This document shows, piece by piece, positions 1 through 64,000 of a DNA stretch of 64,000 bases (position 1 is the first letter of the stretch; each line of letters opens with the position of its first letter). Both the position numbers and the translations under genes were made by a program. Origin of the DNA: Rhodococcus rhodochrous (GTDB lineage Bacteria; Actinomycetota; Actinomycetes; Mycobacteriales; Mycobacteriaceae); assembly GCF_014854695.1 (NCBI RefSeq), contig NZ_CP027560.1:1-64000 (forward strand), written 5' to 3'. The notes beneath the pieces were generated by a model. It ran no database searches and was not told where the DNA came from. It worked only from the letters and a program-made list of their open reading frames with translations.

Positions 1-2
1 CA

Positions 3-866
3 TCAGCGCCACCCGGGACGCAGGATCGGGCGCGCCACCCGCACCACACCGCCACGGCCGTAGTGCTCGAGCGCCGCCGGATCGCTCGGATAGTCGAGCA
101 CCTGAATCGGCCGGCGCACGCCGTAGTTGGCTTTCTTCTCCGCGAGCTCGGCGCGGATCCGCTCGGTCCTCGACAGCGGCCGACGCAGACGCAGCCGCGA
201 CAAGGACCGGTACGGTGTCCGGGCACGCGGGCGGACAGCCCTGGGGACAGGCATCCCGGCCTTCGCGCCCATGTACCCGAGCAGCAGCAACGCCGTCCAC
301 ATGACCTTCACGTGCCGGGCGTCGTCCAGCGCGTTGTGCTGCCCGGACTCCTGCGCGGGCAGCATCTCGGACAGGCCCCCGGCGGCCTGCATGATGTCGT
401 GCGTGAACATCGGCAGGCCGGTGGGCAGGTCGATCATCTTGCCGAACAGCTGCGCGAGCGCCACGTGGTCGTAGGCCCCGTAGTAGGCCCACAGCTCCAC
501 CGGCCCCGACCCGCCGAGCAGGAACTCGCGGACCTCGGTGGCGATGATCGCCTTCGGCTTGACGTCCAGGTGGGTCCGGTCGAGGGTGCCCAGCTGTGCG
601 GACATCTGACGGCGCACCGACATCATGGGCGACTTCGACTTCGACGCCGCCGCCGCGAACGACAGCTCGGTCTCGGTCAGCGGCCGGGTCGGCAGCGTCG
701 GCCACACGTTCTCCCGCAGCCACGTGTTGTGCAGGATCGCATCGTCGGAGACGTCGGCGTTGACCGCGTAATACTCGCGGCCGTCGTCGCAGACGATGCC
801 GATCGAGATCAGCTCGATCGTGAACCCGTCGTCGATGAACTCGCAGTCGTAGAAATAGCGGCTCAC
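3..866 (-). CDS. Rv2179c-like DEDD 3'-5' exoribonuclease
   Basis: 287 aa. The N-terminus RYFYDCEF carries the first acidic pair (D7, E9) of a DEDD exonuclease; WAYYGAYDHV gives the second motif and HNALDDARH the third (His and Asp of a DEDDh-type site). This fits the Rv2179c-like exoribonuclease family (RNase T fold) that many actinophages carry. The family degrades single-stranded RNA from the 3' end; a role in phage or host mRNA turnover is inference. The C-terminal ~80 residues are Arg/Pro-rich and outside the catalytic fold. Starts at ATG, overlapping by 4 bp the stop of the upstream gene in the leftward operon. The gene is complete; its operon probably continues beyond the window. Confidence 0.8.
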   Translation of the reverse strand: MSRYFYDCEFIDDGFTIELISIGIVCDDGREYYAVNADVSDDAILHNTWLRENVWPTLPTRPLTETELSFAAAASKSKSPMMSVRRQMSAQLGTLDRTHLDVKPKAIIATEVREFLLGGSGPVELWAYYGAYDHVALAQLFGKMIDLPTGLPMFTHDIMQAAGGLSEMLPAQESGQHNALDDARHVKVMWTALLLLGYMGAKAGMPVPRAVRPRARTPYRSLSRLRLRRPLSRTERIRAELAEKKANYGVRRPIQVLDYPSDPAALEHYGRGGVVRVARPILRPGWR

Positions 867-1417
867 AGGGCTTTCTCCTCCCCGAGGGTGCGAAGCCCGA
901 ACAGCACGTCCAAACCGAGGACCATGCTGGCCAGGCCGATGTCGAAGTTGTGCGCCGCCCGCAGCGACAGCCCGTCGCCGTAGGCCACCGTCAGGACCTC
1001 CGGGTGCGGCGCGGCCATCGGAGCAGTCGCCACCACGAACGCTCGGTGGCGCATTCCTCTGGTCTTGTGCATCTCGTCCCGTAGGGCGTCCACGATCCGG
1101 TGGGCCAGCACCGCAGCGGCCGGACGCAGATAGATCGGGGTGAAGTCCTCGATCGGCAGCATCCAGTCCGGGCCCTCCACGGCCACTGACATGTCCGCGA
1201 CCTTGTCCAGCACCACGGGCACGCCGTGCAGGGCCGAGCGGGTGCGGGCGAGCACCGTGTCGCCGAGGTGGCGGGGCGAGGGGTCGACCGTGGTGTCGAG
1301 TTCCACCCGGTGGTAGCCGATGCCGAGAGCGCCGCCGCCGATCCTGGGCAGCAGGTCGTGCAGCTCGGACAGCGCCGCATCGGCCACCTGCAGCGGGCTC
1401 AGGTGCTCGCGGCTCAC
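863..1417 (-). CDS. ORFan, paralogue of the next gene upstream
   Basis: 184 aa, function not recognised. GTG start chosen because GTGA overlaps the stop of the upstream gene at 1414. It aligns by eye with the product of 1414-1965: both carry V.GPD (VAVEGPDWMLP / FPVEGPDLAMQ), a YLRPA or HLRPA block, an A-P-rich stretch and a hydrophobic C-terminus (LGLDVLFGLR / LTLDMLYGLR). Soluble; no membrane segment or signal peptide seen. The pair is a tandem duplication inside the leftward early operon. Confidence 0.65.
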   Translation of the reverse strand: MSREHLSPLQVADAALSELHDLLPRIGGGALGIGYHRVELDTTVDPSPRHLGDTVLARTRSALHGVPVVLDKVADMSVAVEGPDWMLPIEDFTPIYLRPAAAVLAHRIVDALRDEMHKTRGMRHRAFVVATAPMAAPHPEVLTVAYGDGLSLRAAHNFDIGLASMVLGLDVLFGLRTLGEEKAL

Positions 1418-1965
1418 CTGGCCACCTCCCGTACCGGACGCAGCCCGTACAGCATGTCGAGGGTGAGCACCGCGCGCCGCCAGATCATGTCGTAGCCCAA
1501 GGTCGCGCGCACCGACACCCCGCCCCGGGTGGCCACGGCACTGTGCTTCGGGGACGTCGGCAGCGGCGCGGAAGCGAACGCGATGCGCGGATCGCGCAGC
1601 ACCTCCCCGGCCGCGTGCTCGGCGGCGATGACCTCTTTCACCGCCGCGTCGAGCTGCCGGGACAGCACCGTCACCGCCGGACGCAGGTGTTCCTGGCTGA
1701 ACTCCCAGGCCTGCATCGCGAGGTCCGGGCCTTCCACGGGGAACGAGACGTCCAGGCACCGGTCGAGTCGGATCGCGATGCCGCGCGGAGCCGAGGAGGT
1801 GAGCACGAAGGCGTGCTCACCGTGGCGCATCGTGCCCAGGCGGGCCCGGCGGTCGCGTTCGACCCCCAGTTCGGCGCTCATCAGCCCGGGGGACAGACGC
1901 ATCGAGACGTCGAGCAGCCCGAACACCGCCGCCCGCGCGATCTTGTACGGCGAGAGCGTGCTCAT
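1414..1965 (-). CDS. ORFan, paralogue of its downstream neighbour
   Basis: 183 aa, function not recognised. ATG start at 1965 follows a small membrane-protein gene with a 4-bp overlap (stop at 1962). It shares the V.GPD motif, the H/YLRPA block and the LTLDMLYGLRP C-terminus with the 863-1417 product, so the two arose by duplication. No known domain is visible. Confidence 0.65.
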   Translation of the reverse strand: MSTLSPYKIARAAVFGLLDVSMRLSPGLMSAELGVERDRRARLGTMRHGEHAFVLTSSAPRGIAIRLDRCLDVSFPVEGPDLAMQAWEFSQEHLRPAVTVLSRQLDAAVKEVIAAEHAAGEVLRDPRIAFASAPLPTSPKHSAVATRGGVSVRATLGYDMIWRRAVLTLDMLYGLRPVREVAR

Positions 1966-2186
1966 GAGGTCAGTCCCATGAACGAGTCCAGCGCGACGAC
2001 CACGGCCAGAGCCGCGCAGACGACGACCAGCCAGAACACCATCAGCAGCCCGGCCTTGACCATCGGATGCAGCGCGGGCAGCTCCGCGCGGCGCTGCGGC
2101 GACAGGTTCAGCCACCAGAACAGGCCGAACGCGGCCCCGACCAGAGTCAGGACCGCGATCAGCGTCATGACGACGACCATCGTCAC
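1962..2186 (-). CDS. small two-segment membrane protein
   Basis: 74 aa from GTG at 2186 (GTGA overlap with the upstream stop); an internal ATG at 2180 is the alternative start. Two hydrophobic segments: about residues 5-24 (IAVLTLVGAAFGLFWWL) and 43-66 (GLLMVFWLVVVCAALAVVVA), joined by a short polar loop with SPQRRAE. It directly follows the SPFH lipoprotein gene, so the two may act together at the membrane; that is inference. Confidence 0.6.
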   Translation of the reverse strand: MTMVVVMTLIAVLTLVGAAFGLFWWLNLSPQRRAELPALHPMVKAGLLMVFWLVVVCAALAVVVALDSFMGLTS

Positions 2187-3010
2187 CGCCCTGCCGGGAG
2201 GTTGATGATCGCGCCCTGCGGGACGGGGAGGATCTGGATCTTGCCGTCCTCGATCGCCTTGAGTAGCACGTAGTTGTCCGCCCCGTACAGGTCGATCAGC
2301 GCCTTCTCGCCCTGCGCCTTGAGCTCGAGACGACGGTTCTCCTCGGCCTGCGCGATGGCCGCCTCGGATGCGCGCTGCGTGGCGAGCAACTGGTCGGTGA
2401 GCTGCTGCGGTAGCACCGGCTTCTGCAGCGACAGGTCGATGTTGATGAAGTACGCGCCGCCGGTGGCCTGCTCGATCGCCGCGGGTAGTGCCGCCTTGAC
2501 CGCGTTCTCCCAGTCCGACTTCTTCTTCGGATCCTGGTACAGCTCGCGCCAGGTCTGGCCCTGGGTGGCCTCGGTGATCGCCTTGCGCAGCGGTTGCTGC
2601 AGGTAGACGGCGAGGATGCCGGACCAGTCCTTGCCGCCGTCGTATTTGAGGCCGATCTTCTCGTGGAACTGCACGAGGGTGTCGCAGTCGGTGTTGAGAG
2701 TGAAACGCAGCTGCCCGGCGACCCCGAGGTCGATGCCGTCCTTGTCGGCGACCCGGATGTAGTCGATGTCGGATTCCTCGCCGCCACCGAAGACGTAGGT
2801 GCGTTGGCCGGCGGGGTAGGTGTATTCGCGGTCCGAGGGGCCGTAGAACGCGCGGGAGCCGGGGGCGACGCATTCCTGGAACGAGGTGGTCGACAGCGGA
2901 CCGGCGTCGTAGATCAGTCCGGCCTGGTCGGGGGCGGGGGACAGGGAGCAGCCGGTGAGCACGGCGACGACGGGCAGGCCGATGAGGGCGGCGGTGAGCT
3001 TACGGTTCAC
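2183..3010 (-). CDS. SPFH/band-7-like lipoprotein
   Basis: 275 aa. N-terminus MNRKLTAALIGLPVVAVLTGCS is a lipoprotein signal with lipobox LTGC, so the mature protein should be anchored outside the membrane by Cys21. The middle resembles SPFH/band-7 (prohibitin-like) domains, followed by the charged helix typical of that family (QRASEAAIAQAEENRRLE) and a C-terminus near VPQGAIINLPAG. SPFH proteins scaffold membrane microdomains; phage band-7 proteins have been proposed to act in membrane remodelling or superinfection exclusion, unproven here. Unusual in being a lipoprotein rather than a transmembrane protein. First of three envelope-type genes in a row. Confidence 0.7.
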   Translation of the reverse strand: MNRKLTAALIGLPVVAVLTGCSLSPAPDQAGLIYDAGPLSTTSFQECVAPGSRAFYGPSDREYTYPAGQRTYVFGGGEESDIDYIRVADKDGIDLGVAGQLRFTLNTDCDTLVQFHEKIGLKYDGGKDWSGILAVYLQQPLRKAITEATQGQTWRELYQDPKKKSDWENAVKAALPAAIEQATGGAYFINIDLSLQKPVLPQQLTDQLLATQRASEAAIAQAEENRRLELKAQGEKALIDLYGADNYVLLKAIEDGKIQILPVPQGAIINLPAGR

Positions 3011-3052
3011 GGTGTGGGGGTCCTGTCTGAGATCGGGGGAAGGGTGGGGTGG

Positions 3053-3487
3053 TCAGAAGCCGCCGCAGTCGCCGCCACCACCGAACGACGAGCTGTCGCT
3101 CGGCGAGGGTGATGGCGAGGGCGAGGGCGAGGGCGGCGGTGAGGACGTGGCGGATCCGCCGTCGCTGTACGTCGACGTGAAGGCGGCGGACGTGGCGATC
3201 ACCGATGCTGCCGCCGACGACGGCGTCGGGATGGTCGGTGCCGGGGTGGGCCTCGGGCGGGGTGGGATCGGCCGGTACGACTCGGCGCGGCTGGGACGCT
3301 GGTACCCGGCGGCGCGCTGGGAACCGGCCCGCAGCTGCTCGGCGGTGCGCTCCTCGCTGCGCTGGCGTTCGCGTTCGAGGCGGCGCTCCTCGAGCCGGGC
3401 GGCGTCGGCGCCGAACACCTCCTCACTGGTCAACCGGCGAGGCTCGACACTCGGACGAGACTTCTTGCGACGGAACGGATTCCACAT
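3053..3487 (-). CDS. low-complexity charged and Pro/Ser-rich protein
   Basis: 144 aa, function unknown. Begins MWNPFRRKKSRP; residues ~20-55 form a highly charged helix rich in E and R (EERRLERERQRSEE), then a Pro/Thr/Ala linker, then an (SP)n run and a Gly-rich end DCGGF. No signal peptide. The N-terminal aromatic/basic patch could contact the membrane. Start ATG at 3487 overlaps the stop region of the small basic gene upstream. Confidence 0.55.
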   Translation of the reverse strand: MWNPFRRKKSRPSVEPRRLTSEEVFGADAARLEERRLERERQRSEERTAEQLRAGSQRAAGYQRPSRAESYRPIPPRPRPTPAPTIPTPSSAAASVIATSAAFTSTYSDGGSATSSPPPSPSPSPSPSPSDSSSFGGGGDCGGF

Positions 3488-3488
3488 A

Positions 3489-3662
3489 TCAGGCCTTCTT
3501 CCGATTGATGCGACGCGCGACGCGGGCGCGCTTGTTGCGGGCACGGCGCGCGGCCACGACCTCCTCGGGGACCGTGCCGCCGTAGACGTGCATCTTCGGG
3601 CGCTGCAACGCCGAGAGAATCCGCCGGTGATAGGCGAACTTGTCGAGGGTGATGTTGAACAA
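3489..3662 (-). CDS. 57-residue basic protein
   Basis: 57 aa. Start is TTG at 3662, chosen because AGGAG lies about 6 nt upstream; no ATG start is available in this frame without losing a third of the protein. The C-terminal half is extremely basic (AARRARNKRARVARRINR), so nucleic-acid binding is plausible. Nothing recognised. It sits just after the hairpin at 3690-3723. Confidence 0.5.
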   Translation of the reverse strand: MFNITLDKFAYHRRILSALQRPKMHVYGGTVPEEVVAARRARNKRARVARRINRKKA

Positions 3663-3689
3663 CGAGACTCCTAGCAGGGTGGAGCCCCA

Positions 3690-3723
3690 GGGGCGGGTGC
3701 GATCGGTGCGCTACACCCGCCCC
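3690..3723 (-). terminator. terminator-like hairpin
   Basis: Perfect 10-bp stem GGGGCGGGTG / CACCCGCCCC with a 14-nt loop, just after the stop of the leftward gene ending at 3741. No U-run follows, so it may be a U-less actinobacterial-type terminator or an RNA-processing or attenuation structure. Confidence 0.45.
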
Positions 3724-3740
3724 CGGGGGTCAGGACGAGA

Positions 3741-4616
3741 TCAGTTCCAGGGATCGGTCGGAGCCGGAGCCGACCCGAGCAGCAGCAGGTAACCGGCGTC
3801 GTTCGATCCGGCCTTCACTTCCTCGAGGACCTGCTCGAACGCCAGGCGCACCATCTGCCGCGGATTGTCGATCCGGTAGCCGAGCGACAGGCCGCCCTGG
3901 TCGGCGCGGTACTTCAGATCGGCGAAGAACGGGATCATCTGCCCGCCCTGGAACACCGGCAGGATCAGCTCGAACCGTTCGGGGATCTCCACGTTGCCCT
4001 TGGCCCCGGCGCCGGCCTTGGTCTCCTCGTGGAAGGTGAAGGAGACGTCGCCGGACTGCAGGTGCACCCCGGACTCGTAGGTGACGTTGCGCTTGGCCTT
4101 GAAGGTGCGCGCGATCTCCATCAGGTCGGCCGCGGCCGGGGTGACGATCGCCGCGCGCCCGTCGGACAGGTGCTCGGCGAAGCGGGTCTGGTCGACGAGC
4201 TTGTTGTCGAGGCCGTGCCAGTGCGCGAACAGGTCGGAGAACACCAGCTTGAGGGTGATGCGGTGATCGCCCCAGCCGTCGTGGTTGAGGACCGCGACGA
4301 GGGCCTGGGCGTTGACGTCACCGAAGACGGTCACGTCCTCGTCGAGGATGCCGTGCTTGGTCACCGTGCGGGCCAGCAGCGCGAGGAAGGACTCGACCGT
4401 GGAGACGGTGGTGTTGCCGCGCGGCCGCGCCGGAGTCGGGAGGTGCTTTTCGAGGGTCGTCGTGGCCACGCGCTCGGAGCCACTGCCGTCGCGCACCACC
4501 GCGGTATGTACGACGCCGGGGGCGGGGGACAGTGGCACGAACCGCTCGGTGGTGTCGAGGGCCAGCTCGGCGATGGCCGACACGTGATCTTCGGTGTTGT
4601 TCTGGACAGTAGACAT
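3741..4616 (-). CDS. DUF2303 (YfdQ-like) phage protein
   Basis: 291 aa. The region with SGVHLQSGDVSFTFHEETK, then GNVEIPERFELILPVFQGG and ADLKYRADQGGLSLGYRIDN, matches what is known of DUF2303/YfdQ, a phage family often encoded beside recombination or SSB genes. The N-terminus (to ~60) is variable and polar. Function of the family is not established. ATG start with AGGAG upstream inside GAACAGGAGCAAT, a version of the start-associated sequence repeated in this genome. Close to ssb, consistent with a DNA-metabolism role. Confidence 0.7.
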   Translation of the reverse strand: MSTVQNNTEDHVSAIAELALDTTERFVPLSPAPGVVHTAVVRDGSGSERVATTTLEKHLPTPARPRGNTTVSTVESFLALLARTVTKHGILDEDVTVFGDVNAQALVAVLNHDGWGDHRITLKLVFSDLFAHWHGLDNKLVDQTRFAEHLSDGRAAIVTPAAADLMEIARTFKAKRNVTYESGVHLQSGDVSFTFHEETKAGAGAKGNVEIPERFELILPVFQGGQMIPFFADLKYRADQGGLSLGYRIDNPRQMVRLAFEQVLEEVKAGSNDAGYLLLLGSAPAPTDPWN

Positions 4617-4655
4617 CTAGATTGCTCCTGTTCTCGGAAAAATCGGGGGAGAGGG

Positions 4656-5021
4656 TCAGTGACCGGTGCCGGTCTGCGGCACCGCCGACAGTCGCCCGGC
4701 GTTCTCCTCCATCAGCGCCAGCTGGTGCGGATCCTGCCGGGTCGGGTTGCCGTCACGGTCGACGAAGAACAGCGACTCGGCGCGCTGGGCCGCAGGCATC
4801 TTCGCCGCGACCTTGGTGGCGAACCGCAGCATGTCGGTCTTCGGATCGGGGGTGACCGCGACGGTGAACACGATCTGCCCGCCCTTGCCGGTGCCCTGCG
4901 CCGCAGCGATCAGCTCGTGCAGCTTCTCCGACAGCTCGGTGTGTACGCGGCCTTTGTCGAGTTCCTGCAGCACAGCGGCGAAGGGGCGGACGATCGGTTC
5001 GTTCTTGTCGGTCTCGCTCAT
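4656..5021 (-). CDS. conserved-looking ORFan next to ssb
   Basis: 121 aa, function unknown. Helical N-terminus, a beta-rich middle (GGQIVFTVAVTPDP) and a polar C-terminus. Preceded by TGAACAGGAGAAACACC before the ATG, the best copy of the repeated start-associated sequence. Lies between ssb and the DUF2303 gene, so a role in the same DNA-handling group is inferred. Confidence 0.6.
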   Translation of the reverse strand: MSETDKNEPIVRPFAAVLQELDKGRVHTELSEKLHELIAAAQGTGKGGQIVFTVAVTPDPKTDMLRFATKVAAKMPAAQRAESLFFVDRDGNPTRQDPHQLALMEENAGRLSAVPQTGTGH

Positions 5022-5068
5022 GGTGTTTCTCCTGTTCAGTGGGTGTCGATCGAAAAGCTGGGGGAGGG

Positions 5069-5587
5069 TCAGAAGGGGGGCTCGTCGTCGCCGAAGCCGC
5101 CACCACCGCCGCCGTGGCCGGGGGTGTTGTCGCCCCACGGGTCGTCGGTGGCACCGGCACCGCCGCCGCTGCGGCCGGACGATCGGCCGCCGCCGCCGAA
5201 GCCGGTCGCGCCGCTGCCACCGCCGTTCGACTTGGTGACCTTCGCGGTCGCGTAGCGCAGCGACGGGCCGATCTCCTCGACCTCGAGTTCGATGACGGTG
5301 CGCTTCTCGCCCTCGCGGGTCTCGTAGCTGCGCTGCTTGAGACGGCCCTGCACGATGACTCGATCGCCGCGGTGCAGCGACTCGGCGACATGCTCGGCAG
5401 CCTCGCGCCAGATGTTGCAGCGCAGGAACAGCGCGTCGCCGTCCTTCCACTCGTTGGACTGGCGGTCGAACACGCGCGGGGTCGAGGCGACGGTGAAGTT
5501 CGCGACCGCAGCCCCGGCCGGGGTGAAGCGCAGTTCGGGATCGGCAGTCAGATTGCCGATGACGGTAATAACGGTCTCACCAGCCAT
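5069..5587 (-). CDS. ssb: single-stranded DNA-binding protein
   Basis: 172 aa. Residues 1-~110 form a canonical SSB OB-fold: [46 protein letters not shown] and [18 protein letters not shown] Gly/Ser-rich linker follows, and the acidic tail DDEPPF ends in the hydrophobic residue that docks partner proteins in bacterial SSBs. It coats ssDNA during replication and annealing; with no phage polymerase visible, the tail probably recruits host proteins. ATG start; AAGGAG lies upstream (GAAGGAGAACCTGCCCG). Confidence 0.95.
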
Positions 5588-5622
5588 AACGGGCAGGTTC
5601 TCCTTCGAGATAGTGGGGTGAA

Positions 5623-6006
5623 TCAGACGAGCGCGTGACCGAGCATGGTGACGGTGGATTCGACGCTCTTGCGGGTCTGTACTGCACGGACGGCGTCCTG
5701 CAGGATCTCCTCGATCATCCAGTCCTTCAACCCACCCCGAGCAGCGGTGGCCGAGACGGCCATCTTCGGCTCGCCGTCGGTCACCGTGACCACCACCGAC
5801 ACCAGCTCGTCCTCGCGCCGGCCGAGGGTGTTCTCCAGGGCGTCGGCGAAGTTGCGGTACTGGGTCGCGGCGGTGATCCGACCGGCCTGCGCGCAGACAT
5901 CGCCCTGCGAGCGCCAGTGCTCGATCAGCTGGGCGATCCGTTCGATGGGGTGCTCCGAAGGTGGGTCCTCGGGGCCGTTCTCGAGGACGGGGGCGGACAG
6001 GGTCAC
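5623..6006 (-). CDS. ORFan
   Basis: 127 aa, function unknown. GTG start chosen for the GTGA overlap with the upstream stop at 6003. Alpha-helical N-terminal half ([16 protein letters not shown]), beta-rich middle ([13 protein letters not shown]) and helical C-terminus with [17 protein letters not shown]. No motif of a known enzyme seen. Confidence 0.55.
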
Positions 6007-6326
6007 GGGTTGCTCCAATCGGTTACCGGCGCGGGATCGCCGTACTTCCACACCCCGCCCTGGGCGGCGGCGATGAGCATGTGGCGGCGCGCGCACTTGC
6101 CCCAGACAGGGTTGGCGTCGGCGGTGAGCAGCACCGTGCGGGCCTGGTCGAGGTCACCGGCGTCGAGCGCGGCCTTGAGCCAGTAGGCGACCGGGGTGCG
6201 CGGCGAGCCGGTATAGCGGTCGGGGCCGTCGAAGATATGGGGCTGCTGGGCGTGCCATGCGTCGAGCACGGCCCGCAGCCGCGCCACAGCGACGGTGCGC
6301 AACGGCGCGGCCGCAGGCGCGCTCAC
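6003..6326 (-). CDS. ORFan
   Basis: 107 aa, function unknown. GTG start in a GTGA overlap with the upstream gene. Helical, Ala-rich, with a Trp-containing C-terminus ([15 protein letters not shown]). Part of a run of translationally coupled small genes. Confidence 0.5.
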
Positions 6327-6823
6327 GAGGTCACCGAACCCGGGTTGCGGGCCTCGCGCAGCTCAGTGCGCATCTTCGCGATCGCCTGGACGATCTGGTC
6401 ACCGGACGCCGTGACCGGCAGGCCGAGCAGGTTCGCGATCCGGCCGGTGGACTCGACCAGCTTCTCGGCCTTCTCGAACCACTCCCGCCGCTCGGCGAGC
6501 ACCGCATTGTGCGAGGCAGGGTCGGCCCAGCCCGCTTCGAGCAGGGCCTCGCGCAGGTTCTTCCCCGCCGCGCGGGTGGCCACCGCGTGCGAGGGAAACC
6601 GCTCCTGCCAGTCCACCGGCCAGGCCTCCTCGGAGAGGTAGCCCAGGTGATGGTCGGCCGAGAGCTTGTTGCGCTTGGCGGTCAACGCGTCGCGCTGCTC
6701 ACGGAAGGTGCGGTAGGGCTCCTCGTGCTCGGTGCCGGGGAACGGCGAATTGTGCAGAACGAGGACCTGCAGTGCTTCGATCTGGGCGTCGAGGCTCGCC
6801 AGCTCGGAATCGGTCTCGGTCAT
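6323..6823 (-). CDS. coiled-coil ORFan
   Basis: 166 aa, function unknown. Predicted mostly helical: ELASLDAQIEALQVLVLH at the N-terminus and EQRDALTAKRNKLSA look like coiled-coil segments; C-terminus QIVQAIAKMRTELREARN is also helical. ATG start with a 4-bp overlap with the tiny upstream gene. Confidence 0.55.
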   Translation of the reverse strand: MTETDSELASLDAQIEALQVLVLHNSPFPGTEHEEPYRTFREQRDALTAKRNKLSADHHLGYLSEEAWPVDWQERFPSHAVATRAAGKNLREALLEAGWADPASHNAVLAERREWFEKAEKLVESTGRIANLLGLPVTASGDQIVQAIAKMRTELREARNPGSVTS

Positions 6824-6933
6824 CGGGTCATCTCCCAGGTCAGGATCGGTGCGACATAGGCGATCGGGGCGGGGTGGTCGGCCGGCGCATGGTGGAGCAG
6901 CGCGGCGAGCAGCACGGTCAGCAGCGGGCTCAT
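6820..6933 (-). CDS. 37-residue hydrophobic peptide
   Basis: 37 aa; N-terminus MSPLLTVLLAALLHH is a short hydrophobic stretch, too short for certainty about membrane insertion. Supported mainly by ATGA overlaps at both ends, the operon's usual coupling. Confidence 0.4.
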   Translation of the reverse strand: MSPLLTVLLAALLHHAPADHPAPIAYVAPILTWEMTR

Positions 6934-7310
6934 GCGGACACCGCCTGCCACACCGTGTTGCCGAAGGTGTCCTTGCCGACGCTGCGGATCCGGCCGCGCT
7001 TGTTCGCGACCTGCAGCATCACGGTCACCGACCGCTCGGTGGACCCGTCCGGGATCGCCGTGCAGGTGAACTCGCGGCCCGAGGCGATCAGCTCCTCGAG
7101 GACCGCGGCGGCGACGGCGTCGGGGCCGGTCGGGGGCGGGGTGTACCCGGCGCGGCGCAGGACCGTGTCGAGGGCGGCGACGGTGTAGCCGAGCCGAGCG
7201 GCGATGCGTCCGTGGGGGGTGCCGAAGGAGGCGAGCCACTTGTACTCGTCGACGATCTCGGTGGGGGTCAGGGCGGCGCGCTCGAAGCGCTGGCGGGTGG
7301 GGGCGCTCAC
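6930..7310 (-). CDS. possible HTH-containing ORFan
   Basis: 126 aa. GTG start by GTGA overlap. TPTEIVDEYKWLASFGTPHG followed by RIAARLGYTVAALDTVLRRA looks like a helix-turn-helix (ARLGYTVAALDTVLRR as recognition helix region), so DNA binding is plausible. The C-terminal half (GREFTCTAIPDGSTE) is beta-rich. Not recognised further. Confidence 0.55.
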   Translation of the reverse strand: MSAPTRQRFERAALTPTEIVDEYKWLASFGTPHGRIAARLGYTVAALDTVLRRAGYTPPPTGPDAVAAAVLEELIASGREFTCTAIPDGSTERSVTVMLQVANKRGRIRSVGKDTFGNTVWQAVSA

Positions 7311-7414
7311 GGGATCACCACCGCTTCGACGATGGGGAGCAGGCCCCACACCACCCCCGCGAACGGGGGCAGTGTGAGGGCCAGGGCACGGGTGATGTCG
7401 CGCAGCGCGCTCAC
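7307..7414 (-). CDS. 35-residue hydrophobic peptide
   Basis: 35 aa with a single hydrophobic stretch (LALTLPPFAGVVWGLLPIVE). GTG start; GTGA overlaps at both ends support translation as part of the operon. Function unknown. Confidence 0.4.
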   Translation of the reverse strand: MSALRDITRALALTLPPFAGVVWGLLPIVEAVVIP

Positions 7415-7803
7415 AGCAGACCCCCGTACATCAGGGCCCAGCCGGACACCTCGAGGTCGAGGCCCTGGTCGCGCAGGACGTCGTCGCGGTGGGCGAGTCG
7501 GGCGAGGAAGTCGCACAGTTCGTCGAGGGTGCCGCCGTCCTGGTGGCAGGCGTGCTCGATGTCGTCGTCGGGTCCGTGCTCGAGGGCGTGGCGGCCGACG
7601 CGGGGGGCCTTGGCGGTCTCGCTGCACCATTCGAGGAGCCAGGCCAGCGGCCGTCCGTCGTCGGTGCGCGCTCCGCGCCAGTTCTCGGTCCAGGTGACGG
7701 TGATGCCGAGGTCGCGGCTGTCGATGTCGATGCCGAGTTTGCGGAGGGCTTGGACCTCTTCGTCGTGGTGGCGGGTGTCTACCCGCGTTTCGGTGATGGT
7801 CAT
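7411..7803 (-). CDS. ORFan
   Basis: 130 aa, function unknown. Acidic, with DIDSRDLGITVTWTENWRGA and a His/Cys-containing middle (IEHACHQDGGTLDELCDFL). ATG start; an AGA-type Shine-Dalgarno lies in the short leader. The 5' end of the coding region contains GCGGGTGTCTACCCGC, a small palindrome with the TAGACAC-type heptamer discussed in the findings. Confidence 0.55.
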   Translation of the reverse strand: MTITETRVDTRHHDEEVQALRKLGIDIDSRDLGITVTWTENWRGARTDDGRPLAWLLEWCSETAKAPRVGRHALEHGPDDDIEHACHQDGGTLDELCDFLARLAHRDDVLRDQGLDLEVSGWALMYGGLL

Positions 7804-7852
7804 GTGGGTGTCTTTCTGTTTTGGGCCCCTGCCAGGGGGCATGTGGACATTA

Positions 7853-7894
7853 CCCCGGGTGTCTATCGCCAGTCCAGGCGGTAGACACCCGGGG
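7853..7894. promoter_or_regulatory. 18-bp inverted repeat with TAGACAC half-sites
   Basis: Arms 7853-7870 and 7877-7894 (CCCCGGGTGTCTATCGCC and its complement with one mismatch) flank 6 nt. It lies between the leftward genes ending at 7900 and starting at 7803. Each arm contains GTGTCTA, the heptamer repeated at other intergenic places. No U-run, so an operator or U-less terminator are both possible. Confidence 0.5.
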
Positions 7895-7899
7895 CATGA

Positions 7900-8295
7900 T
7901 CAGGCCGCGCTCGGCAGCTCGAGGGGCAGTTCCCAGCTCGGGATCAGGTCGGTGCCCGCGATCGACTCGGGGTGGACCTCGAAGGCGCCGTCGATCAGCG
8001 CCGCCCATTGCTTGGCGGGGACCGGGGCGCGGCCGTAGCGCAGCTTCTCCGAGCGCAGCGGCCCCATGTTGCTCGCGGGGGCGAAGTGCTCGTTGTAGCT
8101 CCAGCCGCCGATGCCGCGCTCGTCGAAGTGGAAGTGCGGCCAGTCGTACGGCACCTCGGTGCGGGTGTCGAGGTCGACCACGGTTGGGCCGTCGGGGCCG
8201 AGGACCCACAGGGTCTTGTGGCGGGGTCCTGGGGACCAGATTTCGCCGGCGACGGTGTCGCGCCGGCGGTTGTAGTAGCGGAAGGTCGCTGCCAC
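7900..8295 (-). CDS. first gene of the leftward operon, ORFan
   Basis: 131 aa, function unknown. GTG start with AGGAGG 7 nt upstream, the strongest Shine-Dalgarno in this operon, as expected for the promoter-proximal gene. Aromatic-rich middle (YDWPHFHFDERGIGGWSYNE). Leader runs back to the candidate leftward promoter at 8406-8433. Confidence 0.6.
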   Translation of the reverse strand: MAATFRYYNRRRDTVAGEIWSPGPRHKTLWVLGPDGPTVVDLDTRTEVPYDWPHFHFDERGIGGWSYNEHFAPASNMGPLRSEKLRYGRAPVPAKQWAALIDGAFEVHPESIAGTDLIPSWELPLELPSAA

Positions 8296-8349
8296 GGTGC
8301 CTCCTTCGGGGCTGGGGGTGGGTGTCGCGGGTGGTGCAGCCTGCCGGGC

Positions 8350-8547
8350 TGCTGGGCCCTGGTGGGGCCCTGCTCTGGGATGTCCTGGGGTATCTCATGC
8401 CCCATACATTACCTTATGGGTCCATACTGGCAACAGTGCAGGTCACAGGGCCCCTGGGGGCCCAGTAGGGCCCTGGGCCCTGGGGTGTCTGCAGGGCCCC
8501 AGTAGGGCCCTCTAGGGGCCCCTGTGGGGCCCCAGAAACAGGGCCCT
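8350..8547. repeat. GGGCCC-dense tract in the divergent control region
   Basis: About eleven GGGCCC palindromes occur in roughly 200 bp, many in units such as CAGTAGGGCCC and CAGGGCCCC, with none of the codon structure of the flanking genes. The tract lies between and around the divergent promoters and upstream of the rightward promoter. No gene is seen here; protein binding, DNA structure or a replication/packaging role are all possible. Confidence 0.6.
8406..8433 (-). promoter_or_regulatory. candidate leftward early promoter with operator
   Basis: On the minus strand TTGCCA (8433-8428), 16-nt spacer, TAATGT (8411-8406). The spacer contains the palindrome TATGGGTCCATA (8415-8426), so a repressor there would block RNA polymerase. 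The adjacent TGTATGGGGCATG is a further operator-like half-site. Would serve the operon starting at 8295. Confidence 0.45.
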
Positions 8548-8557
8548 ACCTGCAGGG

Positions 8558-8586
8558 TTGCACTGTATGCCCCCATACTGTAGATT
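8558..8586 (+). promoter_or_regulatory. candidate rightward early promoter with operator
   Basis: TTGCAC (8558-8563), 17-nt spacer, TAGATT (8581-8586). The spacer holds the perfect palindrome GTATGCCCCCATAC (8565-8578), matching the design of the divergent leftward promoter. It would drive the small-gene operon beginning at 8740. Confidence 0.5.
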
Positions 8587-8621
8587 ACTCATCAGTGAAG
8601 GTGAGAGCTTCACAGAGAGGG

Positions 8622-8700
8622 GCTGGAAACCCCCGCGCGGCGCGCGGCAGGTCCTTCCCCGCGCGATCCTTGAGAACTCCACAGTGTGCTTGCTTGTGTG
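8622..8700 (+). promoter_or_regulatory. structured leader with rRNA-leader-like antitermination motif
   Basis: Downstream of the rightward promoter come a GGGG-loop-CCCC hairpin and a GCGCGG/CCGCGC stem, then TTGAGAACTCCACAGTGTG (8670-8688). This strongly resembles the TTTGAGAACTCAACAGTGTG segment in front of actinobacterial 16S rRNA genes, which belongs to the boxA-type antitermination leader. The phage may recruit host Nus factors to read through downstream hairpins. Resemblance is from memory of rrn leaders; function is inference. Confidence 0.5.
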
Positions 8701-9067
8701 CCCTACTGGGGCCACCCCCGACCATTTCGGAGGTACCCCATGTTCGCTGTTGCCCAGGCCGTCTTCACCATGTCGATGCTCGCGCGTCTGTTCGAGGCGC
8801 AGTGCGTGCTCGCCATGCTCAACGACACCGAGCCAACAATCGCCGAGCTGCCCGAACCCATTCGGGAGCTCATCATGGACGAGCACAACGACGAGGTCTC
8901 CGACCTCTGGTTCGCCACTCGGCGCCGCGTCTCCAACGCGGCGAAGTACGAGGTCGAGCACATCGACGACTGGAACTTCAAGGCCACGCTCGTCGGCTTC
9001 GATCTCTAACCTCTAGCTAGACACCCACACATCACATCCCAGGGGTGGCCCCTGTAGGGCACACAAG
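8693..9067. repeat. matched inverted-repeat pair 1 enclosing a small gene
   Basis: Arm 8693-8718 and arm 9042-9067 are reverse complements over 26 nt with one mismatch (CTTGTGTGCCCTAC(T/A)GGGG core). They enclose the gene 8740-9009, one arm in its 5' leader and one just after its stop. In RNA the single mismatch would be U-U. Confidence 0.75.
8740..9009 (+). CDS. small acidic ORFan, first of the rightward operon
   Basis: 89 aa, function unknown. ATG at 8740 chosen because CGGAGG lies 7 nt upstream; a longer in-frame start would read through the inverted-repeat leader. Helical, acidic (ELPEPIRELIMDEHNDEVSD). Followed by a TAGACAC motif at 9018 and by the second arm of repeat pair 1. Confidence 0.6.
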   Translation: MFAVAQAVFTMSMLARLFEAQCVLAMLNDTEPTIAELPEPIRELIMDEHNDEVSDLWFATRRRVSNAAKYEVEHIDDWNFKATLVGFDL

Positions 9068-9074
9068 CGCGTGT

Positions 9075-9367
9075 TGTGAACGGCCTTCTGGGGCCACCGG
9101 GCACTTCCAAGGAGGTTCCCCATGGCCATGATCTACGCAGCAGACGAGGTCTACCCCGATCCAGCCGATTACGTCGACGTCGACCCAGTGTGCAACGTCT
9201 GCGACCGCGAGGTCGAGGACGTCAGCGCCGACGGTACGTGCGAAGCGTGCGAGGAGTACTACTCCAAGCCCGACCCGAACGAGGACACCTACACAGGCCC
9301 CACGTTCCCCGAGTACGAGGACTAGACCCACCATCCCGGCCCCGGTGGCCCCTGATGGCTGTTCACA
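9075..9367. repeat. matched inverted-repeat pair 2 enclosing a small gene
   Basis: Arm 9075-9101 (TGTGAACGGCC...CCACCGGG) and arm 9341-9367 are reverse complements at 24 of 27 positions. They enclose 9122-9325. The three differences are at the same motif positions as in pair 3, and would give U-U mismatches or a G-U wobble in RNA. Confidence 0.75.
9122..9325 (+). CDS. small acidic protein with paired CxxC motifs
   Basis: 67 aa. CNVC and CEAC (15 residues apart) form a probable zinc ribbon; the rest is strongly acidic (EEYYSKPDPNEDTYTG). ATG with AAGGAGG 6 nt upstream. A DNA-mimic or regulator role would suit the charge but is speculation. Confidence 0.65.
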   Translation: MAMIYAADEVYPDPADYVDVDPVCNVCDREVEDVSADGTCEACEEYYSKPDPNEDTYTGPTFPEYED

Positions 9368-9763
9368 GCGCGAGTGAGTGCCGTTCTGGCCCGCCGCCCA
9401 ACCCAATCGGGAGGCATCATGCCAATTCACGCACCGCAGATGTTCCAGTTCGTGACCACGCAATCGGCTCTGGCCGCCGCGCTGTCCGGGATCCTGCACG
9501 ACGGCGACGTCGTGTACGCCACCGGGGAGCAGGCCGTCGGGGTCGTGCGGGACAACATCGTGTACGCGCTGACCGAGACGGCCGGCCGCTGCTTCCATCT
9601 GGCAGTGGGGCCGGCCTGGTCGGACTACGCGGATTCGATCGAGGTGGCCGACCAGTTCGTCCAGCGTGACGGTCTGGTGTTCCGACCCAACATTGAGCGC
9701 ATCGCCGAGCCGCTGCGCTAGACCACCACCATCGCGGCGGGCCTGATCGGTACTCACTTGCGC
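9368..9763. repeat. matched inverted-repeat pair 3 enclosing a small gene
   Basis: Arm 9368-9397 (GCGCGAGTGAGTGCCG...) and arm 9734-9763 are reverse complements at 26 of 30 positions and enclose 9419-9721. Pair 3 is a diverged relative of pair 2 but each gene's own two arms match best. Confidence 0.75.
9419..9721 (+). CDS. small ORFan
   Basis: 100 aa, function unknown. ATG at 9419 with GGGAGG 6 nt upstream, preferred over an upstream in-frame start inside the repeat. Mixed alpha/beta, soluble (ILHDGDVVYATGEQAVGVVR; DQFVQRDGLVFRPN). Confidence 0.6.
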   Translation: MPIHAPQMFQFVTTQSALAAALSGILHDGDVVYATGEQAVGVVRDNIVYALTETAGRCFHLAVGPAWSDYADSIEVADQFVQRDGLVFRPNIERIAEPLR

Positions 9764-9825
9764 TACGCACAGCCACCCCGCGGCCGCGACGGTCGTGGGG
9801 TCCACTCGAGGAGAGGAGCGCACCG

Positions 9826-10188
9826 ATGGGTGTGCAGGCAGTGAAGATCGACACCGAGGGCGTCGCGACGGTCGTGGACCTGGGCGAGAACACGCTCAAG
9901 GGCTTCTACGAGCACATCGGGTGCCAGTGGGTCGACGTCGTGCGACTCGACCCAGCCAAGGGGTTCGATATGTGGATCGACGACGAGGGCGCGGTGCTCG
10001 CGGAGCCAGTGCTCAACGTCGTGGCCACCGGGATCGCTCGGCAGCACGGGTTCGACTGGCAGCCGTACTTCGGGACGGTGGTGTTCGCCGCGTCGAACGA
10101 CGAGGGCGACACAATCGACCTTCCCGAGGAGGATCGTGAGCGGTTGCTGGCGATCTCGAAGCGGTGGCAGGAGGCTCCGGCCCGATGA
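9826..10188 (+). CDS. ORFan
   Basis: 120 aa, function unknown. ATG with GAGGAGAGGAG upstream. Acidic, with KGFYEHIGCQWVDVVRLDPA early on; this is reminiscent of the DUF3846-type small phage proteins (short domain with a G-x-Y/W-x-V-x-L-x pattern), low confidence. Couples to the next gene through ATGA. Confidence 0.6.
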   Translation: MGVQAVKIDTEGVATVVDLGENTLKGFYEHIGCQWVDVVRLDPAKGFDMWIDDEGAVLAEPVLNVVATGIARQHGFDWQPYFGTVVFAASNDEGDTIDLPEEDRERLLAISKRWQEAPAR

Positions 10189-10349
10189 GCTGGCTCGAGG
10201 AGTTGCGGGTGGACTATTCGGACTACGGTTCGGAGGAGTTCCAGCGCCGCGAGTGCGAGTGTGCGGACTGTCGGTCGCAGGGTGCGTTCTCGTACGCCCG
10301 TGGCTATGTGCCGGATGACTGCATCTACAAGCGTCGATCGAGGGTGTGA
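10185..10349 (+). CDS. 54-residue Cys-containing ORFan
   Basis: 54 aa; CECADC could bind a metal. ATG in an ATGA overlap with the previous stop, and AGGAGG 11 nt upstream. Function unknown; last gene before the internal promoter. Confidence 0.55.
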   Translation: MSWLEELRVDYSDYGSEEFQRRECECADCRSQGAFSYARGYVPDDCIYKRRSRV

Positions 10350-10454
10350 GTCCGGGTTGGTTGCGTGTGATCACCAGTCGCTTTCGGGCGCCTGGTGGTC
10401 CGCGCGCTTCCTATCCGGGGAGTGTTTGCAATACGAGGTTTGACCTGCATTAAC

Positions 10455-10493
10455 TTGTGTATTCCCCCATGGTTGATAATATGGGTGCATACA
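10455..10493 (+). promoter_or_regulatory. second rightward promoter with 13-bp operator arms
   Basis: TTGTGT (10455-10460), 16-nt spacer, TAATAT (10477-10482). The -10 lies between the arms TGTATTCCCCCAT (10458-10470) and ATGGGTGCATACA (10481-10493), inverted at 11 of 13 positions. The half-site is the same TGTATG(N)CCCCAT seen at 8564-8576, implying one shared regulator. Confidence 0.6.
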
Positions 10494-10530
10494 AAACAGT
10501 GAGCCCCAGCAACAGGAAAGGACCGGACAC

Positions 10531-10905
10531 ATGACCGAGACGTCTACCATCCAGCCGGACACCGAACAGTCGGTGATCGGCCCACACGGCGAGCCAATCG
10601 CCTACAACACCCTCGCCAAGTGGGAGCCCGAACGCGGCCACTACATCGAAGAGACCGTGCAGGTCTACCTGCGCCTGTCCGCCGACGGCACCCGCTGGGT
10701 CGTCGACGGCGCGAGCATCGACGGCTACAGCCTCGACTCCGTACTCGACCACCCCCGCAACAGCGAATGCCCGTGCGACCAGCGGCAGGACTGCGCCACC
10801 GCCCGCCACCGCGCCGAAAGCGTGGACCTGCCCGACGGAGAGGGCCTGATGCGGATGCTCGCCGAAGCCCTCGGCTACGAGGTCGCCAAGAAGGAAACCC
10901 ACTGA
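10531..10905 (+). CDS. ORFan with Cys cluster
   Basis: 124 aa, function unknown. The middle NSECPCDQRQDCATARHRA holds three Cys and one His that could bind a metal. ATG with AAAGGA upstream (GGAAAGGACCGGACAC). First gene after the internal promoter at 10455. Confidence 0.6.
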   Translation: MTETSTIQPDTEQSVIGPHGEPIAYNTLAKWEPERGHYIEETVQVYLRLSADGTRWVVDGASIDGYSLDSVLDHPRNSECPCDQRQDCATARHRAESVDLPDGEGLMRMLAEALGYEVAKKETH

Positions 10906-11057
10906 TGGACACCCTGACCTACTACCGCGACCTCACGGCCTGGCACTACCGCAAGGCCAAGCGCAAGGCCCGCTTCCGCCTCGAAATGCGGACCATGGCC
11001 CTGCTGAACTGGGCGCAGCGCCGCTGGCCGTCGCTCGCCGAAGACGAGCAGCAGTGA
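10905..11057 (+). CDS. 50-residue basic ORFan
   Basis: 50 aa. Starts at ATG within TGATG, coupled to the previous gene. Strongly basic helix (YRKAKRKARFRLEMR) followed by LLNWAQRRWPSLAE. Possibly nucleic-acid or membrane-surface binding. Confidence 0.5.
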   Translation: MDTLTYYRDLTAWHYRKAKRKARFRLEMRTMALLNWAQRRWPSLAEDEQQ

Positions 11058-11302
11058 ACATCCACCCGAACGCGACCGGCACCGTCGTCACCAACCGTCC
11101 TCTGGCCTGCGGGCCGGAGGACGGCGGGACCGGGCACCGCGTGGAACTGGCCCTGCCCAACGGCGGGCACGTCGACCTCGTCGTGTCCATCGCCCCCGAC
11201 TCCGGGGCAGTGCTCGTCGACATCGCACACGACGAGCACGTCGGACAGCTCGACATCGCCGTCAACGACGACAACGTCTTCCACCAGCCTGCGAGCTGGT
11301 GA
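11054..11302 (+). CDS. ORFan
   Basis: 82 aa, function unknown, GTG start in a GTGA overlap. Beta-rich (GHVDLVVSIAPDSGAVLVDI). No motif recognised. Confidence 0.5.
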   Translation: MNIHPNATGTVVTNRPLACGPEDGGTGHRVELALPNGGHVDLVVSIAPDSGAVLVDIAHDEHVGQLDIAVNDDNVFHQPASW

Positions 11303-11385
11303 GGGTGCGTCGTCCCCGAGACCCCGACCTCGGGGGCGCGCGCACTCCCACCAACGGAGCATCCCAACCCGAAAGGACACCCACC

Positions 11386-11742
11386 ATGGCACGACCCGAA
11401 ACGGTCGCCGACCTGCCCAAGAACCTGCGCCAGGGGCCACTGGCCGTCAACGTGGAGCTGCTCGAGTTCCAGGACGAACCCGACATGATCGTCGCCTGGG
11501 GCCAGCTGATGGCCGCAGCAAAAGCCGCCGGGTACAGCGTCGACGCCGGCCGGATCCACAACCCCCCGAGCGAGGAACGACTCGTCGAACTGCTCGGCTA
11601 CCAGCAGAAGGTCTGGGACGAGGCCAAGGCCGAGTTCGAGGCCGCGCTCAAGGGCGCACCCGAGCCGAAGTACAAGTGGAACCTCCAGCAGTGGTGCCGC
11701 GAGGAAGGCCTCGCCTACCCGTACGACGAGGTCACGGCCTGA
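11386..11742 (+). CDS. ORFan
   Basis: 118 aa, function unknown. ATG with GAAAGGACACCCACC upstream. Helical; Trp-rich C-terminus (YKWNLQQWCREEGLAY). Overlaps the next start by one base (TGATG). Confidence 0.6.
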   Translation: MARPETVADLPKNLRQGPLAVNVELLEFQDEPDMIVAWGQLMAAAKAAGYSVDAGRIHNPPSEERLVELLGYQQKVWDEAKAEFEAALKGAPEPKYKWNLQQWCREEGLAYPYDEVTA

Positions 11743-12089
11743 TGGCCAAAGCGTTGCGCGGTGACCTGATCGCCGTGACCCGCCGCACCACCGGGGACGT
11801 GCAGGTCGGAGTGATCACCAACATCACCCGAGACGGAATCGCCCGCAAGTGGTGCCCCATCGGCTCCACCGCCCCGATCGACCTCAACCCGCGCCTCGAG
11901 ACCTGGAAGATCATCGAGGCCGCGCAAGTCCGCGTCGAAGGCGTCATCGCCATGGTCCGCGCCCACCACTGGCCCGGACACCCCGAGCAGATCATGCCGT
12001 TCGCATCCGAACAGGACCTCAAGGACGCGCTCGTACCCCACCTCAACCGGCACCTCGAAGGCGTGCCGGTCGTCAATCAGCTCGCCTGA
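11742..12089 (+). CDS. ORFan
   Basis: 115 aa, function unknown. N-terminal half is beta-rich (LIAVTRRTTGDVQVGVITNI), like a small barrel; C-terminal half helical. TGATG coupling to the upstream gene. Confidence 0.55.
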   Translation: MAKALRGDLIAVTRRTTGDVQVGVITNITRDGIARKWCPIGSTAPIDLNPRLETWKIIEAAQVRVEGVIAMVRAHHWPGHPEQIMPFASEQDLKDALVPHLNRHLEGVPVVNQLA

Positions 12090-12108
12090 CCCGAGAGGAA
12101 GACACCTC

Positions 12109-12519
12109 ATGCGCAAGACCATCCTCGCCGTGCTCGCCGCGACCACGCTGGCCGTGACCGGCTGCACCGCGACCGCCACGGCCCCCGCCCCGACCACCGT
12201 CGAGACACCGACGTCGACGAGCGTGCCGACCGCAGTGCGCGCGGCCGCACCCACCACCACCGCCGCGGTCTACAAGCCCGGAGAGCTGCGCCCCCAGGAC
12301 CGGGCGTTCCTCGCCAACCTCAACGACTGGTGGCGCACCGCCGACAACGCCACCGCCATCGAAGGCGGAGAGAGCGTGTGCCTGCGCTTCAACCGCGGCG
12401 ACGACAAGCTCGACATCCTGCGCGACATGATCGAGATCGCGGGCAGCGAGAACGGCATCAACCTCATGCACGCTGCGGTGTCGGCCTATTGTCCGCAGTT
12501 CCTCACCGGCGTGAAGTAG
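12109..12519 (+). CDS. DUF732-like secreted lipoprotein
   Basis: 136 aa. Lipoprotein signal MRKTILAVLAATTLAVTGCT with lipobox AVTGC, a Thr/Ala/Pro linker, then a helical domain with FLANLNDW, GGESVCLRF and AAVSAYCPQF. The conserved Cys pair and YCP end match DUF732, a small secreted mycobacterial-type family of unknown function. An envelope-exposed phage lipoprotein made early could act in superinfection exclusion; that is inference. ATG with GAGAGGAAG upstream. Confidence 0.7.
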   Translation: MRKTILAVLAATTLAVTGCTATATAPAPTTVETPTSTSVPTAVRAAAPTTTAAVYKPGELRPQDRAFLANLNDWWRTADNATAIEGGESVCLRFNRGDDKLDILRDMIEIAGSENGINLMHAAVSAYCPQFLTGVK

Positions 12520-12623
12520 CCGTGCAACGCATCCGCGACCGGGTGCCGGCCGAGCCACCCGCTCGGCCGGCACCACCCCGGGCATACTGGGCCACCGTCG
12601 CCCGCTACGAACAGGAGAACACC

Positions 12624-12884
12624 GTGACCGACACCCTCGACCTCACCGACTCGCCCTACGGCCTCGCAGGGCTTCTCGCCACGGCCCGCGACGCCAAGCT
12701 GCGCCTGACCATCACCACCACCGACCGCATCACCAGCATCGGAACGCCCGTCCAGGTCCACGGCGGCGAGGGAGGGCTCGTAACCCTCACCGAGGGCGAC
12801 GAGGTGTGGTTCGTGCCGCTCGCACACATCACCAACATCGCCCCGAACCCCGCAGAGGTCCCCGTCACCGTCCACACTCTCTGA
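12624..12884 (+). CDS. small ORFan
   Basis: 86 aa, function unknown. GTG at 12624 chosen because GAACAGGAGAACACC precedes it, a copy of the start-associated sequence; a GTG at 12522 would give 120 aa but has no ribosome-binding site. Beta-rich, similar in layout to 12887-13141 and 13138-13401 neighbours. Confidence 0.55.
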   Translation: MTDTLDLTDSPYGLAGLLATARDAKLRLTITTTDRITSIGTPVQVHGGEGGLVTLTEGDEVWFVPLAHITNIAPNPAEVPVTVHTL

Positions 12885-12886
12885 CC

Positions 12887-13141
12887 ATGGACGACTCCCG
12901 CGAACCGCAGCTGTTCGAGCACACCAAGGGCCTCGGCGCACTGCAGCTCGTCGACACCGAGGATGGGCCCCGTGTCCGTTTCAGCCTCGACAACGGCAGC
13001 TACCGCGACTACACGATCGACGACGCCCGCAAGCTCGCGGCCGCCGTCCGCGCCGCCTCGGACGCAGCCGAAGCCGCCATCGCCAACGGCGAGAACCCCG
13101 CCAACATCCGCATCCGCTTCACCGGAATAGGAACACCATGA
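12887..13141 (+). CDS. small ORFan
   Basis: 84 aa, function unknown. ATG two bases after the upstream stop. Central segment VRFSLDNGSYRDYTIDDARK followed by an Ala-rich helix. ATGA overlap with the next gene. Confidence 0.55.
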   Translation: MDDSREPQLFEHTKGLGALQLVDTEDGPRVRFSLDNGSYRDYTIDDARKLAAAVRAASDAAEAAIANGENPANIRIRFTGIGTP

Positions 13142-13401
13142 CCGACACCGCCGCGCCGCAGACTCCCGCCGACGTGTTCACCCGCGTGCTCACCGAGAAC
13201 ATCGGCCGCAACGTCACCATCCACAACGGCCTCGAGCAGGGTCGGTACACCCACGGCAAGATCGTCGCCGTCGAAGCCGGAGTGCTCACCCTCGGCGAAT
13301 CGTTCCCCGGAATGCTCCCCGGCGAGAAGGCCAAGGAGTGGCAGTCCTACCACCGCATCGACAGCCTCACGTACGTCAGCCCCAGCAGCCTCGACCTCTG
13401 A
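13138..13401 (+). CDS. small ORFan, last of the rightward operon
   Basis: 87 aa, function unknown. Beta-rich with GRNVTIHNGLEQGRYTHGK and IVAVEAGVLTLGES, resembling small Sm-like or SH3-like barrels in pattern only. Followed 11 nt later by a strong intrinsic terminator. Confidence 0.55.
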   Translation: MTDTAAPQTPADVFTRVLTENIGRNVTIHNGLEQGRYTHGKIVAVEAGVLTLGESFPGMLPGEKAKEWQSYHRIDSLTYVSPSSLDL

Positions 13402-13412
13402 CACCGTCGCGC

Positions 13413-13451
13413 AGCCCCCGTCAGCCCCTCACCGGGCAGGCGGGGGCTTTT
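13413..13451 (+). terminator. intrinsic terminator of the rightward operon
   Basis: Stem AGCCCCCG / CGGGGGCT around a 20-nt loop followed by TTTT. Placed directly after the last rightward gene. Confidence 0.8.
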
Positions 13452-13452
13452 G

Positions 13453-13617
13453 TCATGCCTGGGGACCCGACCGCCGCCGCTCCAGCTCCGCACGAGCAGC
13501 CGCAACAAGCCGCTCCTGATGCTCCGCAGACATCGAATCTGCACGCTCGATCACCAGCTCGTCGAGCAGCCACGCCAGGTCCTCCGTCGACCACGAAGGG
13601 AACCGCAGATCGTCCAT
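13453..13617 (-). CDS. possible 54-residue leftward gene
   Basis: 54 aa, ATG at 13617: MDDLRFPSWSTEDLAWLLDE..., helical and with ordinary codon choice for this genome. No good Shine-Dalgarno precedes it, so confidence is modest. It would be the distal end of the leftward operon or a stand-alone gene. Confidence 0.4.
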   Translation of the reverse strand: MDDLRFPSWSTEDLAWLLDELVIERADSMSAEHQERLVAAARAELERRRSGPQA

Positions 13618-14016
13618 AACTGATTCAAGCACGCCCCCGCGACAAGAGGCGCCCGGAAAAGAGGGCTGTACGCGACGCAGACGCCCGATCGGTGCCCTCC
13701 GCAGGGGTGAGGTTGCCCGGCGTCACGCGCGCACGCCTACGCGCGGGAGAGCGGTCGACCGGTCGGCGCTTCCTGCTCTGCCGGTGTGTGGCTGCTGCTG
13801 CTGCGGGGTGTGAGGGGTGGTGGGCCGGGTGCGGGTGGTGGGGTGTGCGGTGGGTGGCCGTGCTGCTGCCGAGGGGGGGACGGGTCGGGGGTCTGCCCGG
13901 TGTGGGGAGGTCTCGGTCTGGGGGTGGTTGCGCGTGTGCGTGCGTGTGCGCGCGGTACGAAACGTAACTCCCCCTCTTTAGTGAGTAGCTACGGATCTGG
14001 TGGTAGGGACTGGTAG
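13618..14016. other. non-coding GT-skewed spacer
   Basis: About 400 bp without a credible gene between convergent operons. The + strand is strongly G/T rich (runs such as GGGGTGTGCGGTGGGTGG) and ends in a GTGTGCGTGCGTGTGCGCGCG alternation. The only sizeable ORF (13692-13967, +) has composition unlike real proteins here. Possibly transcription-end or replication-related DNA; nothing more can be supported. Confidence 0.4.
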
Positions 14017-14061
14017 GTGGACATCTGGATGTCCACTGGTCGGTGCCGAAATGTCCACTGG
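14017..14061. promoter_or_regulatory. 20-bp palindrome and repeated TGTCCACTGGTC
   Basis: GTGGACATCTGGATGTCCAC (14017-14036) is a perfect 9+2+9 palindrome. Its right half and a second copy 22 bp on read ATGTCCACTGGTCG. TGTCCACTG also occurs twice in the regulator spacer at 26170 and 26258, suggesting a binding site for the same repressor at the operon's far end. Confidence 0.5.
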
Positions 14062-14068
14062 TCGCGTG

Positions 14069-14386
14069 TCAGGTCCAGGTCTCGGGTGGGAATGTGAGCC
14101 GGTAGGTGTCGGCGCTGTTGCGGCGTCGGCCGATGTGGCCTTTGCGGGTGCATTCGATGTATCCGCGTCGCAGGCCGGTGTCGAGGGCGCGGCGGATGGT
14201 GCGTTCATTGAGGGGGCCGTTCTTGGTGTGCAGGGCCGCGGTGAGTCGGTGGATGCCGGGGTGGGCGTTGGTGCCGTCGGGTTCGGTGTAGGACTCGAGT
14301 TCGAGCAGGACGCGGCGGGTGGAGTCGGACAGCTCGGGGTCTCGGACGACGAGGCGGCGCCAGACGTAGCGGGTGGAGTCGGTCAT
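14069..14386 (-). CDS. winged-helix DNA-binding protein
   Basis: 105 aa. RRVLLELESYTEPDGTNAHP, HRLTAALHTKNGPLNERTIR, RALDTGLRRGYIE and DTYRLTFP read as a winged HTH of the kind at the N-terminus of plasmid or phage replication initiators (recognition helix NERTIRRALDTGL). Alternatively a transcription regulator. Last sure gene of the long leftward operon. ATG at 14386. Confidence 0.6.
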   Translation of the reverse strand: MTDSTRYVWRRLVVRDPELSDSTRRVLLELESYTEPDGTNAHPGIHRLTAALHTKNGPLNERTIRRALDTGLRRGYIECTRKGHIGRRRNSADTYRLTFPPETWT

Positions 14387-14422
14387 GGTCCGAGTGCCTT
14401 TGGAGTTGTGGGGTGGTGCGGT

Positions 14423-14590
14423 TCAGCGGGGGATGCTGTGTCGGCTCATGGGGCAGCGGTTGCCGGCTGTGTCGCGGTGGACGTTGACGTAGCCGCCGGG
14501 TGCGCAGGGCACGGATCGGTGGCAGACGGGGCAAATGGCGTGGCCCGGGACGGTGGGTGTCCCGGGCCGTGCGGTGGTGGGTGCGGTCAT
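14423..14590 (-). CDS. 55-residue zinc-binding-type protein
   Basis: 55 aa with CPVCHRSVPC, VHRD and RCPMSRH: four Cys and several His consistent with a small zinc finger. ATG in an ATGA overlap with the upstream gene. Function unknown. Confidence 0.5.
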   Translation of the reverse strand: MTAPTTARPGTPTVPGHAICPVCHRSVPCAPGGYVNVHRDTAGNRCPMSRHSIPR

Positions 14591-15033
14591 GCGTCGCGGA
14601 TGGCGTCGACAACGGTGGATCCCCAGAGCTGGTCGGCTTCTTCGAGCAGGTCCAGGGGTGCGTTGTCGAGGAGGCGGGCGAGGAAGGTCTTGGGGACGGC
14701 GAGGGTGGGCTGTTTGCCTCGGACGCGGTCGGCGTGGGTCTTCTGGTTGTAGGCGTCGCGGCAGGCCTGGCAGGGCGATTGCATGTTGGAGATGTGCAGG
14801 CGGTAGCCGCGTGGGGTGCCGTGTTCGACGTCGTCGGGCCAGCTGAACAGGACGTCGGGGGGCACGGTGGCGCTGTGGCAGAAGCCGGTGTCGCCGTGGC
14901 CGTCCATGTCGAGGCAGACGGTGATCTGGCCGCGTATGGCGGATAGGACGGTGGCGATGTGTCCGGGCTGGTAGATGCCCCAGGGGGTGTGGACTGGTCG
15001 TGCGAGGGGGACTGTGTTTCCGCGGATGATCAA
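14587..15033 (-). CDS. ORFan with HGTPRGYRLH...CxxC motif
   Basis: 148 aa. The motif HGTPRGYRLH then SPCQACRDAYNQ is a recurrent actinobacterial/phage small-domain signature (HGT.xGYxxH...CxxCR) whose function is not known to me. TTG start at 15033 with GGAG 10 nt upstream; other starts are internal. N-terminal half beta-rich (TVCLDMDGHGDTGFCHS). Confidence 0.5.
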   Translation of the reverse strand: MIIRGNTVPLARPVHTPWGIYQPGHIATVLSAIRGQITVCLDMDGHGDTGFCHSATVPPDVLFSWPDDVEHGTPRGYRLHISNMQSPCQACRDAYNQKTHADRVRGKQPTLAVPKTFLARLLDNAPLDLLEEADQLWGSTVVDAIRDA

Positions 15034-15070
15034 GGTGCTGGGACTCCGGTGTGGCTGCGTGTGGGTGGTT

Positions 15071-15121
15071 CTAGCTGGACCTCCGTCATCGTATTCGGAG
15101 GTCCAGCTAGACAGTAGACAC
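15071..15121. promoter_or_regulatory. perfect 15-bp inverted repeat plus TAGACAC site
   Basis: CTAGCTGGACCTCCG (15071-15085) and its exact complement (15096-15110) flank 10 nt, followed by TAGACAC at 15115-15121. It occupies the ~96-bp gap between leftward genes ending at 15130 and starting at 15033. Candidate operator or U-less terminator/attenuator. Confidence 0.55.
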
Positions 15122-15129
15122 CTACGGGT

Positions 15130-15354
15130 TTACAACAGCGCGCACTCGGGGCACAGGTAGCCGCCCTTCTGGTAGACCACCGAGTCGCCGACGTCGAAGG
15201 GGATTTCGCAGGTCGCGCACAGGCCGGGGTGCTTGGCGACGATCGGCCGGGGGGTGGGCAGATCGAGGGTCAGTCCGCGGCAGTGGGCGCAGGCCGACTC
15301 GATCAGGTCGGACCAGCTGCAGCGTTCGGTGTGGCTGAGGGAGAGCGTGGACAC
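15130..15354 (-). CDS. small zinc-ribbon protein
   Basis: 74 aa. ACAHC, LCATC and LCPEC form three CxxC knuckles, of which LCATC...LCPEC around GDSVVYQKGGY is typical of a treble-clef/zinc ribbon. GTG start at 15354; AGAAAGG lies 11 nt upstream. Function unknown. Confidence 0.6.
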   Translation of the reverse strand: MSTLSLSHTERCSWSDLIESACAHCRGLTLDLPTPRPIVAKHPGLCATCEIPFDVGDSVVYQKGGYLCPECALL

Positions 15355-15377
15355 GGGCTGTGATGCCTTTCTGGTGG

Positions 15378-15806
15378 TCAGTTCGCGGACTTGATCTTCT
15401 CGACCAAGTCGAGGGCTGCGATCTGTTCTTCGGTGAGCGTCGGGGTGAAGTGCGCGCGCAGTGCATCGAGCAGGGCGGCGTCGGCTTCGCTGACGAACAC
15501 TCCGCGTTCGAGAGTGGGCTGGTCGATGAGACCGGCGAGGTAGTCGAGGCTGACGTTGCACAGGTCGGCGATCAGGACGATGTCCTGCAGGCGGGGGCAG
15601 ACCTTGTCGCACTCCCACGCCGAGAGGGTGGATTGGGTGATGTCGAGTCCGAAGGCCTGCAAGGCGGCGAGCAGATCGACCTGCTTGACGTATCCGGCGG
15701 CGGTGCGGGCCGAGCGGATGCGCGCTCCGAGTCCGGTGACGATGGCCGGCGCGGGGGTGGGTGCCGGGGTGGGGGTGGTGTCGAAGGGCAGTGCGGTGAC
15801 GGTCAT
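15378..15806 (-). CDS. XRE-family HTH regulator
   Basis: 142 aa. GARIRSARTAAGYVKQVDLL, QSTLSAWECDKVCPRLQDI and DLCNVSLDYLAGL form a Cro/CI-type HTH (residues ~27-92) after a Pro/Thr-rich N-terminus; the C-terminus has a helix (TEEQIAALDLVEKIK). Likely DNA-binding transcription regulator. ATG with CAGGAGA upstream; the TGA stop of the preceding gene lies in TGACCAGGAGA. Confidence 0.8.
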   Translation of the reverse strand: MTVTALPFDTTPTPAPTPAPAIVTGLGARIRSARTAAGYVKQVDLLAALQAFGLDITQSTLSAWECDKVCPRLQDIVLIADLCNVSLDYLAGLIDQPTLERGVFVSEADAALLDALRAHFTPTLTEEQIAALDLVEKIKSAN

Positions 15807-15823
15807 GGGTGTGTGTCTCCTGG

Positions 15824-16789
15824 TCAGCGGCGTGCGGTGAGGTTGCGGATGATGTGGTCGGCGAGCTTTCCGGCGTCGACGAGGTTGGGGCCGTGCTGGA
15901 CGCCGGGGACGGCGGGGCAGGGCAGTTTGGTGTGGACGATCGACTCGATCAGGGTGGTGCGCAGTGCCGGGCGGGACTGCTTGTGCCCGTCCCACCACTG
16001 TTCGTAGGTGTCGACCAGCCAGTTGTCGATGCGTCTGCGGTCGGCGTGCTCGGGCCAGTTCGCGGTGGCAGCGAGGCGTTCGAGGCGGTCGCGGTAGTCG
16101 GCGATGGCGTCGAGGGCTTCGGCGAGGGTGTACTTGCCTTTGCGCAGGTCGGTGAGCCAGGTGCGGTGCGGCTGCGGCATCGGCAGGGTGATGGTGCCTT
16201 CGGTGAGCAGCTGCGTGCCCTGGATGCCGAGGCGGATCGCGTGGTAGGCGAACTTGGTGTCGAAGCCGTACTTGTCGATCAGTTCGGGCCGGTTGGGGGT
16301 GTAGCCCTTGTTGCCGAGCAGTTTCTCGCGCTGGGAATCGAGGAAGCCGATGAACCGGTGGGCGGCTCGGCGGGAGATGAACATTCCGGCGTTGCGCTGC
16401 AGGTCCAGGCCGGGCTCGGTGATGGTGACGAGCTCCTTTTTGGGGATGAACAGCAGCAGGAGCACGGTGGGGTTGCCTTTGGCGGCGAGGTCGGCCCATT
16501 TGCGCAGGCTGTAGACGGTCAGGTCGAGGTCGCCTGGGCCGGAGCGGACGCCTTCGGGTTGGGTGCGGTACTGGTACATCTCGAAGGAGTGTTCGCTGCC
16601 GAGCAGGTCGCGGGTGCCGATGAGGTACTGGGGTGGCTCGATGCACACGCCCATTTCGTCGCGGTCGTCCTGGCTGCTGACGGTGACGCCGTGCAGGCCG
16701 GAGCCGACCTGGCCGCGCAGGATCGTGTGCTGTTCGGCGATGAGCTGGCGGCGGGTGTCGCTGTAGGCGACGGGCTGACGTTCTTGCAT
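15824..16789 (-). CDS. predicted nucleotidyltransferase (RlaP/COG3541-like)
   Basis: 321 aa. GSGLHGVTVSSQDDRDEMGV is the MNT-fold signature (GSxxxG... then D/DE acidic residues), and FEMYQYRTQPE, GDLDLTVYSLRKWADLAAKG with a hydrophobic strand LLLLF follow as in the RlaP-like predicted nucleotidyltransferases. These are proposed to transfer a nucleotide to RNA or protein; RlaP is linked to RNA repair. Phage copies are common but their substrate is unknown. ATG preceded by TGAACAGGAGAAACAC, where TGA is the stop of the upstream gene. Confidence 0.75.
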   Translation of the reverse strand: MQERQPVAYSDTRRQLIAEQHTILRGQVGSGLHGVTVSSQDDRDEMGVCIEPPQYLIGTRDLLGSEHSFEMYQYRTQPEGVRSGPGDLDLTVYSLRKWADLAAKGNPTVLLLLFIPKKELVTITEPGLDLQRNAGMFISRRAAHRFIGFLDSQREKLLGNKGYTPNRPELIDKYGFDTKFAYHAIRLGIQGTQLLTEGTITLPMPQPHRTWLTDLRKGKYTLAEALDAIADYRDRLERLAATANWPEHADRRRIDNWLVDTYEQWWDGHKQSRPALRTTLIESIVHTKLPCPAVPGVQHGPNLVDAGKLADHIIRNLTARR

Positions 16790-16802
16790 GTGTTTCTCCT
16801 GT

Positions 16803-17741
16803 TCAGTTGAAGCGGAGGCGGGGACGGGGAGGTGTGGGGCGGGGTTCGGGTGCGGGCCACTCGCCGAGGCGTTCGCGGCGGAACTCTTCGGGGGACTGGT
16901 GAGGGAACTGCGCGTAGGCCGGAGGAGGCGGCTCGGGGGCGGGGACGACGGGGGTCACGCGGCCGTCGCCTTCGATTCGGTAGCGGACCTGCTGGTTGAA
17001 GGCGTATTCGTCGCGGGCACGGCGCAGTTCCGTGAACACCTGGTGGTAGGCCCCGTCGATCGAGCGGGGGTCCTGGAACGTCCGCATGTCGAAGTAGAAG
17101 CCGACGACCCCGAACTGCATCCGGTATCGCCGCCGCTGGTGGTCGATGTGGACGATCTGTCCGATGAAGTCGCCGTACGGGCCGGTGACGGTGAGTCGGC
17201 CGTACTCGTTGGCCCAATGCGAGCGGCGGCCGCTCAGCGTGCCGCGCCCCAACCGGCGGCGGCGGGTGCGCTCGAAGTCCTGGCGGTTGAGGTCCTGTAG
17301 AGAGAGTTCTCTGAACGTGAGGTCGGAGGTGTCGTCGTCCGGGTCGTCGTCCGGGTCGGAGAAGCGGACCGGCCGCTCGAGGTATCCGATCGGCTCGAAT
17401 CCGGCCAGGTCAGCGACAGGGATGTTCCCGACGAAGGGGCGGGCAAGGATGCAGTCCTTGATGGTCCAACCGGCGGGGGGTCGGCCGGCGGTGTGGACGT
17501 TCGAGCCGGGGCACAGAACGCGGGTGGTGTCCTCGTCGTAGCGGTAGCCGGGCTCGAGGTAGCCGTTGCGGCGCATCTTCCGCATGTGTTCGGTGATCGG
17601 CAGGCCGTGCCAGTCCTCGCCGCAGTGCCAGCACTTGTCGACGCCGACGTTGTAGTCGTAACCGCTACGGGTGTCGTAGCGTTCGAGCTGTTCGTCGACG
17701 AGGGCGTCGATGGCGTCGACGATGTCGCGGTCGCGGCTCAT
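16803..17741 (-). CDS. ORFan with N-terminal CxxC
   Basis: 312 aa, function unknown. N-terminal CWHCGEDWHGLPITEHMRKM plus a later C and H could form a zinc site (residues ~35-85). Middle has a GPYGDFIGQIVHIDHQRRR beta-hairpin region; C-terminus is Pro-rich. ATG at 17741 in overlap with the upstream gene. Confidence 0.55.
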   Translation of the reverse strand: MSRDRDIVDAIDALVDEQLERYDTRSGYDYNVGVDKCWHCGEDWHGLPITEHMRKMRRNGYLEPGYRYDEDTTRVLCPGSNVHTAGRPPAGWTIKDCILARPFVGNIPVADLAGFEPIGYLERPVRFSDPDDDPDDDTSDLTFRELSLQDLNRQDFERTRRRRLGRGTLSGRRSHWANEYGRLTVTGPYGDFIGQIVHIDHQRRRYRMQFGVVGFYFDMRTFQDPRSIDGAYHQVFTELRRARDEYAFNQQVRYRIEGDGRVTPVVPAPEPPPPAYAQFPHQSPEEFRRERLGEWPAPEPRPTPPRPRLRFN

Positions 17742-17983
17742 CCGTGGTTCTCGCTCGCGCAGGCAGCGTGCCGGATTTCGCCGACCAGATCCTCGGTCTG
17801 CTGGTCCCACCGTGTGGTGTCGACGATGCGCTGGCCGTCCTCGATGTCCTCTCCGCATTCGGGGCAGGTCACGGGAGTCCAGGTTTCGCAGGAGCAGGTG
17901 TTGGGGTCGCGGCTGTCGCAACCGCGGAAGTCGAAGCCCTTGGCGATGTGGGACTTGCGGGCCGGATAGGTGCGCTTAGCCAC
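17738..17983 (-). CDS. small zinc-finger-like protein
   Basis: 81 aa. GCDSRDPNTCSCETW and TCPECGEDI with IRHAACA provide Cys/His ligands for one or two metal sites. GTG start with AGAAGGAG upstream. Function unknown. Confidence 0.55.
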   Translation of the reverse strand: MAKRTYPARKSHIAKGFDFRGCDSRDPNTCSCETWTPVTCPECGEDIEDGQRIVDTTRWDQQTEDLVGEIRHAACASENHG

Positions 17984-18221
17984 GGGCGGGCTCCTTCTGG
18001 GTGCGGCGCTTGAGCAGGCCGTAGATGTTCGTGCCGCCGTAGGCGAAGGCGGAGATGATGAACCACCATTGGGCGGTGACCAGGCCGTATGTGATCCACA
18101 GGCCTTGGGCGGCGATGCCGACGATCGGGCCGACGCGGGACTGGGAGCGGTAGACGAGCACCTGTCCGGTCACCCCGATGAGCATCAGGGTGAACGACCA
18201 CCACAGGGAAATACCGGTCAC
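17976..18221 (-). CDS. small integral membrane protein
   Basis: 81 aa with three hydrophobic segments: ~7-24 (WWSFTLMLIGVTGQVLVY), ~31-49 (GPIVGIAAQGLWITYGLV) and ~50-68 (TAQWWFIISAFAYGGTNIYG), and a basic tail KRRTQK. GTG start in GTGA overlap. SWEET/PQ-loop-like in pattern only; role unknown. Confidence 0.6.
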   Translation of the reverse strand: MTGISLWWSFTLMLIGVTGQVLVYRSQSRVGPIVGIAAQGLWITYGLVTAQWWFIISAFAYGGTNIYGLLKRRTQKEPARG

Positions 18222-18637
18222 GACTCACCGTTCAGTGCGCGACGGGCGTCCGCCACGGCTCGTTTCCATCCGCAGGTGACCGGGTCGTCGTCGGGATGGA
18301 TGTCGCAGGCGGGATGCCTGTCGAGTGCGGTCCGCACACGGTCGAGGGTGTCGATGAGCTGTTCGAGGCCGACCGTTTCGGCGACGAGGGCTGCCAGTTC
18401 GATCGGCTCGACTTCGTCGTTTTCGTCGAGGTTGTCGCGCAGGACGTCGGTGATCTTGTCGAGGGCCGCGGAGTACTCGGTGCTGATCCCGATGTCCGGG
18501 GTGGTCAGCTGAAGGTGGACGCCGGGCGCGGCGGGGCAGTCCTCGGTGCCGGTGGCGGTGTGGACGTAGTAGAGCGCGGCGTCGTCACGGATGAGGGTGA
18601 CGGGCTGGCCGCACAGGGCATGGATGTCAGCTGGCAT
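18218..18637 (-). CDS. ORFan
   Basis: 139 aa, function unknown. Beta-rich N-terminus (PVTLIRDDAALYYVHTATG), acidic central helices, C-terminus with CDIHPDDDPVTCGWK. ATG at 18637 with GGAG upstream. Confidence 0.5.
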   Translation of the reverse strand: MPADIHALCGQPVTLIRDDAALYYVHTATGTEDCPAAPGVHLQLTTPDIGISTEYSAALDKITDVLRDNLDENDEVEPIELAALVAETVGLEQLIDTLDRVRTALDRHPACDIHPDDDPVTCGWKRAVADARRALNGES

Positions 18638-18833
18638 CGGGGGACTCCTCTGCTGGGGTGAAGGTGCTGTGGTGCCCGACCATTTCGATCCCGGGCTTGC
18701 GGGCGACGATGTTCCCGTTCTTATGGGCGCGCACCACGGTCAGAACGGAACGGATACCGAACTCCTGCAGGTTCGGGTCAAGGACGTGGTCACCGGGCTT
18801 GAACGGGTTGTTGGGTGTCGACGTATCAGCCAT
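18627..18833 (-). CDS. small ORFan
   Basis: 68 aa, function unknown. FKPGDHVLDPNLQEFGIRSV reads as a small beta barrel-like segment. ATG overlaps the stop of the upstream gene. Confidence 0.5.
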   Translation of the reverse strand: MADTSTPNNPFKPGDHVLDPNLQEFGIRSVLTVVRAHKNGNIVARKPGIEMVGHHSTFTPAEESPDAS

Positions 18834-19560
18834 CGCTGGCACCCTCGAGTGCGGCGAGAAGCTGGTCGCGCCACCGCTTCACGCGGTCGCGGCGGTCGAT
18901 CGCGCAGCGTTTGAACTCGTCGTTGGGATCCCACTCTGGGTCGGGAGCGCTGAGCGGGATGTTGGCGGTGAACTCAAGAAGGAGTTCGTCTGCGAGTTCG
19001 CGCACTCGGTCGGCGGTGTGTCGCCAGTGGTTGCAGACTTCGATCTCTTCGCGGTAGTGCGTCTCCATCTCGGCGAGGGCGGCTGTTGCGCTGTCGGCGC
19101 GAGCTTGCTGGCGCTGCACCTGCTCCTGCTTGAGCGCGAGATTGGCCTGCAGACTCCCGTTTTCAGCCGAGATGCTGCGCCAGTTGTCGTGGTAGTCGAT
19201 GGAGTCGCGCCGGTACTGCTCGGCGAGAGCTTCGGCGCGGTTGGCGCGTTCGGTCTCGCTGTTGAGGTCGCGGATGAGCAGGGCGCGGGTCTGCTCCTCG
19301 TCGTGGAATAGGGCGAGCAGTTCCCCGGCGCCGCGCCGGCCGACCTCGAGGGTGCGCAGGTCGCCGAGGGCCATGCCGAGAGAGGCCATCCACTTCTCGC
19401 GGACGTTGGGCAGCTCGGTCATCTCGTCGAGGCGGGGGAGCTTGCGCCAGCCCTTCGCGAGGATGAGTTGCTCGGCGATGATGCGCAGGTCGTAGTGCTT
19501 GTTCTGGAGGAGAGTGTCCTGCAGGTCCAGCGCCAGGTCGAGGCAGGCGTCATCCCTCAC
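18826..19560 (-). CDS. coiled-coil ORFan
   Basis: 244 aa. Residues ~95-185 form a long coiled coil (LNSETERANRAEALAEQYRR; LALKQEQVQRQQARADSAT). The end (REDRVKRWRDQLLAALEG-like) is helical. GTG start at 19560 with AAGGAG 8 nt upstream. Possibly a structural or scaffolding partner; no catalytic motif. Confidence 0.55.
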   Translation of the reverse strand: MRDDACLDLALDLQDTLLQNKHYDLRIIAEQLILAKGWRKLPRLDEMTELPNVREKWMASLGMALGDLRTLEVGRRGAGELLALFHDEEQTRALLIRDLNSETERANRAEALAEQYRRDSIDYHDNWRSISAENGSLQANLALKQEQVQRQQARADSATAALAEMETHYREEIEVCNHWRHTADRVRELADELLLEFTANIPLSAPDPEWDPNDEFKRCAIDRRDRVKRWRDQLLAALEGASDG

Positions 19561-19816
19561 CGGCGGTCTCCTTGTCGGTCTTGATCTCGACGTTGACTGC
19601 GCCGTTGTCGACTCCGGTCAGACGTTCGACGATCTGCTGGCGGATGACGGACATGGCGTTCTCGTCGTCGCGGATCGACGAGGCGATGTAGTCGGCGATT
19701 GCGTCGGCCTGCTCCTGGTCGCAGCCGGAGTTGACGGCGCTGGTGGCGATGCCGGAGCAGAATCCGTCGAGGTAGACGCTCTCGAGCTCGCTGGTGGTCA
19801 GGTGGCGGATGGTCAT
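19550..19816 (-). CDS. small ORFan
   Basis: 88 aa, function unknown. Helical, acidic; SGCDQEQADAIADYIASSIR is the clearest segment. ATG in ATGA overlap with the upstream stop. Confidence 0.5.
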   Translation of the reverse strand: MTIRHLTTSELESVYLDGFCSGIATSAVNSGCDQEQADAIADYIASSIRDDENAMSVIRQQIVERLTGVDNGAVNVEIKTDKETAGEG

Positions 19817-20157
19817 GACTTGTCCTTCGGTGCGGTGCGGTCGGTGTACTCGTAGGGGACGGTCCAGCCGAGACGTTCGGCGAGTTCGCGGCGGGCTTCG
19901 GCCCCGCCGGTCCAGCGGTGGTAGTCAGCGCTGTCGCCACTCGAGTTGCGCAGGGCGTTGACGTACTCGACGCGGGCGTTGACGAACGACTCGACTTCGC
20001 TGGTGACTTCGGTGAGCCGGTCGGCGGCGGCGAGCAGCGTCTCGCCGTGCTCGAGGATCCAGGCGTAGACCGCGCGGGCCGAGCCGTCGGCGAACACTGC
20101 CCGGGCATGGTTGGCGAGCGTGGAGACGGCTTGGCTTTCCGGTGGGACGGTGGTCAT
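19813..20157 (-). CDS. ORFan
   Basis: 114 aa, function unknown. Helical throughout (TLLAAADRLTEVTSEVESF); ATG preceded by CAGGAGAAACC, part of the start-associated sequence, here within the end of the upstream gene. Confidence 0.5.
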   Translation of the reverse strand: MTTVPPESQAVSTLANHARAVFADGSARAVYAWILEHGETLLAAADRLTEVTSEVESFVNARVEYVNALRNSSGDSADYHRWTGGAEARRELAERLGWTVPYEYTDRTAPKDKS

Positions 20158-20474
20158 GGTTTCTCCTGGTCAGGGTGGGTGAGGGTGAAGGAGCCGCCGT
20201 TGCGGACGAGGCCGACGGTGACGAAGCCGCGCAGTGCGGTCTTGTCGCCGGTCACGTGGAGGTGGACGTCACTTGAGCGCAGGTGCGGGCGGACGTAGTC
20301 GTAGATGCGTTCGCAGACGACCTGCCAGTTGGTGCGGTCGGTGGGCCAGAGGGCGTCGAAGTCGTCTGCTTCGGGGAGGGCGACCTCGGCGAACGGGATG
20401 CGCAGCTCGGGCAGGTTGTGGTTGCGGCCGATCCGCTCGAAGGTGGCGACGATGTCGCCTGCGGGGGCGGTCAC
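20154..20474 (-). CDS. ORFan
   Basis: 106 aa, function unknown. Mixed alpha/beta with HLHVTGDKTALRGFVTVGLV at the C-terminus. GTG start, GTGA overlap with the upstream gene. Confidence 0.5.
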   Translation of the reverse strand: MTAPAGDIVATFERIGRNHNLPELRIPFAEVALPEADDFDALWPTDRTNWQVVCERIYDYVRPHLRSSDVHLHVTGDKTALRGFVTVGLVRNGGSFTLTHPDQEKP

Positions 20475-20836
20475 CGTTGTCCGCCTGCGGCTTCGCGGTC
20501 GAACAGTTCGAGGGCGGCGGCGTAACGGGCTCGGCGCAGGCCGTTGGCGGCGTGTTCGTGCCAGAGCTGCACTTCGTCGCGGGTCGAGGCGGCGTGAGCG
20601 ACGAGCCTGCCCTTGCCGTTGCTGAGGCGGATGTTGCCGTGGGAGTCGCGGCCGGCAGTCCAGTACTCGGTTTCCGCGTCTTTGGGGAGGGGCTGTTGGC
20701 GGTAGCCCTCCTCAGTGAGGAAGTCCGCCAGCGATTCGGCGAGGACGTCCGCCGGGAGATCGGATTCTGCGCCCTCGAGGTATCCGGTCAGATACGTGAG
20801 CAGGGTGCTTTCGAGCTTGTCGCGTTCGGCGCTCAT
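20471..20836 (-). CDS. ORFan
   Basis: 121 aa, function unknown. N-terminal helices (LESTLLTYLTGYLEGAESDL), then TEYWTAGRDSHGNIRLSNGK, a beta region. ATG at 20836. Confidence 0.5.
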   Translation of the reverse strand: MSAERDKLESTLLTYLTGYLEGAESDLPADVLAESLADFLTEEGYRQQPLPKDAETEYWTAGRDSHGNIRLSNGKGRLVAHAASTRDEVQLWHEHAANGLRRARYAAALELFDREAAGGQR

Positions 20837-21030
20837 CGCTGCACCGCCGTTGCGATCGGGCAGTCCTCGCAGATGCCGTCCTTCCAGCCGCAGCAGTGCG
20901 ACCCGGACTCGACCGGCTCCGGCAGACCGCACCACGACTCGTGCTGCGGGAAGCCGGGAGTGGATCCTGCGCAGGTGCACTCGCCGTGCGGGCCCTTCGG
21001 CGGGGTGTAGACGTCGACGAAGATGGTCAT
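20833..21030 (-). CDS. small Cys-rich protein
   Basis: 65 aa with eight Cys (CTC, C, CC, CEDC) and His residues in HGECTCAGSTPGFPQHESWC and SHCCGWKDGICEDCP, so one or two metal clusters are likely. Function unknown. ATG at 21030. Confidence 0.55.
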   Translation of the reverse strand: MTIFVDVYTPPKGPHGECTCAGSTPGFPQHESWCGLPEPVESGSHCCGWKDGICEDCPIATAVQR

Positions 21031-21434
21031 CGGACACCTGCCAGCTGGTCGGCTGCGCTCCACTGGCGGTAGAGGCGGCGGCGTTCGCCCATGGTCAGCT
21101 GCACGGCGCGGTCGAGGACGGCGACGACTCGAAAGGCGGGTGCGTGCACCGATGCGATGGTGTCCTCGGTGGAGGTGGCCTCGTCGCCGACGGGTTCGAC
21201 GCGGTAGAGGTCGCCGCGGCCGTAGAGGCTGGCGTAGTGCTTTGCGTAGAGCCGGTCGGTGGTGGCGTAGACGCGGTCGGTGTGCTGGGAGGGGCCGTCG
21301 AGTCCCTGGTGGGCTTCGCCCTTGGCGCGGGCTTCGCACCAGGGGCAGCCGTCGTGGGTGGCGCGGTCGTGGCCGGGTTCGATGAGATCACCGACGCGCA
21401 AGCCGGGTGCGCCTCCGTGGTAGTAGCGGGTCAT
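21027..21434 (-). CDS. Arr-like ADP-ribosyltransferase
   Basis: 135 aa, the length of rifampicin ADP-ribosyltransferase Arr. RYYHGGAPGLRVGDLIEPG aligns with the Arr start (LYHGTKAELKVGDLLVPG in Arr-ms), DRVYATTD with HVYFTATLD, YGRGDLYRVEPVGD with DGRGRIYVVEPTG, and APAFRVVAVLDRAV with the RVVGEV end. His6 and Tyr56 match the catalytic His and Tyr; E90 or D91 would be the acidic residue. An insert with CPWC (30-33) is unusual. Family chemistry: transfer of ADP-ribose from NAD+; substrate here unknown (rifamycin or a host protein). ATG preceded by TGAACAGGAACAACAGGC. Confidence 0.75.
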   Translation of the reverse strand: MTRYYHGGAPGLRVGDLIEPGHDRATHDGCPWCEARAKGEAHQGLDGPSQHTDRVYATTDRLYAKHYASLYGRGDLYRVEPVGDEATSTEDTIASVHAPAFRVVAVLDRAVQLTMGERRRLYRQWSAADQLAGVR

Positions 21435-21583
21435 GCCTGTTGTTCCTGTTCAGTGAGGTTTCGGGCCCAGCGGCGGCGGTTGCGTGCGGCGATGGGCCGG
21501 TGGGCGCGGTCGCATTCGGCGGCGAGCTGCAGCAGCAGCTCCGGCGTCAGCTCCCGTTGCGGGGGTGGGGTGCGGAGGTCCAC
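21431..21583 (-). CDS. possible 50-residue basic ORF
   Basis: 50 aa from GTG at 21583, overlapping the end of the upstream gene. RAHRPIAARNRRRWARNLTE is basic; its last residues are read through the start-associated sequence of the next gene. No Shine-Dalgarno, so it may be only a linker between genes. Confidence 0.3.
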   Translation of the reverse strand: MDLRTPPPQRELTPELLLQLAAECDRAHRPIAARNRRRWARNLTEQEQQA

Positions 21584-22110
21584 TCGGTTTCGATGACAGT
21601 GCGGCGGACGACTTCCGCCTTGGGGTTGGCGTTGAGGCAGCGTTCGGTGTCGTGCAGCATCTCGACGCTGCGGCGGGCGGATGCCTCGTCGCTGGACTTG
21701 TCGACCTTGATGCCGAAGTGCCGTGTGGGCTTGCGTACACCCCATTCGACGCGGGCGGTGCCGAGCGCGCGGGCGACGGAGTCGAGGTCGCGGGAGAAGA
21801 GCGGGAAGTCCGAACTGCCGAAGATTTCGCCGTCGCCGAACCATCCGACGAACTCGAGGATGCGCTGTGCGGCCTCGACCGGGTCCGGGCTCTGATACTC
21901 GGCGGCGTCCTCGTCGATGCCGGGCGGCTGATCGGACACCGGCTCGCTCACGGGAGACGTCTCGACCAGGCGCAGGCCCTTCTCCTCGAGCTGGGTGGCG
22001 ATGTCGGCGACCGATTCACGCAGGTAGTCGGGCTGATTGAAGTAGTTGGAGGCTGCGGCGGCGCGGTCCCAATCGACGACCTCTGCGAGAGCCTTGAACA
22101 GGGCGCTCAT
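21547..22110 (-). CDS. ORFan
   Basis: 187 aa, function unknown. N-terminal DRAAAASNYFNQPDYLRESV, acidic linker, then VEWGVRKPTRHFGIKVDKSS and IETEWTSAP. The phrasing resembles phage proteins describing no known domain. ATG at 22110 overlapping the upstream stop. Confidence 0.55.
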   Translation of the reverse strand: MSALFKALAEVVDWDRAAAASNYFNQPDYLRESVADIATQLEEKGLRLVETSPVSEPVSDQPPGIDEDAAEYQSPDPVEAAQRILEFVGWFGDGEIFGSSDFPLFSRDLDSVARALGTARVEWGVRKPTRHFGIKVDKSSDEASARRSVEMLHDTERCLNANPKAEVVRRTVIETEWTSAPHPRNGS

Positions 22111-22493
22111 GCGACCGCCTCCCATGCTTCGAGAGGGCAGCGTTCGAGGCGGACTTCGCAGCCCCACTCGCGGAGGCCTTCGACGATGCCGACTGCGGTA
22201 GCGCGGGACATCCAGTGACGGCGGCGGAGTACCGGGATCTTCAGTATCGGCACGTTGTCGTTGTCGTAGACGGTCTTGCCGATACGCGGGCCTTCATCGG
22301 CGCTCGCGTAGGGATCGCCACTCCAGAGGTACATCCACTCTTCGAGGTCGGCCGGCACCCAGTCGGGGGTGTCGCCGTTGTTGGCGTGGGCGTCGACGAT
22401 GTCCATCCAGAGCTGCGGATGCTGCTGGTCGAACGGCTTGCCGTCGTCGGTGGGGTACTTGTCGACGGTGATGCGATAGGCGTAGTTGCTCAT
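22107..22493 (-). CDS. ORFan
   Basis: 128 aa, function unknown. Aromatic-rich (EEWMYLWSGDPYASADEGP; RRRHWMSRATAVGIVEGLRE). ATG at 22493, overlapping the upstream stop. Confidence 0.5.
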   Translation of the reverse strand: MSNYAYRITVDKYPTDDGKPFDQQHPQLWMDIVDAHANNGDTPDWVPADLEEWMYLWSGDPYASADEGPRIGKTVYDNDNVPILKIPVLRRRHWMSRATAVGIVEGLREWGCEVRLERCPLEAWEAVA

Positions 22494-22756
22494 CGGGCGG
22501 CGCCCTGGGCGATGGTCTGCAGGGTGGCGATGCCGGTCTCGGAGGTCTGGGCGAGCTGCATCGCGGCGACGTAGCCGGGGAAGCCGAGCGACAGGCGGGT
22601 CTGGTTGCCGGGGTCGGCGGTGGAGATCGCGAGCATCAGGTTCTTGGTGAACGATCCGGGCTCGTAGCCACCGTGCCCGAAGTGCCAGAGCACATGCTGG
22701 GCGGTGGGCTGGTCGATGAAGGCACCAGCGGTGGCGGTGTCGAAGTCGATGGTCAT
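22490..22756 (-). CDS. small ORFan
   Basis: 88 aa, function unknown. AQHVLWHFGHGGYEPGSFTK is the distinctive segment. ATG preceded by TGAACAGGAAGAACAC, in which TGA is the stop of the exonuclease gene. Confidence 0.55.
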   Translation of the reverse strand: MTIDFDTATAGAFIDQPTAQHVLWHFGHGGYEPGSFTKNLMLAISTADPGNQTRLSLGFPGYVAAMQLAQTSETGIATLQTIAQGAAR

Positions 22757-22769
22757 GTGTTCTTCCTGT

Positions 22770-23435
22770 TCAGGCCGCGATGGGCCAGGAGGTGTTGAGG
22801 GAGCCGCCGGAGCGGTAGGGCTGCTGTCGGGCTTGGGCCTGCTGCTGGTGGCGGCGGTACAGGGCGGCTTGCTGGCGCATGAGTTCGTCGGTGCCGACGA
22901 GCGCGAGGATCGGGAAGACGCGGGGGATCTTCCAGGCCAGGCGGGCAGCGGCGAGGGCGTCGGCTTCGGCATTGTGGGCGTCGCCGAGGGTGATGCCGTA
23001 GCGTTCGCACACCGTGGCCAGGCGGCGGTTTCCGGTGCGTTTGTCGAACTCGGTGATCAGCACGAACGGGTCGACGACGGGGCCGTCGACGGTGAACTTG
23101 CCGCCGGTCTGGGTGTGCAGGACGGTCAGGTCGTAGGCGGCGTTGTAGATCGCGATCGCGCGGCCTTCCTTCCAGCATTCGCGCAGCTCGGCGACCACTT
23201 CGTGGACGACCTCGACGTGCGGGCGGCCATGAGTGCGGGCGTGCTCGGTGGTGATGCCGTGGATCTTGGCGGCGGACTCGGGGATCTCCACGCCGGGATC
23301 GGCGAGCCACTTCGTGGAGGTGGTGGTCGAGCCGTCGACGCGGCCGACGCAGGCGGTGACGATCCGGCAGGTCTTCGGGTCGACACCGGTGGTCTCGAGG
23401 TCGAAGTAGGCCAGGGGCAGATCGGACCAGATCAT
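22770..23435 (-). CDS. DnaQ-like 3'-5' exonuclease
   Basis: 221 aa. AYFDLETTGVDPKTCRIV is ExoI (DxE), HGITTEHARTHG the His-rich turn after it, AIAIYNAAYDLTVLHTQ is ExoII (N..D), and LGDAHNAEADALAAARLAW is ExoIII (H....D). This is a DEDDh exonuclease of the DNA polymerase III epsilon type. It may proofread for the host polymerase or trim recombination ends; stand-alone phage copies exist without their own polymerase. ATG overlaps the upstream stop. Confidence 0.9.
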   Translation of the reverse strand: MIWSDLPLAYFDLETTGVDPKTCRIVTACVGRVDGSTTTSTKWLADPGVEIPESAAKIHGITTEHARTHGRPHVEVVHEVVAELRECWKEGRAIAIYNAAYDLTVLHTQTGGKFTVDGPVVDPFVLITEFDKRTGNRRLATVCERYGITLGDAHNAEADALAAARLAWKIPRVFPILALVGTDELMRQQAALYRRHQQQAQARQQPYRSGGSLNTSWPIAA

Positions 23436-23650
23436 CGCGGCCTCTTCGGGCTGGCGACGACCACTGCGGTCATCGGGGGCAGGGTGCCGAACAGGAGTCG
23501 GTCACCGGGCAGGAATGCGGCGTTTACCACGGTAAATACAGCGGTGCCGTCGCCGCGCCGGCCGCTGTAGACGATGTCGACCGGCAGTTCCCGGCCGTCC
23601 CGGAGGACCCGCACATTGGTGGGGCCCTCCGGGATTTCGGTCAGCTGCAT
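23432..23650 (-). CDS. small ORFan
   Basis: 72 aa, function unknown. All-beta pattern (TNVRVLRDGRELPVDIVYSG; AVFTVVNAAFLPGDRLLFG), like a small barrel. ATG three bases from the upstream stop. Sits between the exonuclease and the annealing-protein genes. Confidence 0.55.
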   Translation of the reverse strand: MQLTEIPEGPTNVRVLRDGRELPVDIVYSGRRGDGTAVFTVVNAAFLPGDRLLFGTLPPMTAVVVASPKRPR

Positions 23651-23652
23651 GG

Positions 23653-24657
23653 TCAGTTCCCTTCGGTGCCGAACAGCTCGGCGTGCTCGTCGGAGCGGTC
23701 GGCGGGGTCGCCCTTCTTGCTGGTGGTGCGGGCCTTGGCCTGGGGCTTGTCCTGCTTGGCCGGTTCCGGGGCGGGCTGCTCGGCCGGTGCCTGTTCCTGG
23801 GCCTGCTGAGGCTGGGGCTGGGCAGCGGGTGCCGGGGTGGCGACGGGGCCGGTCAGGTCGGCGGCGGTGACCACCTGCTGGGGGAACTCCTCGTCCTTGT
23901 CGAGTTCGCCTCGGGTGATCGAGGTGTAGACGATGGACATCTGCGCCAGATCGAACGGCGTCCACGAACCCCGGGAGCGGCCGATCTTGTGCTCGAGCTG
24001 CTTGACGGTGATGCCCTGGTTACCGAACGCGGCGACCATGGCGTTGATCCGATCGGGCAGCGGCACGCCCTCGCCGTCCTCGAGGGTGCGGCGGCAGATG
24101 TCCTGGGCTTCCTCGGTGAACCAGGTGGGCAGCACCGTGAACAGGCACTCGCGCACCGCGCGGGCACCGACGTTCTGGTTGGACAGGTAGATGTCGCCGA
24201 TGTCGGTCAGCGCCTTGCGTTCACCGCGGACCATGCGCACGTGCGGGGCGATGAAGGTGCGCACCGAGCGGACGTTGGTCTGCACGTCCCAGGCGAAGGC
24301 CTGCACCTCGGAGATTCCGGCGTCGTCGTCGCGGCGCAGTTCGTTAACTCCGTACTGCACGTTTCCCCAGATGCGGGCCAGTTCGCGGGCCAGGTGCACC
24401 GACGGGCCGTTGCCCCGGTTGGGCACCGAGTAGAACGCTCGGTTGGCCAGGGCCATGCGTCCACAGGAGTCCTTCATGTCGGCGATCGCGCGGCCGATGT
24501 CGCGGGGGACCTGCTGGGCGACGAGCACCGCGGCCTGCACTTCGGCGACGGCGCGGGAGCGTTCGACCTCGGTGGCCTGGCTGATCTGGGTGACCGGATC
24601 GTTGGCGGCGGGGGCGATGGTCTGGCGGTGGACCAGGGTGCCGTTGTTGCTGCTCAT
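23653..24657 (-). CDS. putative single-strand annealing recombinase
   Basis: 334 aa. Core residues ~50-240 contain MALANRAFYSVPNRGNGPSV, HLARELARIWGNVQYGVNEL, ISEVQAFAWDVQTN and HVRMVRGERKALTDIGDIYL; the C-terminus is a Pro/Gln/Lys-rich tail. This composition and the gene order (directly downstream of a RecE-like nuclease) suggest a phage annealing protein acting with the exonuclease and SSB. I recognise the protein type from actinophages but cannot name its family with certainty, so RecT-like function is inference. Confidence 0.55.
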   Translation of the reverse strand: MSSNNGTLVHRQTIAPAANDPVTQISQATEVERSRAVAEVQAAVLVAQQVPRDIGRAIADMKDSCGRMALANRAFYSVPNRGNGPSVHLARELARIWGNVQYGVNELRRDDDAGISEVQAFAWDVQTNVRSVRTFIAPHVRMVRGERKALTDIGDIYLSNQNVGARAVRECLFTVLPTWFTEEAQDICRRTLEDGEGVPLPDRINAMVAAFGNQGITVKQLEHKIGRSRGSWTPFDLAQMSIVYTSITRGELDKDEEFPQQVVTAADLTGPVATPAPAAQPQPQQAQEQAPAEQPAPEPAKQDKPQAKARTTSKKGDPADRSDEHAELFGTEGN

Positions 24658-24660
24658 GGG

Positions 24661-25560
24661 CTAGTTCTCCTCAAATTCGCGTTCGTACCAGTAGGGAAGG
24701 GCCACCAGGGCGACCTCGTGGTCGTGGTAGCCGGGCCAGATGCCCGATTCGGTGCACTGGGCGTAGATGTCGATCGCCTGGCGGTTGAGGATCCGGCCGA
24801 TCCGGCGAGCGTTGTTGTCGAGCTGAACCACCGACACCACGTAGGGGGCGGTCTTTTCCTGCACGACGAACAGGAACGCCGGGTCCTTGTCGATCCCGAG
24901 GTCGATCACCGCGTCGCAGTACCAGGCGTCCTGCTGGTGATAGCCGAAGTCGACGGCGGTCTTCTTGAACTTCTCCGGGTTGGCGTCGCGGCTGGTCTTG
25001 TAGTCGACGAGGTAGAGCCGGTTGCTGGTCCGGCGGGTCCAGTCGAAGCGGGCGCGGCGCCAGATTCCGGTGATCGGGTCGCGCCAGAAGGCGGACTGTT
25101 CAGCGATACCGGCGTCGGGCATGAGCAGCGGACCGGCGATCGGATGCTCGCGGATGCGCTGGGCCATGGCCTGGACCTGGTCGTAGTCGGCGGGCTTGAG
25201 CGGAACGGCGCATTCCTCGCGGGCCCGGTTGACGAAGTCCTTGGCCTCGGTGGTGGAGATCGCGCCGTTGGTGGCGAGGATTTCCTCGGGGATGCGGCGC
25301 AGCTCCGGGCCTTCGCCGAGGACGAGCTGGTGGGCGGCGTGCCCGAAGTCGAACTCGCGCTTGGCGGGGCGGCCGTGCAGGCGTTCGTGCTGGAACTTCG
25401 CGGGGCAGTCCTGGATGATCTTGCGGGCTCCGGTCGAGGACAGGGAGCTGCCGGGGACCGGATCGCGGTGGTAGCTCTCTTCGCTCATGCCCACGTAGAG
25501 GCCTGCGGTGAACGTCGGGTCCGGGGGTTGTTGCACTGCCTGGTTATGCTGGTTGGGCAT
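24661..25560 (-). CDS. PD-(D/E)XK exonuclease (RecE/DUF3799-like)
   Basis: 299 aa. MSEESYHRDPVPGSSLSSTG, ARKIIQDCPAKFQHERL and FGHAAHQLVLGEGPE open the fold; the catalytic core is RRARFDW (D) then LVDYKTSRDANPE (the D-x-K strand), followed by YHQQDAWYCDAV. This matches RecE/DUF3799-type 5'-3' dsDNA exonucleases. Together with the next gene and ssb it forms a homologous recombination set. First gene of the long leftward operon; ATG with GAAAGGA upstream. Confidence 0.8.
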   Translation of the reverse strand: MPNQHNQAVQQPPDPTFTAGLYVGMSEESYHRDPVPGSSLSSTGARKIIQDCPAKFQHERLHGRPAKREFDFGHAAHQLVLGEGPELRRIPEEILATNGAISTTEAKDFVNRAREECAVPLKPADYDQVQAMAQRIREHPIAGPLLMPDAGIAEQSAFWRDPITGIWRRARFDWTRRTSNRLYLVDYKTSRDANPEKFKKTAVDFGYHQQDAWYCDAVIDLGIDKDPAFLFVVQEKTAPYVVSVVQLDNNARRIGRILNRQAIDIYAQCTESGIWPGYHDHEVALVALPYWYEREFEEN

Positions 25561-25621
25561 GGATCGGTCGTCCTTTCGGTAGGTGATGCCGGTTCATTGC
25601 GGATGCGACAGTGGGTGTCGC

Positions 25622-25653
25622 GGCCCTCGCCTTGCCAGAGGCGGGGGCCTTTT
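25622..25653 (+). terminator. hairpin with U-run on the + strand
   Basis: GGCCCTCGCCT / AGGCGGGGGCC (one G-U) around 6 nt, then TTTT on the + strand. Both flanking genes run leftward, so as a terminator it would stop antisense transcription entering the regulator region; otherwise it is a leader hairpin of the leftward operon. Confidence 0.45.
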
Positions 25654-25708
25654 CCGTTTGTGCAGGTGGTGCAGCCGCTCCCCTAGTTTCTACTCGGCTA
25701 CTCGAGAC

Positions 25709-25758
25709 TAGACACCTGGGACCGATCTGTAGACACCGGCGCACGGCGACGATGTCAA
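25709..25758 (-). promoter_or_regulatory. candidate leftward operon promoter with TAGACAC operators
   Basis: On the minus strand a perfect TTGACA (25758-25753), overlapping the stop of the upstream regulator gene, is followed 17 nt later by TGTCTA (25735-25730). A second GTGTCTA lies at 25715-25709. The -10 match is poor, but a TTGACA with operators at and beyond the -10 would fit a repressed promoter for the 14-25 kb operon. Confidence 0.4.
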
Positions 25759-26075
25759 GCTGCGGTCGGGGCCTGGACGGTGTGGAGTTTGGGGACGAAC
25801 AGCACGCCGGGCTGGACCTGGAGGATCTGCTCGATGGCCGAAGCGATCTCTCGGGAGCACACGCGGGCCGCGCCGGAGCGCAGGTTGCCGATGTGGGACT
25901 TGCTGCAGGTGAGCTTCGGAGCTCCGAAGTCGCGGTGCCGGCGGTCGAGTTCTGCGGTGACGGCCTCGGCGAGGGATCGGCAGCTGTAGCGGTAGGTGCG
26001 CATGAGGTAGACGAACATCTCGCGGCCGCCTTCCGGGGCCAGCCTCATGTCCAGTCTGGTATCCGATTGGGGCAT
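25755..26075 (-). CDS. Cro/XRE-like HTH regulator
   Basis: 106 aa. CRSLAEAVTAELDRRHRDFG, CSKSHIGNLRSGAARVCSRE and IASAIEQILQVQPGVLF read as a divergent Cro/CI-like HTH (SKSHIGNLRSG as turn and recognition helix). Divergent from 26310 across an operator-rich spacer, so it is a candidate Cro- or excision-type partner in the genetic switch. ATG start; no strong Shine-Dalgarno. Confidence 0.65.
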   Translation of the reverse strand: MPQSDTRLDMRLAPEGGREMFVYLMRTYRYSCRSLAEAVTAELDRRHRDFGAPKLTCSKSHIGNLRSGAARVCSREIASAIEQILQVQPGVLFVPKLHTVQAPTAA

Positions 26076-26129
26076 CGTTCGGTCTCTCCGGGAACTGGGT
26101 GAATGGGGAAAGTGGGTGTCTCACAGCAT

Positions 26130-26290
26130 GTCTGCTGTTGTCCTAGACAATAGCAATCTGGGACAGAGGTGTCCACTGGACAACCCCTTCATACCCGGGA
26201 TAAACAGGACAAACACGGTGGTCTAGAGGTTGATGCTATATTAGACAGCCGCTCAGGTGTCCACTGATCGGGTAGCGAAACCGACACCGG
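26130..26290. promoter_or_regulatory. operator-rich divergent switch region
   Basis: Contains palindromes TTGTCCTAGACAA (26138-26150) and TGTCCACTGGACA (26170-26182), further half-sites GGGACA, AGGACA, TTAGACAG and TGTCCACTG (26258), and a TATATT (26237-26242) that could be a -10. Divergent HTH genes flank it. The consensus TGTCC-N3-GGACA is proposed as the repressor site. Confidence 0.6.
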
Positions 26291-26309
26291 GTGGTCAACA
26301 ATTGCGCCC

Positions 26310-26729
26310 ATGGCAAGAAGCAACGTTCCCGAGCCCTGGGCGAGCGCGATGGAAGCCGTCGGCGCTGTCAGCCCGCAGACGGGCTTACCGTCATTGAACG
26401 CGCTCGGGCAACGAGCTGGCGTCCACACGACGACCGTATCGAACCTGGTGCAGGGCAAGACCCAGGCCCCCGACCTCGACACGGTCACCAAACTGGCCCG
26501 TGCCCTCCGCAAGCCCGTGCGGGTGGTCGCCGCATGGGTGGGCATCAATTGGGTGGAGAACCGGCCCTACACCCCGCCCAAGGAAGCCGACCTACTCGAC
26601 GCCAGCGAGCGGGAGCTCGTCGACAACCTCATACGTTCGCTGGCCCGGCAGAAGACTGGGTTGACCCCCCAGGAGGCCGAGGAGGCCTCGACGGGCGGTC
26701 GGCAGGCCCAACTGTTCTCCCACAAGTAG
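26310..26729 (+). CDS. CI-like HTH repressor candidate
   Basis: 139 aa. SLNALGQRAGVHTTTVSNLV and KTQAPDLDTVTKLARALRKP are a canonical XRE HTH (residues ~28-80), followed by VRVVAAWVGINWVENRPYTP and a helical C-terminus. Likely the immunity repressor: promoter-proximal to the operator cluster, divergent from a second HTH gene, and terminated by its own intrinsic terminator. ATG with no clear Shine-Dalgarno, as often seen for phage repressor genes with short leaders. Confidence 0.7.
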   Translation: MARSNVPEPWASAMEAVGAVSPQTGLPSLNALGQRAGVHTTTVSNLVQGKTQAPDLDTVTKLARALRKPVRVVAAWVGINWVENRPYTPPKEADLLDASERELVDNLIRSLARQKTGLTPQEAEEASTGGRQAQLFSHK

Positions 26730-26776
26730 CTCGCTCCCCCGCCGGCAGGCGGGTCTCTAACCTCTGGAAGGGATAG

Positions 26777-26799
26777 ACACCCCGATTCGGGGTGTTTTT
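26777..26799 (+). terminator. intrinsic terminator after the repressor gene
   Basis: Stem ACACCCCG / CGGGGTGT with a 3-nt loop and TTTTT. The upstream arm is part of a TAGACAC site (26774-26780). Confidence 0.8.
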
Positions 26800-26840
26800 C
26801 TCGCCCCGAGCTGTCACATTGACGCCCGACAGTGTTAAGG

Positions 26841-27608
26841 ATGGCCACGGTGACCGAGCCTCGAACCCCGAATCCGATCCCCGGCCGACGGATGCGAGCC
26901 CGCGCGGTCGCCCCGCCGGGAACGGCGGTCGGCTACGTCCGCGTCTCCACCGAGGACCAGAAGGAACGCAAGCTCGGCCTCGACGCCCAGCGGGCGATCA
27001 TCACGGCCAAGGCCGCGACCTCCGGCGTGGAGATCGTGGGCTGGTTCGCCGACGAGGCGGTCTCGGGCACGGTGGCCCCGGACAAGCGGGCGGGAATGTC
27101 CGCCGCCCTGGCCGAGGTGCGCGAGCACCGCGCCGAGCGGATCATCGCCGCCAAGCTCGACCGTGTCAGCCGGTCGATCAAGGACTTCCTCAATCTCGCC
27201 GACCGGGCCGAGAAGGAGGGCTGGCACATCGTCCTGTGCGACCTGGACATGGACACCACGACCCCTCAAGGCCGGATGATCCTGCACCTGTTCGCGATGT
27301 TCGCCGAGTTCGAGCGGAACATGATCGCCGAACGCACCCGGGCCGCGCTGGCCGAGAAGAAGCGGCAGGGCGTGCAGCTGGGCAAGCCGTCCCAGGTCCC
27401 CGACGAGGTGATGACGCGCATCGTCCTCGAGACGTACGAGGGGCGCAGCCTGCGGCAGATCGCGAGCGGGCTGATGGGCGACGGGATTCCCACCGGTGGC
27501 GGCAGTGCGGTCTGGCATCCCCAGCAGGTGCGGCGAGCACTCGACCACCCCCGGGCGGTCGCTATCGCCGATGCCATCTTCGATGAGGACGGGAACCTCA
27601 CAGTTTAG
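26841..27608 (+). CDS. serine recombinase (resolvase/integrase family)
   Basis: 255 aa from ATG 26841 (a GTG at 26832 would add three residues). GYVRVSTEDQKERKLGLDAQ carries the catalytic Ser; RIIAAKLDRVSRSIKDFLNL, TTPQGRMILHLFAMFAEFER and ERTRAALAEKKRQGVQLGKP are the remaining core and E-helix motifs; SLRQIASGLMGDGIPTGGGS with WHPQQVRRALDH is a HTH-like start of the Recombinase domain. It is longer than a resolvase (~190 aa) but far shorter than large serine integrases, so multimer resolution of a plasmid form is as likely as integration. No att sites identified. Confidence 0.85.
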   Translation: MATVTEPRTPNPIPGRRMRARAVAPPGTAVGYVRVSTEDQKERKLGLDAQRAIITAKAATSGVEIVGWFADEAVSGTVAPDKRAGMSAALAEVREHRAERIIAAKLDRVSRSIKDFLNLADRAEKEGWHIVLCDLDMDTTTPQGRMILHLFAMFAEFERNMIAERTRAALAEKKRQGVQLGKPSQVPDEVMTRIVLETYEGRSLRQIASGLMGDGIPTGGGSAVWHPQQVRRALDHPRAVAIADAIFDEDGNLTV

Positions 27609-27640
27609 GCCTGTGAACTGCTCTAACAGTAGTACCTAGG

Positions 27641-27646
27641 TATAAT
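27641..27646 (+). promoter_or_regulatory. consensus -10 giving a leaderless transcript
   Basis: TATAAT ends 7 nt before the ATG at 27654, so transcription would begin at or one to two bases before the start codon. The -35 region is poor. Leaderless mRNAs are common in actinobacteria. Confidence 0.6.
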
Positions 27647-27653
27647 CTGCTGT

Positions 27654-27917
27654 ATGGCTAAGACACCCCAGTACACAGATGCCCCGAGCCTGCGTGGCTT
27701 CGACAAGTTCGCCAAGGGCGTCGCTCGCGACTGCTTCTCCAAGGGCTGGACCGGCCGCATCTCGGCCAAGTCCCACCTAATCCTGCGGTCCCCCGACGGC
27801 GAGACCACCGTGGCCATCGCCCACGCCAACGGCTCCCCGCGGGCCCGCGGCAACACCCTGGCCCCGATCCGCCGGTGGGAGCGCACCCAGCGTGACCGCA
27901 CACGCCCCGGACGCTGA
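27654..27917 (+). CDS. HicA-like small basic protein
   Basis: 87 aa. SKGWTGRISAKSHLILRSPD then GETTVAIAHANGSPRARGNT has the order of the HicA mRNA-interferase fold (GW...SH....PDG...V.I) seen in short actinobacterial and phage relatives. The catalytic His would be in AKSHL. No HicB-like antitoxin is adjacent, so toxin activity is doubtful; an RNA-binding regulator is an alternative. Probably translated from a leaderless mRNA. Confidence 0.5.
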   Translation: MAKTPQYTDAPSLRGFDKFAKGVARDCFSKGWTGRISAKSHLILRSPDGETTVAIAHANGSPRARGNTLAPIRRWERTQRDRTRPGR

Positions 27918-27989
27918 CCCGGACACCCCACATAGGTGACATCGGCCCTGTTGGGCGTGTCCGGTCCCCTATCCGGGCGCGGGCCGGTC

Positions 27990-28586
27990 ATGATCGAGGG
28001 CATGGACACCCACACTCCTGAACAGATCAACGGCACCCCCGTCGAGGCCGTCGAAGAACACATCAGGGAGCGGCCCCGCTGGTCGGCCGCCGAGTCGGCG
28101 CGGCGCTGCGGCGTCGGTCGCGCCACCATCCAGCGGGCCCTGGACGCCAAGCGGTTCCCGAACGCGGTCAAGGGCGAGAACGGCTGGGAGATCCCTCTCG
28201 AGGATCTGCTCGCGGCGGGGTTCAAGCCCGATCGGCCAGCGAAGCCGGACGAGGACGAGGATGACCGCGACGATGACCGGTCAGGGGAAGTGGACCTGCC
28301 CGAGCACCTGAAACGCCTGGTCGATCTCGAAATCGAGCTGGCTCAGACCCGTGCCCAGGTGGAGATCGAGCGTGTCCGGCGCGAGGCCGCCGAGGAGATC
28401 GCATCGAAGGTCTCGGCCGAGAAGGACAAGGTCATCTCCACGCAGGCGGCGATGCTGCGGATGCTCGAGCAGGCCAAGCCGGAGCCGAAGCAGGAGGTCG
28501 AGCCCGAGCCGGTGCAGCGGCAGATCCCGGTGGTGGTCGAGGAGCGGCCGGCGGGCTGGTTCAAGCGGACGTTCGGGCCACAGTAG
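27990..28586 (+). CDS. HTH plus coiled-coil DNA-binding protein (partition-type)
   Basis: 198 aa from ATG 27990; ATG 28002 is equally possible. WSAAESARRCGVGRATIQRA is a clear HTH (residues ~32-55) with NGWEIPLEDLLAAGF after it, as in MerR/excisionase-like readers. Then an acidic linker, a coiled coil (~110-165, LEIELAQTRAQVEIERVRRE) and the C-terminal WFKRTFGPQ. This build is typical of actinobacterial plasmid proteins thought to act in replication or partition. Alternative: excisionase for the serine recombinase. Function inferred. Confidence 0.65.
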   Translation: MIEGMDTHTPEQINGTPVEAVEEHIRERPRWSAAESARRCGVGRATIQRALDAKRFPNAVKGENGWEIPLEDLLAAGFKPDRPAKPDEDEDDRDDDRSGEVDLPEHLKRLVDLEIELAQTRAQVEIERVRREAAEEIASKVSAEKDKVISTQAAMLRMLEQAKPEPKQEVEPEPVQRQIPVVVEERPAGWFKRTFGPQ

Positions 28587-28669
28587 CTATCTCTTGTATG
28601 GCTATTAGCCGTACGTTTTGGGATAATGGTGGGGCTTCACCGACACGACAAACCACGAGAGGTCCCACG

Positions 28670-28891
28670 ATGGCCCGCAAGAGCATCACCCAGAAGAAAG
28701 TCACCGTCAACCTGCCCAGCATCGACGTCGACCGCATCGAAGGCATCGCCGAGCGGCACGACGTCAATCGCACCAACGCCCTGATCCGTGCCATCCGCAC
28801 CGCCGACTACATCGACCGGGCCTCCGCCGAAGGCGGCGAGGTCATCATCCGCAACAAGGACGGCATCGAGACCAAGGTCGTCTTCCAGTGA
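28670..28891 (+). CDS. ribbon-helix-helix DNA-binding protein
   Basis: 73 aa. KKVTVNLPSIDVDRIEGIAE then NRTNALIRAIRTADYIDRAS is a ribbon-helix-helix fold (beta strand VTVNLP, two helices), as in Arc/ParG/CopG regulators. In this plasmid-like module it could control copy number or partition. ATG with GAGAGG upstream; a -10-like GATAAT lies at 28622-28627. Confidence 0.7.
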   Translation: MARKSITQKKVTVNLPSIDVDRIEGIAERHDVNRTNALIRAIRTADYIDRASAEGGEVIIRNKDGIETKVVFQ

Positions 28892-29178
28892 CCGACGGCT
28901 CCACGCCGGGCAAGGTCAAAACTGTCGACGTCAACGACGAGGGCACCGAGGACACCTTCCATGCGGGCGAAGTCCGCGAAGGTCAGCGCACCAAACTGTC
29001 CTGGGCCATCCTCGGTGCCCTCATCGTCGTCTCCATCGCCTACGTCTGGACCGCACTCGCCGCATCCGAGTACCTCTGGGAACGCGCGTCCTGGCCGATC
29101 GGCAACGTCCTGACAGCCTTCGTCGGCCTCACCGGCACCACAGTCGGCTACTACTTCGGCTCCAACAGCCGAGACTGA
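28888..29178 (+). CDS. small membrane protein
   Basis: 96 aa, GTG start in GTGA overlap with the RHH gene. Charged N-terminus, then hydrophobic segments ~37-58 (LSWAILGALIVVSIAYVWTA) and ~69-89 (WPIGNVLTAFVGLTGTTVGY). Function unknown. Confidence 0.6.
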   Translation: MTDGSTPGKVKTVDVNDEGTEDTFHAGEVREGQRTKLSWAILGALIVVSIAYVWTALAASEYLWERASWPIGNVLTAFVGLTGTTVGYYFGSNSRD

Positions 29179-29436
29179 CGAACACCCCGAACACCCCGAA
29201 CACCCGACCGGACACCGGGCGGACACGCCCGCGGACACCGGTCATGATCACGGTCAGCTCGCGGTCACCCATCCCCTGATTTCGGTGTCTAGCTGGGTCT
29301 TTCCAGGTGTCTAGTATCCAGATGGCAGTTCGAGATCAGGGGTAGGGTGGACGACGCGCCGATGTCCGCGATGGTCCTGTGATCTGAGTGGTTCTCGAGG
29401 CAAGATGGCACACACTCCGAGGCCGACCGGCCCCGG
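29179..29436. other. non-coding spacer with short tandem repeats
   Basis: About 260 bp without a credible gene. It starts with three tandem copies of CCCCGAACA-type 9-mers (29181-29205). It also holds two direct GTGTCTAG motifs (29285-29292 and 29307-29314), the heptamer found at other intergenic borders. Nothing else recognised. Confidence 0.45.
29285..29314. promoter_or_regulatory. two direct GTGTCTAG motifs
   Basis: GTGTCTAG at 29285 and 29307, 22 bp apart, i.e. two helical turns on the same face. Candidate binding sites for the phage repressor. Confidence 0.45.
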
Positions 29437-29475
29437 AAAAAGAGAAACCCCGGACCTGGCAGGGTCCGAGGTTTC
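29437..29475 (-). terminator. intrinsic terminator on the strand antisense to rep
   Basis: Minus-strand hairpin GAAACC-C/A-CGGACC with its complement (29444-29475, one mismatch, 6-nt loop) followed by TCTCTTTTTCC. There is no leftward protein gene here to terminate, so it would end an antisense RNA starting upstream of the rep genes. Confidence 0.55.
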
Positions 29476-29540
29476 GAGGTTGGGAAGCGACCCCAACCGA
29501 ACACAACGAGGTTCGTTGCCCATGCTACATGGGCAACGGT
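29437..29540 (-). ncRNA. possible antisense copy-control RNA
   Basis: Three consecutive hairpins occupy the leader of the rep genes: 29444-29475, 29478-29498 (GGTTGGG/CCCAACC) and 29515-29537 (perfect 10-bp stem, loop CTA). The first works as a minus-strand terminator. Such hairpin-rich antisense RNAs regulate initiator synthesis in many plasmids. No clear minus-strand promoter is seen, so this remains a hypothesis. Confidence 0.35.
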
Positions 29541-29606
29541 GTTCGGGCGCACCGCATCTGAGGTGTGTCGGGTTGCTTCCCTCCTCGCGACACGAGAGGA
29601 CGGAAG

Positions 29607-29831
29607 TTGATCTTCCACAGCGACAAGCCGGTGTTTCTGTACCCGAGAGCTGCCGCGCTCGACCCGAACATCAGTTTCGAGGCCAAGGGCCTGCTCGCGT
29701 ACATGCACGCTATCGACTCGGTGGGGCTTTCTCACCTCCCGGTCGGTCTCACCGAGGACCGCGCCCAGGAGCTCCTGATCGAACTCGACAACGCGGGCTA
29801 CCTCGAACCGGCCGAGCAGGACCGTCTCTAA
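29607..29831 (+). CDS. Rep-associated small protein
   Basis: 74 aa from TTG 29607 with GAGAGGACG 7-8 nt upstream; no ATG is available. KPVFLYPRAAALDPNISFEA and KGLLAYMHAIDSVGLSHLPV resemble the start of the winged-helix domain of phage/plasmid initiators (FxAKGLLAY pattern). Overlaps the next gene by one base (TAATG), so the two are translated together. Confidence 0.55.
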   Translation: MIFHSDKPVFLYPRAAALDPNISFEAKGLLAYMHAIDSVGLSHLPVGLTEDRAQELLIELDNAGYLEPAEQDRL

Positions 29832-30232
29832 TGGCCGGCAACGGGTCGAGCTACAAGGCCCTCGAATGGGTGTGGGGCTTGTCCGAGGTCACGCCCACTC
29901 AGAAGCTCGTGCTCCTGTCCCTGGCGTGCCGCGTCGACCAGGCCTACTCCTGCTTCCCCGGGCTGAAACTGATCTCCAAGGAGACGTGCCTGGGTCGTTC
30001 GACGGTTATCGACGCGCTCAACGCACTCGAGGCCAATGACCTGCTGTTCCGGGCCACTCGAGTGCGACCGAACGGCAGTCACTCGACAAACCGCTACTAC
30101 CTCAACCATCCCGAAGCCCCGCACCTGACGGGCGAACTGGACGAGGACGACGACCCCAACCGGATCGCCGAACTCGACCAGGCCACGAAACGTGCGATCG
30201 CTGCCCAGAAGAAGCGGAGGAGTGAGGGGTAG
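29831..30232 (+). CDS. winged-helix replication initiator candidate
   Basis: 133 aa. EVTPTQKLVLLSLACRVDQA, SCFPGLKLISKETCLGRSTV, IDALNALEANDLLFRATRV and STNRYYLNHPEAP match the helix_turn_helix_36-type winged domain of Rep proteins; C-terminus is acidic then basic (AIAAQKKRRSE). Immediately downstream, starting inside the stop codon, lies a four-copy iteron array, which is where such proteins bind. Probably initiates plasmid-mode replication. No helicase-loading domain seen; the host would supply it. Confidence 0.6.
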   Translation: MAGNGSSYKALEWVWGLSEVTPTQKLVLLSLACRVDQAYSCFPGLKLISKETCLGRSTVIDALNALEANDLLFRATRVRPNGSHSTNRYYLNHPEAPHLTGELDEDDDPNRIAELDQATKRAIAAQKKRRSEG

Positions 30233-30320
30233 TCCGGCAGCTGGACCCCGGGGTAGTCCGGGAGCTGGACCCCCTTTAGGGGTCCGGGAGCTGGACTACC
30301 CCGTCCGAGAGCCGGACCCC
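30226..30320. repeat. iteron array (four GTCCGGGAGCTGGAC copies)
   Basis: Copies: GGGGTAGTCCGGCAGCTGGA.. at 30226-30249, near-identical 24-mer at 30250-30273, GGGGTCCGGGAGCTGG.. at 30279-30302 and a diverged GTCCGAGAGCCGGACCCC at 30303-30320. Each core is itself a dyad (GTCC..AGCT..GGAC). Spacing is 24-29 bp, i.e. near integral helical turns. The first copy overlaps the end of the rep-like gene. This is the layout of an iteron-type origin. Confidence 0.75.
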
Positions 30321-30370
30321 TCTTAACCACCCAATTAACCACCCATTACTAACCATCCAATGAATGAACC
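30321..30370. other. AT-rich stretch beside the iterons (possible unwinding element)
   Basis: CTTAACCACCCAATTAACCA continuing through three TTAACCACCC(A/T)-like repeats to AATGAATGAACC. It is much more AT-rich than the surrounding DNA and directly adjoins the iterons, as expected for an origin melting region. Confidence 0.55.
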
Positions 30371-30429
30371 GAGGGGGTACGTGAGGTGACCCGGTTACGT
30401 GCGGGGCGGGGAGACTCCTCGACGCCCCA

Positions 30430-30482
30430 GACGAATCAATCTCGAGTCGGTGGGGGAGGGGAGGGGTGACGCCTGATTCGTC
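30430..30482. repeat. 9-bp inverted repeat downstream of the iterons
   Basis: GACGAATCA (30430-30438) and TGATTCGTC (30474-30482) are perfect complements 35 bp apart, between the AT-rich stretch and the 30487 gene. Could be part of the origin or a terminator; no U-run. Confidence 0.4.
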
Positions 30483-30486
30483 GGTC

Positions 30487-30756
30487 TCAGAGGTCTGTGG
30501 CTGCTTTGGCGAGGGTGTGTGCGTGCGCTATGCCGACCTCCCAGGGCCCGAGGCGCCGGAACCCGAGAAGTTCGAGTTCGGCGTCGAGCAAGGGTGGGTC
30601 GAATCCGCCTCCTCCGGCCCAGCCTGGCGGTCGGTGTGTGCTGCACACCGGTTCTCCGTACTCGTCGGTGACGTCTATGCCGGGCAGGGCCCCGCTGTAG
30701 TCGACCGAGTTGGTCGCGTAGCAGTGGTAGATCGTCCTCTCGTCAAGGTTAGACAT
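30487..30756 (-). CDS. possible leftward ORFan
   Basis: 89 aa, function unknown. Reads like a real soluble protein (PGIDVTDEYGEPVCSTHRPP; LELLGFRRLGPWEVGIAHAH). ATG at 30756 lies inside the palindrome TAGACATGCGAAATGTCTA, so a protein bound there would block its expression. The opposite-strand ORF over the same span looks less protein-like. Confidence 0.5.
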   Translation of the reverse strand: MSNLDERTIYHCYATNSVDYSGALPGIDVTDEYGEPVCSTHRPPGWAGGGGFDPPLLDAELELLGFRRLGPWEVGIAHAHTLAKAATDL

Positions 30757-30768
30757 GCGAAATGTCTA
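30750..30768. promoter_or_regulatory. palindromic operator TAGACAT-N5-ATGTCTA
   Basis: Perfect 7-bp arms (30750-30756, 30762-30768) around GCGAA. It overlaps the start codon of the leftward gene and lies upstream of the DUF2637 gene. The half-site TAGACAT is one base from the recurrent TAGACAC. Confidence 0.55.
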
Positions 30769-30892
30769 CCGGAGCGTCCTCGCGTGTCATGCGGACTTGA
30801 CCGGGCATGATCATCTACGCTTTGCCCTGTCCGCGAGGCTGACCGAACAGCCGACCGGACCTGCCCGACACCCACACAGTCAGGACACCCAC

Positions 30893-31702
30893 ATGCGTCG
30901 CAACCACCGTGACCCGCAGACACCGCCGAAGCCGCGCTACCCGATGCCGGTGAAACTCGCCGCCGGGGCCGCTCTCGCCGTGGCCGCCGCGTCGTTCCTG
31001 CGGTCGTTCACCGCCTTGTCCGACCTGGCGATGATGTTCGAGGTGCCCGCCGATCAGGCGTGGACGCTGCCCATCGGCATCGACGGGCTGGTGATCGTCG
31101 CGACGGTCGCGGCCGTGATGCTGCGCGGTTGGCGCTGGTACTCGTGGATGCTGCTGATCGTCGGCACCCTGCTCTCGGTCGCCGGTAACGGTATCCATGC
31201 CTGGCTGATCACCGAGAATCCGATCGGTGTGGGCATCGCGGTCATCCCGCCGTTGGTCACCCTCGCCGCGATCCATCTGACCGTGGTGCTCGCTCACGAG
31301 AACCGGCCGCAGCAGGCCGCGCCGATGCCGCAGCCGCCGATGCGCGAGCCCGAGCCGGTCGCCGAGTCTGCCCCGTTGGTCACCGACAACGACCTGCGTA
31401 TCCCGGATGAATGGCTCGATGCCCAGGGTGTCCAGCGCCCGGTGTCCGAGGACATGACCGTGCAGCTGCCCGTCGTCGATCCGCAGGTCGGCGAGGTGTC
31501 CGAGGTCGAGCAGGGGCCGGTGGGTGTGGTGATCGACGCCGATGACGACCCGGAGGGTGCTCGGGAGTGGGCGCTCGAGCAGATGCGCCTGGGCACGATG
31601 AACTATGTGGAGATCGCTCAGGGTGTCAATCGCAGTGAGGGCACGATCCGGCGGTGGCGCGACGCGGCAGGCATTCCGCCGCGTCTGACGGTCGCGGCCT
31701 GA
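30893..31702 (+). CDS. DUF2637 membrane protein with C-terminal HTH
   Basis: 269 aa. Four hydrophobic segments: ~24-43 (AAGAALAVAAASFLRSF), ~58-77 (AWTLPIGIDGLVIVATVAAV), ~84-103 (YSWMLLIVGTLLSVAGN) and ~112-133 (GVGIAVIPPLVTLAAIHLTV), the DUF2637 pattern of actinobacterial plasmid and phage proteins. The C-terminus (NYVEIAQGVNRSEGTIRRWR) is a HTH, suggesting a membrane-tethered DNA binder. DUF2637 genes are common on conjugative actinomycete plasmids; role uncertain. ATG 30893 with AGGA upstream. Confidence 0.75.
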   Translation: MRRNHRDPQTPPKPRYPMPVKLAAGAALAVAAASFLRSFTALSDLAMMFEVPADQAWTLPIGIDGLVIVATVAAVMLRGWRWYSWMLLIVGTLLSVAGNGIHAWLITENPIGVGIAVIPPLVTLAAIHLTVVLAHENRPQQAAPMPQPPMREPEPVAESAPLVTDNDLRIPDEWLDAQGVQRPVSEDMTVQLPVVDPQVGEVSEVEQGPVGVVIDADDDPEGAREWALEQMRLGTMNYVEIAQGVNRSEGTIRRWRDAAGIPPRLTVAA

Positions 31703-31721
31703 CCCCGGACACGCGAAAAGC

Positions 31722-31757
31722 CGCCCCCGTCTGCGGCGGGGGACGCAGACGGGGGCG
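31722..31757. terminator. bidirectional intrinsic terminator
   Basis: Perfect 14-bp stem CGCCCCCGTCTGCG and complement, 8-nt loop; U-runs in both directions (CTTTT leftward, ACTTT rightward). Separates the converging plasmid module and tail-fibre operon. Confidence 0.8.
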
Positions 31758-31778
31758 ACTTTCGTTACGCTAGTGGAC

Positions 31779-31805
31779 GCGGGCCGGTGGGAAGTACCGG
31801 CCCGC
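31779..31805 (-). terminator. second hairpin after the tail-fibre operon
   Basis: Perfect 10-bp stem GCGGGCCGGT / ACCGGCCCGC with a 7-nt loop, just after the last leftward structural gene (stop 31826). Confidence 0.55.
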
Positions 31806-31825
31806 ACCATTTGTCCGGCCGAGGA

Positions 31826-33163
31826 TCAGGGCGTGAACGCCTTGAAGTCGTCGATACGTCCGGGAGGGCCACCGCCACCGGAGACGAGCTCGTCGTTCTG
31901 GATCGTCGCGCCCACCCACCGCCGCGAGAACGGGATCACCGAATCGGCGACCGTGCCCTGCAGCACGACCGCGCCGTTGACCCGAGCGGTGTAGAGGTTG
32001 CCTTCGGCGCGCAGCGTGACGACCGCGCCCTCTGGGAACTTGGTGGTGTTGACGTACTGCGCGACACCGGTCACCGGGACGAACCCGTTGGGGGCGTCGT
32101 AGTCCTCGTAGTACAGCGCCATGATCGACTTCGTCCACGAGAACTGGACACCGAACTGCGCGCCCGGATTGGTGACCGGATCCTGGAACGGATCAGCCCG
32201 GACGACGAGTCCGCACGCCGAGTGTTCTGGGTCGCGCCCGTCCCACCGGACAACGCCCTCGACCTGCTGCGTGTCGTGCGGCATCGGCTCGTGCCACCAC
32301 GCATACGACAGCGGCACCGACGGGGTGTTGGTCCCGTCGAGGCGGCCGTTTGCCCGAACGAGCGTGCCGCCACCGGTGGTGATCCAGTTGGAGTCGAGCG
32401 GACCATCGCCGTCGAAACCGTCCGATGCGCGCAGGACCATCGGTGCGACGTACTTGTCGTAGACGGCGAAGTTGTCCAGGCTCGGCCCATAGGTCGTGCC
32501 AAGGAAGTTCCGCACCGACACGAGATAGACGCCACCATGCCGATAGTCCGGGCCAACTTTCGTAACACCGGCGGTGTCCGTCCATGAGGCGACAACGGAC
32601 TCGACACCCGCACGGCGACGTTTCGCCGTGTACTCGTTGCCGACAGCCTCCAGGATCATCGTGTCGCCCGCGACATACGCGTTTGTCGGCACGGCAACCT
32701 GGCGCGTGAAGGCGCCGTTCACGACCGAATAGATGCCCGCAGTCGCCGCAGTTCCCGCCGCGTTCAAGACGACAAAATTGTCTGCCGCCAGATCGCTACG
32801 CGCCACGACACCCACGTAGTAACCCGACGCGGGGGTGGTGACCACGACGGCCTCTACTGCCATGTCGTTCGTCGCGACCGGCTCGGTATAGATGAGCGAG
32901 TGCTGGCACTGCGCATTGATGCCGGACGTTGCCGTCGGAGTGCCGGCGCGCACCGCGTTAGCGGCGATCGTCGCCGGAGCCGTGCCTGTCCACAGGCGAT
33001 CGAACCACAATGCCCCGAGTGCGGTGCGGTTGAAGTCGTCCCGGTAGTCACGCCGGGACGAGAACACCTGTTTCCACCGGCCGTCGTCCCAGATCCATCC
33101 GTTGCCGAGGGGAACGGACCCCAGCTGCATACGGCCGACCTTGGTGGATCCGAACTGCAGCAT
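31826..33163 (-). CDS. tail protein with two jelly-roll-like repeats
   Basis: 445 aa. Short N-terminal anchor (FGSTKVGRMQLGSVPLGNGW), then two copies of a lectin/laminin-G-like module, each opening with D-x-F/D-x-W (DDFNRTALGALWFDRLWTG; DGFDGDGPLDSNWITTGGG) and containing V.A.V........GL..R.D segments. Probably a receptor- or glycan-binding tip protein. The start overlaps the stop of the long fibre gene (ATGATG). Last gene of the structural operon. Confidence 0.65.
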   Translation of the reverse strand: MLQFGSTKVGRMQLGSVPLGNGWIWDDGRWKQVFSSRRDYRDDFNRTALGALWFDRLWTGTAPATIAANAVRAGTPTATSGINAQCQHSLIYTEPVATNDMAVEAVVVTTPASGYYVGVVARSDLAADNFVVLNAAGTAATAGIYSVVNGAFTRQVAVPTNAYVAGDTMILEAVGNEYTAKRRRAGVESVVASWTDTAGVTKVGPDYRHGGVYLVSVRNFLGTTYGPSLDNFAVYDKYVAPMVLRASDGFDGDGPLDSNWITTGGGTLVRANGRLDGTNTPSVPLSYAWWHEPMPHDTQQVEGVVRWDGRDPEHSACGLVVRADPFQDPVTNPGAQFGVQFSWTKSIMALYYEDYDAPNGFVPVTGVAQYVNTTKFPEGAVVTLRAEGNLYTARVNGAVVLQGTVADSVIPFSRRWVGATIQNDELVSGGGGPPGRIDDFKAFTP

Positions 33164-36100
33164 CAGCCCTCCGTCACGTAGAGGACACCCTCGACGCCCG
33201 TTGCGGGCAGCGAGGAGACCAGTTCGACGGTGACCGCGCCGATCGCCGTACGCGCTTCGGCCTCAGTGGCGGCGGTCAGCACGCTCCGGCCGATCGGTGA
33301 GGAGTCCGAGATGTTCACCGCGGTGTGCGTGTGCGACGCCTCGGCCGCCTCGATCACCTCCCGTGCGGCGGCAGGATCGGCGGCGAGCGCCAGGGCCTTG
33401 CCGATCTCCGAGGTCACCGCGTTCTGATCGCCGGTGATCCAGTGGTTGATGATCTGCTTGAGGTAGTCCGGGCGCATCGCCCGCGAAGACGTGCCGGTCC
33501 CGGAGATGCCTTCAGCCAGGGACATCGCCGAATACGGCGCGTTGAGGGTGACCCAGCCGCCCCAGGTGGTGTTGTACTTGACCCGCCCGTAGATCGACGC
33601 CGTGGAGGTCGTCGTAGCGAAGAACAGGGTCGTCGCCGCCTGCCCCGCAGTGGGGGAGTTGACCACGAACACGTTCCACCACAGCGCCGAGGTCGACGGG
33701 CCACCGGTGACGTAGCCGGTCCCCGTGCGCACCCTGTAGTTGCCGGGCACCGAGAAGTCGAGGGTGGTGAAGTCCCCGGTCTCGTACACCGCCACCACAT
33801 CCCCCAGAGCCTTCCGAGGGGCTGCATCGAGCGCGGTTTGCAGATCGGCGACCTGATCGAGCGTGTGCGTGTGGGAGAGCCCAGACTTGTCATCCAGGGC
33901 GGTCTGCAGACCGGTGACCTCCCCGATCGTGTGCGAGTGCACCTTGTCGGCCTTGCCGCCGATCTGCGTGGAGACGGTGGTGGCGAAGTTCGGATCGTTG
34001 CCGAGCGCGGTTGCCAGCTCGTTGAGCGTGTCGAGCGTGTCCGGGGCGGACCCGACGATCTCCGCGACCTTGGTGTCCACATAGTCCTTGTGGGCCAGGT
34101 GAGCGGCGGCGGTCGGCGCCGGGGAGCTGATGGGCCCGTAAATCTGGCCACCGCCGCGGGGAAGGAACGGGCCCGACCCCATCTCCGAGGCGTAGTTGAT
34201 CAGCATGAGCTGACCGATGCGGAACGAACTACCCGCGAAGTCCCGGAAGGTGTACCGCAAGCCGTTGATGCCCTGGTTGGAGTTGCCCGGGACCGGCACG
34301 AGCATGTCGCCCTGGACGTTGTTGGCGGTTTCCCAGCACACGAACCATTGGCCGGTCACCGCGTTGCGGGCCTCGATCTTGAGATACCTCGACCGCCAGG
34401 ACTCCATCATCGCGACACCGACCTTGGTGCCGTAGGTGAAGACCTTGTAGGTGTCGATCTCGACGACGTACTCGGTGGTGGTGATCGGCAGGCTGCGGGC
34501 CGTGGAGGTCGGCTCGAAGCAGATGTCCAGGCTCGTCGCCGACAGAACCCCGTCCGCGTACAGCCTGGTCGCGCCACCACGCAGGTTGTTGTAGGCGATG
34601 TCGTTCATGAAGTACGGAATCGTCACGGCCCGGCTCGACTCCGACGACATGTGCAGGAAGGCGTTCCAAATCGCGCCGCGCGAGAGCTCGGCGCGGTTCG
34701 CCAGATCCGGCACAGTGGGGGCATCGGAGGTGCCGCCGAGATCCCCGGCGAGCTTGATGCCGCCCTTGACCGTCGGCGACGCATTGGGGATGCCGTCGGT
34801 GACCACCGACGCCGCGTCGATCGCCGACTGCGCCGCCGCTGCCGCCGACGCGGCTGCCTCCGACGCCTTCGTCGTCGCCGTCGTCGCCGACCCGGCTGCG
34901 GTGGTCGCCGACGACGCTGCCTCTCCGGCGCGGGTCGCGGCCGCCGACGCGGAGCCTGCAGCGGCGGTCGACGCGCCCTCGGCTGCCGTCGCCGCTGCCG
35001 CCGCGTCGCCCGCCTTCGTCGTGGCGGTCGTCGCGGCCGAGGCGGCGTCTGCAGCCTTCGTCGTGGCCGTCGACGCGGCCGTCGACGCCTCGTCGGCCTT
35101 CGTCGTCGCCGTCGATGCAGCAGTCGACGCGGTCGTCGCCCGAGCGTCGGCTGTCGCCGCCGACGCTGCTGCTTCGTCGGCCTTCGTCGACGCCGTCGAC
35201 GCCGAACCTGCAGCTGAGGAGGCCGACGACGCCGCGTCGCTGGCTTTCGTCGTCGCCGTCGACGCTGCCGTCGCCGCCGTCGACGCCGAGCCTGCAGCGG
35301 CCGCTGCCGAGTCCGCCGCCTCTGCGGCCTTCGTCGACGCCGTCGACGCGGAGCCCGCTGCGGCGGTCGCCGAGTTCGACGCTGCCGTCGCGCGGGTGTC
35401 GGCCGTCGACGCCGCTGCGGCGGCCTCGCTCGCCTTCGTCGTCGCGGTCGTCGCCGCATCCGCCGCATCGGCGGCCATGGTCGCTGCGGTCGTCGCCGAC
35501 GCGGCCGCGCCGGCCGCCGACGATGCTGCCGCCGACGCAGCCGACGACGACTCCTGCGCCGAGTTCGCCGCCGCCGTCGCCGACGCTGCTGCGTCGACCG
35601 CCGCCTGGGCGAGATCGCCGAGCGAGGGAATCTCGACCTCGATGTCGCCTTCGCGGGACATGACGAACAGCAGACCGTTGGGCAGCAGCTGCACATCGAC
35701 GACCGAGCGGCCGGGAGGACCGACGACGGTCGGCACACCCGTCGACGGATCGGTGAGCACCCGCGCCGTCGCCAGGTTCGTCGGCTCGTAGTCGGGATCC
35801 TCGGGGTCGCCGTCGGGCAGATCGAACGAGAACTCGTCGGTGAGGGTTTCCGTGCCGACCTTGTAGGTGAACTGGGCGTGCCAGCGCCACACGCCGGGTT
35901 CGGAGGCGATCAGCCACACCCACGGGTCACCCCGATAGGTGAGATTGCCGTTGACCATCGACACCCGCACCGGGCGCGGCAACACCAGCTGGGCGGGGCT
36001 CGTTCCGTCGCCATGGTCGATGATGCGTTCAATGCGCGGGGTCAGGACACCGAAGCCGGTCACCGGCAGGGCGTCGGGGAGAACGTTGGCATCGGGACCG

Positions 36101-36171
36101 TCTGCGATGCCCGCGACCACGCGGAAGATGACCTTCCCGAAACGGGTCGAGCCGAGATTGGGCGCCGTCAC
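33163..36171 (-). CDS. long tail fibre with Ala/Ser/Thr repeat shaft
   Basis: 1002 aa. Residues 1-185: globular virion-attachment part (VVAGIADGPDANVLPDALPV; DLPDGDPEDPDYEPTN). Residues ~187-440: near-continuous 7-residue-type repeats of A, S, T, E, K, D (e.g. ASTKADEAAASAATADARAT), a trimeric coiled-coil shaft. Residues ~700-790 have the fibre motif SAPDTLDTLNELATALGNDP and paired HSHTIGEVTGLQTALD / HTHTLDQVADLQTALD blocks common in tail fibres. GTG start with AAGGAGGTGCC, a strong site. Host recognition is the expected role. Confidence 0.75.
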   Translation of the reverse strand: MTAPNLGSTRFGKVIFRVVAGIADGPDANVLPDALPVTGFGVLTPRIERIIDHGDGTSPAQLVLPRPVRVSMVNGNLTYRGDPWVWLIASEPGVWRWHAQFTYKVGTETLTDEFSFDLPDGDPEDPDYEPTNLATARVLTDPSTGVPTVVGPPGRSVVDVQLLPNGLLFVMSREGDIEVEIPSLGDLAQAAVDAAASATAAANSAQESSSAASAAASSAAGAAASATTAATMAADAADAATTATTKASEAAAAASTADTRATAASNSATAAAGSASTASTKAAEAADSAAAAAGSASTAATAASTATTKASDAASSASSAAGSASTASTKADEAAASAATADARATTASTAASTATTKADEASTAASTATTKAADAASAATTATTKAGDAAAAATAAEGASTAAAGSASAAATRAGEAASSATTAAGSATTATTKASEAAASAAAAAQSAIDAASVVTDGIPNASPTVKGGIKLAGDLGGTSDAPTVPDLANRAELSRGAIWNAFLHMSSESSRAVTIPYFMNDIAYNNLRGGATRLYADGVLSATSLDICFEPTSTARSLPITTTEYVVEIDTYKVFTYGTKVGVAMMESWRSRYLKIEARNAVTGQWFVCWETANNVQGDMLVPVPGNSNQGINGLRYTFRDFAGSSFRIGQLMLINYASEMGSGPFLPRGGGQIYGPISSPAPTAAAHLAHKDYVDTKVAEIVGSAPDTLDTLNELATALGNDPNFATTVSTQIGGKADKVHSHTIGEVTGLQTALDDKSGLSHTHTLDQVADLQTALDAAPRKALGDVVAVYETGDFTTLDFSVPGNYRVRTGTGYVTGGPSTSALWWNVFVVNSPTAGQAATTLFFATTTSTASIYGRVKYNTTWGGWVTLNAPYSAMSLAEGISGTGTSSRAMRPDYLKQIINHWITGDQNAVTSEIGKALALAADPAAAREVIEAAEASHTHTAVNISDSSPIGRSVLTAATEAEARTAIGAVTVELVSSLPATGVEGVLYVTEG

Positions 36172-36180
36172 GGCACCTCC

Positions 36181-37092
36181 TTATTCGTAGAAGCAGATGA
36201 TGTGAATGCAGCCGTCAGCGCCCTTGCCGCCGGTGCCGTCGATACCACCGGCACCGCCGCCGCCGCCGGGCATACCGCCATGACCACCGGGACCGCGACC
36301 GCCACCGCCACCGCCACCGGAACCGCCGTAGAACTGGCCTTCTCCGGCATCGCGACCGGGAGCGGGGCGTGCCGCCGACGAGTTCGACGTCACCCAGGCG
36401 CCCGCCGGACCGCCGGGCAGGGTGCCCGAGCGGCCACCCTCACCGGCCTTGTTCGATGCCTTGTTCGAGAAAGCGTTCTGCCCACCGCCACCGCCACCGG
36501 CGGACCCGCCGACGTTGCCCTGTGTTCCGGGGCTACCGGCTCGTCCCGGGCCGCCACCGCTGCCGCCGGGGGAGTTGCCGGATCCGCCGGTGCCGTCCCC
36601 CTTGCCGCCACCGCCGACGAGCAGGTCACCGAAGGCGCTTTGGGTGCCGGAGGCGCCGAGGCGTGAGCCGTTGCCGCCGTTGACGGCGCCGGCACCGCCG
36701 ACACCGATGGTGCAGTCGACGAAGTCGGGCATCTCGAGGTCGGTGAACGTCTTCTCGTCGCAGCCACCGCCACCACCACCGCCGCGGCCGTAGTGCGCGC
36801 CCCACAGGGCATCGAAGTGGCCGGTCGCGCCACCGGCACCGGCGCCAATGCAGATGACGTGGAACCGGTTGAATCCGACGGGCTTTTCCCAGCGCTGATC
36901 GGCGATCAGGGTGACGATCTCGGCGTTCTCGAGGTCGACATAGCCGCTGCGCTTCTCGAGCTCGGCGATCATCTCGCCGAACGGCGCCAGCGCCCGTTCC
37001 ATGCGAGCGTCGACTTCGGCGCCGAGGGTGTCCTCGAAGTTCGCGGTGGTGATGAACTTGCCGAAGCCGTCCAAGATGCGGTCGGCGATCAT
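36181..37092 (-). CDS. glycine-rich minor tail protein
   Basis: 303 aa. N-terminal ~75 residues are helical and polar (ILDGFGKFITTANFEDTLGA); from ~80 onward a Gly-rich fold begins (FHVICIGAGAGGATGHFDA) and runs into dense GG repeats, ending GADGCIHIICFYE. This matches the glycine-rich tail-tip domains of phages (as in some receptor adhesins with polyglycine sandwich), likely part of the adhesin. ATG at 37092. Confidence 0.65.
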   Translation of the reverse strand: MIADRILDGFGKFITTANFEDTLGAEVDARMERALAPFGEMIAELEKRSGYVDLENAEIVTLIADQRWEKPVGFNRFHVICIGAGAGGATGHFDALWGAHYGRGGGGGGGCDEKTFTDLEMPDFVDCTIGVGGAGAVNGGNGSRLGASGTQSAFGDLLVGGGGKGDGTGGSGNSPGGSGGGPGRAGSPGTQGNVGGSAGGGGGGQNAFSNKASNKAGEGGRSGTLPGGPAGAWVTSNSSAARPAPGRDAGEGQFYGGSGGGGGGGRGPGGHGGMPGGGGGAGGIDGTGGKGADGCIHIICFYE

Positions 37093-37094
37093 CG

Positions 37095-37268
37095 TCAGCC
37101 CTCCTCAGCGAGGAGCTGTTCGAGTTCCCGACCGGCGTCGAAGATCGTCTGCTTGAGCTGCGCGATGCGGTCGGCCTTCGTATCCCGAGGCAGCCCCGAG
37201 AGGTGCTGGCCGAATCCCATCAGGGGGCGATCGCGGAGCTGGTCGAGGTTGTGGGTGGGGTTGCTCAT
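37095..37268 (-). CDS. 57-residue helical ORFan
   Basis: 57 aa, ATG in overlap with the preceding stop. C-terminal helix (DRIAQLKQTIFDAGRELEQL). May be a small tail or chaperone component. Confidence 0.5.
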   Translation of the reverse strand: MSNPTHNLDQLRDRPLMGFGQHLSGLPRDTKADRIAQLKQTIFDAGRELEQLLAEEG

Positions 37269-38362
37269 ACCGGCACCACCCACACGACGAGCTGCGCGCG
37301 GTCGGCGCGCGCCGACCACGGCTGGTTCATGCCTTCGACCTTCACGGCGGACAGGTAGACCGTCCGCTGCTGTTCGGTGGCGTTCGCCGGGATCACCGCG
37401 TGCGTGTCGCCGGTGTTGTCGGCGTCGATGGACTGCTCGAAGGTGGTCTCGAAGCGCACCGCATCGCGCACCATGCCGAGGCGGCCCTCGCCGTAGGCGA
37501 CGAGCGTGCCGGTGACCGGATCGCCCAGGCGGCCTTCGATCGACACGCGGGTCGCTGCGCCCGAGGTGCACTGCACGTTGCCCTGGATCATCAGCCGGTG
37601 CGGGTAGTCCTGCGGCGGGATCGTCAGCGAGGCGACCTGGCCGCGGAGCGTGCCGTCGTTGGCCGGCACGTTGACCTCGCCGAAGGCGTTCGGGTTCAGC
37701 GTGTAGGGGCCACGGATGCGCTGCACGCGCAGGGGCTTGAGCTTGCCGCTGGACGGGTCGGCGGTGAGCATGTCGCCATCGACCGGAAGCTCGGAGTAGG
37801 ACGACAGGTTGATGGTCGTATCGCCCGGGTCGCCCTTCTCGCCGCGCGGCTGCGGGATACCGATGTGGATGGACACCTCACCGGTTGCCTGGTCGCCGTT
37901 GACCTGGAAGACCGCTTCGGCGTCGTGATCGAGGATGGTCACGGTGCCGCCGGTGATGGTCACCGGCGGACCGACCGGGCCACGGATGACGAGGTCTTCG
38001 TAGACCTCCCAGTCGTAGCCGTTCCACCGGTACAGCGCGCGGGCCTCGCCGTCGCCGACGAACCAGGCCTTGCCTTCGTCGGCGTCGCCGAGGTGCTGGT
38101 ACATCTCCTGCAGGCTCGCCGCGTCGGGGTAGGTGTCGTTCTGCAGCTGCCAGGGCATCGCCGGATCACCCTTGGGGCCGGGATCGCCGGGCGGGCCGGA
38201 GGGGATCGCCATGGCGCCTTCGGTGGGGGACATGACGAAGAAGGCCTGTTCGACCGGCACGCCGTCGTTCTCGGTGGGGATACGAACGAATTTGACCGTG
38301 GGCCGGAAGGTGCCGACGACGTCGTAGCCGAGGAACTGGCCGAGGGTGTTGACGGTGGTCAA
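37265..38362 (-). CDS. minor tail protein with collagen-like segments
   Basis: 365 aa. TTG start at 38362 with GGAGGAG upstream, overlapping the previous stop. Two collagen-like stretches, GPPGDPGPKGDP (~57) and GEKGDPGDTT (~176), flank a region with YRWNGYDWEVYEDLVIRGPV. The C-terminal ~120 residues (PQDYPHRLMIQGNVQCTSGA) look like a beta-sandwich head domain. Typical of siphovirus appendage proteins. Confidence 0.65.
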   Translation of the reverse strand: MTTVNTLGQFLGYDVVGTFRPTVKFVRIPTENDGVPVEQAFFVMSPTEGAMAIPSGPPGDPGPKGDPAMPWQLQNDTYPDAASLQEMYQHLGDADEGKAWFVGDGEARALYRWNGYDWEVYEDLVIRGPVGPPVTITGGTVTILDHDAEAVFQVNGDQATGEVSIHIGIPQPRGEKGDPGDTTINLSSYSELPVDGDMLTADPSSGKLKPLRVQRIRGPYTLNPNAFGEVNVPANDGTLRGQVASLTIPPQDYPHRLMIQGNVQCTSGAATRVSIEGRLGDPVTGTLVAYGEGRLGMVRDAVRFETTFEQSIDADNTGDTHAVIPANATEQQRTVYLSAVKVEGMNQPWSARADRAQLVVWVVPV

Positions 38363-38673
38363 ATCTCCTCCTCGAGGGAAGTCGGGGTGGGGGGAACCGG
38401 AGGAGGCTGGTGGTGAGGGGCGTGCTCGCGCAGCGCCAGGACCAGCTCGTCGATGTGTCGGAGCAGGCCGCGGATCAGACGGATCGCGTCACGGAAGCGA
38501 CCGCGTTCCTTCTCGGCTTCGGCCTTGAGCGTGCTCACCTCGCCGCGCAGCTCTGAGACCTCCGAACGCAGGCGAGAGACGATCTTGGCCTGCCACGCGG
38601 TGGCCGCCCCGATGATGGCGGCCACCGCGACGCCGAGCTGCTGGATCACCTCGGGGGTGAGCCACTGCAGCAC
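38359..38673 (-). CDS. membrane protein with coiled coil, second holin candidate
   Basis: 104 aa, GTG start. One membrane segment (~12-27, LGVAVAAIIGAATAWQ), then a coiled coil (~30-80, RLRSEVSELRGEVSTLKAEA) and a Pro/acidic tail. Many actinophages encode such a single-segment protein next to the holin; it may tune lysis timing. Inference from position and topology. Confidence 0.55.
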   Translation of the reverse strand: MLQWLTPEVIQQLGVAVAAIIGAATAWQAKIVSRLRSEVSELRGEVSTLKAEAEKERGRFRDAIRLIRGLLRHIDELVLALREHAPHHQPPPVPPTPTSLEEEI

Positions 38674-38678
38674 GGCGA

Positions 38679-39029
38679 TCAGACCTTGAAAGCGGGGGTC
38701 TTGCCCGCAGCGATACCGCTGCCGAGCAGCGCCGATGCGACCGCCAGCGCCGCGACCCACTGGGTGTCGGTGCCCCAGCCGATCGCGATGCCGATCGGCT
38801 GCATGGCCGCGCCGAAGCCGTAGAGGGCGCTGCGCCAGGCGTTGGTGGAGTGGATCAGGGCGAACAGCAGGTCGATGCAGGCGATCGCGGCACCGGCGAT
38901 CAGCGCGGCGACGGTGTCGGTGGTGGCACCGAAGGCCACCAGCGCGGTCATCAGCACCGGGGTGATGCCGTGCAGGTAGCCGCGCAGATCGGGGGAGATG
39001 GCGTCGCGGATCTTGTCGAGAACGGTCAT
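38679..39029 (-). CDS. holin
   Basis: 116 aa. Amphipathic N-terminus (DKIRDAISPDLRGYLHGITP), then hydrophobic segments ~26-37, ~40-60 (VAALIAGAAIACIDLLFALI), ~68-85 and ~91-108 (WVAALAVASALLGSGIAA), and a short basic end. Directly downstream of the endolysin gene and followed by a second small membrane protein, the usual lysis order of these phages. ATG with GGAAGG upstream. Confidence 0.7.
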   Translation of the reverse strand: MTVLDKIRDAISPDLRGYLHGITPVLMTALVAFGATTDTVAALIAGAAIACIDLLFALIHSTNAWRSALYGFGAAMQPIGIAIGWGTDTQWVAALAVASALLGSGIAAGKTPAFKV

Positions 39030-39052
39030 GGTGGGGCCTTCCAGTCGGTGGG

Positions 39053-40051
39053 TCATTCGGAGACCTGCGCAGTGGGCTTGGGCTTGGCGGTGGCCAGCTC
39101 GAAGCGTTTGGCGAGGTTGCGGACCTCGGTCAGCGCCTCGTGGGCGCGCGCATCGGCGTTGATCGCGAAACCGGCCATGGTGTCGATGGGCTTGTCGCCG
39201 CTGTCGCGGTACTTCGACCGCGACGGGTGACGCTGGGTGAGTTCGCGGTGGACCTCGCGCAGCATCCGGCGGTCCTCGTCGGTGAAAGCCACCTCGGTTC
39301 CCTTCTCGAGGATTGCGGCCCAGGTACGGGGGCCGATGAATCCGTCCGGCAGCAGGCCGGGGGTGGCGGCCTGGACCTGTTTGACGGCGTTGTGTGTGGC
39401 GGCGTCGTAGACGCGGCTGACCGGCACCCCGAGGCGTTCCTGCATCCGGGCCAGCCCGTCGATCCAGGACTTCGGCTCCCCGGCGCGACCGGAGATCGAC
39501 TGCTCGGGGCCCTCGTACCAGCCGTAGAAGTAGTCGGCAGGCATCGGGAAGACGTTCGGATCGACCTCGCCGACGACCTTGCCGGGCAGGTAGAACCAGT
39601 CGTGGAACAGTGCGTTGTTCCAGTGCCGGGCGGTGCGGCCGACGATCTGCCCGCCCTCGCCGAAGGCCATGCCGCGCGACTCGATCGCGACGCCCTCGAG
39701 GGTGCAGGACATGTGACTGTTCGCCCCGCCGCCGGGGCCGTGCATCAGCCCGATCTTGAGCACCGCGTCGGCCGGCACCTGGTCGGGCGAGGTGCAGCGG
39801 ATCGTGCCGAACGGGCCGATCGCCCCGGCGCCGCCGACATACCGGTAGGCCTCGGTGGACAGGCCGTGCCGCGACCACTTCATGTTCGGGCCGTTGAGCA
39901 GCGCGTCGAGGACGTGCGTGACGATGCCGGAGCAGTCGGTGGTGCGGTTGACGTCGGTTTTCGACCAGGTGCCGCCGTAGCCGTACGGTTTGCGGTCGCG
40001 GGCCCGGACGATGTTCCAGGCGTAGTCGACGTTCGCGCGCAGGATGGTCAC
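39053..40051 (-). CDS. endolysin (NlpC/P60-like peptidase plus PG-binding domain)
   Basis: 332 aa. Residues 1-~185: cysteine-peptidase-like domain beginning YAWNIVRARDRKPYGYGGTW with TTDCSGIVTHVLDALLNG (putative nucleophile Cys40) and GGGANSHMSCTLEGVAI (putative His). Residues ~205-255: peptidoglycan-binding_1 domain (MQERLGVPVSRVYDAATHNA; GLLPDGFIGPRTWAAIL). C-terminus helical. Degrades the host cell wall after holin action. GTG start in a GTGA overlap. No lipase-type LysB is visible in the window. Confidence 0.75.
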   Translation of the reverse strand: MTILRANVDYAWNIVRARDRKPYGYGGTWSKTDVNRTTDCSGIVTHVLDALLNGPNMKWSRHGLSTEAYRYVGGAGAIGPFGTIRCTSPDQVPADAVLKIGLMHGPGGGANSHMSCTLEGVAIESRGMAFGEGGQIVGRTARHWNNALFHDWFYLPGKVVGEVDPNVFPMPADYFYGWYEGPEQSISGRAGEPKSWIDGLARMQERLGVPVSRVYDAATHNAVKQVQAATPGLLPDGFIGPRTWAAILEKGTEVAFTDEDRRMLREVHRELTQRHPSRSKYRDSGDKPIDTMAGFAINADARAHEALTEVRNLAKRFELATAKPKPTAQVSE

Positions 40052-40446
40052 TGCGCACCTCCTTCGGAGTTGAGCAGGGCCTCGGCCTGAGCGATGCGCT
40101 GTTGCAGCACGTCGACCAGGCCCTTGAGTTCGGCGAGCTGGTCGGGATCGACGTCGCCGAGGTCGGTGATCTGCGTGTTCGGGTCCTCGTCGGTGACCGG
40201 CACCCAGATGTCCTCGCCTTGCTCGGACTTGGCCGGTTTGATCACCGCCTTGTCCGGGTGCATCCGCATTCCGCGTTCGGCCCAGTGCCGAGCCACCGGC
40301 AGCGGCACCGGCATGTCCAGCTCGATGCGCTGGTCGTCCTTGGTGTAGAAACCCAGATGCGAGATGACCACGGCAATATCGCGAGTGGCCTGTTCGAGTT
40401 CGGCTTCGGTGTCCTCGTCGAATTGCGGGGTAAAACGGGGCGGCAT
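40048..40446 (-). CDS. ORFan between tail-tip and lysis genes
   Basis: 132 aa, function unknown. Acidic; SHLGFYTKDDQRIELDMPVP and a C-terminal coiled coil (DQLAELKGLVDVLQQRIAQA). ATG with AGGAGG upstream. The HNH gene 40568-41242 is inserted on the other strand just before it. Confidence 0.55.
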   Translation of the reverse strand: MPPRFTPQFDEDTEAELEQATRDIAVVISHLGFYTKDDQRIELDMPVPLPVARHWAERGMRMHPDKAVIKPAKSEQGEDIWVPVTDEDPNTQITDLGDVDPDQLAELKGLVDVLQQRIAQAEALLNSEGGAQ

Positions 40447-40479
40447 CAGTCGAAACCTCCTGCAAGAGAGTGGATTTGG

Positions 40480-40567
40480 TAGAATGCAGGGGTCTCGAAA
40501 CGAGAGGACCCCCGCGACGGGTGCAACCGTCCGGGGGCATGGCCGAACCTGGATGAGAGGTCCGACA
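40480..40567 (+). promoter_or_regulatory. promoter and structured leader of the HNH gene
   Basis: Extended -10 (TTGGTAGAAT, -10 at 40480-40485) is followed by an ~80-nt leader with three successive hairpins: GGGGT-CTCG-AAA-CGAG..ACCCC, CCCC..GACGG..CCGTC..GGGG, and ACCT..AGGT which overlaps the GAGAGG ribosome-binding site. This gives the gene its own expression, opposite to the tail operon. Confidence 0.45.
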
Positions 40568-41242
40568 ATGCCCGATGTTACGTGTCTCGACGCTGAGCTG
40601 ATCCCTGAGAAGTCCTGCCGGATGTGCGGCGAGGTGAAGCCTTTGACCGACTTCCACCGGAGGTCCAAGTCGAAGGACGGCAGGCAGAACAGATGCAAGC
40701 CCTGCGCAATCTCCACCGCGAAGGCGTCCGTGGACCGCAACCGCGAGACGGTGCGCGAGTACCAGAAGCGGTACGGCCAGGAGAAACGCGAGCAGCTTGC
40801 GGCGTACCGGAGCGCCTACTACCGCAAGAACCGCACCCAGCTCCTCGCTCGGTACAAGGAGAAGTACCGCGAGAACCGCGACGTCATCCGCGCCCGGACC
40901 ATGGCCTACTACGAGAACAACCGGGAACGCCACGCCGAGAACGCCCGCCGGTGGCGCGCAGCCAATCCCGAACGGGAGAAGCTGCGCTACACCCGCGGCA
41001 ACGCCCGTCGGCGTGCGTGGAAGGCGGCGAACCCGCACATCCCGTACACCCTCGAGCAGCTTCGCCAGCGCCTCGACTACTACGGGGGTCTGTGCTGGGT
41101 CTGCCGGTCCGTGGGCGTCGAGGTCGACCACGTGAAGCCGGTCTCGAAAGGCGGACCGGAAATGCTCGCCAACCTTCGCCCCATTTGCCCTCCCTGCAAT
41201 AAGCGGAAAACCAACAAATGGCCATTCCGCCCTACTGATTGA
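40568..41242 (+). CDS. free-standing HNH homing-type endonuclease
   Basis: 224 aa on the strand opposite to all neighbours. Zinc-finger-like start (CRMCGEVKPLTDFHRRSKSK, CKPC), a long basic helical region of RxxNxxxRxRY-type repeats (YREKNRD-like), then the HNH core LCWVCRSVGVEVDHVKPVSK, GPEMLANLRPICPPCNKRKT. ATG 40568 with GAGAGG upstream. Orientation, own promoter and position between structural genes indicate insertion by homing. Its 3' end overlaps the Gp37-like gene by 11 bp. Confidence 0.85.
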   Translation: MPDVTCLDAELIPEKSCRMCGEVKPLTDFHRRSKSKDGRQNRCKPCAISTAKASVDRNRETVREYQKRYGQEKREQLAAYRSAYYRKNRTQLLARYKEKYRENRDVIRARTMAYYENNRERHAENARRWRAANPEREKLRYTRGNARRRAWKAANPHIPYTLEQLRQRLDYYGGLCWVCRSVGVEVDHVKPVSKGGPEMLANLRPICPPCNKRKTNKWPFRPTD

Positions 41243-42920
41243 GGAATACCGCGTTGACGAGCGCACCGATTCGCTTGAGTTTCCGGGCCATGCGTGCGGT
41301 GGGGTCTTCTTCGGCGGACGGATCACCGATCGACAATTTCGTGTCGACCCGCTCGGTGCGGGAGTCGGTCACCCGCGCAGCTTCGAGATACTGCAGGTAG
41401 AGCAGTCCGCCGGACTCGACAGCGATGGGCTGGCCGATGTCCATATGCAGCCCGAATTGGTACGGTGCCCGGTCGTCGATCTCGAATTCGTAGCTTTCGT
41501 AACCACGTGTGTCGTGGATGCCGGAAAGGCCGTTGATAATGCCGGACAGGGAATATGCGACGGCCCCGCCGGGGGCGTAATACTCGTAGAATCCGTACGG
41601 TCCGAGTTTCTGGACCCGCTGCGCGTCGTAATAGCGGTCGAATGCCAGGAAAACGTCGTCCAATATCCCGTTGAGGATGGTCGGGGCGATACCGGACAGG
41701 CCGACGAACGCGAGGATCGCCGAGAGCGCCGACTCGATCAGCAGGTTGATGCCCTTGTTCAGCCAGCCCGGACTTCGGCCGCCGACGATGACGTACTTGG
41801 CGATCGGGTGGTGGGCGGTGACCACGGATTTTCGGATGCCGGAGTGCTGGCCTTCCCAGAAGGTCACCCACGGCTCTTTGTAGTGCTGGCCGAAGAACCC
41901 GGGCTTTCTGTAGGCATCGGAGTCCGGTCCGTTGTACGGGCGGATGATTTTGGTGCCGTTCTGCCCGAACTCGACGATGCTGCGCTTGAGCCCGTCGGCC
42001 GCGGTGCCGGTCTCGCCGACGTAGCCGGACAGGTCGACCACGTCGAGGACGATGGTCGGGCGGGTCAGATCGAGACCTTCGATCGGCTCGTCCTCGCCCG
42101 GGATGAACAGCTTCGCGGTGAGCATCAGGCCCTCGTCCTTGAGGACGTCCTGGAACAAGGTCTCCGCGTCGACCATGCGGGCGGTCATCGCCGTCCACTT
42201 GCTGGTGTCGGTCAGGGGATTGGCGGGCTTGACCGCGACCGGCCACTGGGCGCGGTTGATCAGCGGGTCGTTCCACTGGACGGGGTTGTTCGGCTTCTCC
42301 GGGTCGGTGCCGGCGTAATAGCCAGGGGTGAACCCGGCGCCGATGCTCGAGACGAGCCCGCCGATCGAGATGTTGTTCAGGATCGACCACAGGGGGATCT
42401 GCAGGCGGAGCAGGTTCGCCACCAGGTAGCTCTTGATGCAGGTGATCGCCGGGCCGACCGTGATCATCGACTTCGGTATCTGGGCCTGCAGGGGCGCGAA
42501 CGGCGAGGGCCAGCACAGGATCGACTGGATCCACGCCCATTCGTCGACGAGGGTGGCGACGTAGCGCAGCCCGTTGGTGTCCCAGATGCGCTGGCAGGTG
42601 TCGACCCGCCCGGACCAGCGGCGATCGTTGTAGTCGACGGTGATCGGGACGACTTCGTCCTTGCACCGCATCATCAGCGGCCCGAACTCCGAATCGCCCG
42701 GCAGGACGATCTCGCCGGTGCCGACGCGGTTGCGGGCGAACTCGATGGTGGCGGTGATGTAGTCGCCGCAGAATCCCTGCAGGTCGTAGTTCAGGTCCCA
42801 GACGCGGATGTCGAAGACGGGTTCTTCGACGGTGCGCTCGTCGGCGGCGACGAGGTCGTCCATGTAGGCCGCGGCGGCGCGCATCCACGCTTCGGTTTGG
42901 GGGAGTGCGGTGGTCTGCAC
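41232..42920 (-). CDS. minor tail protein, ReqiPepy6 Gp37-like
   Basis: 562 aa. EEPVFDIRVWDLNYDLQGFC, GDYITATIEFARNRVGTGEI, VLPGDSEFGPLMMRCKDEVV and DYNDRRWSGRVDTCQRIWD are the hallmarks of the Gp37-like tail protein first named in Rhodococcus phage ReqiPepy6. This is the tail-hub/baseplate protein downstream of the distal tail protein. GTG start with AAGGAG upstream. C-terminus slightly overlaps the inserted HNH gene without obvious damage. Confidence 0.85.
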   Translation of the reverse strand: MQTTALPQTEAWMRAAAAYMDDLVAADERTVEEPVFDIRVWDLNYDLQGFCGDYITATIEFARNRVGTGEIVLPGDSEFGPLMMRCKDEVVPITVDYNDRRWSGRVDTCQRIWDTNGLRYVATLVDEWAWIQSILCWPSPFAPLQAQIPKSMITVGPAITCIKSYLVANLLRLQIPLWSILNNISIGGLVSSIGAGFTPGYYAGTDPEKPNNPVQWNDPLINRAQWPVAVKPANPLTDTSKWTAMTARMVDAETLFQDVLKDEGLMLTAKLFIPGEDEPIEGLDLTRPTIVLDVVDLSGYVGETGTAADGLKRSIVEFGQNGTKIIRPYNGPDSDAYRKPGFFGQHYKEPWVTFWEGQHSGIRKSVVTAHHPIAKYVIVGGRSPGWLNKGINLLIESALSAILAFVGLSGIAPTILNGILDDVFLAFDRYYDAQRVQKLGPYGFYEYYAPGGAVAYSLSGIINGLSGIHDTRGYESYEFEIDDRAPYQFGLHMDIGQPIAVESGGLLYLQYLEAARVTDSRTERVDTKLSIGDPSAEEDPTARMARKLKRIGALVNAVFLNQ

Positions 42921-42942
42921 GAGGGGTGCTCCTTGCTGGAAA

Positions 42943-42988
42943 TACGGAACGACCCCCGCCCAGGGAGAGAGGCGGGGGTCGTTCCGTA
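42943..42988 (-). terminator. perfect 18-bp hairpin between tail genes
   Basis: TACGGAACGACCCCCGCC (42943-42960) and its exact complement (42971-42988), 10-nt loop; a short ATTT follows leftward. It lies in the only sizeable gap between the distal tail and Gp37-like genes, so it may attenuate transcription or act as an mRNA processing/stability element. Confidence 0.6.
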
Positions 42989-43001
42989 CGTGAAAGAGCG
43001 G

Positions 43002-43838
43002 CTACCGGAACCAGTCGTAACGCGGGGTCAGGACCGCGAGGATGCTGTTGGTTCGGTCGCCGCCGGTCATGGAGACGGCCAGTGAGGCCGTCTCACCGGC
43101 AGGGATGGGATTGCGGAAGCGGCGGCCGCGCATGTACGCCCACGGGTTGGTCCGCAGGTTCGACACGATGGTCGGCTTGCGGTTGTAGGTGTCGATGCGC
43201 CAGATTTCGCCGCGCTCGAGCTTCGGCAGCGGCATCATCGGGCCGCCGGGCCCGTCCTGGATCAGCGGGGTGCCGGGGCCGGTGATGACGAACCGGGGCC
43301 ACGCTTCGACGTCGCCACGGTTGGGCAGGATCAACTTGCCCGTGCTGGCCCCACCCTTGTCGGTCCACAGGGCGTCTTCGACCGGCGCCTCGAAGAAGGG
43401 CCGTTCGGCGACCCACTGCATCGCGTACTGCTGGGAGCGCAGCAGCGTGGGGTCCTTGTTCCACTTCGGCATCGGCACGTCGCCGCGCCGGACCCGCAGC
43501 GCCAGCCACGGGCCGCCCGGTGACCAGGACAGCAGGTGTCCGGGCTTGTCGGCGCGGTGGGCGCGCAGCCACCGTTCGTTGATGCGGCGGAACTGGTGGA
43601 CGCTGTCGGCGTGCACGTCGACCTCGAAGTCGACGGTGCGTTTGCCGACCGTGTTGCCGGTGTAGGTCGCCCCTTCCTGGCGGGCCCCCTCGGTGAAGAT
43701 CAGCTCGCGGGGAGCGCCGAGCAGGCCCTTGGGGCCGGGCGAGAGGCGTACGCCTTCGGTCCCGGCCCCCCAGCCCGCGAGCCGCCAGTTGTAACCGGTC
43801 CAATCTCGATACACGAAAAACGTTCCGGGAGTTAACAT
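43002..43838 (-). CDS. distal tail (Dit-like) protein
   Basis: 278 aa. YRDWTGYNWRLAGWGAGTEG, FTEGARQEGATYTGNTVGKR, TVDFEVDVHADSVHQFRRIN and WRIDTYNRKPTIVSNLRTNP follow the Dit/phage tail protein layout of actinophages (small beta domain then galectin-like part). Directly downstream of the tape measure, as Dit genes are. TTG/ATG region near 43838 directly follows the tape-measure stop at 43840 side by side. Confidence 0.75.
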   Translation of the reverse strand: MLTPGTFFVYRDWTGYNWRLAGWGAGTEGVRLSPGPKGLLGAPRELIFTEGARQEGATYTGNTVGKRTVDFEVDVHADSVHQFRRINERWLRAHRADKPGHLLSWSPGGPWLALRVRRGDVPMPKWNKDPTLLRSQQYAMQWVAERPFFEAPVEDALWTDKGGASTGKLILPNRGDVEAWPRFVITGPGTPLIQDGPGGPMMPLPKLERGEIWRIDTYNRKPTIVSNLRTNPWAYMRGRRFRNPIPAGETASLAVSMTGGDRTNSILAVLTPRYDWFR

Positions 43839-43839
43839 T

Positions 43840-46800
43840 TCACCTCCCCATCGGTCTCATGTATCCACGGGAAGCCAACTCGGCCAACCGCGTGAGACGG
43901 GTCATCGCCTCGGGGACGTCCTGGGTGACCATCGTTCCGATCGAGATGCCCTGCAGCCCAAAGGGAGACAGCGACTCGTCGATGACCTCGGCCAGCGACT
44001 CACGACCCCAGCTCGCCCACCGCTCGCCGTAGGTCTTCGACCACTCGGCCATGCGCTCTTCCTGCGGCCGCTTGTCGAAGGTGATGCCGGTGATCTCGCG
44101 CAGGCCCTTCTCGAACTCGGACTCCTCGGAACCGGCACCCTGGCCGTACTGCTCGAAGGTCTCCCGAGCCTCGGGAGCCATATTCGCGAGCATGTCCTCC
44201 TCGGACGTCGTCCCATCCGGCTGGTGCTGGAACTGCCGGATGCCGTCGACGCTGCTCGCGCCAGCAGCCCCGGCTGCGCCGGATCCGCCGGTGAGCACCG
44301 GGGATTCGTACCGAGTACCGGAGTCCTGCGGGAACTCGTACGCCCCCGCGAGGTCCTGCGGCGCGAACAACCCCGGCTCCTTCGGACCCAGGAACGATCC
44401 GGCCAGCTTCGAGATGAAGTCCGGTCGCCCGATCAGCGCGACGAACTCCTCGATCAGCTTCCACTCATCGCTGGTCAGCACGTACTCGGGCTGGCCAGTG
44501 GTGTTCAGTGCCATCGCGTCGTCCGGCAGCACACCACCGGCGTCGTACCCCATCGTCTTCGGCCAGATATTGCGGATGTGGCCGTATTCGGCGTCCGCAT
44601 ACCGGATACCGGCGACGATGTTGGCGAGCGGGTCGTACGGGTCGTCCGGCAACGCGGGGTCCCGGTGCGCCTGGAACGTCGGGTCGATCGTCTGGATCAG
44701 ACCCTTCGACGGCGTGCCGGCCTGCGCGTTCGAGTCCCACAGGTTGATCGCCCGAGGGTCGCCGGAGGACTCGATCTCGATCTGCTTGAGCACGATGTCG
44801 GCATCCGACGGATCGTGCCCGGTGCGTTCGAGCGCCTCGAGCACCACCGAGCGCCACTGCTCCGCTCCGGCGCCGACCTCGAACGTTCCCGCCGACGCGG
44901 CGTCGCGTTCACTGGCACGGCCCCGCATCATCTCGAGCGACTTGTCGAGCAGCGTGTCGAACGCTGCCCGCGGGATCCGGCCGAACTCACCGACCCCGGG
45001 GAACGGGTCCGGGATGGTGTTGCCCAGTGCCCGCATCGGCCTCTCGAACAGCGACGCCACGGCGCTACCCAGCAGGTTGCGCGCCGACCGTGCCGCCCCC
45101 GAGATCACCGATCCGAGCTTGTCGAGCAGCGAAGGATCGACGTCACCGACCGGGGCGTCCATTGCCCAGTGCACGTGATCGGAGTGGCCTCCGATCGCAC
45201 TGGTCGGGCGTCCCTCGTCGATGTTCGGCCCCGGATCCCAGAACAGTTCGAGCGAGTCCGGGAAGGCTGTCGCGATCCAGTCCGCGTATCCCTGCTTGTT
45301 CGGGCCGTCGAGGTCGATGGCCTTTCCGCCCATGTGGAAGTCGAAGCCGGAGCCGACGTCCTGGGTGCGGGTCGCCGAGGTCAGGAAGACATCCGGGAAT
45401 GCTTCGCGGATCTTGTCCCACATCGACTGCTGGACCACCGTGGTGATCTGCACGCCGTCCATGACGATGCCACCGTCGGCGTACGCACCGAGGAACTTGC
45501 GCACCCCGTCGACGCCACCGGAGCGGGCCGCCTGGTTCGCGGCGTCCACATAGTCGGGGCCGACCGCCCGCGTCCACTCGGGACGCATGATCGCCTCGCC
45601 ACCACCGACCGCGATGAACCGGTCGTCGATGCCCGGGCTGTAGCCGGACATCACGCCGTGGACACCACCGTCGGCGTACGCCTTGACCTTGCGGCCACCG
45701 CTGCCCTTGGCGGCGGAAGAGCCGATCCCGGCGATGGGTTCGAGCGTCTCGAGCCCGATCTTGCTGGCGATCGCGTTCCAGAACGAGACGATCCCGTTGT
45801 TGTAGACGGTGTCGATCACCCAGTCGACGACGGAGCCGAGCTTGTCCTTGAGGCCTTCCCAGACCTCGCCGATCTTGCCGACAATGGTGCCGAACTTCTC
45901 GTGGAGGGTGTCGAGCCCGGACGACAATCCGGGGAACTGCTCCTCGACGATCCTCCCGACGCCTTCGCCGATCTTCGACGGCAGCTCACCCCAGGAGGTG
46001 ACCGCGCCGTTGGTGATCTTGGCGAGGAAGTCGTCGGCCAGGCCGCCCAGTCCTTCGGTGCGCAGGGTGTTCCAGGCGGGCATGATGTGCTCGTTCCAGC
46101 CCGAGACGACCCCGTCGCGCAGCCCGGTCCACGCGGTGGAGGCCTTGTCGCCGATGTAATCGGTGAACGCGCCTCCGAGTTCGACGACCTTGTCCTTGGC
46201 GGTGTCGAGAGCGGGGAACAGCGTCGTGTCCCACGTCTGGACCAGCCCGTCCCAGCTCAGGCCGTTGTGCTCGAGGTTCGTGCCGGTGTTGAGCTGGCTT
46301 TCCAGCTGCCCTTCCAGGCCGCCGGAGACCGGCCCCGGACCGCCGGAGAACAGTCCCGGATCGCCCGGAATCTCGCCGGGTCCGAGCATCCCGGCGCCGC
46401 CACGCGAGCGGCCCCGGCCACCGGCACCACGGGCCTCGAGATACGCGGTCTGCTCGGCCGGGGACAGCGCGTTGAACTGCTCGTCGGTCAGCTCCTGCGC
46501 GATGACGTTGCGTTCGGGGTACTTGAGGTTGGCCGTGCCGGGACGTTCGGTGCCGTCCCTGTTGATCAGCGGCCGACCGTCCTCGAGACGCCGCCGGTTC
46601 TCCTCCTGCCAGTTCCAGGCATCGCGGTTGAAGCCGAAGCCCGAACCCCATGCCCGCTTCCAGGAGCCGAGCCAGCCGCCGCCCTCGAAGTCGTCGACGC
46701 CGGTGAGGTCCTGCTTGTTGTTGTCCGCACCGCGCCCGGGATGGTTCCCGGAACCGACGAAGACGTCGGCGATGCGGTCCTGCAACGAGCCCTCCACCAC

Positions 46801-49668
46801 GGGAGTGCCCCAGCTCGAATGGTCGAGCAATTCGCCGTGCCGGTTGTAGATCCGGCCGTCCTCACCGTCGTAGACCGCGGTGCCCTCACGCTTGCGCAGC
46901 GTGCCGCGCGCATCGCCCTGCGGGGTGTTGATCGTCGGCGGCAGCTGGAACGGATCGTCGGTCTTCGGCATGTCACCGGTGATCGGCCCGAGCGCCGTCT
47001 CCCACCCGGACGGGCTCGGCTCGGTCTGCTCGAACGTGCCGTCGTCGTTGACCTTGACCTGCTCGCGCTTGGCGGTGACCGGCTTGCCGTTCTCGTCGAG
47101 GACGGGGTTGCCGTTCTCGTCGATGATCGGCACGTCCACCGTTTCGGTGGCCGGCGCGGGCTGCGGATCGGGTAGGAACGGTTTGGCGAGGTCGGCGGCG
47201 ATCTCGATGCTCTTGACGATCGCCTCGACGATGGTCTTGACGTCGGAGAAGAACGCCTTGATCTGGGCCTGGCCCTCGGGTGAGCCGAACACCTCGGCCC
47301 AGTGGTCGGTGGCCTTCTCGATGCTGTCGAGCCAGGAGTCGCCGACGTCGTCGCTGCCGTCGAACAGGCTCATGGCCATCGACGAGATGTTCCTGACGAT
47401 GTTCCACAGCTGGACGAAGGTGTCGATCGCGTTCTGCATGAAGTCGTGCAGCTGCGACTGGCCCGTCGTCTCGTTGATGGTGGTGGCCATCCGGTGGATG
47501 GTGTCGGCGAAGTTGCCGGTCCCTTCCTCGAACTCCGCGGTGATTCCGGGCAGGAAATCGGAGCCGACCAGGGTCAGGTCGTACATGGCCTTGGCGATGT
47601 TGCCGAAGCCGTCGAGCAGGGGACCGAGGGCGGTGGTGACGTTGTCGAAGATCGTGGTGATCCCGGCCTGCTGCTCGGGCAGCATCAGCCATTCCATCGC
47701 CGACTGCAGCTTGGTGTTGAGCACGTCGGCCAGCCCCGTGAGGCTGGTCGTCATCATCGGCAGGTAGGTCTGCGCGAGGCTCTGCAGCTGCGGCCCGAGA
47801 TTCTCGAACAGCGAGTCCTGCACCGCCAGGCGCAGGGTCTTCCACTCGTCCCCGAGTTCGCGGGTCATCTCCACGAACTGGCGGGCGTTCGGCGACAGGT
47901 TCTCGAGAGCCTGCTGGTACTCGTCGAGTGACGACGCCGTCTCGGACTGGGCCTTGGCCAGCGCGTCGTAGGCGTCGGCGATCTGGCGGGCGGCCTGCTC
48001 GTTGGCGCGGGCGACGTCCCGGTGGGTGCGGTCGAGGTTCTTCTCGGCCTCGATGACTCGCTCGTCGGCCTCGACGATCCGGTCCTTGGCGGCGACGACC
48101 TGCTCCGAGCCTTCGACCCCGAGCCGGTTGGCCTCCTCGGTTTCCTTGCGCAGATCACCGTTGCGTTCGCGCACCTCGGCGAGCCGCTGGACGGCCTGGT
48201 CGTAGTCGATCTTGGCCGCGCGCCGGTCCAGATCGGCGTCCGGGCCCTTGAAGTCGTTGCGCTGCAGTCGGCGGCGGGCCCGGTCGACGGCGAGCATCGC
48301 CGATTCCTCGTCGATCGCGGAGCCCTTGAGCGCGAGGTTGAGGTCTTCGATCCGCTCGACGGCGTCCTCACGGGCCCGGGTCAGATCCTCCTGGGCCTGC
48401 TTCGACGCCTTCTGCGCGTTCTGGACGTTCTTCTCGGCCTGCTCGATCGACTCGGCGCCCTGCTCGGCGGTGCGTGAGGCGTTCTCGTAGGCGTCGGCAA
48501 CGGACTGCTGCGCGTTCTCGACCGCCTCGGCGGTGGCCTTCTGCTCCTTCTCGGCGTTCTTCGCGGCCTCCGCGCCCTTGGTGAAGGCGTCGGTCACCCC
48601 GGACATGCCGATGGCGATGGTGCCGATCGTCGTCGCTGCGGCGGTAGCCATCGCCGGGAGCAGAGAGATGACCCCGGCAGCCTGGACCACCTGCCCGATC
48701 AGGGGCACGAGCGAGACCGCGGCCAGCCCCATCAGGGCGGTCTTGGCCAGCCCGATCACCGACCCGAACTGCCCGAACAGGCCGATGAGCAGGTTCAGGG
48801 GGTTGATGTTCGGGAAGCTGGGCATGGCCGCGATCTGCGCCGCGATCATGGCGAGCATGGCCTGCATCGCCGCCAGCGAGGCCATCGCCGCACCGGTGTC
48901 GAGGTTGAAATTGACCCGGATCGGATGCTCGGCCCACATGCGGAACATCTGCACCTCGGCCATGGCCTGGGAGGTGTCGACCCGCAGTTTGACGTCGATG
49001 GTGCGTTCGGCCATGCCGAGCAGCCCGTTGAGCGAGGACAGCTCCCCGGCCGCACCCCCGACGTCGAGGTTCAGTCGCATGTCGAGGGTTCGGCCGGCGA
49101 ACTGGCGCAGCGAGGCGAGCTGGACGACCGCGTCGGTGGTGTCCAGGCTCAGGTCCATGTCGATCGTGCGATCGCGGACGAACTCGTCGAGCGTGGCCTC
49201 GGCGACGGTGGTGTCGACGTCGACCGTGGCGGTGATCGTCTTGTCCGAGGTGCCCAGCAGCGAGTTCAGGGAGGCGAGGTCACCGGCCGCGCCCCCGAGG
49301 TCGAGATCGAGTTTGATCTCCAGGGGCCGGTCGGCGAGCTGCCGGAAGGCGGTCAGCTGGGCGGTCGCGGCGCTGGTGTCGAGCCGGGTGCCGAGCTTGA
49401 TGGTGCGATCGAGGCTTTCGATCTGGGTGGTCAGCTGCGAGCGCAGCAGATCAGTGTCGAGCTGGGCCTCGATTTTGATCGGGGGCAGACGCATGGTGCG
49501 CATCTGCGTTTCGAGCCGGGACCGGAACCGGTGGATGTTCTCCGGTTCGATCGGGATCTGCAGCGGCTTGTTGAACGCCTCGAGGCGGGCCTCGACTTGC
49601 TGGAAGAACGTGCCCCAGTGCGGCGAGATGGTGAGCCGAGCAGAACCGGCGTTGTAGGAGTCGGACAT
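43840..49668 (-). CDS. tape measure protein with peptidase and transglycosylase domains
   Basis: 1942 aa, largest gene, sets tail length. Residues ~60-280: four repeats alternating LxxL-x-D-x-R-x-I and GGAAGxLxSLNxLLG; ~285-360 hydrophobic membrane-type segment (IGLAKTALMGLAAVSLVPLI); ~365-600 coiled coil. ~1428-1505: M15-like zinc peptidase features (HMGGKAIDLDGPNKQ then GGHSDHVHWAMD). ~1600-1700: lytic transglycosylase (VLKQIEIESSGDPRAINLWD with catalytic Glu, then SKGLIQTIDPTFQAH). Both domains should cut cell wall during DNA entry. ATG with no rival start. Confidence 0.9.
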   Translation of the reverse strand: MSDSYNAGSARLTISPHWGTFFQQVEARLEAFNKPLQIPIEPENIHRFRSRLETQMRTMRLPPIKIEAQLDTDLLRSQLTTQIESLDRTIKLGTRLDTSAATAQLTAFRQLADRPLEIKLDLDLGGAAGDLASLNSLLGTSDKTITATVDVDTTVAEATLDEFVRDRTIDMDLSLDTTDAVVQLASLRQFAGRTLDMRLNLDVGGAAGELSSLNGLLGMAERTIDVKLRVDTSQAMAEVQMFRMWAEHPIRVNFNLDTGAAMASLAAMQAMLAMIAAQIAAMPSFPNINPLNLLIGLFGQFGSVIGLAKTALMGLAAVSLVPLIGQVVQAAGVISLLPAMATAAATTIGTIAIGMSGVTDAFTKGAEAAKNAEKEQKATAEAVENAQQSVADAYENASRTAEQGAESIEQAEKNVQNAQKASKQAQEDLTRAREDAVERIEDLNLALKGSAIDEESAMLAVDRARRRLQRNDFKGPDADLDRRAAKIDYDQAVQRLAEVRERNGDLRKETEEANRLGVEGSEQVVAAKDRIVEADERVIEAEKNLDRTHRDVARANEQAARQIADAYDALAKAQSETASSLDEYQQALENLSPNARQFVEMTRELGDEWKTLRLAVQDSLFENLGPQLQSLAQTYLPMMTTSLTGLADVLNTKLQSAMEWLMLPEQQAGITTIFDNVTTALGPLLDGFGNIAKAMYDLTLVGSDFLPGITAEFEEGTGNFADTIHRMATTINETTGQSQLHDFMQNAIDTFVQLWNIVRNISSMAMSLFDGSDDVGDSWLDSIEKATDHWAEVFGSPEGQAQIKAFFSDVKTIVEAIVKSIEIAADLAKPFLPDPQPAPATETVDVPIIDENGNPVLDENGKPVTAKREQVKVNDDGTFEQTEPSPSGWETALGPITGDMPKTDDPFQLPPTINTPQGDARGTLRKREGTAVYDGEDGRIYNRHGELLDHSSWGTPVVEGSLQDRIADVFVGSGNHPGRGADNNKQDLTGVDDFEGGGWLGSWKRAWGSGFGFNRDAWNWQEENRRRLEDGRPLINRDGTERPGTANLKYPERNVIAQELTDEQFNALSPAEQTAYLEARGAGGRGRSRGGAGMLGPGEIPGDPGLFSGGPGPVSGGLEGQLESQLNTGTNLEHNGLSWDGLVQTWDTTLFPALDTAKDKVVELGGAFTDYIGDKASTAWTGLRDGVVSGWNEHIMPAWNTLRTEGLGGLADDFLAKITNGAVTSWGELPSKIGEGVGRIVEEQFPGLSSGLDTLHEKFGTIVGKIGEVWEGLKDKLGSVVDWVIDTVYNNGIVSFWNAIASKIGLETLEPIAGIGSSAAKGSGGRKVKAYADGGVHGVMSGYSPGIDDRFIAVGGGEAIMRPEWTRAVGPDYVDAANQAARSGGVDGVRKFLGAYADGGIVMDGVQITTVVQQSMWDKIREAFPDVFLTSATRTQDVGSGFDFHMGGKAIDLDGPNKQGYADWIATAFPDSLELFWDPGPNIDEGRPTSAIGGHSDHVHWAMDAPVGDVDPSLLDKLGSVISGAARSARNLLGSAVASLFERPMRALGNTIPDPFPGVGEFGRIPRAAFDTLLDKSLEMMRGRASERDAASAGTFEVGAGAEQWRSVVLEALERTGHDPSDADIVLKQIEIESSGDPRAINLWDSNAQAGTPSKGLIQTIDPTFQAHRDPALPDDPYDPLANIVAGIRYADAEYGHIRNIWPKTMGYDAGGVLPDDAMALNTTGQPEYVLTSDEWKLIEEFVALIGRPDFISKLAGSFLGPKEPGLFAPQDLAGAYEFPQDSGTRYESPVLTGGSGAAGAAGASSVDGIRQFQHQPDGTTSEEDMLANMAPEARETFEQYGQGAGSEESEFEKGLREITGITFDKRPQEERMAEWSKTYGERWASWGRESLAEVIDESLSPFGLQGISIGTMVTQDVPEAMTRLTRLAELASRGYMRPMGR

Positions 49669-49674
49669 CGGTCC

Positions 49675-50139
49675 TCAGCCCCCCTTCACGCCCAATCGGG
49701 CAAGGATGTTGTTGACGTAGGCCTGGTCCCGTTCCCGTTCGAGTTGCTGCAGTGCAGTGACCGGACGCGGCAGAGGCCGCGGCGGAGGGGTGTTGTTGCC
49801 GTTGACACGGCGCAGAGTGACGTCGAGGCTGCGGATCGCCTCGAGCGTGGCCATCTGCAGGTAGACCGACTGGGAGTAACCGAGCGGTGTCGGCGGTAGC
49901 GGCTCGGCCTGGTCCTCTTCGGACCCGATTTCCGGGAGTCTGGCCTTGGCCAGCTCGACGTCCATCGCCCGAGCCGCCGCATAGTGCGACTCGGGCGGGA
50001 GACGATTGACGAACCGGATCAGCTGAGGCCAGGGTCGGCGGCCACGGAAGTAGTCGAGAAGATCGACGCCCAGTCGCTCTTGGAGGTCGTATTCGATCTC
50101 GTAACCGAACCGGTCGATCAGGGCTACGAGACCGTGGAT
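49675..50139 (-). CDS. tail assembly chaperone, -1 frameshift extension
   Basis: Read by a -1 ribosomal shift at GGGGGGA (50145-50139). After the shift the frame continues IHGLVALIDRFGYEIEYDLQ, ERLGVDLLDYFRGRRPWPQL and IRFVNRLPPESHYAAARAMD, the conserved second-chaperone sequence, to the stop at 49675, giving a ~293-aa fusion. The part after MDVELAKARL could also start independently at ATG 49965. Works with the short form and the tape measure in tail assembly. Confidence 0.85.
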   Translation of the reverse strand: MHGLVALIDRFGYEIEYDLQERLGVDLLDYFRGRRPWPQLIRFVNRLPPESHYAAARAMDVELAKARLPEIGSEEDQAEPLPPTPLGYSQSVYLQMATLEAIRSLDVTLRRVNGNNTPPPRPLPRPVTALQQLERERDQAYVNNILARLGVKGG

Positions 50140-50555
50140 CCCCCCGGGACATCAGCGGCCCCGTTCGAGCCCGCGGCGGGCTTGGGGTTGAAGTGGGCCT
50201 GCACGTCCTGCATGAAGCGGTGTGCGACGTTCATGTGCTTGTTGCACAGCAGCTCGGTCCACACCCGCTCGAAGGCATCACCGCAGATCGCCTTGAGCAC
50301 CGGCAGGAATCGCTGCGGGGTCAGGCGGCCGCCGGAGGCGTACAGCTCGGCGATGGCCACGATGCGGCCCGACTCGACGGGCTCGGTGATGACGATCGGC
50401 GGGTCGAACTCCTTGAGGACGTACGGCTCGGCGGGCACGTAGCCCTCCATCGCCTCACGTTCGAGCTGCGCGAAATGGCCCAGCTCCTCGGTGTCGACGA
50501 CCTTCTCGGCCTCGGCGTCGATGGTGGGCTTGATCAGCGGGTTGTTCTTCGACAC
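50124..50555 (-). CDS. tail assembly chaperone (short form)
   Basis: 143 aa, GTG start with GGAGAGA upstream. YVPAEPYVLKEFDPPIVITE, GRIVAIAELYASGGRLTPQR and AICGDAFERVWTELLCNKHM fit the G-type chaperone of siphoviruses; the C-terminus (PKPAAGSNGAADVPGGSTVS) is the variable tail that includes the slippery site. Located between the tail-tube genes and the tape measure, as always. Confidence 0.85.
   Translation of the reverse strand: MSKNNPLIKPTIDAEAEKVVDTEELGHFAQLEREAMEGYVPAEPYVLKEFDPPIVITEPVESGRIVAIAELYASGGRLTPQRFLPVLKAICGDAFERVWTELLCNKHMNVAHRFMQDVQAHFNPKPAAGSNGAADVPGGSTVS
50139..50145 (-). other. slippery heptamer GGGGGGA
   Basis: Zero-frame codons GGG GGA preceded by G; a -1 slip lets P- and A-site tRNAs re-pair on GGG GGG. 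The zero frame stops four codons later (TCC ACG GTC TCG TAG) while the -1 frame is open for 154 codons. Confidence 0.85.
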
Positions 50556-50593
50556 GGGTTCTCTCCCTGGGGTCTGTTCGTACGGATCGGGGG

Positions 50594-50785
50594 TTACTTG
50601 CCGGACTTGGCGTCGTCGGCGGGCTTGGTCTCGGCCCGGACGGGGGTCGCCTTGGCGGCGGGCGCGGGGAGCTCGGCGTAGCCGGAGCCGCGCAGGTTGT
50701 GGTAGTCCCGCGCGCTCTGCGCGGTGACGATCCGGCCGGTGCTCACGTGCTTGAGCGGACGCGGAAAGGTGAGTTCGGAAGCCAT
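50594..50785 (-). CDS. small tail-module ORFan
   Basis: 63 aa. PRPLKHVSTGRIVTAQSARD then a Lys/Ala/Pro tail. ATG with CAGGAGA upstream. Small proteins at this place between tail tube and chaperones are common in siphoviruses; function unknown. Confidence 0.55.
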   Translation of the reverse strand: MASELTFPRPLKHVSTGRIVTAQSARDYHNLRGSGYAELPAPAAKATPVRAETKPADDAKSGK

Positions 50786-50827
50786 CGGGTTCTCCTGGGG
50801 CACCCCGCGAAAGGAGTGGTCGGCCCG

Positions 50828-50861
50828 GGTGCGCGCCGCGCGGGGATCAGCGGCGCGCACC
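50828..50861 (-). terminator. hairpin after the tail tube gene
   Basis: Perfect 11-bp stem GGTGCGCGCCG / CGGCGCGCACC, 12-nt loop, with extra CGGCC/GGCCG pairing outside. Just downstream of the tail tube stop at 50876; no U-run. Probably lowers expression beyond the abundant tube protein. Confidence 0.5.
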
Positions 50862-50875
50862 TGGCCGTGGCGCCC

Positions 50876-51535
50876 TTACGGGGTGCCGATGGTGAATCCG
50901 GCCTCTTCGACGAGCTGGGCCCAGCCGGGGCCGCCGAAGAACAGCCGCGAGCTGTAGCCGAGGACGTCGTCGACCTTCGCCTTGACCGTCATCGGGTAGG
51001 CGATGGCGGACTCGGGGTTCCAGTCCTGGGCGGCGACCTCGGCGATCGAGGCGCGCGGCAGGACGCGGCCGAAGTAGATTTCTTCGCCGGGCTTGCCGTC
51101 CACGGCGAGGAAGATCGTGCGGTAGTAGGTCGTCGACGGGTCGGTCGGCTCGGAGAACTGCACTTCCTTCGTCACCGGATCGGCGGTGATCGCCGACAGG
51201 TCGACGTTGTGGTACATCTCGAGGACCTTCTTGGACGACTGGATCGGCGTGAAGCCGACCGACAGCGTCCGCTTGATGATGTCCTCGCGGACCTCCTCGA
51301 GCACGCCCCAGGCCTCGACCGCGTTGGACTGGGTCTCGGGGGTGAACGTCGGGGGTGCGTCCTTGCTGATCAGGCCCACCGACTCGAAGCCGGTGAAGGC
51401 GACGAGGTCGGCGGCCGCGCCGGTAGTGAACGAGACCGGGATGGACGCGGACATCGGTGCAACGAGCACCGCGCCGCGGGTGGCCTTGCGAACCAGGTTG
51501 GCCTTGAAGTCCTGGATGGTGGCGATCGACGCCAT
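50876..51535 (-). CDS. major tail (tube) protein
   Basis: 219 aa. DFKANLVRKATRGAVLVAPM, GFESVGLISKDAPPTFTPET, NAVEAWGVLEEVREDIIKRT, MYHNVDLSAITADPVTKEVQ and YFGRVLPRASIAEVAAQDWN follow the tube-protein fold (two beta-sheets with a helix). ATG 51535 chosen for GGAGTGCCC upstream. Located between the connector genes and the chaperones, the universal place for this gene. Confidence 0.8.
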   Translation of the reverse strand: MASIATIQDFKANLVRKATRGAVLVAPMSASIPVSFTTGAAADLVAFTGFESVGLISKDAPPTFTPETQSNAVEAWGVLEEVREDIIKRTLSVGFTPIQSSKKVLEMYHNVDLSAITADPVTKEVQFSEPTDPSTTYYRTIFLAVDGKPGEEIYFGRVLPRASIAEVAAQDWNPESAIAYPMTVKAKVDDVLGYSSRLFFGGPGWAQLVEEAGFTIGTP

Positions 51536-51547
51536 GGGCACTCCTTG

Positions 51548-51592
51548 GAAACGGAAAACGGCCCTCCCTGGTGGGAGAGCCGTTTGGGGGGA
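51548..51592 (-). terminator. hairpin before the tail tube gene
   Basis: AAACGGC-C-CTCCC and GGGAG-A-GCCGTTT flank a short loop. It lies in the leader of the tube gene, so it could terminate upstream transcripts or protect the tube mRNA's 5' end. Confidence 0.4.
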
Positions 51593-51607
51593 CGGTGGCG
51601 GGGCTGT

Positions 51608-52006
51608 TCAGAGGGGCCGGAAGGTCAGGCCGTAGGAGGCGAGCACCGCCCGGTTCTGCGGGTCGATGTCGGGCACCCGTTTGATGCCGGTGACCTCGCG
51701 GGCGTGGTCGATCAGCACCCCGCCGGGGGCGGTGCCGGCCGAATTGAGCACCCGCCTGCGCACCTGGCCGGAGATCTGCATGGACTCGCGGCGGGTGTGG
51801 GAGAACACCTCGACGTCGATCACGGGGCGGTCGTTGAACCCGTCGTTGCCGCCACCGACCCGGTTGATCAGCAGGATCGGCAGCTTGGACAGGTCGAACT
51901 TGCCGTCCTCGCCGACCGGCACGGAGGTGCAGGTATGGCCCAGATCGGCGAGCAGATCGCACATGACCTGCTCGGCGTCGGGCCATTCGAGGTCGCCGTA
52001 GCTCAC
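51608..52006 (-). CDS. tail terminator-type protein
   Basis: 132 aa. GTG start in GTGA overlap. LEWPDAEQVMCDLLADLGHT, LPILLINRVGGGNDGFNDRP and VIDVEVFSHTRRESMQISGQ resemble tail terminator/completion proteins (strand VDVEVF after R-x-x-G). Position directly before the tube gene supports it. Confidence 0.6.
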   Translation of the reverse strand: MSYGDLEWPDAEQVMCDLLADLGHTCTSVPVGEDGKFDLSKLPILLINRVGGGNDGFNDRPVIDVEVFSHTRRESMQISGQVRRRVLNSAGTAPGGVLIDHAREVTGIKRVPDIDPQNRAVLASYGLTFRPL

Positions 52007-52302
52007 ATCGCCTCCAACATCTCGGCGCCGTCGCGCATGACGCGCTCGGCGGCGTTGTAGCGGGTTCCGTGCTCGCGGAACCGGGCGTAATGCCCGAAGG
52101 CGTAGGTGACCGACACGAGGTTTCCGTCCTCGTCGTGGCCGGTGTAGGCCACGACCGAGCGCGAGTTGAAGCCGGTGCGTTTGCGGGAGTTCGCGGTCCA
52201 GTAGTTCGCGAGCTGGGTCGCTTTGCCCTGCAGCGCCTCGCGTAGGTCCTCGCCGTCGCTCATCAGCCGGTCGAGGTCGTTGCCCGCGGCGTCGTACTCC
52301 AC
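52003..52302 (-). CDS. HK97 gp10-like head-tail/tail protein
   Basis: 99 aa. GTG start. LREALQGKATQLANYWTANS then VSVTYAFGHYARFREHGTRY (the Y-x-x-F-x-E-x-G-T block) match gp10-like proteins, also called minor tail or neck proteins. In coupled overlap with the next gene. Confidence 0.65.
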   Translation of the reverse strand: MEYDAAGNDLDRLMSDGEDLREALQGKATQLANYWTANSRKRTGFNSRSVVAYTGHDEDGNLVSVTYAFGHYARFREHGTRYNAAERVMRDGAEMLEAM

Positions 52303-52304
52303 GG

Positions 52305-52685
52305 TCAGACCACTTCCTCGAGGGTGAAGCGCAGTCCGGGGGTCCAGCCGGTGAACGGATTGCGTGGCACCATCGGGTCGCCGCTGATGTTGACGATCCG
52401 GCCGTTGGGCAGCTCGATCCGGTCACGTCCACGCACGTCGTCGTCGGTGTTGGTGCTGGTCACCGACACGCGGTTGGTGCGGCGTTCGCCGTCCTCGACG
52501 TTGCGTCCGGCCCAGCTCTTGCCGATTGCGCAGGGCCCGATCTGGTGCGAGCGCAGGTACCCGTCGACGATGTCGACGTTCGGCCGGAGCGGGTCGGGCA
52601 GGACCGGGTCGCCGTGCTGGTCGAACTCGACCGCCCGGAACACCCACAGCATCGACCCGGCGGGAAAGTGCAGGCCTTCGCTCAT
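52305..52685 (-). CDS. head-tail stopper candidate
   Basis: 126 aa. HFPAGSMLWVFRAVEFDQHG and RDRIELPNGRIVNISGDPMV, NPFTGWTPGLRFTLEEVV: a beta-barrel-like protein at the stopper position between adaptor and gp10-like genes. ATG overlaps the upstream stop. Assignment by position. Confidence 0.55.
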   Translation of the reverse strand: MSEGLHFPAGSMLWVFRAVEFDQHGDPVLPDPLRPNVDIVDGYLRSHQIGPCAIGKSWAGRNVEDGERRTNRVSVTSTNTDDDVRGRDRIELPNGRIVNISGDPMVPRNPFTGWTPGLRFTLEEVV

Positions 52686-53098
52686 GTCAGCCCCGGGGTG
52701 CGGGAGCCGAGGCCGTTGAGCTTGAGGATCGTGCGAGCGGGCTCGCACAGCTCACCGGTCGCCTTCTTGATGTCCTCGGCGGTGGGCAGGTTGGTGTAGG
52801 ACACCGAGCCGCCGTCGACGGACTGGGAGGACACCTGCGGGGCCTGGCCGAGGTTGCCGCCGAGCGGATTGATCTTCGCGGCCTTCCAGAACGCGACCTG
52901 CTGGCAGGTCGCGTCCCGGAAAGCGTTGCGCACTGTCACTGCGGTAGGGAGCCGATTGGCGTCCGCTTCGTACCGGTCGAACCGGGTTTCCTTGTTGACG
53001 ATCAGGCTCGCCTGCAGCAGTTGCATGTGCGCGTCGTCGGGAATGCTCCCGAGCCACGGGACCAGATCGGCGGGTTCGGCGTAGATGGGGATGTCCAT
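52682..53098 (-). CDS. head-tail adaptor
   Basis: 138 aa. IPDDAHMQLLQASLIVNKET, VTVRNAFRDATCQQVAFWKA and ELCEPARTILKLNGL are helical, as expected for gp15/HK97 gp6-type adaptors that add to the portal ring. ATG at 53098 with GGAAAGG upstream. Confidence 0.65.
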   Translation of the reverse strand: MDIPIYAEPADLVPWLGSIPDDAHMQLLQASLIVNKETRFDRYEADANRLPTAVTVRNAFRDATCQQVAFWKAAKINPLGGNLGQAPQVSSQSVDGGSVSYTNLPTAEDIKKATGELCEPARTILKLNGLGSRTPGLT

Positions 53099-53118
53099 GC
53101 GCTGACCTGCCTTTCCGG

Positions 53119-53478
53119 TTACTCGTCGGCGACGAACCAGCCGCGGATCGTGTCGATCTTCTTGCCCTTGAGCTGGGCGTCGGTCTTGCCCTGGGCCTTG
53201 GCGTAGGCGACCCATTCGTCGCGGTCGGCGTCGGCGGCGGGCATCTCGAGCTGCGCGGTGAGAGCGACCAGGGAGACGGCAGCCTCGTCATTGGCGGCCT
53301 CGAGCTCGGCCTGGGCGGCCTTCGCGGCCTCAGTGGCGGCGGAGACCGCGGTCTTGGCCTCGTCGGGGGTGCTCGACCCCTCCTCGATGCGTTCCCAGCG
53401 GGCCAGACCGGACAGGTACGACGGATCGTCGTGCAGTGTCACGGTCTGGCCGCTGTTCCGGTTACGGAAGGTGGGCAT
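53119..53478 (-). CDS. small head protein
   Basis: 119 aa. N-terminal RNRNSGQTVTLHDDPSYLSG is a common opening of small actinophage proteins just after the capsid gene; then an Ala/Glu coiled coil and a C-terminal LKGKKIDTIRGWFVADE resembling a HeH/SAP-like motif. Overlaps the capsid stop (TGATG). Decoration or connector role is inferred. Confidence 0.55.
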   Translation of the reverse strand: MPTFRNRNSGQTVTLHDDPSYLSGLARWERIEEGSSTPDEAKTAVSAATEAAKAAQAELEAANDEAAVSLVALTAQLEMPAADADRDEWVAYAKAQGKTDAQLKGKKIDTIRGWFVADE

Positions 53479-54395
53479 CAGGCTGCGTCGTCGCCCTTGA
53501 GCAGGACCGCGCGGTTCGGGTCGATCGTCTTGACACCGAAGAGGGTGTCGAGCGAGACGATCGCCTTCTTGAACTTGATGTCGTAGTCCATGGCGATGCG
53601 GATCGACAGGCCCTTGTAGGACACGACCTGCGCGTTCGCGCCCGGGGGCACCGCGAGGGCGGCGGAGGCGAAGCAGAAGGCGTTCGGGTGGAACGCCACG
53701 CCGACCTCGGTCGTGGGCTGGCCGGCGGCCGGGGTGGCGGCGGGCTGGCCGACGTTCTGTGTGCGGTAGACGTCGAAGCCGAACAGGTCGTTGCCGACCG
53801 AGCCGCGACGCAGCGCCTCGGTGCTGCCGGACTTGTCGGCGTACTTGACGACGTCCGAGTTGAGCCAGTGCGCCTTGAAGGTGGGGCCGATGACCGCGCG
53901 ACGCTGGCTCTCGGGGACGTTCTTGATGTCGAGCAGGCGACCGGCCTCGATCAGCGACTCGGGGCGCTTCCACTCGAAACCGGTCTGAGTCGACAGACCG
54001 GCCTCCTGGGTCACGTCGTTGCGCAGCGACAAGATGGTGCGGTCGATGAGCTGCGAGAGGCCTTCGAGGGCGGGGGTGAGCAGCTGCTCGTCGAAGTCCG
54101 CGATGTCGAGGGTCAGCTCCTTGCTGGTGACCTCGAACGAGACGTCGCCGATCGTGTCGAGCACGACCGGGATGCTGCCCTCGTTCGCCGTCTGGATATC
54201 GATACCCGTGGCCGGGTTGAAGACCTTGCCCTCGAACGTCGCGGGCTTGCGGATGTTGATGGTGTCACCGACGGTGTCCGCCTGGAAATCGTTGGAGATG
54301 TCGCGGTAGACCAGCGGCAGCATCACCGTGGTCTCGTACAGCGTGGCCAGTGCCTGGCGGGCGATGACATCGGGGGTGAGGAATGCGTTGGGCAC
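53478..54395 (-). CDS. major capsid protein (P22 coat-like)
   Basis: 305 aa. ATLYETTVMLPLVYRDISND, GDTINIRKPATFEGKVFNPA, EVTSKELTLDIADFDEQLLT and DVTQEAGLSTQTG match the P22 gp5-like coat branch of the HK97 fold; C-terminus KKAIVSLDTLFGVKTIDPNR. Preceded by a scaffold gene rather than a fused protease, consistent with P22-type assembly. ATG with AAGGAG upstream (AAATAAGGAGCCC). Confidence 0.85.
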   Translation of the reverse strand: MPNAFLTPDVIARQALATLYETTVMLPLVYRDISNDFQADTVGDTINIRKPATFEGKVFNPATGIDIQTANEGSIPVVLDTIGDVSFEVTSKELTLDIADFDEQLLTPALEGLSQLIDRTILSLRNDVTQEAGLSTQTGFEWKRPESLIEAGRLLDIKNVPESQRRAVIGPTFKAHWLNSDVVKYADKSGSTEALRRGSVGNDLFGFDVYRTQNVGQPAATPAAGQPTTEVGVAFHPNAFCFASAALAVPPGANAQVVSYKGLSIRIAMDYDIKFKKAIVSLDTLFGVKTIDPNRAVLLKGDDAA

Positions 54396-54454
54396 GAGGG
54401 CTCCTTATTTAGTTGTAAACGGTTGGGGGAGAACAGAACTCACCCCGGATGGGG

Positions 54455-55207
54455 TCAGCGGTTGCGGCTGCGCCGCTCGGAGCGGAGCTTGCGGAGCGCG
54501 TCGATGTCGGAGGCCTCGGGGCCTCCGGCGTTCGGGTCTCCGTTGCCGCCGGCGCCGTCACCGCTGCTGCGCGGGGGCGCGGCAGTGGCCTTGCGCAGGC
54601 GGGGATTTGCCTCGACAGCACGGTCGATGGCCGCGCCGATCAGCTCGTCCGCGTCGGCCGCGTTCGGGTCGATGTCGCGGATCGAGTTCAGGAACGAGCG
54701 CGAGTCGAGAAGTTCGCGCGGATCGGCCTCACCGGCCAGGCGGAAGATCGCCAGTTCACGGTCGCGTTCGAGCGCGCGCTGCTCGGCGGCCTGTGCTCGT
54801 TTTTCGGCCTCGCTCGCCTTGGAGGTGGCCTGCTCGACGAGCTGAACCGGGTCCGGCTCTTCCTCCTGGGGGAGGTTGATGCCGAATGCCTGACTGACGG
54901 TCTTGCCGAACTCGGCCTTGAACTCGTTCAGGGCCTCTTCGCGGGCCTGCCGCGCTGCCTCGGCGGCAGCTTCGGCGATGGCCTCGGCGATCGCGTCCTT
55001 GTTCTCCTTGCGGAGGTTCTGGTTCTCGCGGCGCAGTCGGCGGGCCTCGGCGAGGGTGACGGGCTGATTGTCGTCGGCCTCGCCGCTCGGGGCACCGGGC
55101 TGGACCTGGGGTTCGGTGCCGGTGCCGGTGCCGGGCTCGGTGCCGGTGCCGGGCTGGACCTCGGTCGAAGTGCCGGTGACCTTGTCGTCGGTGCTGTCCT
55201 TGGGCAT
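54455..55207 (-). CDS. capsid scaffold protein
   Basis: 250 aa. Low-complexity GT/PGTGTEP start, then a strongly helical, charged middle (VTLAEARRLRRENQNLRKEN; ARQAREEALNEFKAEFGKTV; ASEAEKRAQAAEQRALERDR) and a basic C-terminus (LRKLRSERRSRNR), the classic scaffold build. Gene order scaffold then coat supports it. ATG with AAGGGA upstream. Confidence 0.8.
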   Translation of the reverse strand: MPKDSTDDKVTGTSTEVQPGTGTEPGTGTGTEPQVQPGAPSGEADDNQPVTLAEARRLRRENQNLRKENKDAIAEAIAEAAAEAARQAREEALNEFKAEFGKTVSQAFGINLPQEEEPDPVQLVEQATSKASEAEKRAQAAEQRALERDRELAIFRLAGEADPRELLDSRSFLNSIRDIDPNAADADELIGAAIDRAVEANPRLRKATAAPPRSSGDGAGGNGDPNAGGPEASDIDALRKLRSERRSRNR

Positions 55208-55252
55208 GGGGGTTCCCTTCTGCCGCGCCTGGCGGCCATGTGGGTTGTGGGG

Positions 55253-55259
55253 TAGACAC
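55253..55259. promoter_or_regulatory. TAGACAC site upstream of the scaffold gene
   Basis: Single heptamer in the 140-bp gap between tRNA and scaffold gene, the only copy noted inside the structural operon. Confidence 0.35.
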
Positions 55260-55295
55260 CAGACAGCGCCGGGCTGTCGATGCCGGGTGAAGGAG

Positions 55296-55314
55296 CCCGT
55301 ACGCCAGGTACGGG
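55296..55314 (-). other. short hairpin between tRNA and scaffold gene
   Basis: CCCGTAC / GTACGGG, 7-bp perfect stem, 5-nt loop. Could help tRNA 3' processing or attenuate transcription. Confidence 0.35.
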
Positions 55315-55349
55315 TGAATCACCTACCGGTCAGAAACCGGCGGTGACGG

Positions 55350-55421
55350 TGGGGACGGCAGGACTCGAACCTGCGACGACCGGCGTATGAAACCGGCGCT
55401 CTGCCACTGAGCTACGCACCC
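55350..55421 (-). tRNA. tRNA-Met (CAU anticodon)
   Basis: Minus strand: acceptor GGGTGCG/CGTCCCC (one T-C mismatch, one G-T), D-arm GCTC-AGTGGCA-GAGC, anticodon arm CCGGT-TTCATAC-GCCGG with CAT at 34-36, T-arm GCAGG-TTCGAGT-CCTGC, discriminator A; CCA is not encoded. The anticodon stem lacks the three G-C pairs of initiators, so it is an elongator Met or a lysidine-modified Ile2 type. It sits inside the head operon. Confidence 0.9.
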
Positions 55422-55431
55422 TCAGTAACGC

Positions 55432-55468
55432 CGAAGGCCCGCCACCCCAGCGGGGAAGCGGGCCTTCG
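55432..55468 (-). terminator. hairpin just upstream of the tRNA
   Basis: Perfect 11-bp stem CGAAGGCCCGC / GCGGGCCTTCG, 15-nt loop, 10 nt before the tRNA 5' end. No U-run; could separate tRNA from upstream mRNA as a processing site. Confidence 0.5.
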
Positions 55469-55479
55469 ACCTGCAACGT

Positions 55480-55806
55480 CTACCGTTTGCCGACGCGGGA
55501 CTTCCATCCCTTCGGCGGCCACACCAGCGTCTCGGCGTACTCCGGGTCGGAGATCATCGCCAACTCGCGACGCTCGGCGTAGGTCTGCATCAAGTCCTCG
55601 TACATCTGCGCGGCGTCCTCGGCGGACCGCTCTTTGATCGGGAACACCCGGTCCCCGTCGTGCGAGAGCGGCTCGACCCGGTCGGCGAAGCGCAGCACCG
55701 AATAGCAGCCGGTGTAGCCGTCGACGACGAACACCCCGGGATACAGCTCGCACACCAGCCGGGGATAGGTGTCCCCGACGGTGATGTGGGTGGCTTCAAC
55801 TTCCAT
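55480..55806 (-). CDS. ORFan in the head module
   Basis: 108 aa, function unknown. GDTYPRLVCELYPGVFVVDG and LRFADRVEPLSHDGDRVFPI; acidic helix then basic end WKSRVGKR. ATG 55806; a TTG three bases earlier is possible (AAGGAG upstream fits both). Confidence 0.5.
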   Translation of the reverse strand: MEVEATHITVGDTYPRLVCELYPGVFVVDGYTGCYSVLRFADRVEPLSHDGDRVFPIKERSAEDAAQMYEDLMQTYAERRELAMISDPEYAETLVWPPKGWKSRVGKR

Positions 55807-55840
55807 CAAGGCACGTCTCCTTCGTGGGTGTGTTCGGCAT

Positions 55841-57571
55841 TCACTCTGCCTCGGACTCCGCGCGGAGGCGTTCGTACTCGGCGCGGGTCATCCCATCCGG
55901 GACACTCGCCCCGAACGCACGCAGCGCCGCGAGCTCGTCCTCGCTGAACGCCGGGGCGTCGGGCGACTCGCGGTCCGGGACCACCGTGAACGGAATGTCC
56001 AGCTCCCGCAGTCGCGGCCCGTATCGGTCGGCGTCCGCATGGTCACGGAAGACCACCTGCTGCACCTCCGACAGCGACAGTCCCGAGTGGATCTGCGCCT
56101 CGACGTAGACCCGCTGGTAGAAGCCCTCGTCGTCATCGTCGTCGGTGCCCTCGGCCAGCCACGCGGCATAGTCCTCCGGGGTGCGATGCCCCAGACGGGC
56201 GGCCAGCGCCGGGTTGCCGGAGAACTCGCCCGGATCGTTGAGCGGTCCGGGGAAGATGCTCTCCGAGCCGGCCAACGAGTCCCCCACGTTGACGCTGGTA
56301 CGGCGGTTGCGCACGTCGTCGTTGAGGATCAGCGCGATCCGGCCGTAGGTGTCGGCACCGGACGGGGCCCCACCGGGGTCGCGGATGTAGCCGTAGATCG
56401 GGGGATGCTCGTGCTCACCGAACCAGGCCGTCTCGATCCGGGCCCGGTCGTCGGGGGCGTGCGTACCGACACCGGTCAGCGCCCCGTCGTCACGCTGGGA
56501 CAGCAACCGGCCCGCGTCGAGGATCGCCCCGAAGTTGCGGGACGGCACGTTCACCGCGACCTGACGGCCCTCGAGGAACTGCGCCAGGCCGTCGCGGGCC
56601 ATTTCGATCGCCTCGTCGGCGTCGATGTCCTTGCGCTTGAGTGCCCGCTCGAGACTGCGCTGGTTCTCGTAGACCAGCTCGGCGCGGAACCGCTCACCGG
56701 ACGCCTCGTCGAGGTCTCTGATGATGTCTTCGATCTCGGCGACCTCGTCGGCGTCCCCGGCGTCGATCGCCGCGCGCCGCTCCCGGTACAGCTCGGACTC
56801 CTCGCTGGGGGAGCCGAGATAGTCCGGCACATCGGTCTCCCCGATCGGCGAGCGATCCGGGGCCGGTTCGGGCCACTCGCGGGTGGCCTGCACGATCTGC
56901 CCGATGGTGTCCTGGACGTCGAACTCCTGGCGCGGGTTCTCCAGGTTCATGAAGAAGTAGTTGTCCATGCCGCCCTGGGGGCCGCCGGTCAGGGCCATCC
57001 CCTCGTCGTCGACCCGGAAGTTCAGGCTCGTGTGCGCGACCTTCTGCCCGGTGTCGTCGTGCATGTGCAGATTGGCCCAGACCGACTCGACCTCGTCGAA
57101 GTCGTTGCGCTCGAGCTGCACACTCTCGACGCGGACCTCGATGCCGGTGTCGTAGCGGCCTGCGATGTTCTCGGCCAGCGCCGCCCGGACCTCCTCGTCG
57201 CCGCGTTCGCCGTTGGAGGCGCTACGGATGTCTGCGGGGTCGGGCACCGTGCCTTTGGGCGGGCCGACCTCGGCCGCCGGGCTCGCCTCCGGGGCGATCA
57301 CCCCGTCGGACTTGTCGAGCAGTTCGTCGAGCGCGTCCTCGGGGTCCACGTCGTCGGTGCCGTCGTCCTCGTCGTCGTGGTCCTTCGGCGCCGCGGGGGC
57401 CTTGGGGTCGTCGGTGTCGAGCGTCCGGCGTCGCTCGTGCGCACTGGTGCGGCCCGAACCCCGGTGCAGCTCCCCGGTGCTCGGGTTGACCCGGATGATC
57501 GAGCCGATCGGCACGCCGTAGCGCTCGGCGCCCTCGGGGGTCCGTACGCGGCGATAGCGGGCACGAGGCAT
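55841..57571 (-). CDS. head-module protein with ADP-ribosyltransferase-like C-terminus
   Basis: 576 aa. N-terminal ~60 residues are basic (RARYRRVRTPEGAERYGVPI), then a long acidic linker. Residues ~340-520 (NVPSRNFGAILDAGRLLSQR; HPPIYGYIRDPGGAPSGADT; YGRIALILNDDVRNRRTSVN; YVEAQIHSGLSLSEVQQVVF) resemble DUF3626/MuF-associated ART-type domains, with a possible R-S-E arrangement. Following the minor capsid gene, it may be injected with the DNA, as some phage ARTs are. Family call is tentative. Confidence 0.5.
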   Translation of the reverse strand: MPRARYRRVRTPEGAERYGVPIGSIIRVNPSTGELHRGSGRTSAHERRRTLDTDDPKAPAAPKDHDDEDDGTDDVDPEDALDELLDKSDGVIAPEASPAAEVGPPKGTVPDPADIRSASNGERGDEEVRAALAENIAGRYDTGIEVRVESVQLERNDFDEVESVWANLHMHDDTGQKVAHTSLNFRVDDEGMALTGGPQGGMDNYFFMNLENPRQEFDVQDTIGQIVQATREWPEPAPDRSPIGETDVPDYLGSPSEESELYRERRAAIDAGDADEVAEIEDIIRDLDEASGERFRAELVYENQRSLERALKRKDIDADEAIEMARDGLAQFLEGRQVAVNVPSRNFGAILDAGRLLSQRDDGALTGVGTHAPDDRARIETAWFGEHEHPPIYGYIRDPGGAPSGADTYGRIALILNDDVRNRRTSVNVGDSLAGSESIFPGPLNDPGEFSGNPALAARLGHRTPEDYAAWLAEGTDDDDDEGFYQRVYVEAQIHSGLSLSEVQQVVFRDHADADRYGPRLRELDIPFTVVPDRESPDAPAFSEDELAALRAFGASVPDGMTRAEYERLRAESEAE

Positions 57572-57585
57572 GGGCGTTCACTCCT

Positions 57586-58650
57586 CTACAGAGGGACGCC
57601 GATCTGCTCGCGGCGTCGGATTCGGGGAATGCCGGTCTCGTCGACCAGCTCGCGCACCTGCTTCTGCAGCGCGCGGATACGGGCATCGGCCGCTCGGCGG
57701 GCCGTGTCGTCGAGTGCCGCCTCTCGCACCCGTTTCTGGGCGCGGATACGGCGTTCGAGCCCGCGAAGTTTCTGGGTGGCCTTGTAGGCGGCCGGATCGA
57801 CCGGCGGCGGCTCGGGCAGCGGCCCGTCCCCGGGCGTCCACAGCCGCAGTGCGTGACGGCAGTTCGGATGCTCGAAGCCGCGTGCGCGGGCCTCGGGCAG
57901 GGTGGCCACGACCGGTGCGGTGGTCGGGCGGCCGGTGATCGACAGCAGGCGGCCCTGGAACGGGGCGCACAGATCGGAGCAGTTCGCCACCGTCGTCACC
58001 CGCACGATGTCGTAGCCGTGCTCGACGCACAGCGCCGCGTAGGCGTCGTTGGCGGCGACCCGCGCGGCGGTGCGCGTGCACATCTCGACGTAGGAGACGA
58101 CATTCCAGCGCCGCTTCGACTTGGTGCTGACGTAGCCGGTGATGCCCTGGGCGGCGGCCCGGTCGAGGACCTGCTGGGCCAGCCGCAGCCGACCGGCGGT
58201 GCCGCCGAGCCGCTGCGAGACGACCTCGCGCATCACCTGCCGGTAGATGCCGTCGGTCGAGGCCACCAACTGCGGATACATCGCCGACAGCGACGGCATC
58301 AGCCCGGCCGGGGCGTGCACGAGGGTCTGCGGTGGGGTGCGCGGGAACAGCGGCGCAGCCGAACGCAGGATCGCCGGGGGCAGATCGGCCTCGGCGGCGC
58401 GACGACCCTCGATCGCCGCCCGTGCCAGCGCCTCCCTCGCCGCACCGCGAGCCTGGCCCAGCAGCCGGTCGAGCACCGCACGGATCTGCGCGCGCCGGCC
58501 GAAGCTGCCCGGCACCGATCCCGGGGAGCGGGTTTCGGCGCGCACCCAGTCGGCGACCATCGCCAGAAGGGTGCGTTCGGCCCCGGCGTACAGGGCCCGC
58601 AGTGCCGCGACGATGCGTTCGAGCTGTTCGGGGGTGAGCACGAATCTCAC
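57586..58650 (-). CDS. minor capsid protein (phage_min_cap2/MuF-like)
   Basis: 354 aa. Helical N-terminus, then EMCTRTAARVAANDAYAALC, EHGYDIVRVTTVANCSDLCA, PFQGRLLSITGRPTTAPVVA and RARGFEHPNCRHALRLWTPG, the Cys/His-containing core of minor capsid protein 2 (GFxHPNCRH). C-terminal ~100 residues are a basic coiled coil. Directly after portal, acting in head morphogenesis and probably carried in the capsid. GTG start at 58650. Confidence 0.85.
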   Translation of the reverse strand: MRFVLTPEQLERIVAALRALYAGAERTLLAMVADWVRAETRSPGSVPGSFGRRAQIRAVLDRLLGQARGAAREALARAAIEGRRAAEADLPPAILRSAAPLFPRTPPQTLVHAPAGLMPSLSAMYPQLVASTDGIYRQVMREVVSQRLGGTAGRLRLAQQVLDRAAAQGITGYVSTKSKRRWNVVSYVEMCTRTAARVAANDAYAALCVEHGYDIVRVTTVANCSDLCAPFQGRLLSITGRPTTAPVVATLPEARARGFEHPNCRHALRLWTPGDGPLPEPPPVDPAAYKATQKLRGLERRIRAQKRVREAALDDTARRAADARIRALQKQVRELVDETGIPRIRRREQIGVPL

Positions 58651-58661
58651 CCCCGATCAGA

Positions 58662-60224
58662 TCAGAACTGGTGGTTCTCCTCGTCCGGGTCCGGGGCCTG
58701 CTCGACGACGCCGAGCTGGGCCTTGCGTTCCTCGTCCTTCTTGATGCGGTCGAGCTCGTCGTTGACGTCGTCGCTCGACCAGTTCGGGTTCTGCTGACGC
58801 ACCGCCTGCTCGAGGGAAAGCACCCCGGAGGTGTAGAGCGTCGAGATCGTCTGCGACATCTCGGTCGGAGACTGGTGCGCGCGCACCGGGAACCGCACCT
58901 CGGGCATCTCCCGCAGCCCCAGGCCGGTGCCGAAGATCGCCGCGTCCAGCTCGAAGCCGGTGCGGGCGAACGGCCGCAACTTGGCCTTGAAGGCGTTGAT
59001 CTTGCGGTCGCGGGTGCGTTCGGACAGCCGGTCCTTGGAGTTGACCTCGGTCGCGGTCTGCTGCGACTGCACACCGACAGCCAGCGAGTTGTCGGCGAAG
59101 CTCGACGACGACAGGCCGGTGCCGCGCAGGATCACGTTGAGCAGTTCGGCGACGGTGTGGGCGTACTCGAGATAGCGGATCGCGAACTGGTTGGCCTGCA
59201 CCGGGGCACCACCGGAGGCGGCCGAGCCCATGCCCGGGGCCATGGCGGTGAAGATCGACTGCTCGGAGTCCCAGTGCAGCCCACCGCCGGTGCCGCCGGA
59301 TTGAAGCATGTCCTCGGCGACGAACAGGCGGGCCTTGCCCAGTTCGATGTCGCGCATCCACGCGCTGTAGGTCTCGTCGAGGGCGTCGAACACCGGCTCG
59401 AGACCCTCGAAGTCCGAGCGTCCGAGCTGGGACAGGCCCGGCTCGTTGCGCCAGCGCCGCGCCGCCCCGTTGGGCACATACGTCGCGGTCAGGCCCCGCA
59501 CACCGGTGGGGATCGCGCCTTCCTCGTCGACCAGCGGCGCCGCCCACTCGGTGGACGGATGCTCGGTCAGCGGCAGCTTGCGGCCCAGACGGCTGCGGTC
59601 GCCCTGGTAGAGGCCGTGGATGATGCGGCCGGGTTCGTGCCGCTCGAGGTGCCGGTACAGCACCCCGTCGTCGTCGTGCACGATCTTCCAGAAGGTCACC
59701 GCGACGAGGGTGTCGTAGCGGAAGGTCGGGATCGCCGCGTCGGCCGCGACCGACCCGAGCCGCACCTTGTCGGCGATGTCCTTGTCCCACCACCAGCGCA
59801 GATACGAGCCGCCGAGCACCGACCCGAGTTCGGCGGACTCGGTCAGGCTCATCGTCGAGTCGTCCTCACCGAGGAGTTTCTGCAGCCGGTCCTGGGTCTT
59901 CTTCCGGTCGCCGATCGCGTCGTTCTCGCCGACGACGAACATCGGGCGCTGGGCGAACACGAGATCGCCCATGGTGCGGGCGACGTCGGCCGGCGCGGGC
60001 ACGTGCAGTCGCCGCGAGTGCTGCTGGTTCGGTCGGCCCCAGAAGTAGCGGTCCCAGAACGCGCGCACCGCCCCGACCACCGAGACCTTCGGCCGGTTCT
60101 GCTCCTCGTAGATCGCCGCGAGCGCATCGACATCACCGATGTGCCAGGCGTTCCACGCGAACATCTCCTTCTGCGCTCGGTCGTACGGGCGAGGGGGCCA
60201 TTCGGCCCCTTTGTCGGGAAGCAT
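58662..60224 (-). CDS. portal protein
   Basis: 520 aa. YRDRYFWGRPNQQHSRRLH-like N-terminal part, SLTESAELGSVLGGSYLRWW, FWKIVHDDDGVLYRHLERHE, DALDETYSAWMRDIELGKAR and LRGTGLSSSSFADNSLAVGV with TATEVNSKDRLSERTRDRKI fit the SPP1-type portal family. Forms the dodecameric DNA entry ring. ATG 60224 preceded by GAGAGGAGCGCCC; that site is the 3' arm of a hairpin (60230-60262). Confidence 0.9.
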   Translation of the reverse strand: MLPDKGAEWPPRPYDRAQKEMFAWNAWHIGDVDALAAIYEEQNRPKVSVVGAVRAFWDRYFWGRPNQQHSRRLHVPAPADVARTMGDLVFAQRPMFVVGENDAIGDRKKTQDRLQKLLGEDDSTMSLTESAELGSVLGGSYLRWWWDKDIADKVRLGSVAADAAIPTFRYDTLVAVTFWKIVHDDDGVLYRHLERHEPGRIIHGLYQGDRSRLGRKLPLTEHPSTEWAAPLVDEEGAIPTGVRGLTATYVPNGAARRWRNEPGLSQLGRSDFEGLEPVFDALDETYSAWMRDIELGKARLFVAEDMLQSGGTGGGLHWDSEQSIFTAMAPGMGSAASGGAPVQANQFAIRYLEYAHTVAELLNVILRGTGLSSSSFADNSLAVGVQSQQTATEVNSKDRLSERTRDRKINAFKAKLRPFARTGFELDAAIFGTGLGLREMPEVRFPVRAHQSPTEMSQTISTLYTSGVLSLEQAVRQQNPNWSSDDVNDELDRIKKDEERKAQLGVVEQAPDPDEENHQF

Positions 60225-60229
60225 GGGCG

Positions 60230-60262
60230 CTCCTCTCAGGCCGGATAGCGGCCCGAGAGGAG
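60230..60262 (-). promoter_or_regulatory. hairpin sequestering the portal ribosome-binding site
   Basis: Outer stem CTCCTCTC / GAGAGGAG and inner stem GGCCG / CGGCC around GATAG (in + orientation). The GAGAGGAG arm is the portal Shine-Dalgarno, so folding would hide it unless ribosomes or a ligand open it. Confidence 0.5.
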
Positions 60263-60269
60263 GGCGACG

Positions 60270-60995
60270 CTATGAAGTTGTCAGGGAGGGCATCGACGAG
60301 CCTTTGCGAAGGTTGCAACCGGCGTGCGCCGGACGGAGGTTGTCGTTGCTGTGCTCGCCACCCCGAGCGAGCGGGACGACGTGGTCGAAGTGCAGGTCAG
60401 GCCACGAGTCGATGTCGCCACCGCACAGGTGGCAGACCATGCCGTGCTCGGCGAGGACGAGGGTGAAGTCGACCTTGCCGACCGTGGCGGCACGGATGCG
60501 TCCTCGGCGCTTGAGCCGCTGACGCTGGTAGTTCTCGCGGGCCTTGGCGGGGTTCTTACTGGCCCAACGGCGGAAGTTCTCTGCCGCCCGTTCGGCGTTG
60601 GCCTCACGCCAGCGGGCCGCGTTGGCGCGGTGCTGATCGGGGTTGGCCTCGCGCCAGCATTTGCTGCGGGCGCTCTCGACCTCGCGGTTCTCCCGCCAGC
60701 GGCGGACCTCGCGGTCCCGGACCTTCTCGGGATTGCGGAGCTTCCACTGCCGGGAGTCGGCGTTCTTGCGAGCTCGATTAGCGGCGTCGTAGTGGTACTG
60801 GCACAGGCCGGTGTAACGACGAGGGCGGTCGCAGTCATCGGTCGAGCACAGATCGCCCGTGGGGGACTTGGTTTGGATCGGGGCATCCATGTCCCGACCG
60901 TCGCGGGCGCGTTGATAGTGCGCCCGGCAGAACCCCTTCGCGAGTACCTTACGATCGCACCATTCCACCGCGCACGGCTTGAAAGATGTTGTCAC
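60270..60995 (-). CDS. HNH endonuclease between terminase and portal
   Basis: 241 aa. Zinc-knuckle start (PCAVEWCDRKVLAKGFCRAH, LCSTDDCDRPRRYTGLCQYH), a basic repeat region (ARWREANAERAAENFRRWAS), then the HNH core VCHLCGGDIDSWPDLHFDHV, VPLARGGEHSNDNLRPAHAG with CN. Common homing site in actinophages. GTG start; no Shine-Dalgarno, but an extended -10 (TGGTAAAAT at 61007-61002) puts the transcription start at the GTG, so the mRNA is probably leaderless. Confidence 0.85.
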   Translation of the reverse strand: MTTSFKPCAVEWCDRKVLAKGFCRAHYQRARDGRDMDAPIQTKSPTGDLCSTDDCDRPRRYTGLCQYHYDAANRARKNADSRQWKLRNPEKVRDREVRRWRENREVESARSKCWREANPDQHRANAARWREANAERAAENFRRWASKNPAKARENYQRQRLKRRGRIRAATVGKVDFTLVLAEHGMVCHLCGGDIDSWPDLHFDHVVPLARGGEHSNDNLRPAHAGCNLRKGSSMPSLTTS

Positions 60996-61001
60996 ACAGT
61001 G

Positions 61002-61007
61002 ATTTTA
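61002..61007 (-). promoter_or_regulatory. extended -10 for a leaderless HNH transcript
   Basis: TAAAAT with TGG before it, 6 nt from the GTG start, overlapping the terminase stop region. -35 is weak. Confidence 0.5.
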
Positions 61008-61011
61008 CCAG

Positions 61012-62307
61012 CTATACCGCTTTGCTCGGTCCGATGTTGATGTACTGCCGCCACCGGCGCTCGGTCGTCGTAATGACATAGCGCGCAGCGTCAAGACTGT
61101 GATCTGCGGTCTTGAGGACTTGGTCGTAACCCGCGTCCGTCGCCTCCGAATCCCACGAATACCCGGCTATCTCGGTGAGCAGCCCCTTGCAGCGGTCGGA
61201 GACCTTCAACTTGCCGCCGGAGAGCAGCATCGCCTGGGTGCGGATGCCGTAGAGCACGTCGTTCTCGGCGGCGTAGGTGTTCAGGCCGTCGGCGCGCAAC
61301 TGCACCCGAAACGACGCCGCCGCCGGGTCGACGATGACCGGCGGCGGTGCGAGACGTTGGGGACGCCCGTGTTTGTCGGGCGGCAGGTGGTCGAGGGCGA
61401 GCCAGTCCCGCAGTCCCTTCGACAGCTGGGCGTCGGTCCAGCGCGTGGCATCGCTGCGCGGCTGGTAGCGCCACTCGTCGATCAGGTACAGCACGTTGTC
61501 GACGCCGAGGCCGAGCAGCAGCGCGGCGGTCGGGTTGGTGGTGCCGTAGTCGACTCCGACGCCGAACAGCTCGACCATCGGCGGCAGGTTCTCCCACTTG
61601 ACGACGTGCTGGGAGGGCTCCCACATGTCGTAGACCGCGCCGTCGGCCGCGACCCAGTGCCCGAGGATGAACCGCCGGTACCACAGGCCCGTGTACTCAC
61701 GCTTGATCGAGTTCTTGTAGTCCTCGCTCAGGGCGGGGTTGTCGTCGAGCGTGAAGTGCCACGAGCGCCAGTCGGGCAGCTCGTCGAGCCGGTCGAGGTA
61801 CTTCTTCTTGAGCCAGTGCTCGGGGTTGTCCGGGTTGGTGGTGCCGAACAGCTTCGCCCCGGTCACGGACATGCGGCCGAGCAGCTGGTTGAAGAAGTCC
61901 TCGCGGATGACGGTGACCTCGTCGGCGTACGCCCCGGCCACGGTCAGACCACGCAGCGACTTCTCCGCCTTGGCGTCGGAGGCACCGAGCATGTAGACGC
62001 GCCGGCCGAGGATCGTCGCCGACGGCGCACCGGTCACGTACTTCACCGTGTCGGCGAACTCCCCGAAGATGTCGGGGTCCTGCATCGGCGCGATGACGTT
62101 GCGGGCGAGCGATTCACGGGTGCGGCCGACCATCACGAACTGCCCACCGGGGGGCGGATCCGCGAGGAACATCAGCCACCGCATCATCGACCCGAAGGTC
62201 TTCCCCGAGCGGATCGCGCCTTCCCACAGGTTGAAGCGGGCCTCGGCCTCGGCGATCGAGTACAGCTGCTTGCGTGAGAGCGGCAGCTCGGTGATGTCGG
62301 AAGTCAC
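61012..62307 (-). CDS. terL: terminase large subunit
   Basis: 431 aa. Walker A GAIRSGKT, Walker B GAYADEVTV, and the n-terminal ATPase strand LFGTTNPDNPEHW; nuclease domain with VGVDYGTTNPTA, APPPVIVDPAAASFRVQLRA and TADHSLDAARYVI giving the three acidic motifs. Terminase_3/PBSX type. Packages DNA through the portal. GTG start in a GTGA overlap with the upstream gene. Headful or cos mode cannot be told from this sequence. Confidence 0.95.
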   Translation of the reverse strand: MTSDITELPLSRKQLYSIAEAEARFNLWEGAIRSGKTFGSMMRWLMFLADPPPGGQFVMVGRTRESLARNVIAPMQDPDIFGEFADTVKYVTGAPSATILGRRVYMLGASDAKAEKSLRGLTVAGAYADEVTVIREDFFNQLLGRMSVTGAKLFGTTNPDNPEHWLKKKYLDRLDELPDWRSWHFTLDDNPALSEDYKNSIKREYTGLWYRRFILGHWVAADGAVYDMWEPSQHVVKWENLPPMVELFGVGVDYGTTNPTAALLLGLGVDNVLYLIDEWRYQPRSDATRWTDAQLSKGLRDWLALDHLPPDKHGRPQRLAPPPVIVDPAAASFRVQLRADGLNTYAAENDVLYGIRTQAMLLSGGKLKVSDRCKGLLTEIAGYSWDSEATDAGYDQVLKTADHSLDAARYVITTTERRWRQYINIGPSKAV

Positions 62308-62942
62308 GACGGCGACTCCTCTCCTGCAGATGCGTTGGTGATGGGGTCGGCGACGTCGCCGTCGTTGGCGGCGAGCGACATGTCCGGCGCTTCGCCGCCG
62401 TTGGCGCGGTCCTCGGCGACAGCGGACTTGATGCCGCTGATGAGGTTTGCGAGCACCGACCGCTTGCCCTCGATGCCGGTGTCGGTGGACTCGGAGACCA
62501 GCTCCATGTGGCCCTTGAGCGCGATCTGCAGCGCGCCGTAGCCGTCGCGGGTGTCGCGCAGCGGGGGCAGCGGCAAGGTGACCGGGACCAGCGAGTCCGG
62601 GCCCTTTTCGTAGTAGTGGTGCGGGCTCCACAGCCGCTCGCGGATCTTCAGCGCGTCGTCGAGCAGCTGTTCGGCCAGGTCGATGCGTTTGGCCTTCATC
62701 TGCGCCACTCGGGCGGCGGTGGCCTCGACGGTCTGGGACTCGTCGAACGCGAGACCGAGCTTTTTGCACGCCGAGGTGATGGTCGCGGCGGCCCGGCCCA
62801 GGGTCTCGGCGATCTCGTTGCGGCCCTTGCCTTCGGAGTGCAGCTGCTTGATCTGCTCGAGTTCGTCGTCGGTCAGCTTCGGGCGGGCGGGGGCCTTGGG
62901 TGCTTTCTTCGCGCGAGTGCGCGCGGAGGTCGGGGTCGCCAC
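62304..62942 (-). CDS. HTH protein next to terminase (small-subunit or regulator)
   Basis: 212 aa. Basic Pro/Ala N-terminus, then LTDDELEQIKQLHSEGKGRN with EIAETLGRAAATITSACKKL, a Hin/Mor-type HTH; the middle has LWSPHHYYEKGPDSLVPVTL. Such genes next to terL act in DNA recognition for packaging, or as transcription regulators. ATG at 62942. Confidence 0.65.
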   Translation of the reverse strand: MATPTSARTRAKKAPKAPARPKLTDDELEQIKQLHSEGKGRNEIAETLGRAAATITSACKKLGLAFDESQTVEATAARVAQMKAKRIDLAEQLLDDALKIRERLWSPHHYYEKGPDSLVPVTLPLPPLRDTRDGYGALQIALKGHMELVSESTDTGIEGKRSVLANLISGIKSAVAEDRANGGEAPDMSLAANDGDVADPITNASAGEESPS

Positions 62943-62948
62943 GGGCGC

Positions 62949-63296
62949 CTACCTGCGGAACCGGTTCGCCCAGAACGCGATCTTGCGATCGGCGTTGTTG
63001 CGCACCATCTGGATCGGGTTCGGCACGGGCATCCCGGAGGCCGGGTCGATGATGAGCAGGCCGGCCTCGCTGATCACTTCGCTCGATTCGCGGAACTCGG
63101 CGAGGGTTTCGCAGTAGGCGGCGAACTCGTCGACGTCGGTGGCGGAGAGCTGATAGAAGGGGGCCAGCCGCTCCCACGCTTCCTTGGCGTATTCGGAGAG
63201 CCATTCCGGCGGCTCGATCCGGGCCTCGTCGGTGGTCGGGGCCGTGGGGGCGCTCGTAGGGCGCAGGGACACCACGGACAGTTCAGGGCTCGACAC
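62949..63296 (-). CDS. terminase small subunit (P27-like)
   Basis: 115 aa. IEPPEWLSEYAKEAWERLAP, LSATDVDEFAAYCETLAEFR, SSEVISEAGLLIIDPASGMP and VPNPIQMVRNNADRKIAFWA follow the P27-family small terminase order. It should bind the packaging site. GTG start with GGGAGG upstream. Confidence 0.75.
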   Translation of the reverse strand: MSSPELSVVSLRPTSAPTAPTTDEARIEPPEWLSEYAKEAWERLAPFYQLSATDVDEFAAYCETLAEFRESSEVISEAGLLIIDPASGMPVPNPIQMVRNNADRKIAFWANRFRR

Positions 63297-63338
63297 AGCG
63301 CGTCCTCCCTTCGTTCGCTGTTCAGTTGTGGGTGCAGG

Positions 63339-63382
63339 GCGTCCCGCCCTCCCCGGTGATCAGGCGGGGAGGCGCGGGACGC
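63339..63382 (-). terminator. hairpin between small terminase and the next gene
   Basis: Outer stem GCGTCCCG / CGGGACGC and inner CTCCCC / GGGGAG. Lies between leftward genes; no U-run. Confidence 0.45.
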
Positions 63383-63399
63383 TCAGCTGGGGCGCGCGA

Positions 63400-63531
63400 T
63401 CAGGAATCGCCGCTCGACGCCTGCTCGGCCGGGGCCGAGTTGCGGCGGAAGCGGTTCGCCACGTTGCGGCCGAAGGTGGTGATGGCACGGCCGACGCGAG
63501 AAGCGCGGGCCCGGTTGATCAAAGAGCGCAC
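63400..63531 (-). CDS. 43-residue basic peptide
   Basis: 43 aa from GTG with GGGAG 6 nt upstream. Strongly basic (SRVGRAITTFGRNVANRFRR). Similar tiny basic proteins appear near terminase genes of related phages; function unknown. Confidence 0.45.
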   Translation of the reverse strand: MRSLINRARASRVGRAITTFGRNVANRFRRNSAPAEQASSGDS

Positions 63532-63617
63532 GATGCACTCCCTTTCTGGGGGACGGCCCGGACACGACGGTCCGGGTATGGGTGGGCCCCAAGCGACAGC
63601 GGCGTCACCGGGGTACG

Positions 63618-63651
63618 AAAAAACCCCGGTCACCGCGAGGGTGCCGGGGTT
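63618..63651 (-). terminator. intrinsic terminator
   Basis: Leftward hairpin AACCCCGG-CACC...GGTG-A-CCGGGGTT followed by TTTTTT, after the gene cut by the window's right edge. Indicates that the next leftward unit starts inside 63300-63600. Confidence 0.8.
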
Positions 63652-63675
63652 TCTCCGGGTCTATGGGGGTGAGGG

Positions 63676-64000
63676 CTATCCGGCGTCGATGTCGATGCCG
63701 AGAGCCTTCGCGGTGCGAGGACCGTCGAGGTACTTGTCACCGAGCGGGAGCAGACCGGCCGCGTTGAGGAACTTCTCTTTGGTCTCGCGGTCGGGGAAGC
63801 ACAGGGCGACCCAGAACTCGGTGTCGTTCATCGCCTTGAACTGCTTGGACCATTCGCTCGACGCGCCGGACAGGCCCTTGCCGAGCGCGTTGAGTTCGGC
63901 CTTGGCGTCCTTTTCGAGGTCGTCGGTGTACTCGACGTCGGCGAGCGGGTCGGGGTGCGGCTTGCGCTTGAGGGCGGCGATGGCGTCGGCGCGGGAGAAC
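63676..64000 (-). CDS. ORFan, incomplete at the right edge
   Basis: C-terminal 107 residues only; the start lies beyond 64000. LKRKPHPDPLADVEYTDDLE, SSEWSKQFKAMNDTEFWVAL and CFPDRETKEKFLNAAGLLPL. Similar proteins occur near the left end of related phages; function unknown. Followed by a strong terminator. Confidence 0.55.
   Translation of the reverse strand, partial: FSRADAIAALKRKPHPDPLADVEYTDDLEKDAKAELNALGKGLSGASSEWSKQFKAMNDTEFWVALCFPDRETKEKFLNAAGLLPLGDKYLDGPRTAKALGIDIDAG

Follow-up and report, generated by a model that had tools for sequence, protein, structure and literature searches.

A plasmid-like replication and maintenance cassette in the integrase slot of a Rhodococcus phage suggests an extrachromosomal prophage

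The window analysed here, 64,000 nt of a Rhodococcus rhodochrous assembly (NZ_CP027560.1, positions 1 to 64,000), was part of an 85,315-bp phage contig with a GC content of 67.7%, one of four contigs in the assembly. A tailed-phage structural gene set was present: the terminase, portal, capsid, tape measure and tail genes matched those of Gordonia phage VanLee, and most of them matched its relative PSonyx too. The terminase was 61.1–61.6% identical to those of the Gordonia phages VanLee, Aleemily, Morgana, Cafasso and ObLaDi, and the capsid protein 60.8% identical to that of VanLee.

Two regulator genes preceded the region of interest. The first (25755–26075, reverse strand) adjoined an exonuclease gene and pointed away from the cassette. 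Its product contained a helix-turn-helix (HTH) and was a homologue of VanLee gp35 (46.8% identity over 77 aa, to VanLee 29099–29326), which is an 'immunity repressor' in GenBank and Cro in the VanLee paper. The product of the second (26310–26729, forward strand) was homologous to VanLee gp34 (37.5% over 120 aa) and to proteins labelled 'Cro' in Morgana (42.6% over 61 aa) and Aleemily (40.6% over 69 aa). It matched a transcriptional repressor family (PHROG 13730, 4.7e-22), and by these matches was probably the prophage repressor.

The cassette opened with a serine recombinase gene (26850–27608, forward strand). The earlier description of its product as resolvase-sized was borne out by a length of 252 aa and a match to Pfam Resolvase (1.5e-38). 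The two best plasmid matches were the recombinases of pYLC3 (50.8% identity) and pC1 (46%), circular plasmids of 5.8 and 7.6 kb. If the protein were instead an integrase, the phage could integrate, and the contig would be its excised form. Its best PHROG was indeed one named 'integrase' (PHROG 95, 8e-47), and it covered about half of the Recombinase model (49 of 102 positions). Large serine integrases have a full Recombinase domain plus further regions after it. The 252-aa protein ended without the rest of that domain or the later regions, and its best plasmid matches came from small circular plasmids, which made this explanation very improbable.

A small ORF of 87 aa (27654–27917, forward strand) followed, with no match among 28 loci at E 0.01. 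The next gene (27990–28586, forward strand) encoded a 198-aa protein. The earlier note had read it as an HTH–coiled-coil protein, in agreement with its weak Pfam matches (HTH_31 0.0014, HTH_17 0.0015) and with a structure model of a winged HTH and a 60-residue helix (residues 103–162). Weak structural neighbours of the model included the DNA-binding domain of RacA. Foldseek returned no match with E < 0.001 for this model or for that of the initiator described below, so both models support the fold class only.

Relatives of the 27990 protein were found in 26 plasmid records and in 15 of 250 other genomes of the family, and occurred in ordinary chromosomal loci too. On small Rhodococcus and Nocardia plasmids (pYLC3, pC1), relatives of the recombinase and of the HTH–coiled-coil protein were encoded side by side. 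From its plasmid relatives and its model, the protein was considered a candidate single-protein partition factor.

Two candidate sites accompanied this gene. With a matrix made from the upstream regions of the relatives, this phage left out, GGGCGTGTCCGG (27953–27964, forward strand) was within the top three sites in 85 kb and was taken as the candidate operator of the gene. Another of the top three, at 29219, lay within an array in which CGRACAC is directly repeated six times over 60 bp (29179–29238, forward strand), a candidate partition or regulatory site. In 200 simulated contigs the maximum was three copies per 70 bp. This array may be a partition site. The upstream regions of the 27990 relatives (10 loci, including that of this phage) did not exceed 400 control windows in repetitiveness.

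The other small genes were less informative. The 73-aa product of 28670–28891 (forward strand) had been called a ribbon-helix-helix (RHH) protein; its matches (RHH_8 0.052, DUF7692 0.0018) made this a weak assignment, and 50% identical relatives were found on six large Rhodococcus plasmids. The following 96-aa ORF (28888–29178, forward strand) looked like a membrane protein by eye and matched DUF6185 under its cut-off (0.0026). At 30893–31702 (forward strand), the DUF2637 protein reported earlier was recovered (DUF2637 1.5e-11; PHROG 733 3.9e-43), with a weakly HTH-like end (HTH_29 0.024). We dropped this protein as a sign of extrachromosomal life, its relative in phage Naca being adjacent to an integrase. 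All Rfam matches in 25500–32000 were far under the gathering scores.

Two Rep-like winged-helix genes had also been proposed. For 29607–29831 (forward strand, 74 aa) the proposal was not verified, with no Pfam match up to E 0.1 and a single PHROG match, to a family of unknown function (0.066). For 29831–30232 (forward strand) it held. The 133-aa product contained a winged-helix initiator domain by Pfam (HTH_36, 7.8e-10) and by the structure model, matched several PHROG replication-initiation families (best 2.3e-14), and was 52.8% identical over 123 aa to a protein of Rhodococcus phage Tonitrus.

The alignment showed that the C-terminal half typical of most relatives was missing from this protein. 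Ten of the 11 relatives called in the context loci were 259–306 aa long and the other 136 aa; no call was obtained for the gene in the twelfth locus (L054), which left it outside this count. A short gene of this kind, of 136 aa, lay on a 216-kb contig that matched a Mycobacterium gordonae plasmid. Plasmid relatives of the 29831 gene were few (two records), and in five context loci its relatives adjoined what reads as a tyrosine integrase.

Four imperfectly palindromic 15-bp iterons, with the sequence GTCCGG(G/C)AGC(T/C)GGAC or close to it, occupied 30232–30317 (forward strand) and formed a candidate origin. They started at 30232, 30256, 30282 and 30303, the first where the TAG stop codon of the initiator gene ends, confirming an array of four from the rep stop codon. 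A tandem repeat was found at 30226–30273 as well. In a test for chains of 12-mers (up to two mismatches, spacing 18–30 bp), four copies were reached in three of the 16 sequences that follow the winged-helix domain in initiator genes, this one included, versus 1 of 400 random 300-bp windows; 10 of the 16 had fewer than three copies. Across the contig, nine of 851 windows contained a chain of four, in four places including these iterons.

Adjoining the iterons, as noted before, was an AT-rich stretch of TTAACCACCC-type repeats (30318–30371, forward strand), a candidate unwinding element. Its GC content was 44.4%, a value equally low in 0.25% of the 54-bp windows of the contig. In this order of an HTH_36 domain, iterons and an AT-rich element, the 29831 gene resembles the initiators called lambda O-like, a name also used in PHROG. 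Iterons and then AT-richer repeats were found in Tonitrus, pC1 and pRA1 as well. In Tonitrus they go with the HTH_36 domain of gp63, as here, the AT-richer stretch of gp63 being recognized by eye; its iterons are coding, whereas those of this phage come after the stop codon.

Of the 133 predicted proteins, 50 were compared with Pfam or PHROGs, among them 43 of the 54 of at least 150 aa. None of the 50 was a replicative polymerase, helicase or primase, in agreement with the earlier note. A P-loop pattern was present in two proteins of the full set, a 115-aa head-tail protein and the terminase, and was credible in the terminase alone. The 133 proteins contained no ParA-type Walker motif, and a ParA-like protein from locus L053 had no match in this phage (E 1e-3). 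A DnaQ-like exonuclease and an SSB were encoded.

Beyond the window, at contig 78342–79298, a second replication initiator of 318 aa had matches at different parts of its length to three PHROG replication-initiation families (best 6.5e-19). Its gene contained repeats, five copies versus a shuffle maximum of four, with a chain of three. It is conceivable that this gene drives replication of the phage-plasmid in both states, and that the 29.8-kb gene and its iterons are what remains, in a regulatory role, of a former origin. Its length of 318 aa, the three initiation matches, the in-gene repeats and the lack of the C-terminal half in the 29831 protein are in keeping with this. Set against it are the good preservation of the iterons and the AT-rich stretch behind them, the short gene of the same kind on the 216-kb, apparently plasmid, contig, and the distance of the 78.3-kb gene from the repressor. 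We consider a leftover unlikely.

Permuted tRNA-like sequences were also observed at contig 77.5–78.0 kb. They matched YrlA RNAs, and their novelty was dropped.

The position of the cassette was compared with related phages. In all five Gordonia relatives examined (VanLee, Aleemily, Morgana, Cafasso and ObLaDi), a tyrosine integrase lay between the regulator gene and the lysis genes. In this phage the same slot, beside the same regulator pair conserved on its far side, held the serine recombinase, the HTH–coiled-coil and RHH-like proteins, the HTH_36 initiator with its iterons and AT-rich stretch, and the DUF2637 protein. The tyrosine integrase of the relatives had no match in this phage. Besides that integrase, the Gordonia phages encode a RepA-like initiator and carry an excise gene, which sets them apart from this phage. 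The annotation of VanLee, Aleemily and Morgana also includes a DnaB-like helicase; for Cafasso and ObLaDi the sequence read stopped short of that position. VanLee DnaB had no match in this phage.

Four relatives in genomes of the family encoded a relative of the same tyrosine integrase (E 1e-25 to 3e-6), clearly in the slot in G096 and G315, at a contig end in G194 and elsewhere in G270. PSonyx was without an annotated integrase and also without such a cassette. The 29831 gene had no match in VanLee, PSonyx or those parts of Aleemily and Morgana that were read. The iterons, whose absence from close relatives was one half of the counter-evidence named in the earlier note, were apparently absent from these relatives, but as part of the cassette swap and not of an integrated prophage.

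Among the 28 loci compared, the 27654, 28670, 28888, 29607 and DUF2637 genes had no match, so that the whole cassette was seen nowhere else. Neither the 29831 protein nor the capsid protein had a relative among the viral contigs searched. Seventeen viral loci found through the exonuclease, not all of which need extend to the slot, had no match to the cassette recombinase, coiled-coil protein or initiator (E 1e-3); one matched the DUF2637 protein and one the 25755 regulator. No paper on this phage or cassette was found in a literature search outside which most subscription journals lay.

The phage contig was very probably a circle, as a reading frame ran across its ends with a TGATG overlap at the junction (85315/1). 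The region 29400–30500 had a single match in its own genome, and a search of that genome gave no further copy of the cassette. A further argument, that VanLee ends were joined here, was dropped since VanLee virion DNA is circularly permuted (VanLee paper). For the same reason a circular contig alone is no proof of an episome: virion DNA is a possible source of this separate contig, and DNA from particles, or from lytic replication in culture, would assemble as a circle without any stable plasmid state. Such an origin was judged improbable, as a plasmid-like cassette in the integrase slot and a retained regulator pair are expected of a temperate phage with an extrachromosomal prophage.

The phage was very probably temperate. 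The exchange of the integrase for genes resembling those of small plasmids suggests, on sequence grounds, a plasmid rather than a chromosomal life. Several points weigh against this: the short 29831 protein, the second initiator, the lack of ParA, the circular permutation of VanLee DNA, the scarcity of 29831 relatives on plasmids and the integrase-adjacent ones among them elsewhere, the chromosomal 27990 relatives, the absence of the whole cassette from the loci compared, and PSonyx with neither annotated integrase nor cassette. The separate contig, the position of the cassette and the pairing of two of its genes on small plasmids nevertheless support the earlier proposal that the phage persists as a plasmid, its plasmid-type replication and maintenance genes being recognized by homology. 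We put at about 0.7 the probability that this phage of the VanLee kind is kept as a circular extrachromosomal element by the following mechanism.

In the prophage, the winged-helix protein encoded at 29831 would bind the iterons and open the AT-rich stretch. As no helicase was found in the phage, it would then recruit replication proteins of the host. Dimers would be resolved by the serine recombinase, and the 27990 protein would partition the element by binding the 29179–29238 array, perhaps together with the 28670 protein. The cassette lies behind the probable repressor gene and is read the same way, so that its expression would be expected in lysogens. The second initiator (78.3–79.3 kb) would serve lytic replication. 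With that initiator outside the window as an alternative, 29.4–30.5 kb is a putative replicon of the prophage state.

More tentatively, and with doubt prevailing, upkeep may be free of ParA: the HTH–coiled-coil protein would partition an 85-kb prophage through its promoter site and the 29179–29238 array, beside a winged-helix-only initiator that uses host helicase and primase, and the same family would stabilize small Rhodococcus and Nocardia plasmids. The N-terminal winged HTH and long coiled coil resemble those of pSK1 Par and RocS, as does the amphipathic-looking end of the protein (PMC11500499). The DUF536 region of pSK1 Par was not matched (Pfam, E 0.1), and the partition role here is putative.

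The plasmids pYLC3 and pRA1 (Rhodococcus) and pC1 (Nocardia) likewise carry a serine recombinase and an HTH–coiled-coil gene, although the pRA1 recombinase did not match that of the phage at the threshold used for the 28 loci. Initiators with in-gene iterons occur in pC1 (415 aa) and pRA1 (444 aa), and pYLC3 has one of another type. Their annotation contains no phage structural genes except one 'head completion' label in pRA1.

The lifestyle itself is already known. In cluster A mycobacteriophages, according to PMC7157519, parABS replaces the integration cassette, with a RepA subset formed by Miko, Rachaly and Jeeves, so the exchange of integration for replication has been described before. 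Without its repA, Miko is reported to form normal plaques but unstable lysogens (PMC7157519). Like the RepA phages of that account, this phage would be temperate and have, downstream of its structural genes, a cassette for replication and partition where one for integration would otherwise lie. It shares with them an HTH-containing initiator, here of 133 aa versus 320–350 aa. It differs in belonging to another lineage, in having no ParA found, and in carrying a serine recombinase and an HTH–coiled-coil protein in place of parABS. We interpreted it as a phage-plasmid whose lineage and cassette type are both new. If this is true, a second, unrelated lineage would suggest that the slot beside the repressor is a general docking place for maintenance modules, and the cassette would offer a Rhodococcus vector and a test case of partition without ParA.

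The assembled genome comprised four contigs (6.09 Mb): the phage contig, C4 (85,315 bp), whose bases 1–64000 form the window, and three others of 5.46 Mb, 423 kb and 120 kb. Ninety-six plasmid records, 76 of which come from Rhodococcus, matched a 19-kb piece taken from the 120-kb contig, in line with a probable Rhodococcus host. Our own gene caller predicted 133 genes on C4. On the minus strand, a gene ending at C4:3 (stop TGA) shared one base with an ATG, and the frame from that ATG crossed C4:1 into 85315, continuing as one unbroken protein. This continuity across the contig ends made it very likely that C4 is a circle. A search for an exact repeat at the C4 ends found none. The circular contig is no proof of an episome, because circularly permuted DNA, as in Gordonia phage VanLee (PMC8320454), assembles as a circle.

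The C4 terminase was 61.1–61.6% identical to those of Gordonia phages VanLee, Aleemily, ObLaDi, Cafasso and Morgana, and 55% identical to that of Corynebacterium phage PSonyx. The portal, capsid, tape measure and tail genes of C4 were matched in the same order in VanLee, which forms turbid plaques and is considered temperate by its authors (PMC8320454). A search with the capsid protein found relatives in 4 of 400 further genomes of the family, and 30 relatives turned up when genome contigs were scanned, among others from Nocardia, Nonomuraea and Streptomyces. Three HNH endonuclease genes were present, at 60270–60890, at L002:13505–14056 (L002 being C4 from 60 kb on) and at 40622–41242, the last on the strand opposite to the surrounding tail genes. 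On the host chromosome, relatives of tail gene 31826 (86%; C1:916532–917149) and of the phage DUF2637 gene (71%; C1:924822–925173) lay about 8 kb apart, perhaps in another prophage.

In VanLee the lysis genes are followed, in order, by those for a tyrosine integrase, a metalloprotease, gp34, gp35, a Cas4-family exonuclease and a RecT-like protein. A tyrosine integrase was found in this slot in all five Gordonia relatives examined, the others being Aleemily, Morgana, Cafasso and ObLaDi. The four relatives among the family genomes all encoded an integrase match, clearly in the slot in two (G096 and G315). Read in reverse, the setting on C4 was the same: an exonuclease VIII-like gene (24661–25560; PHROG 412, 3.6e-94) with a gene of unknown PHROG 3657 behind it, then the homologues of gp35 (25755–26075) and gp34 (26310–26729). 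A tblastn comparison of the C4 exonuclease with VanLee found nothing at E 1e-4, so that on this side the agreement is one of function and of the two regulators. GenBank labels gp34 as Cro and gp35 as immunity repressor. The VanLee paper reverses these labels (PMC8320454), and its naming fits the gene positions.

Beyond the regulators, the expected place of the integrase was occupied by the cassette (26.85–31.7 kb). At E 1e-3, C4 had no match to the integrase of VanLee or to that of Aleemily. The absence of an integrase is by itself not unique to C4, since the PSonyx annotation likewise lacks one.

The initiator of the cassette (29831–30232) is a protein of 133 aa ending at the first iteron. 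Ten of the 11 relatives called were 259–306 aa long; one, on an M. gordonae-like contig, had 136 aa. The model of the 29831 protein was a winged helix whose neighbours were transcription factors of a general kind; weaker neighbours included the DnaD N-terminal domain. Rhodococcus phage Tonitrus had the closest relative found for this initiator (52.8% identity across 123 aa); five further phage records matched more weakly. Two plasmids matched, pFQ12 of Frankia and a Mycobacterium gordonae plasmid, as did 11 of 301 family genomes, its own included. A match to the cassette's DUF2637 gene (30893–31702) lay within about 1 kb of the initiator gene in 6 of 12 loci. In five loci (L053, L056–L059) the gene adjoined an apparent tyrosine integrase, recognized by eye, which suggested that much of this initiator family resides in integrated elements. 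The integrase-like protein of L053 matched the same place in G270, a family-genome relative, as the VanLee integrase. By eye, a 60-aa excisionase-like gene was noted in L053 and L056, and a ParA-like gene in L053.

The four iterons, imperfect palindromes at 30232, 30256, 30282 and 30303, were followed by TTAACCACCC-type repeats (30318–30371; 44.4% GC). Tonitrus carried four repeats, spaced 22–24 bp, inside gp63 and then a similar AACC-rich stretch. At least three chained copies were found in 6 of 16 initiator stretches, against 9 of 400 controls. Such chains are thus common among initiators, but not universal, being absent from the other ten.

Two further genes of the cassette had relatives on small plasmids. 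The two best plasmid matches listed for the serine recombinase (26850–27608) were pYLC3 of Rhodococcus sp. YL-1 (7.6 kb, 50.8%) and pC1 of Nocardia sp. C-14-1 (5.8 kb, 46%), among at least 5000 matching records, as such recombinases are common. The HTH-coiled-coil protein (27990–28586) matched 26 plasmid records, including pYLC3, pC1 and pRA1. On pYLC3 the recombinase and HTH-coiled-coil genes are separated by two small genes, as against one in the phage; on pC1 the HTH-coiled-coil gene is inverted relative to this order. By annotation and domain pRA1 has a recombinase, which did not match that of the phage at E 0.01. The pC1 and pRA1 initiators (415 and 444 aa) were 41.6% identical over 209 aa and contained three and four in-gene repeats, respectively; Pfam found HTH_36 in the pRA1 initiator and nothing in that of pC1. 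The RHH-like protein (28670–28891) had relatives on six large Rhodococcus plasmids. Cassette genes other than the recombinase, HTH-coiled-coil and initiator genes had no match in any of the 28 loci compared.

The HTH-coiled-coil protein also matched 15 of 250 other family genomes, and in the four loci read (L122–L125; two pairs, each with a shared setting) its relatives lay between ordinary-looking chromosomal genes. These findings argue against a plasmid-only origin of the gene.

The model of this protein showed a winged HTH and one helix (103–162), with low confidence elsewhere. Its best structural neighbours (E 0.04–0.12) were phage Pukovnik Xis, RdfS and the RacA DNA-binding domain, so that an Xis-like role may be conceivable. 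pSK1 Par and RocS likewise combine an HTH with a coiled coil, RocS ends in an amphipathic helix and the end of pSK1 Par resembles it (PMC11500499); however, no DUF536 was found in the phage protein. In a lenient test of hydrophobic moment at the protein ends, the best 11-mer exceeded the 90th percentile of single random 11-mers in the phage protein and four of five relatives, but not in that of pYLC3.

Six CGRACAC copies were clustered at 29179–29238, whereas simulated contigs (n = 200) had at most three per 70 bp. An operator matrix was built from the regions upstream of relatives of the 27990 gene, this phage excluded, and scanned over 85 kb. The second-ranked site was 29219, inside the array, and the third 27953, just before the 27990 gene, which suggests that the 27990 protein may bind the array. 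The top site, 53617, was inside the capsid gene, and the next sites scored closely. The regions upstream of the relatives showed no repeat richness; a GGGCGTGTCCG-type motif was common to them.

The earlier note had seen no phage polymerase, helicase or primase, and this held for the 50 of 133 predicted proteins scanned against Pfam or PHROGs. These included 43 of the 54 of at least 150 aa; the remaining 11 have VanLee counterparts among its structural, terminase or other genes, save any missed in that comparison. C4 encoded an RlaP-type nucleotidyltransferase (15824–16789; 1.2e-32), a DnaQ-like exonuclease, SSB, RusA, a ThyX-type thymidylate synthase and a ribonucleotide reductase small chain. 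The ParA-type pattern was absent from all 133 called proteins, two of which, the terminase and a head-tail protein of 115 aa, carried a P-loop pattern. Two YrlA-type Y RNAs resembling permuted tRNAs (L002:17566–17690 and 17867–17993, minus strand; E 4.3e-6 and 5.8e-6, under the gathering score) adjoined a Ro-like TROVE protein gene. The Y RNAs, the Ro-like protein and the RlaP-type enzyme together suggest an RNA-repair set.

A second winged-helix initiator (C4 78342–79298; L002:18342–19298) matched PHROG initiation families 3171, 1032 and 2447. Because its gene also contains repeats, the phage element has two candidate origins. The second initiator may be lytic, or may be the sole initiator. 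For prophage upkeep the 29.8-kb locus is considered the likelier candidate, as it lies behind the probable repressor, occupies the slot in which the integrase has been replaced and has kept its iterons. GGTGTCTAG occurred five times, at 29284, 29306, 9017, 25708 and contig position 78342 (two on the plus and three on the minus strand), and these are possible operators. A non-coding stretch at contig 65151–65650 (L002:5151–5650) had 23 hits to GGGCCC-type palindromes in 500 bp, against at most two per any 500 bp in VanLee, PSonyx, Tonitrus and three related contigs; it may be one more region for control or replication.

Cluster A mycobacteriophages are known to have exchanged integration modules for replication modules, and the authors who described this do not exclude it in other clusters (PMC7157519). 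No published report of this cassette appeared in the literature searched. What seems to be new is the phage lineage in which the cassette occurs, the kinship of two of its genes with plasmid genes and the lack of ParA.
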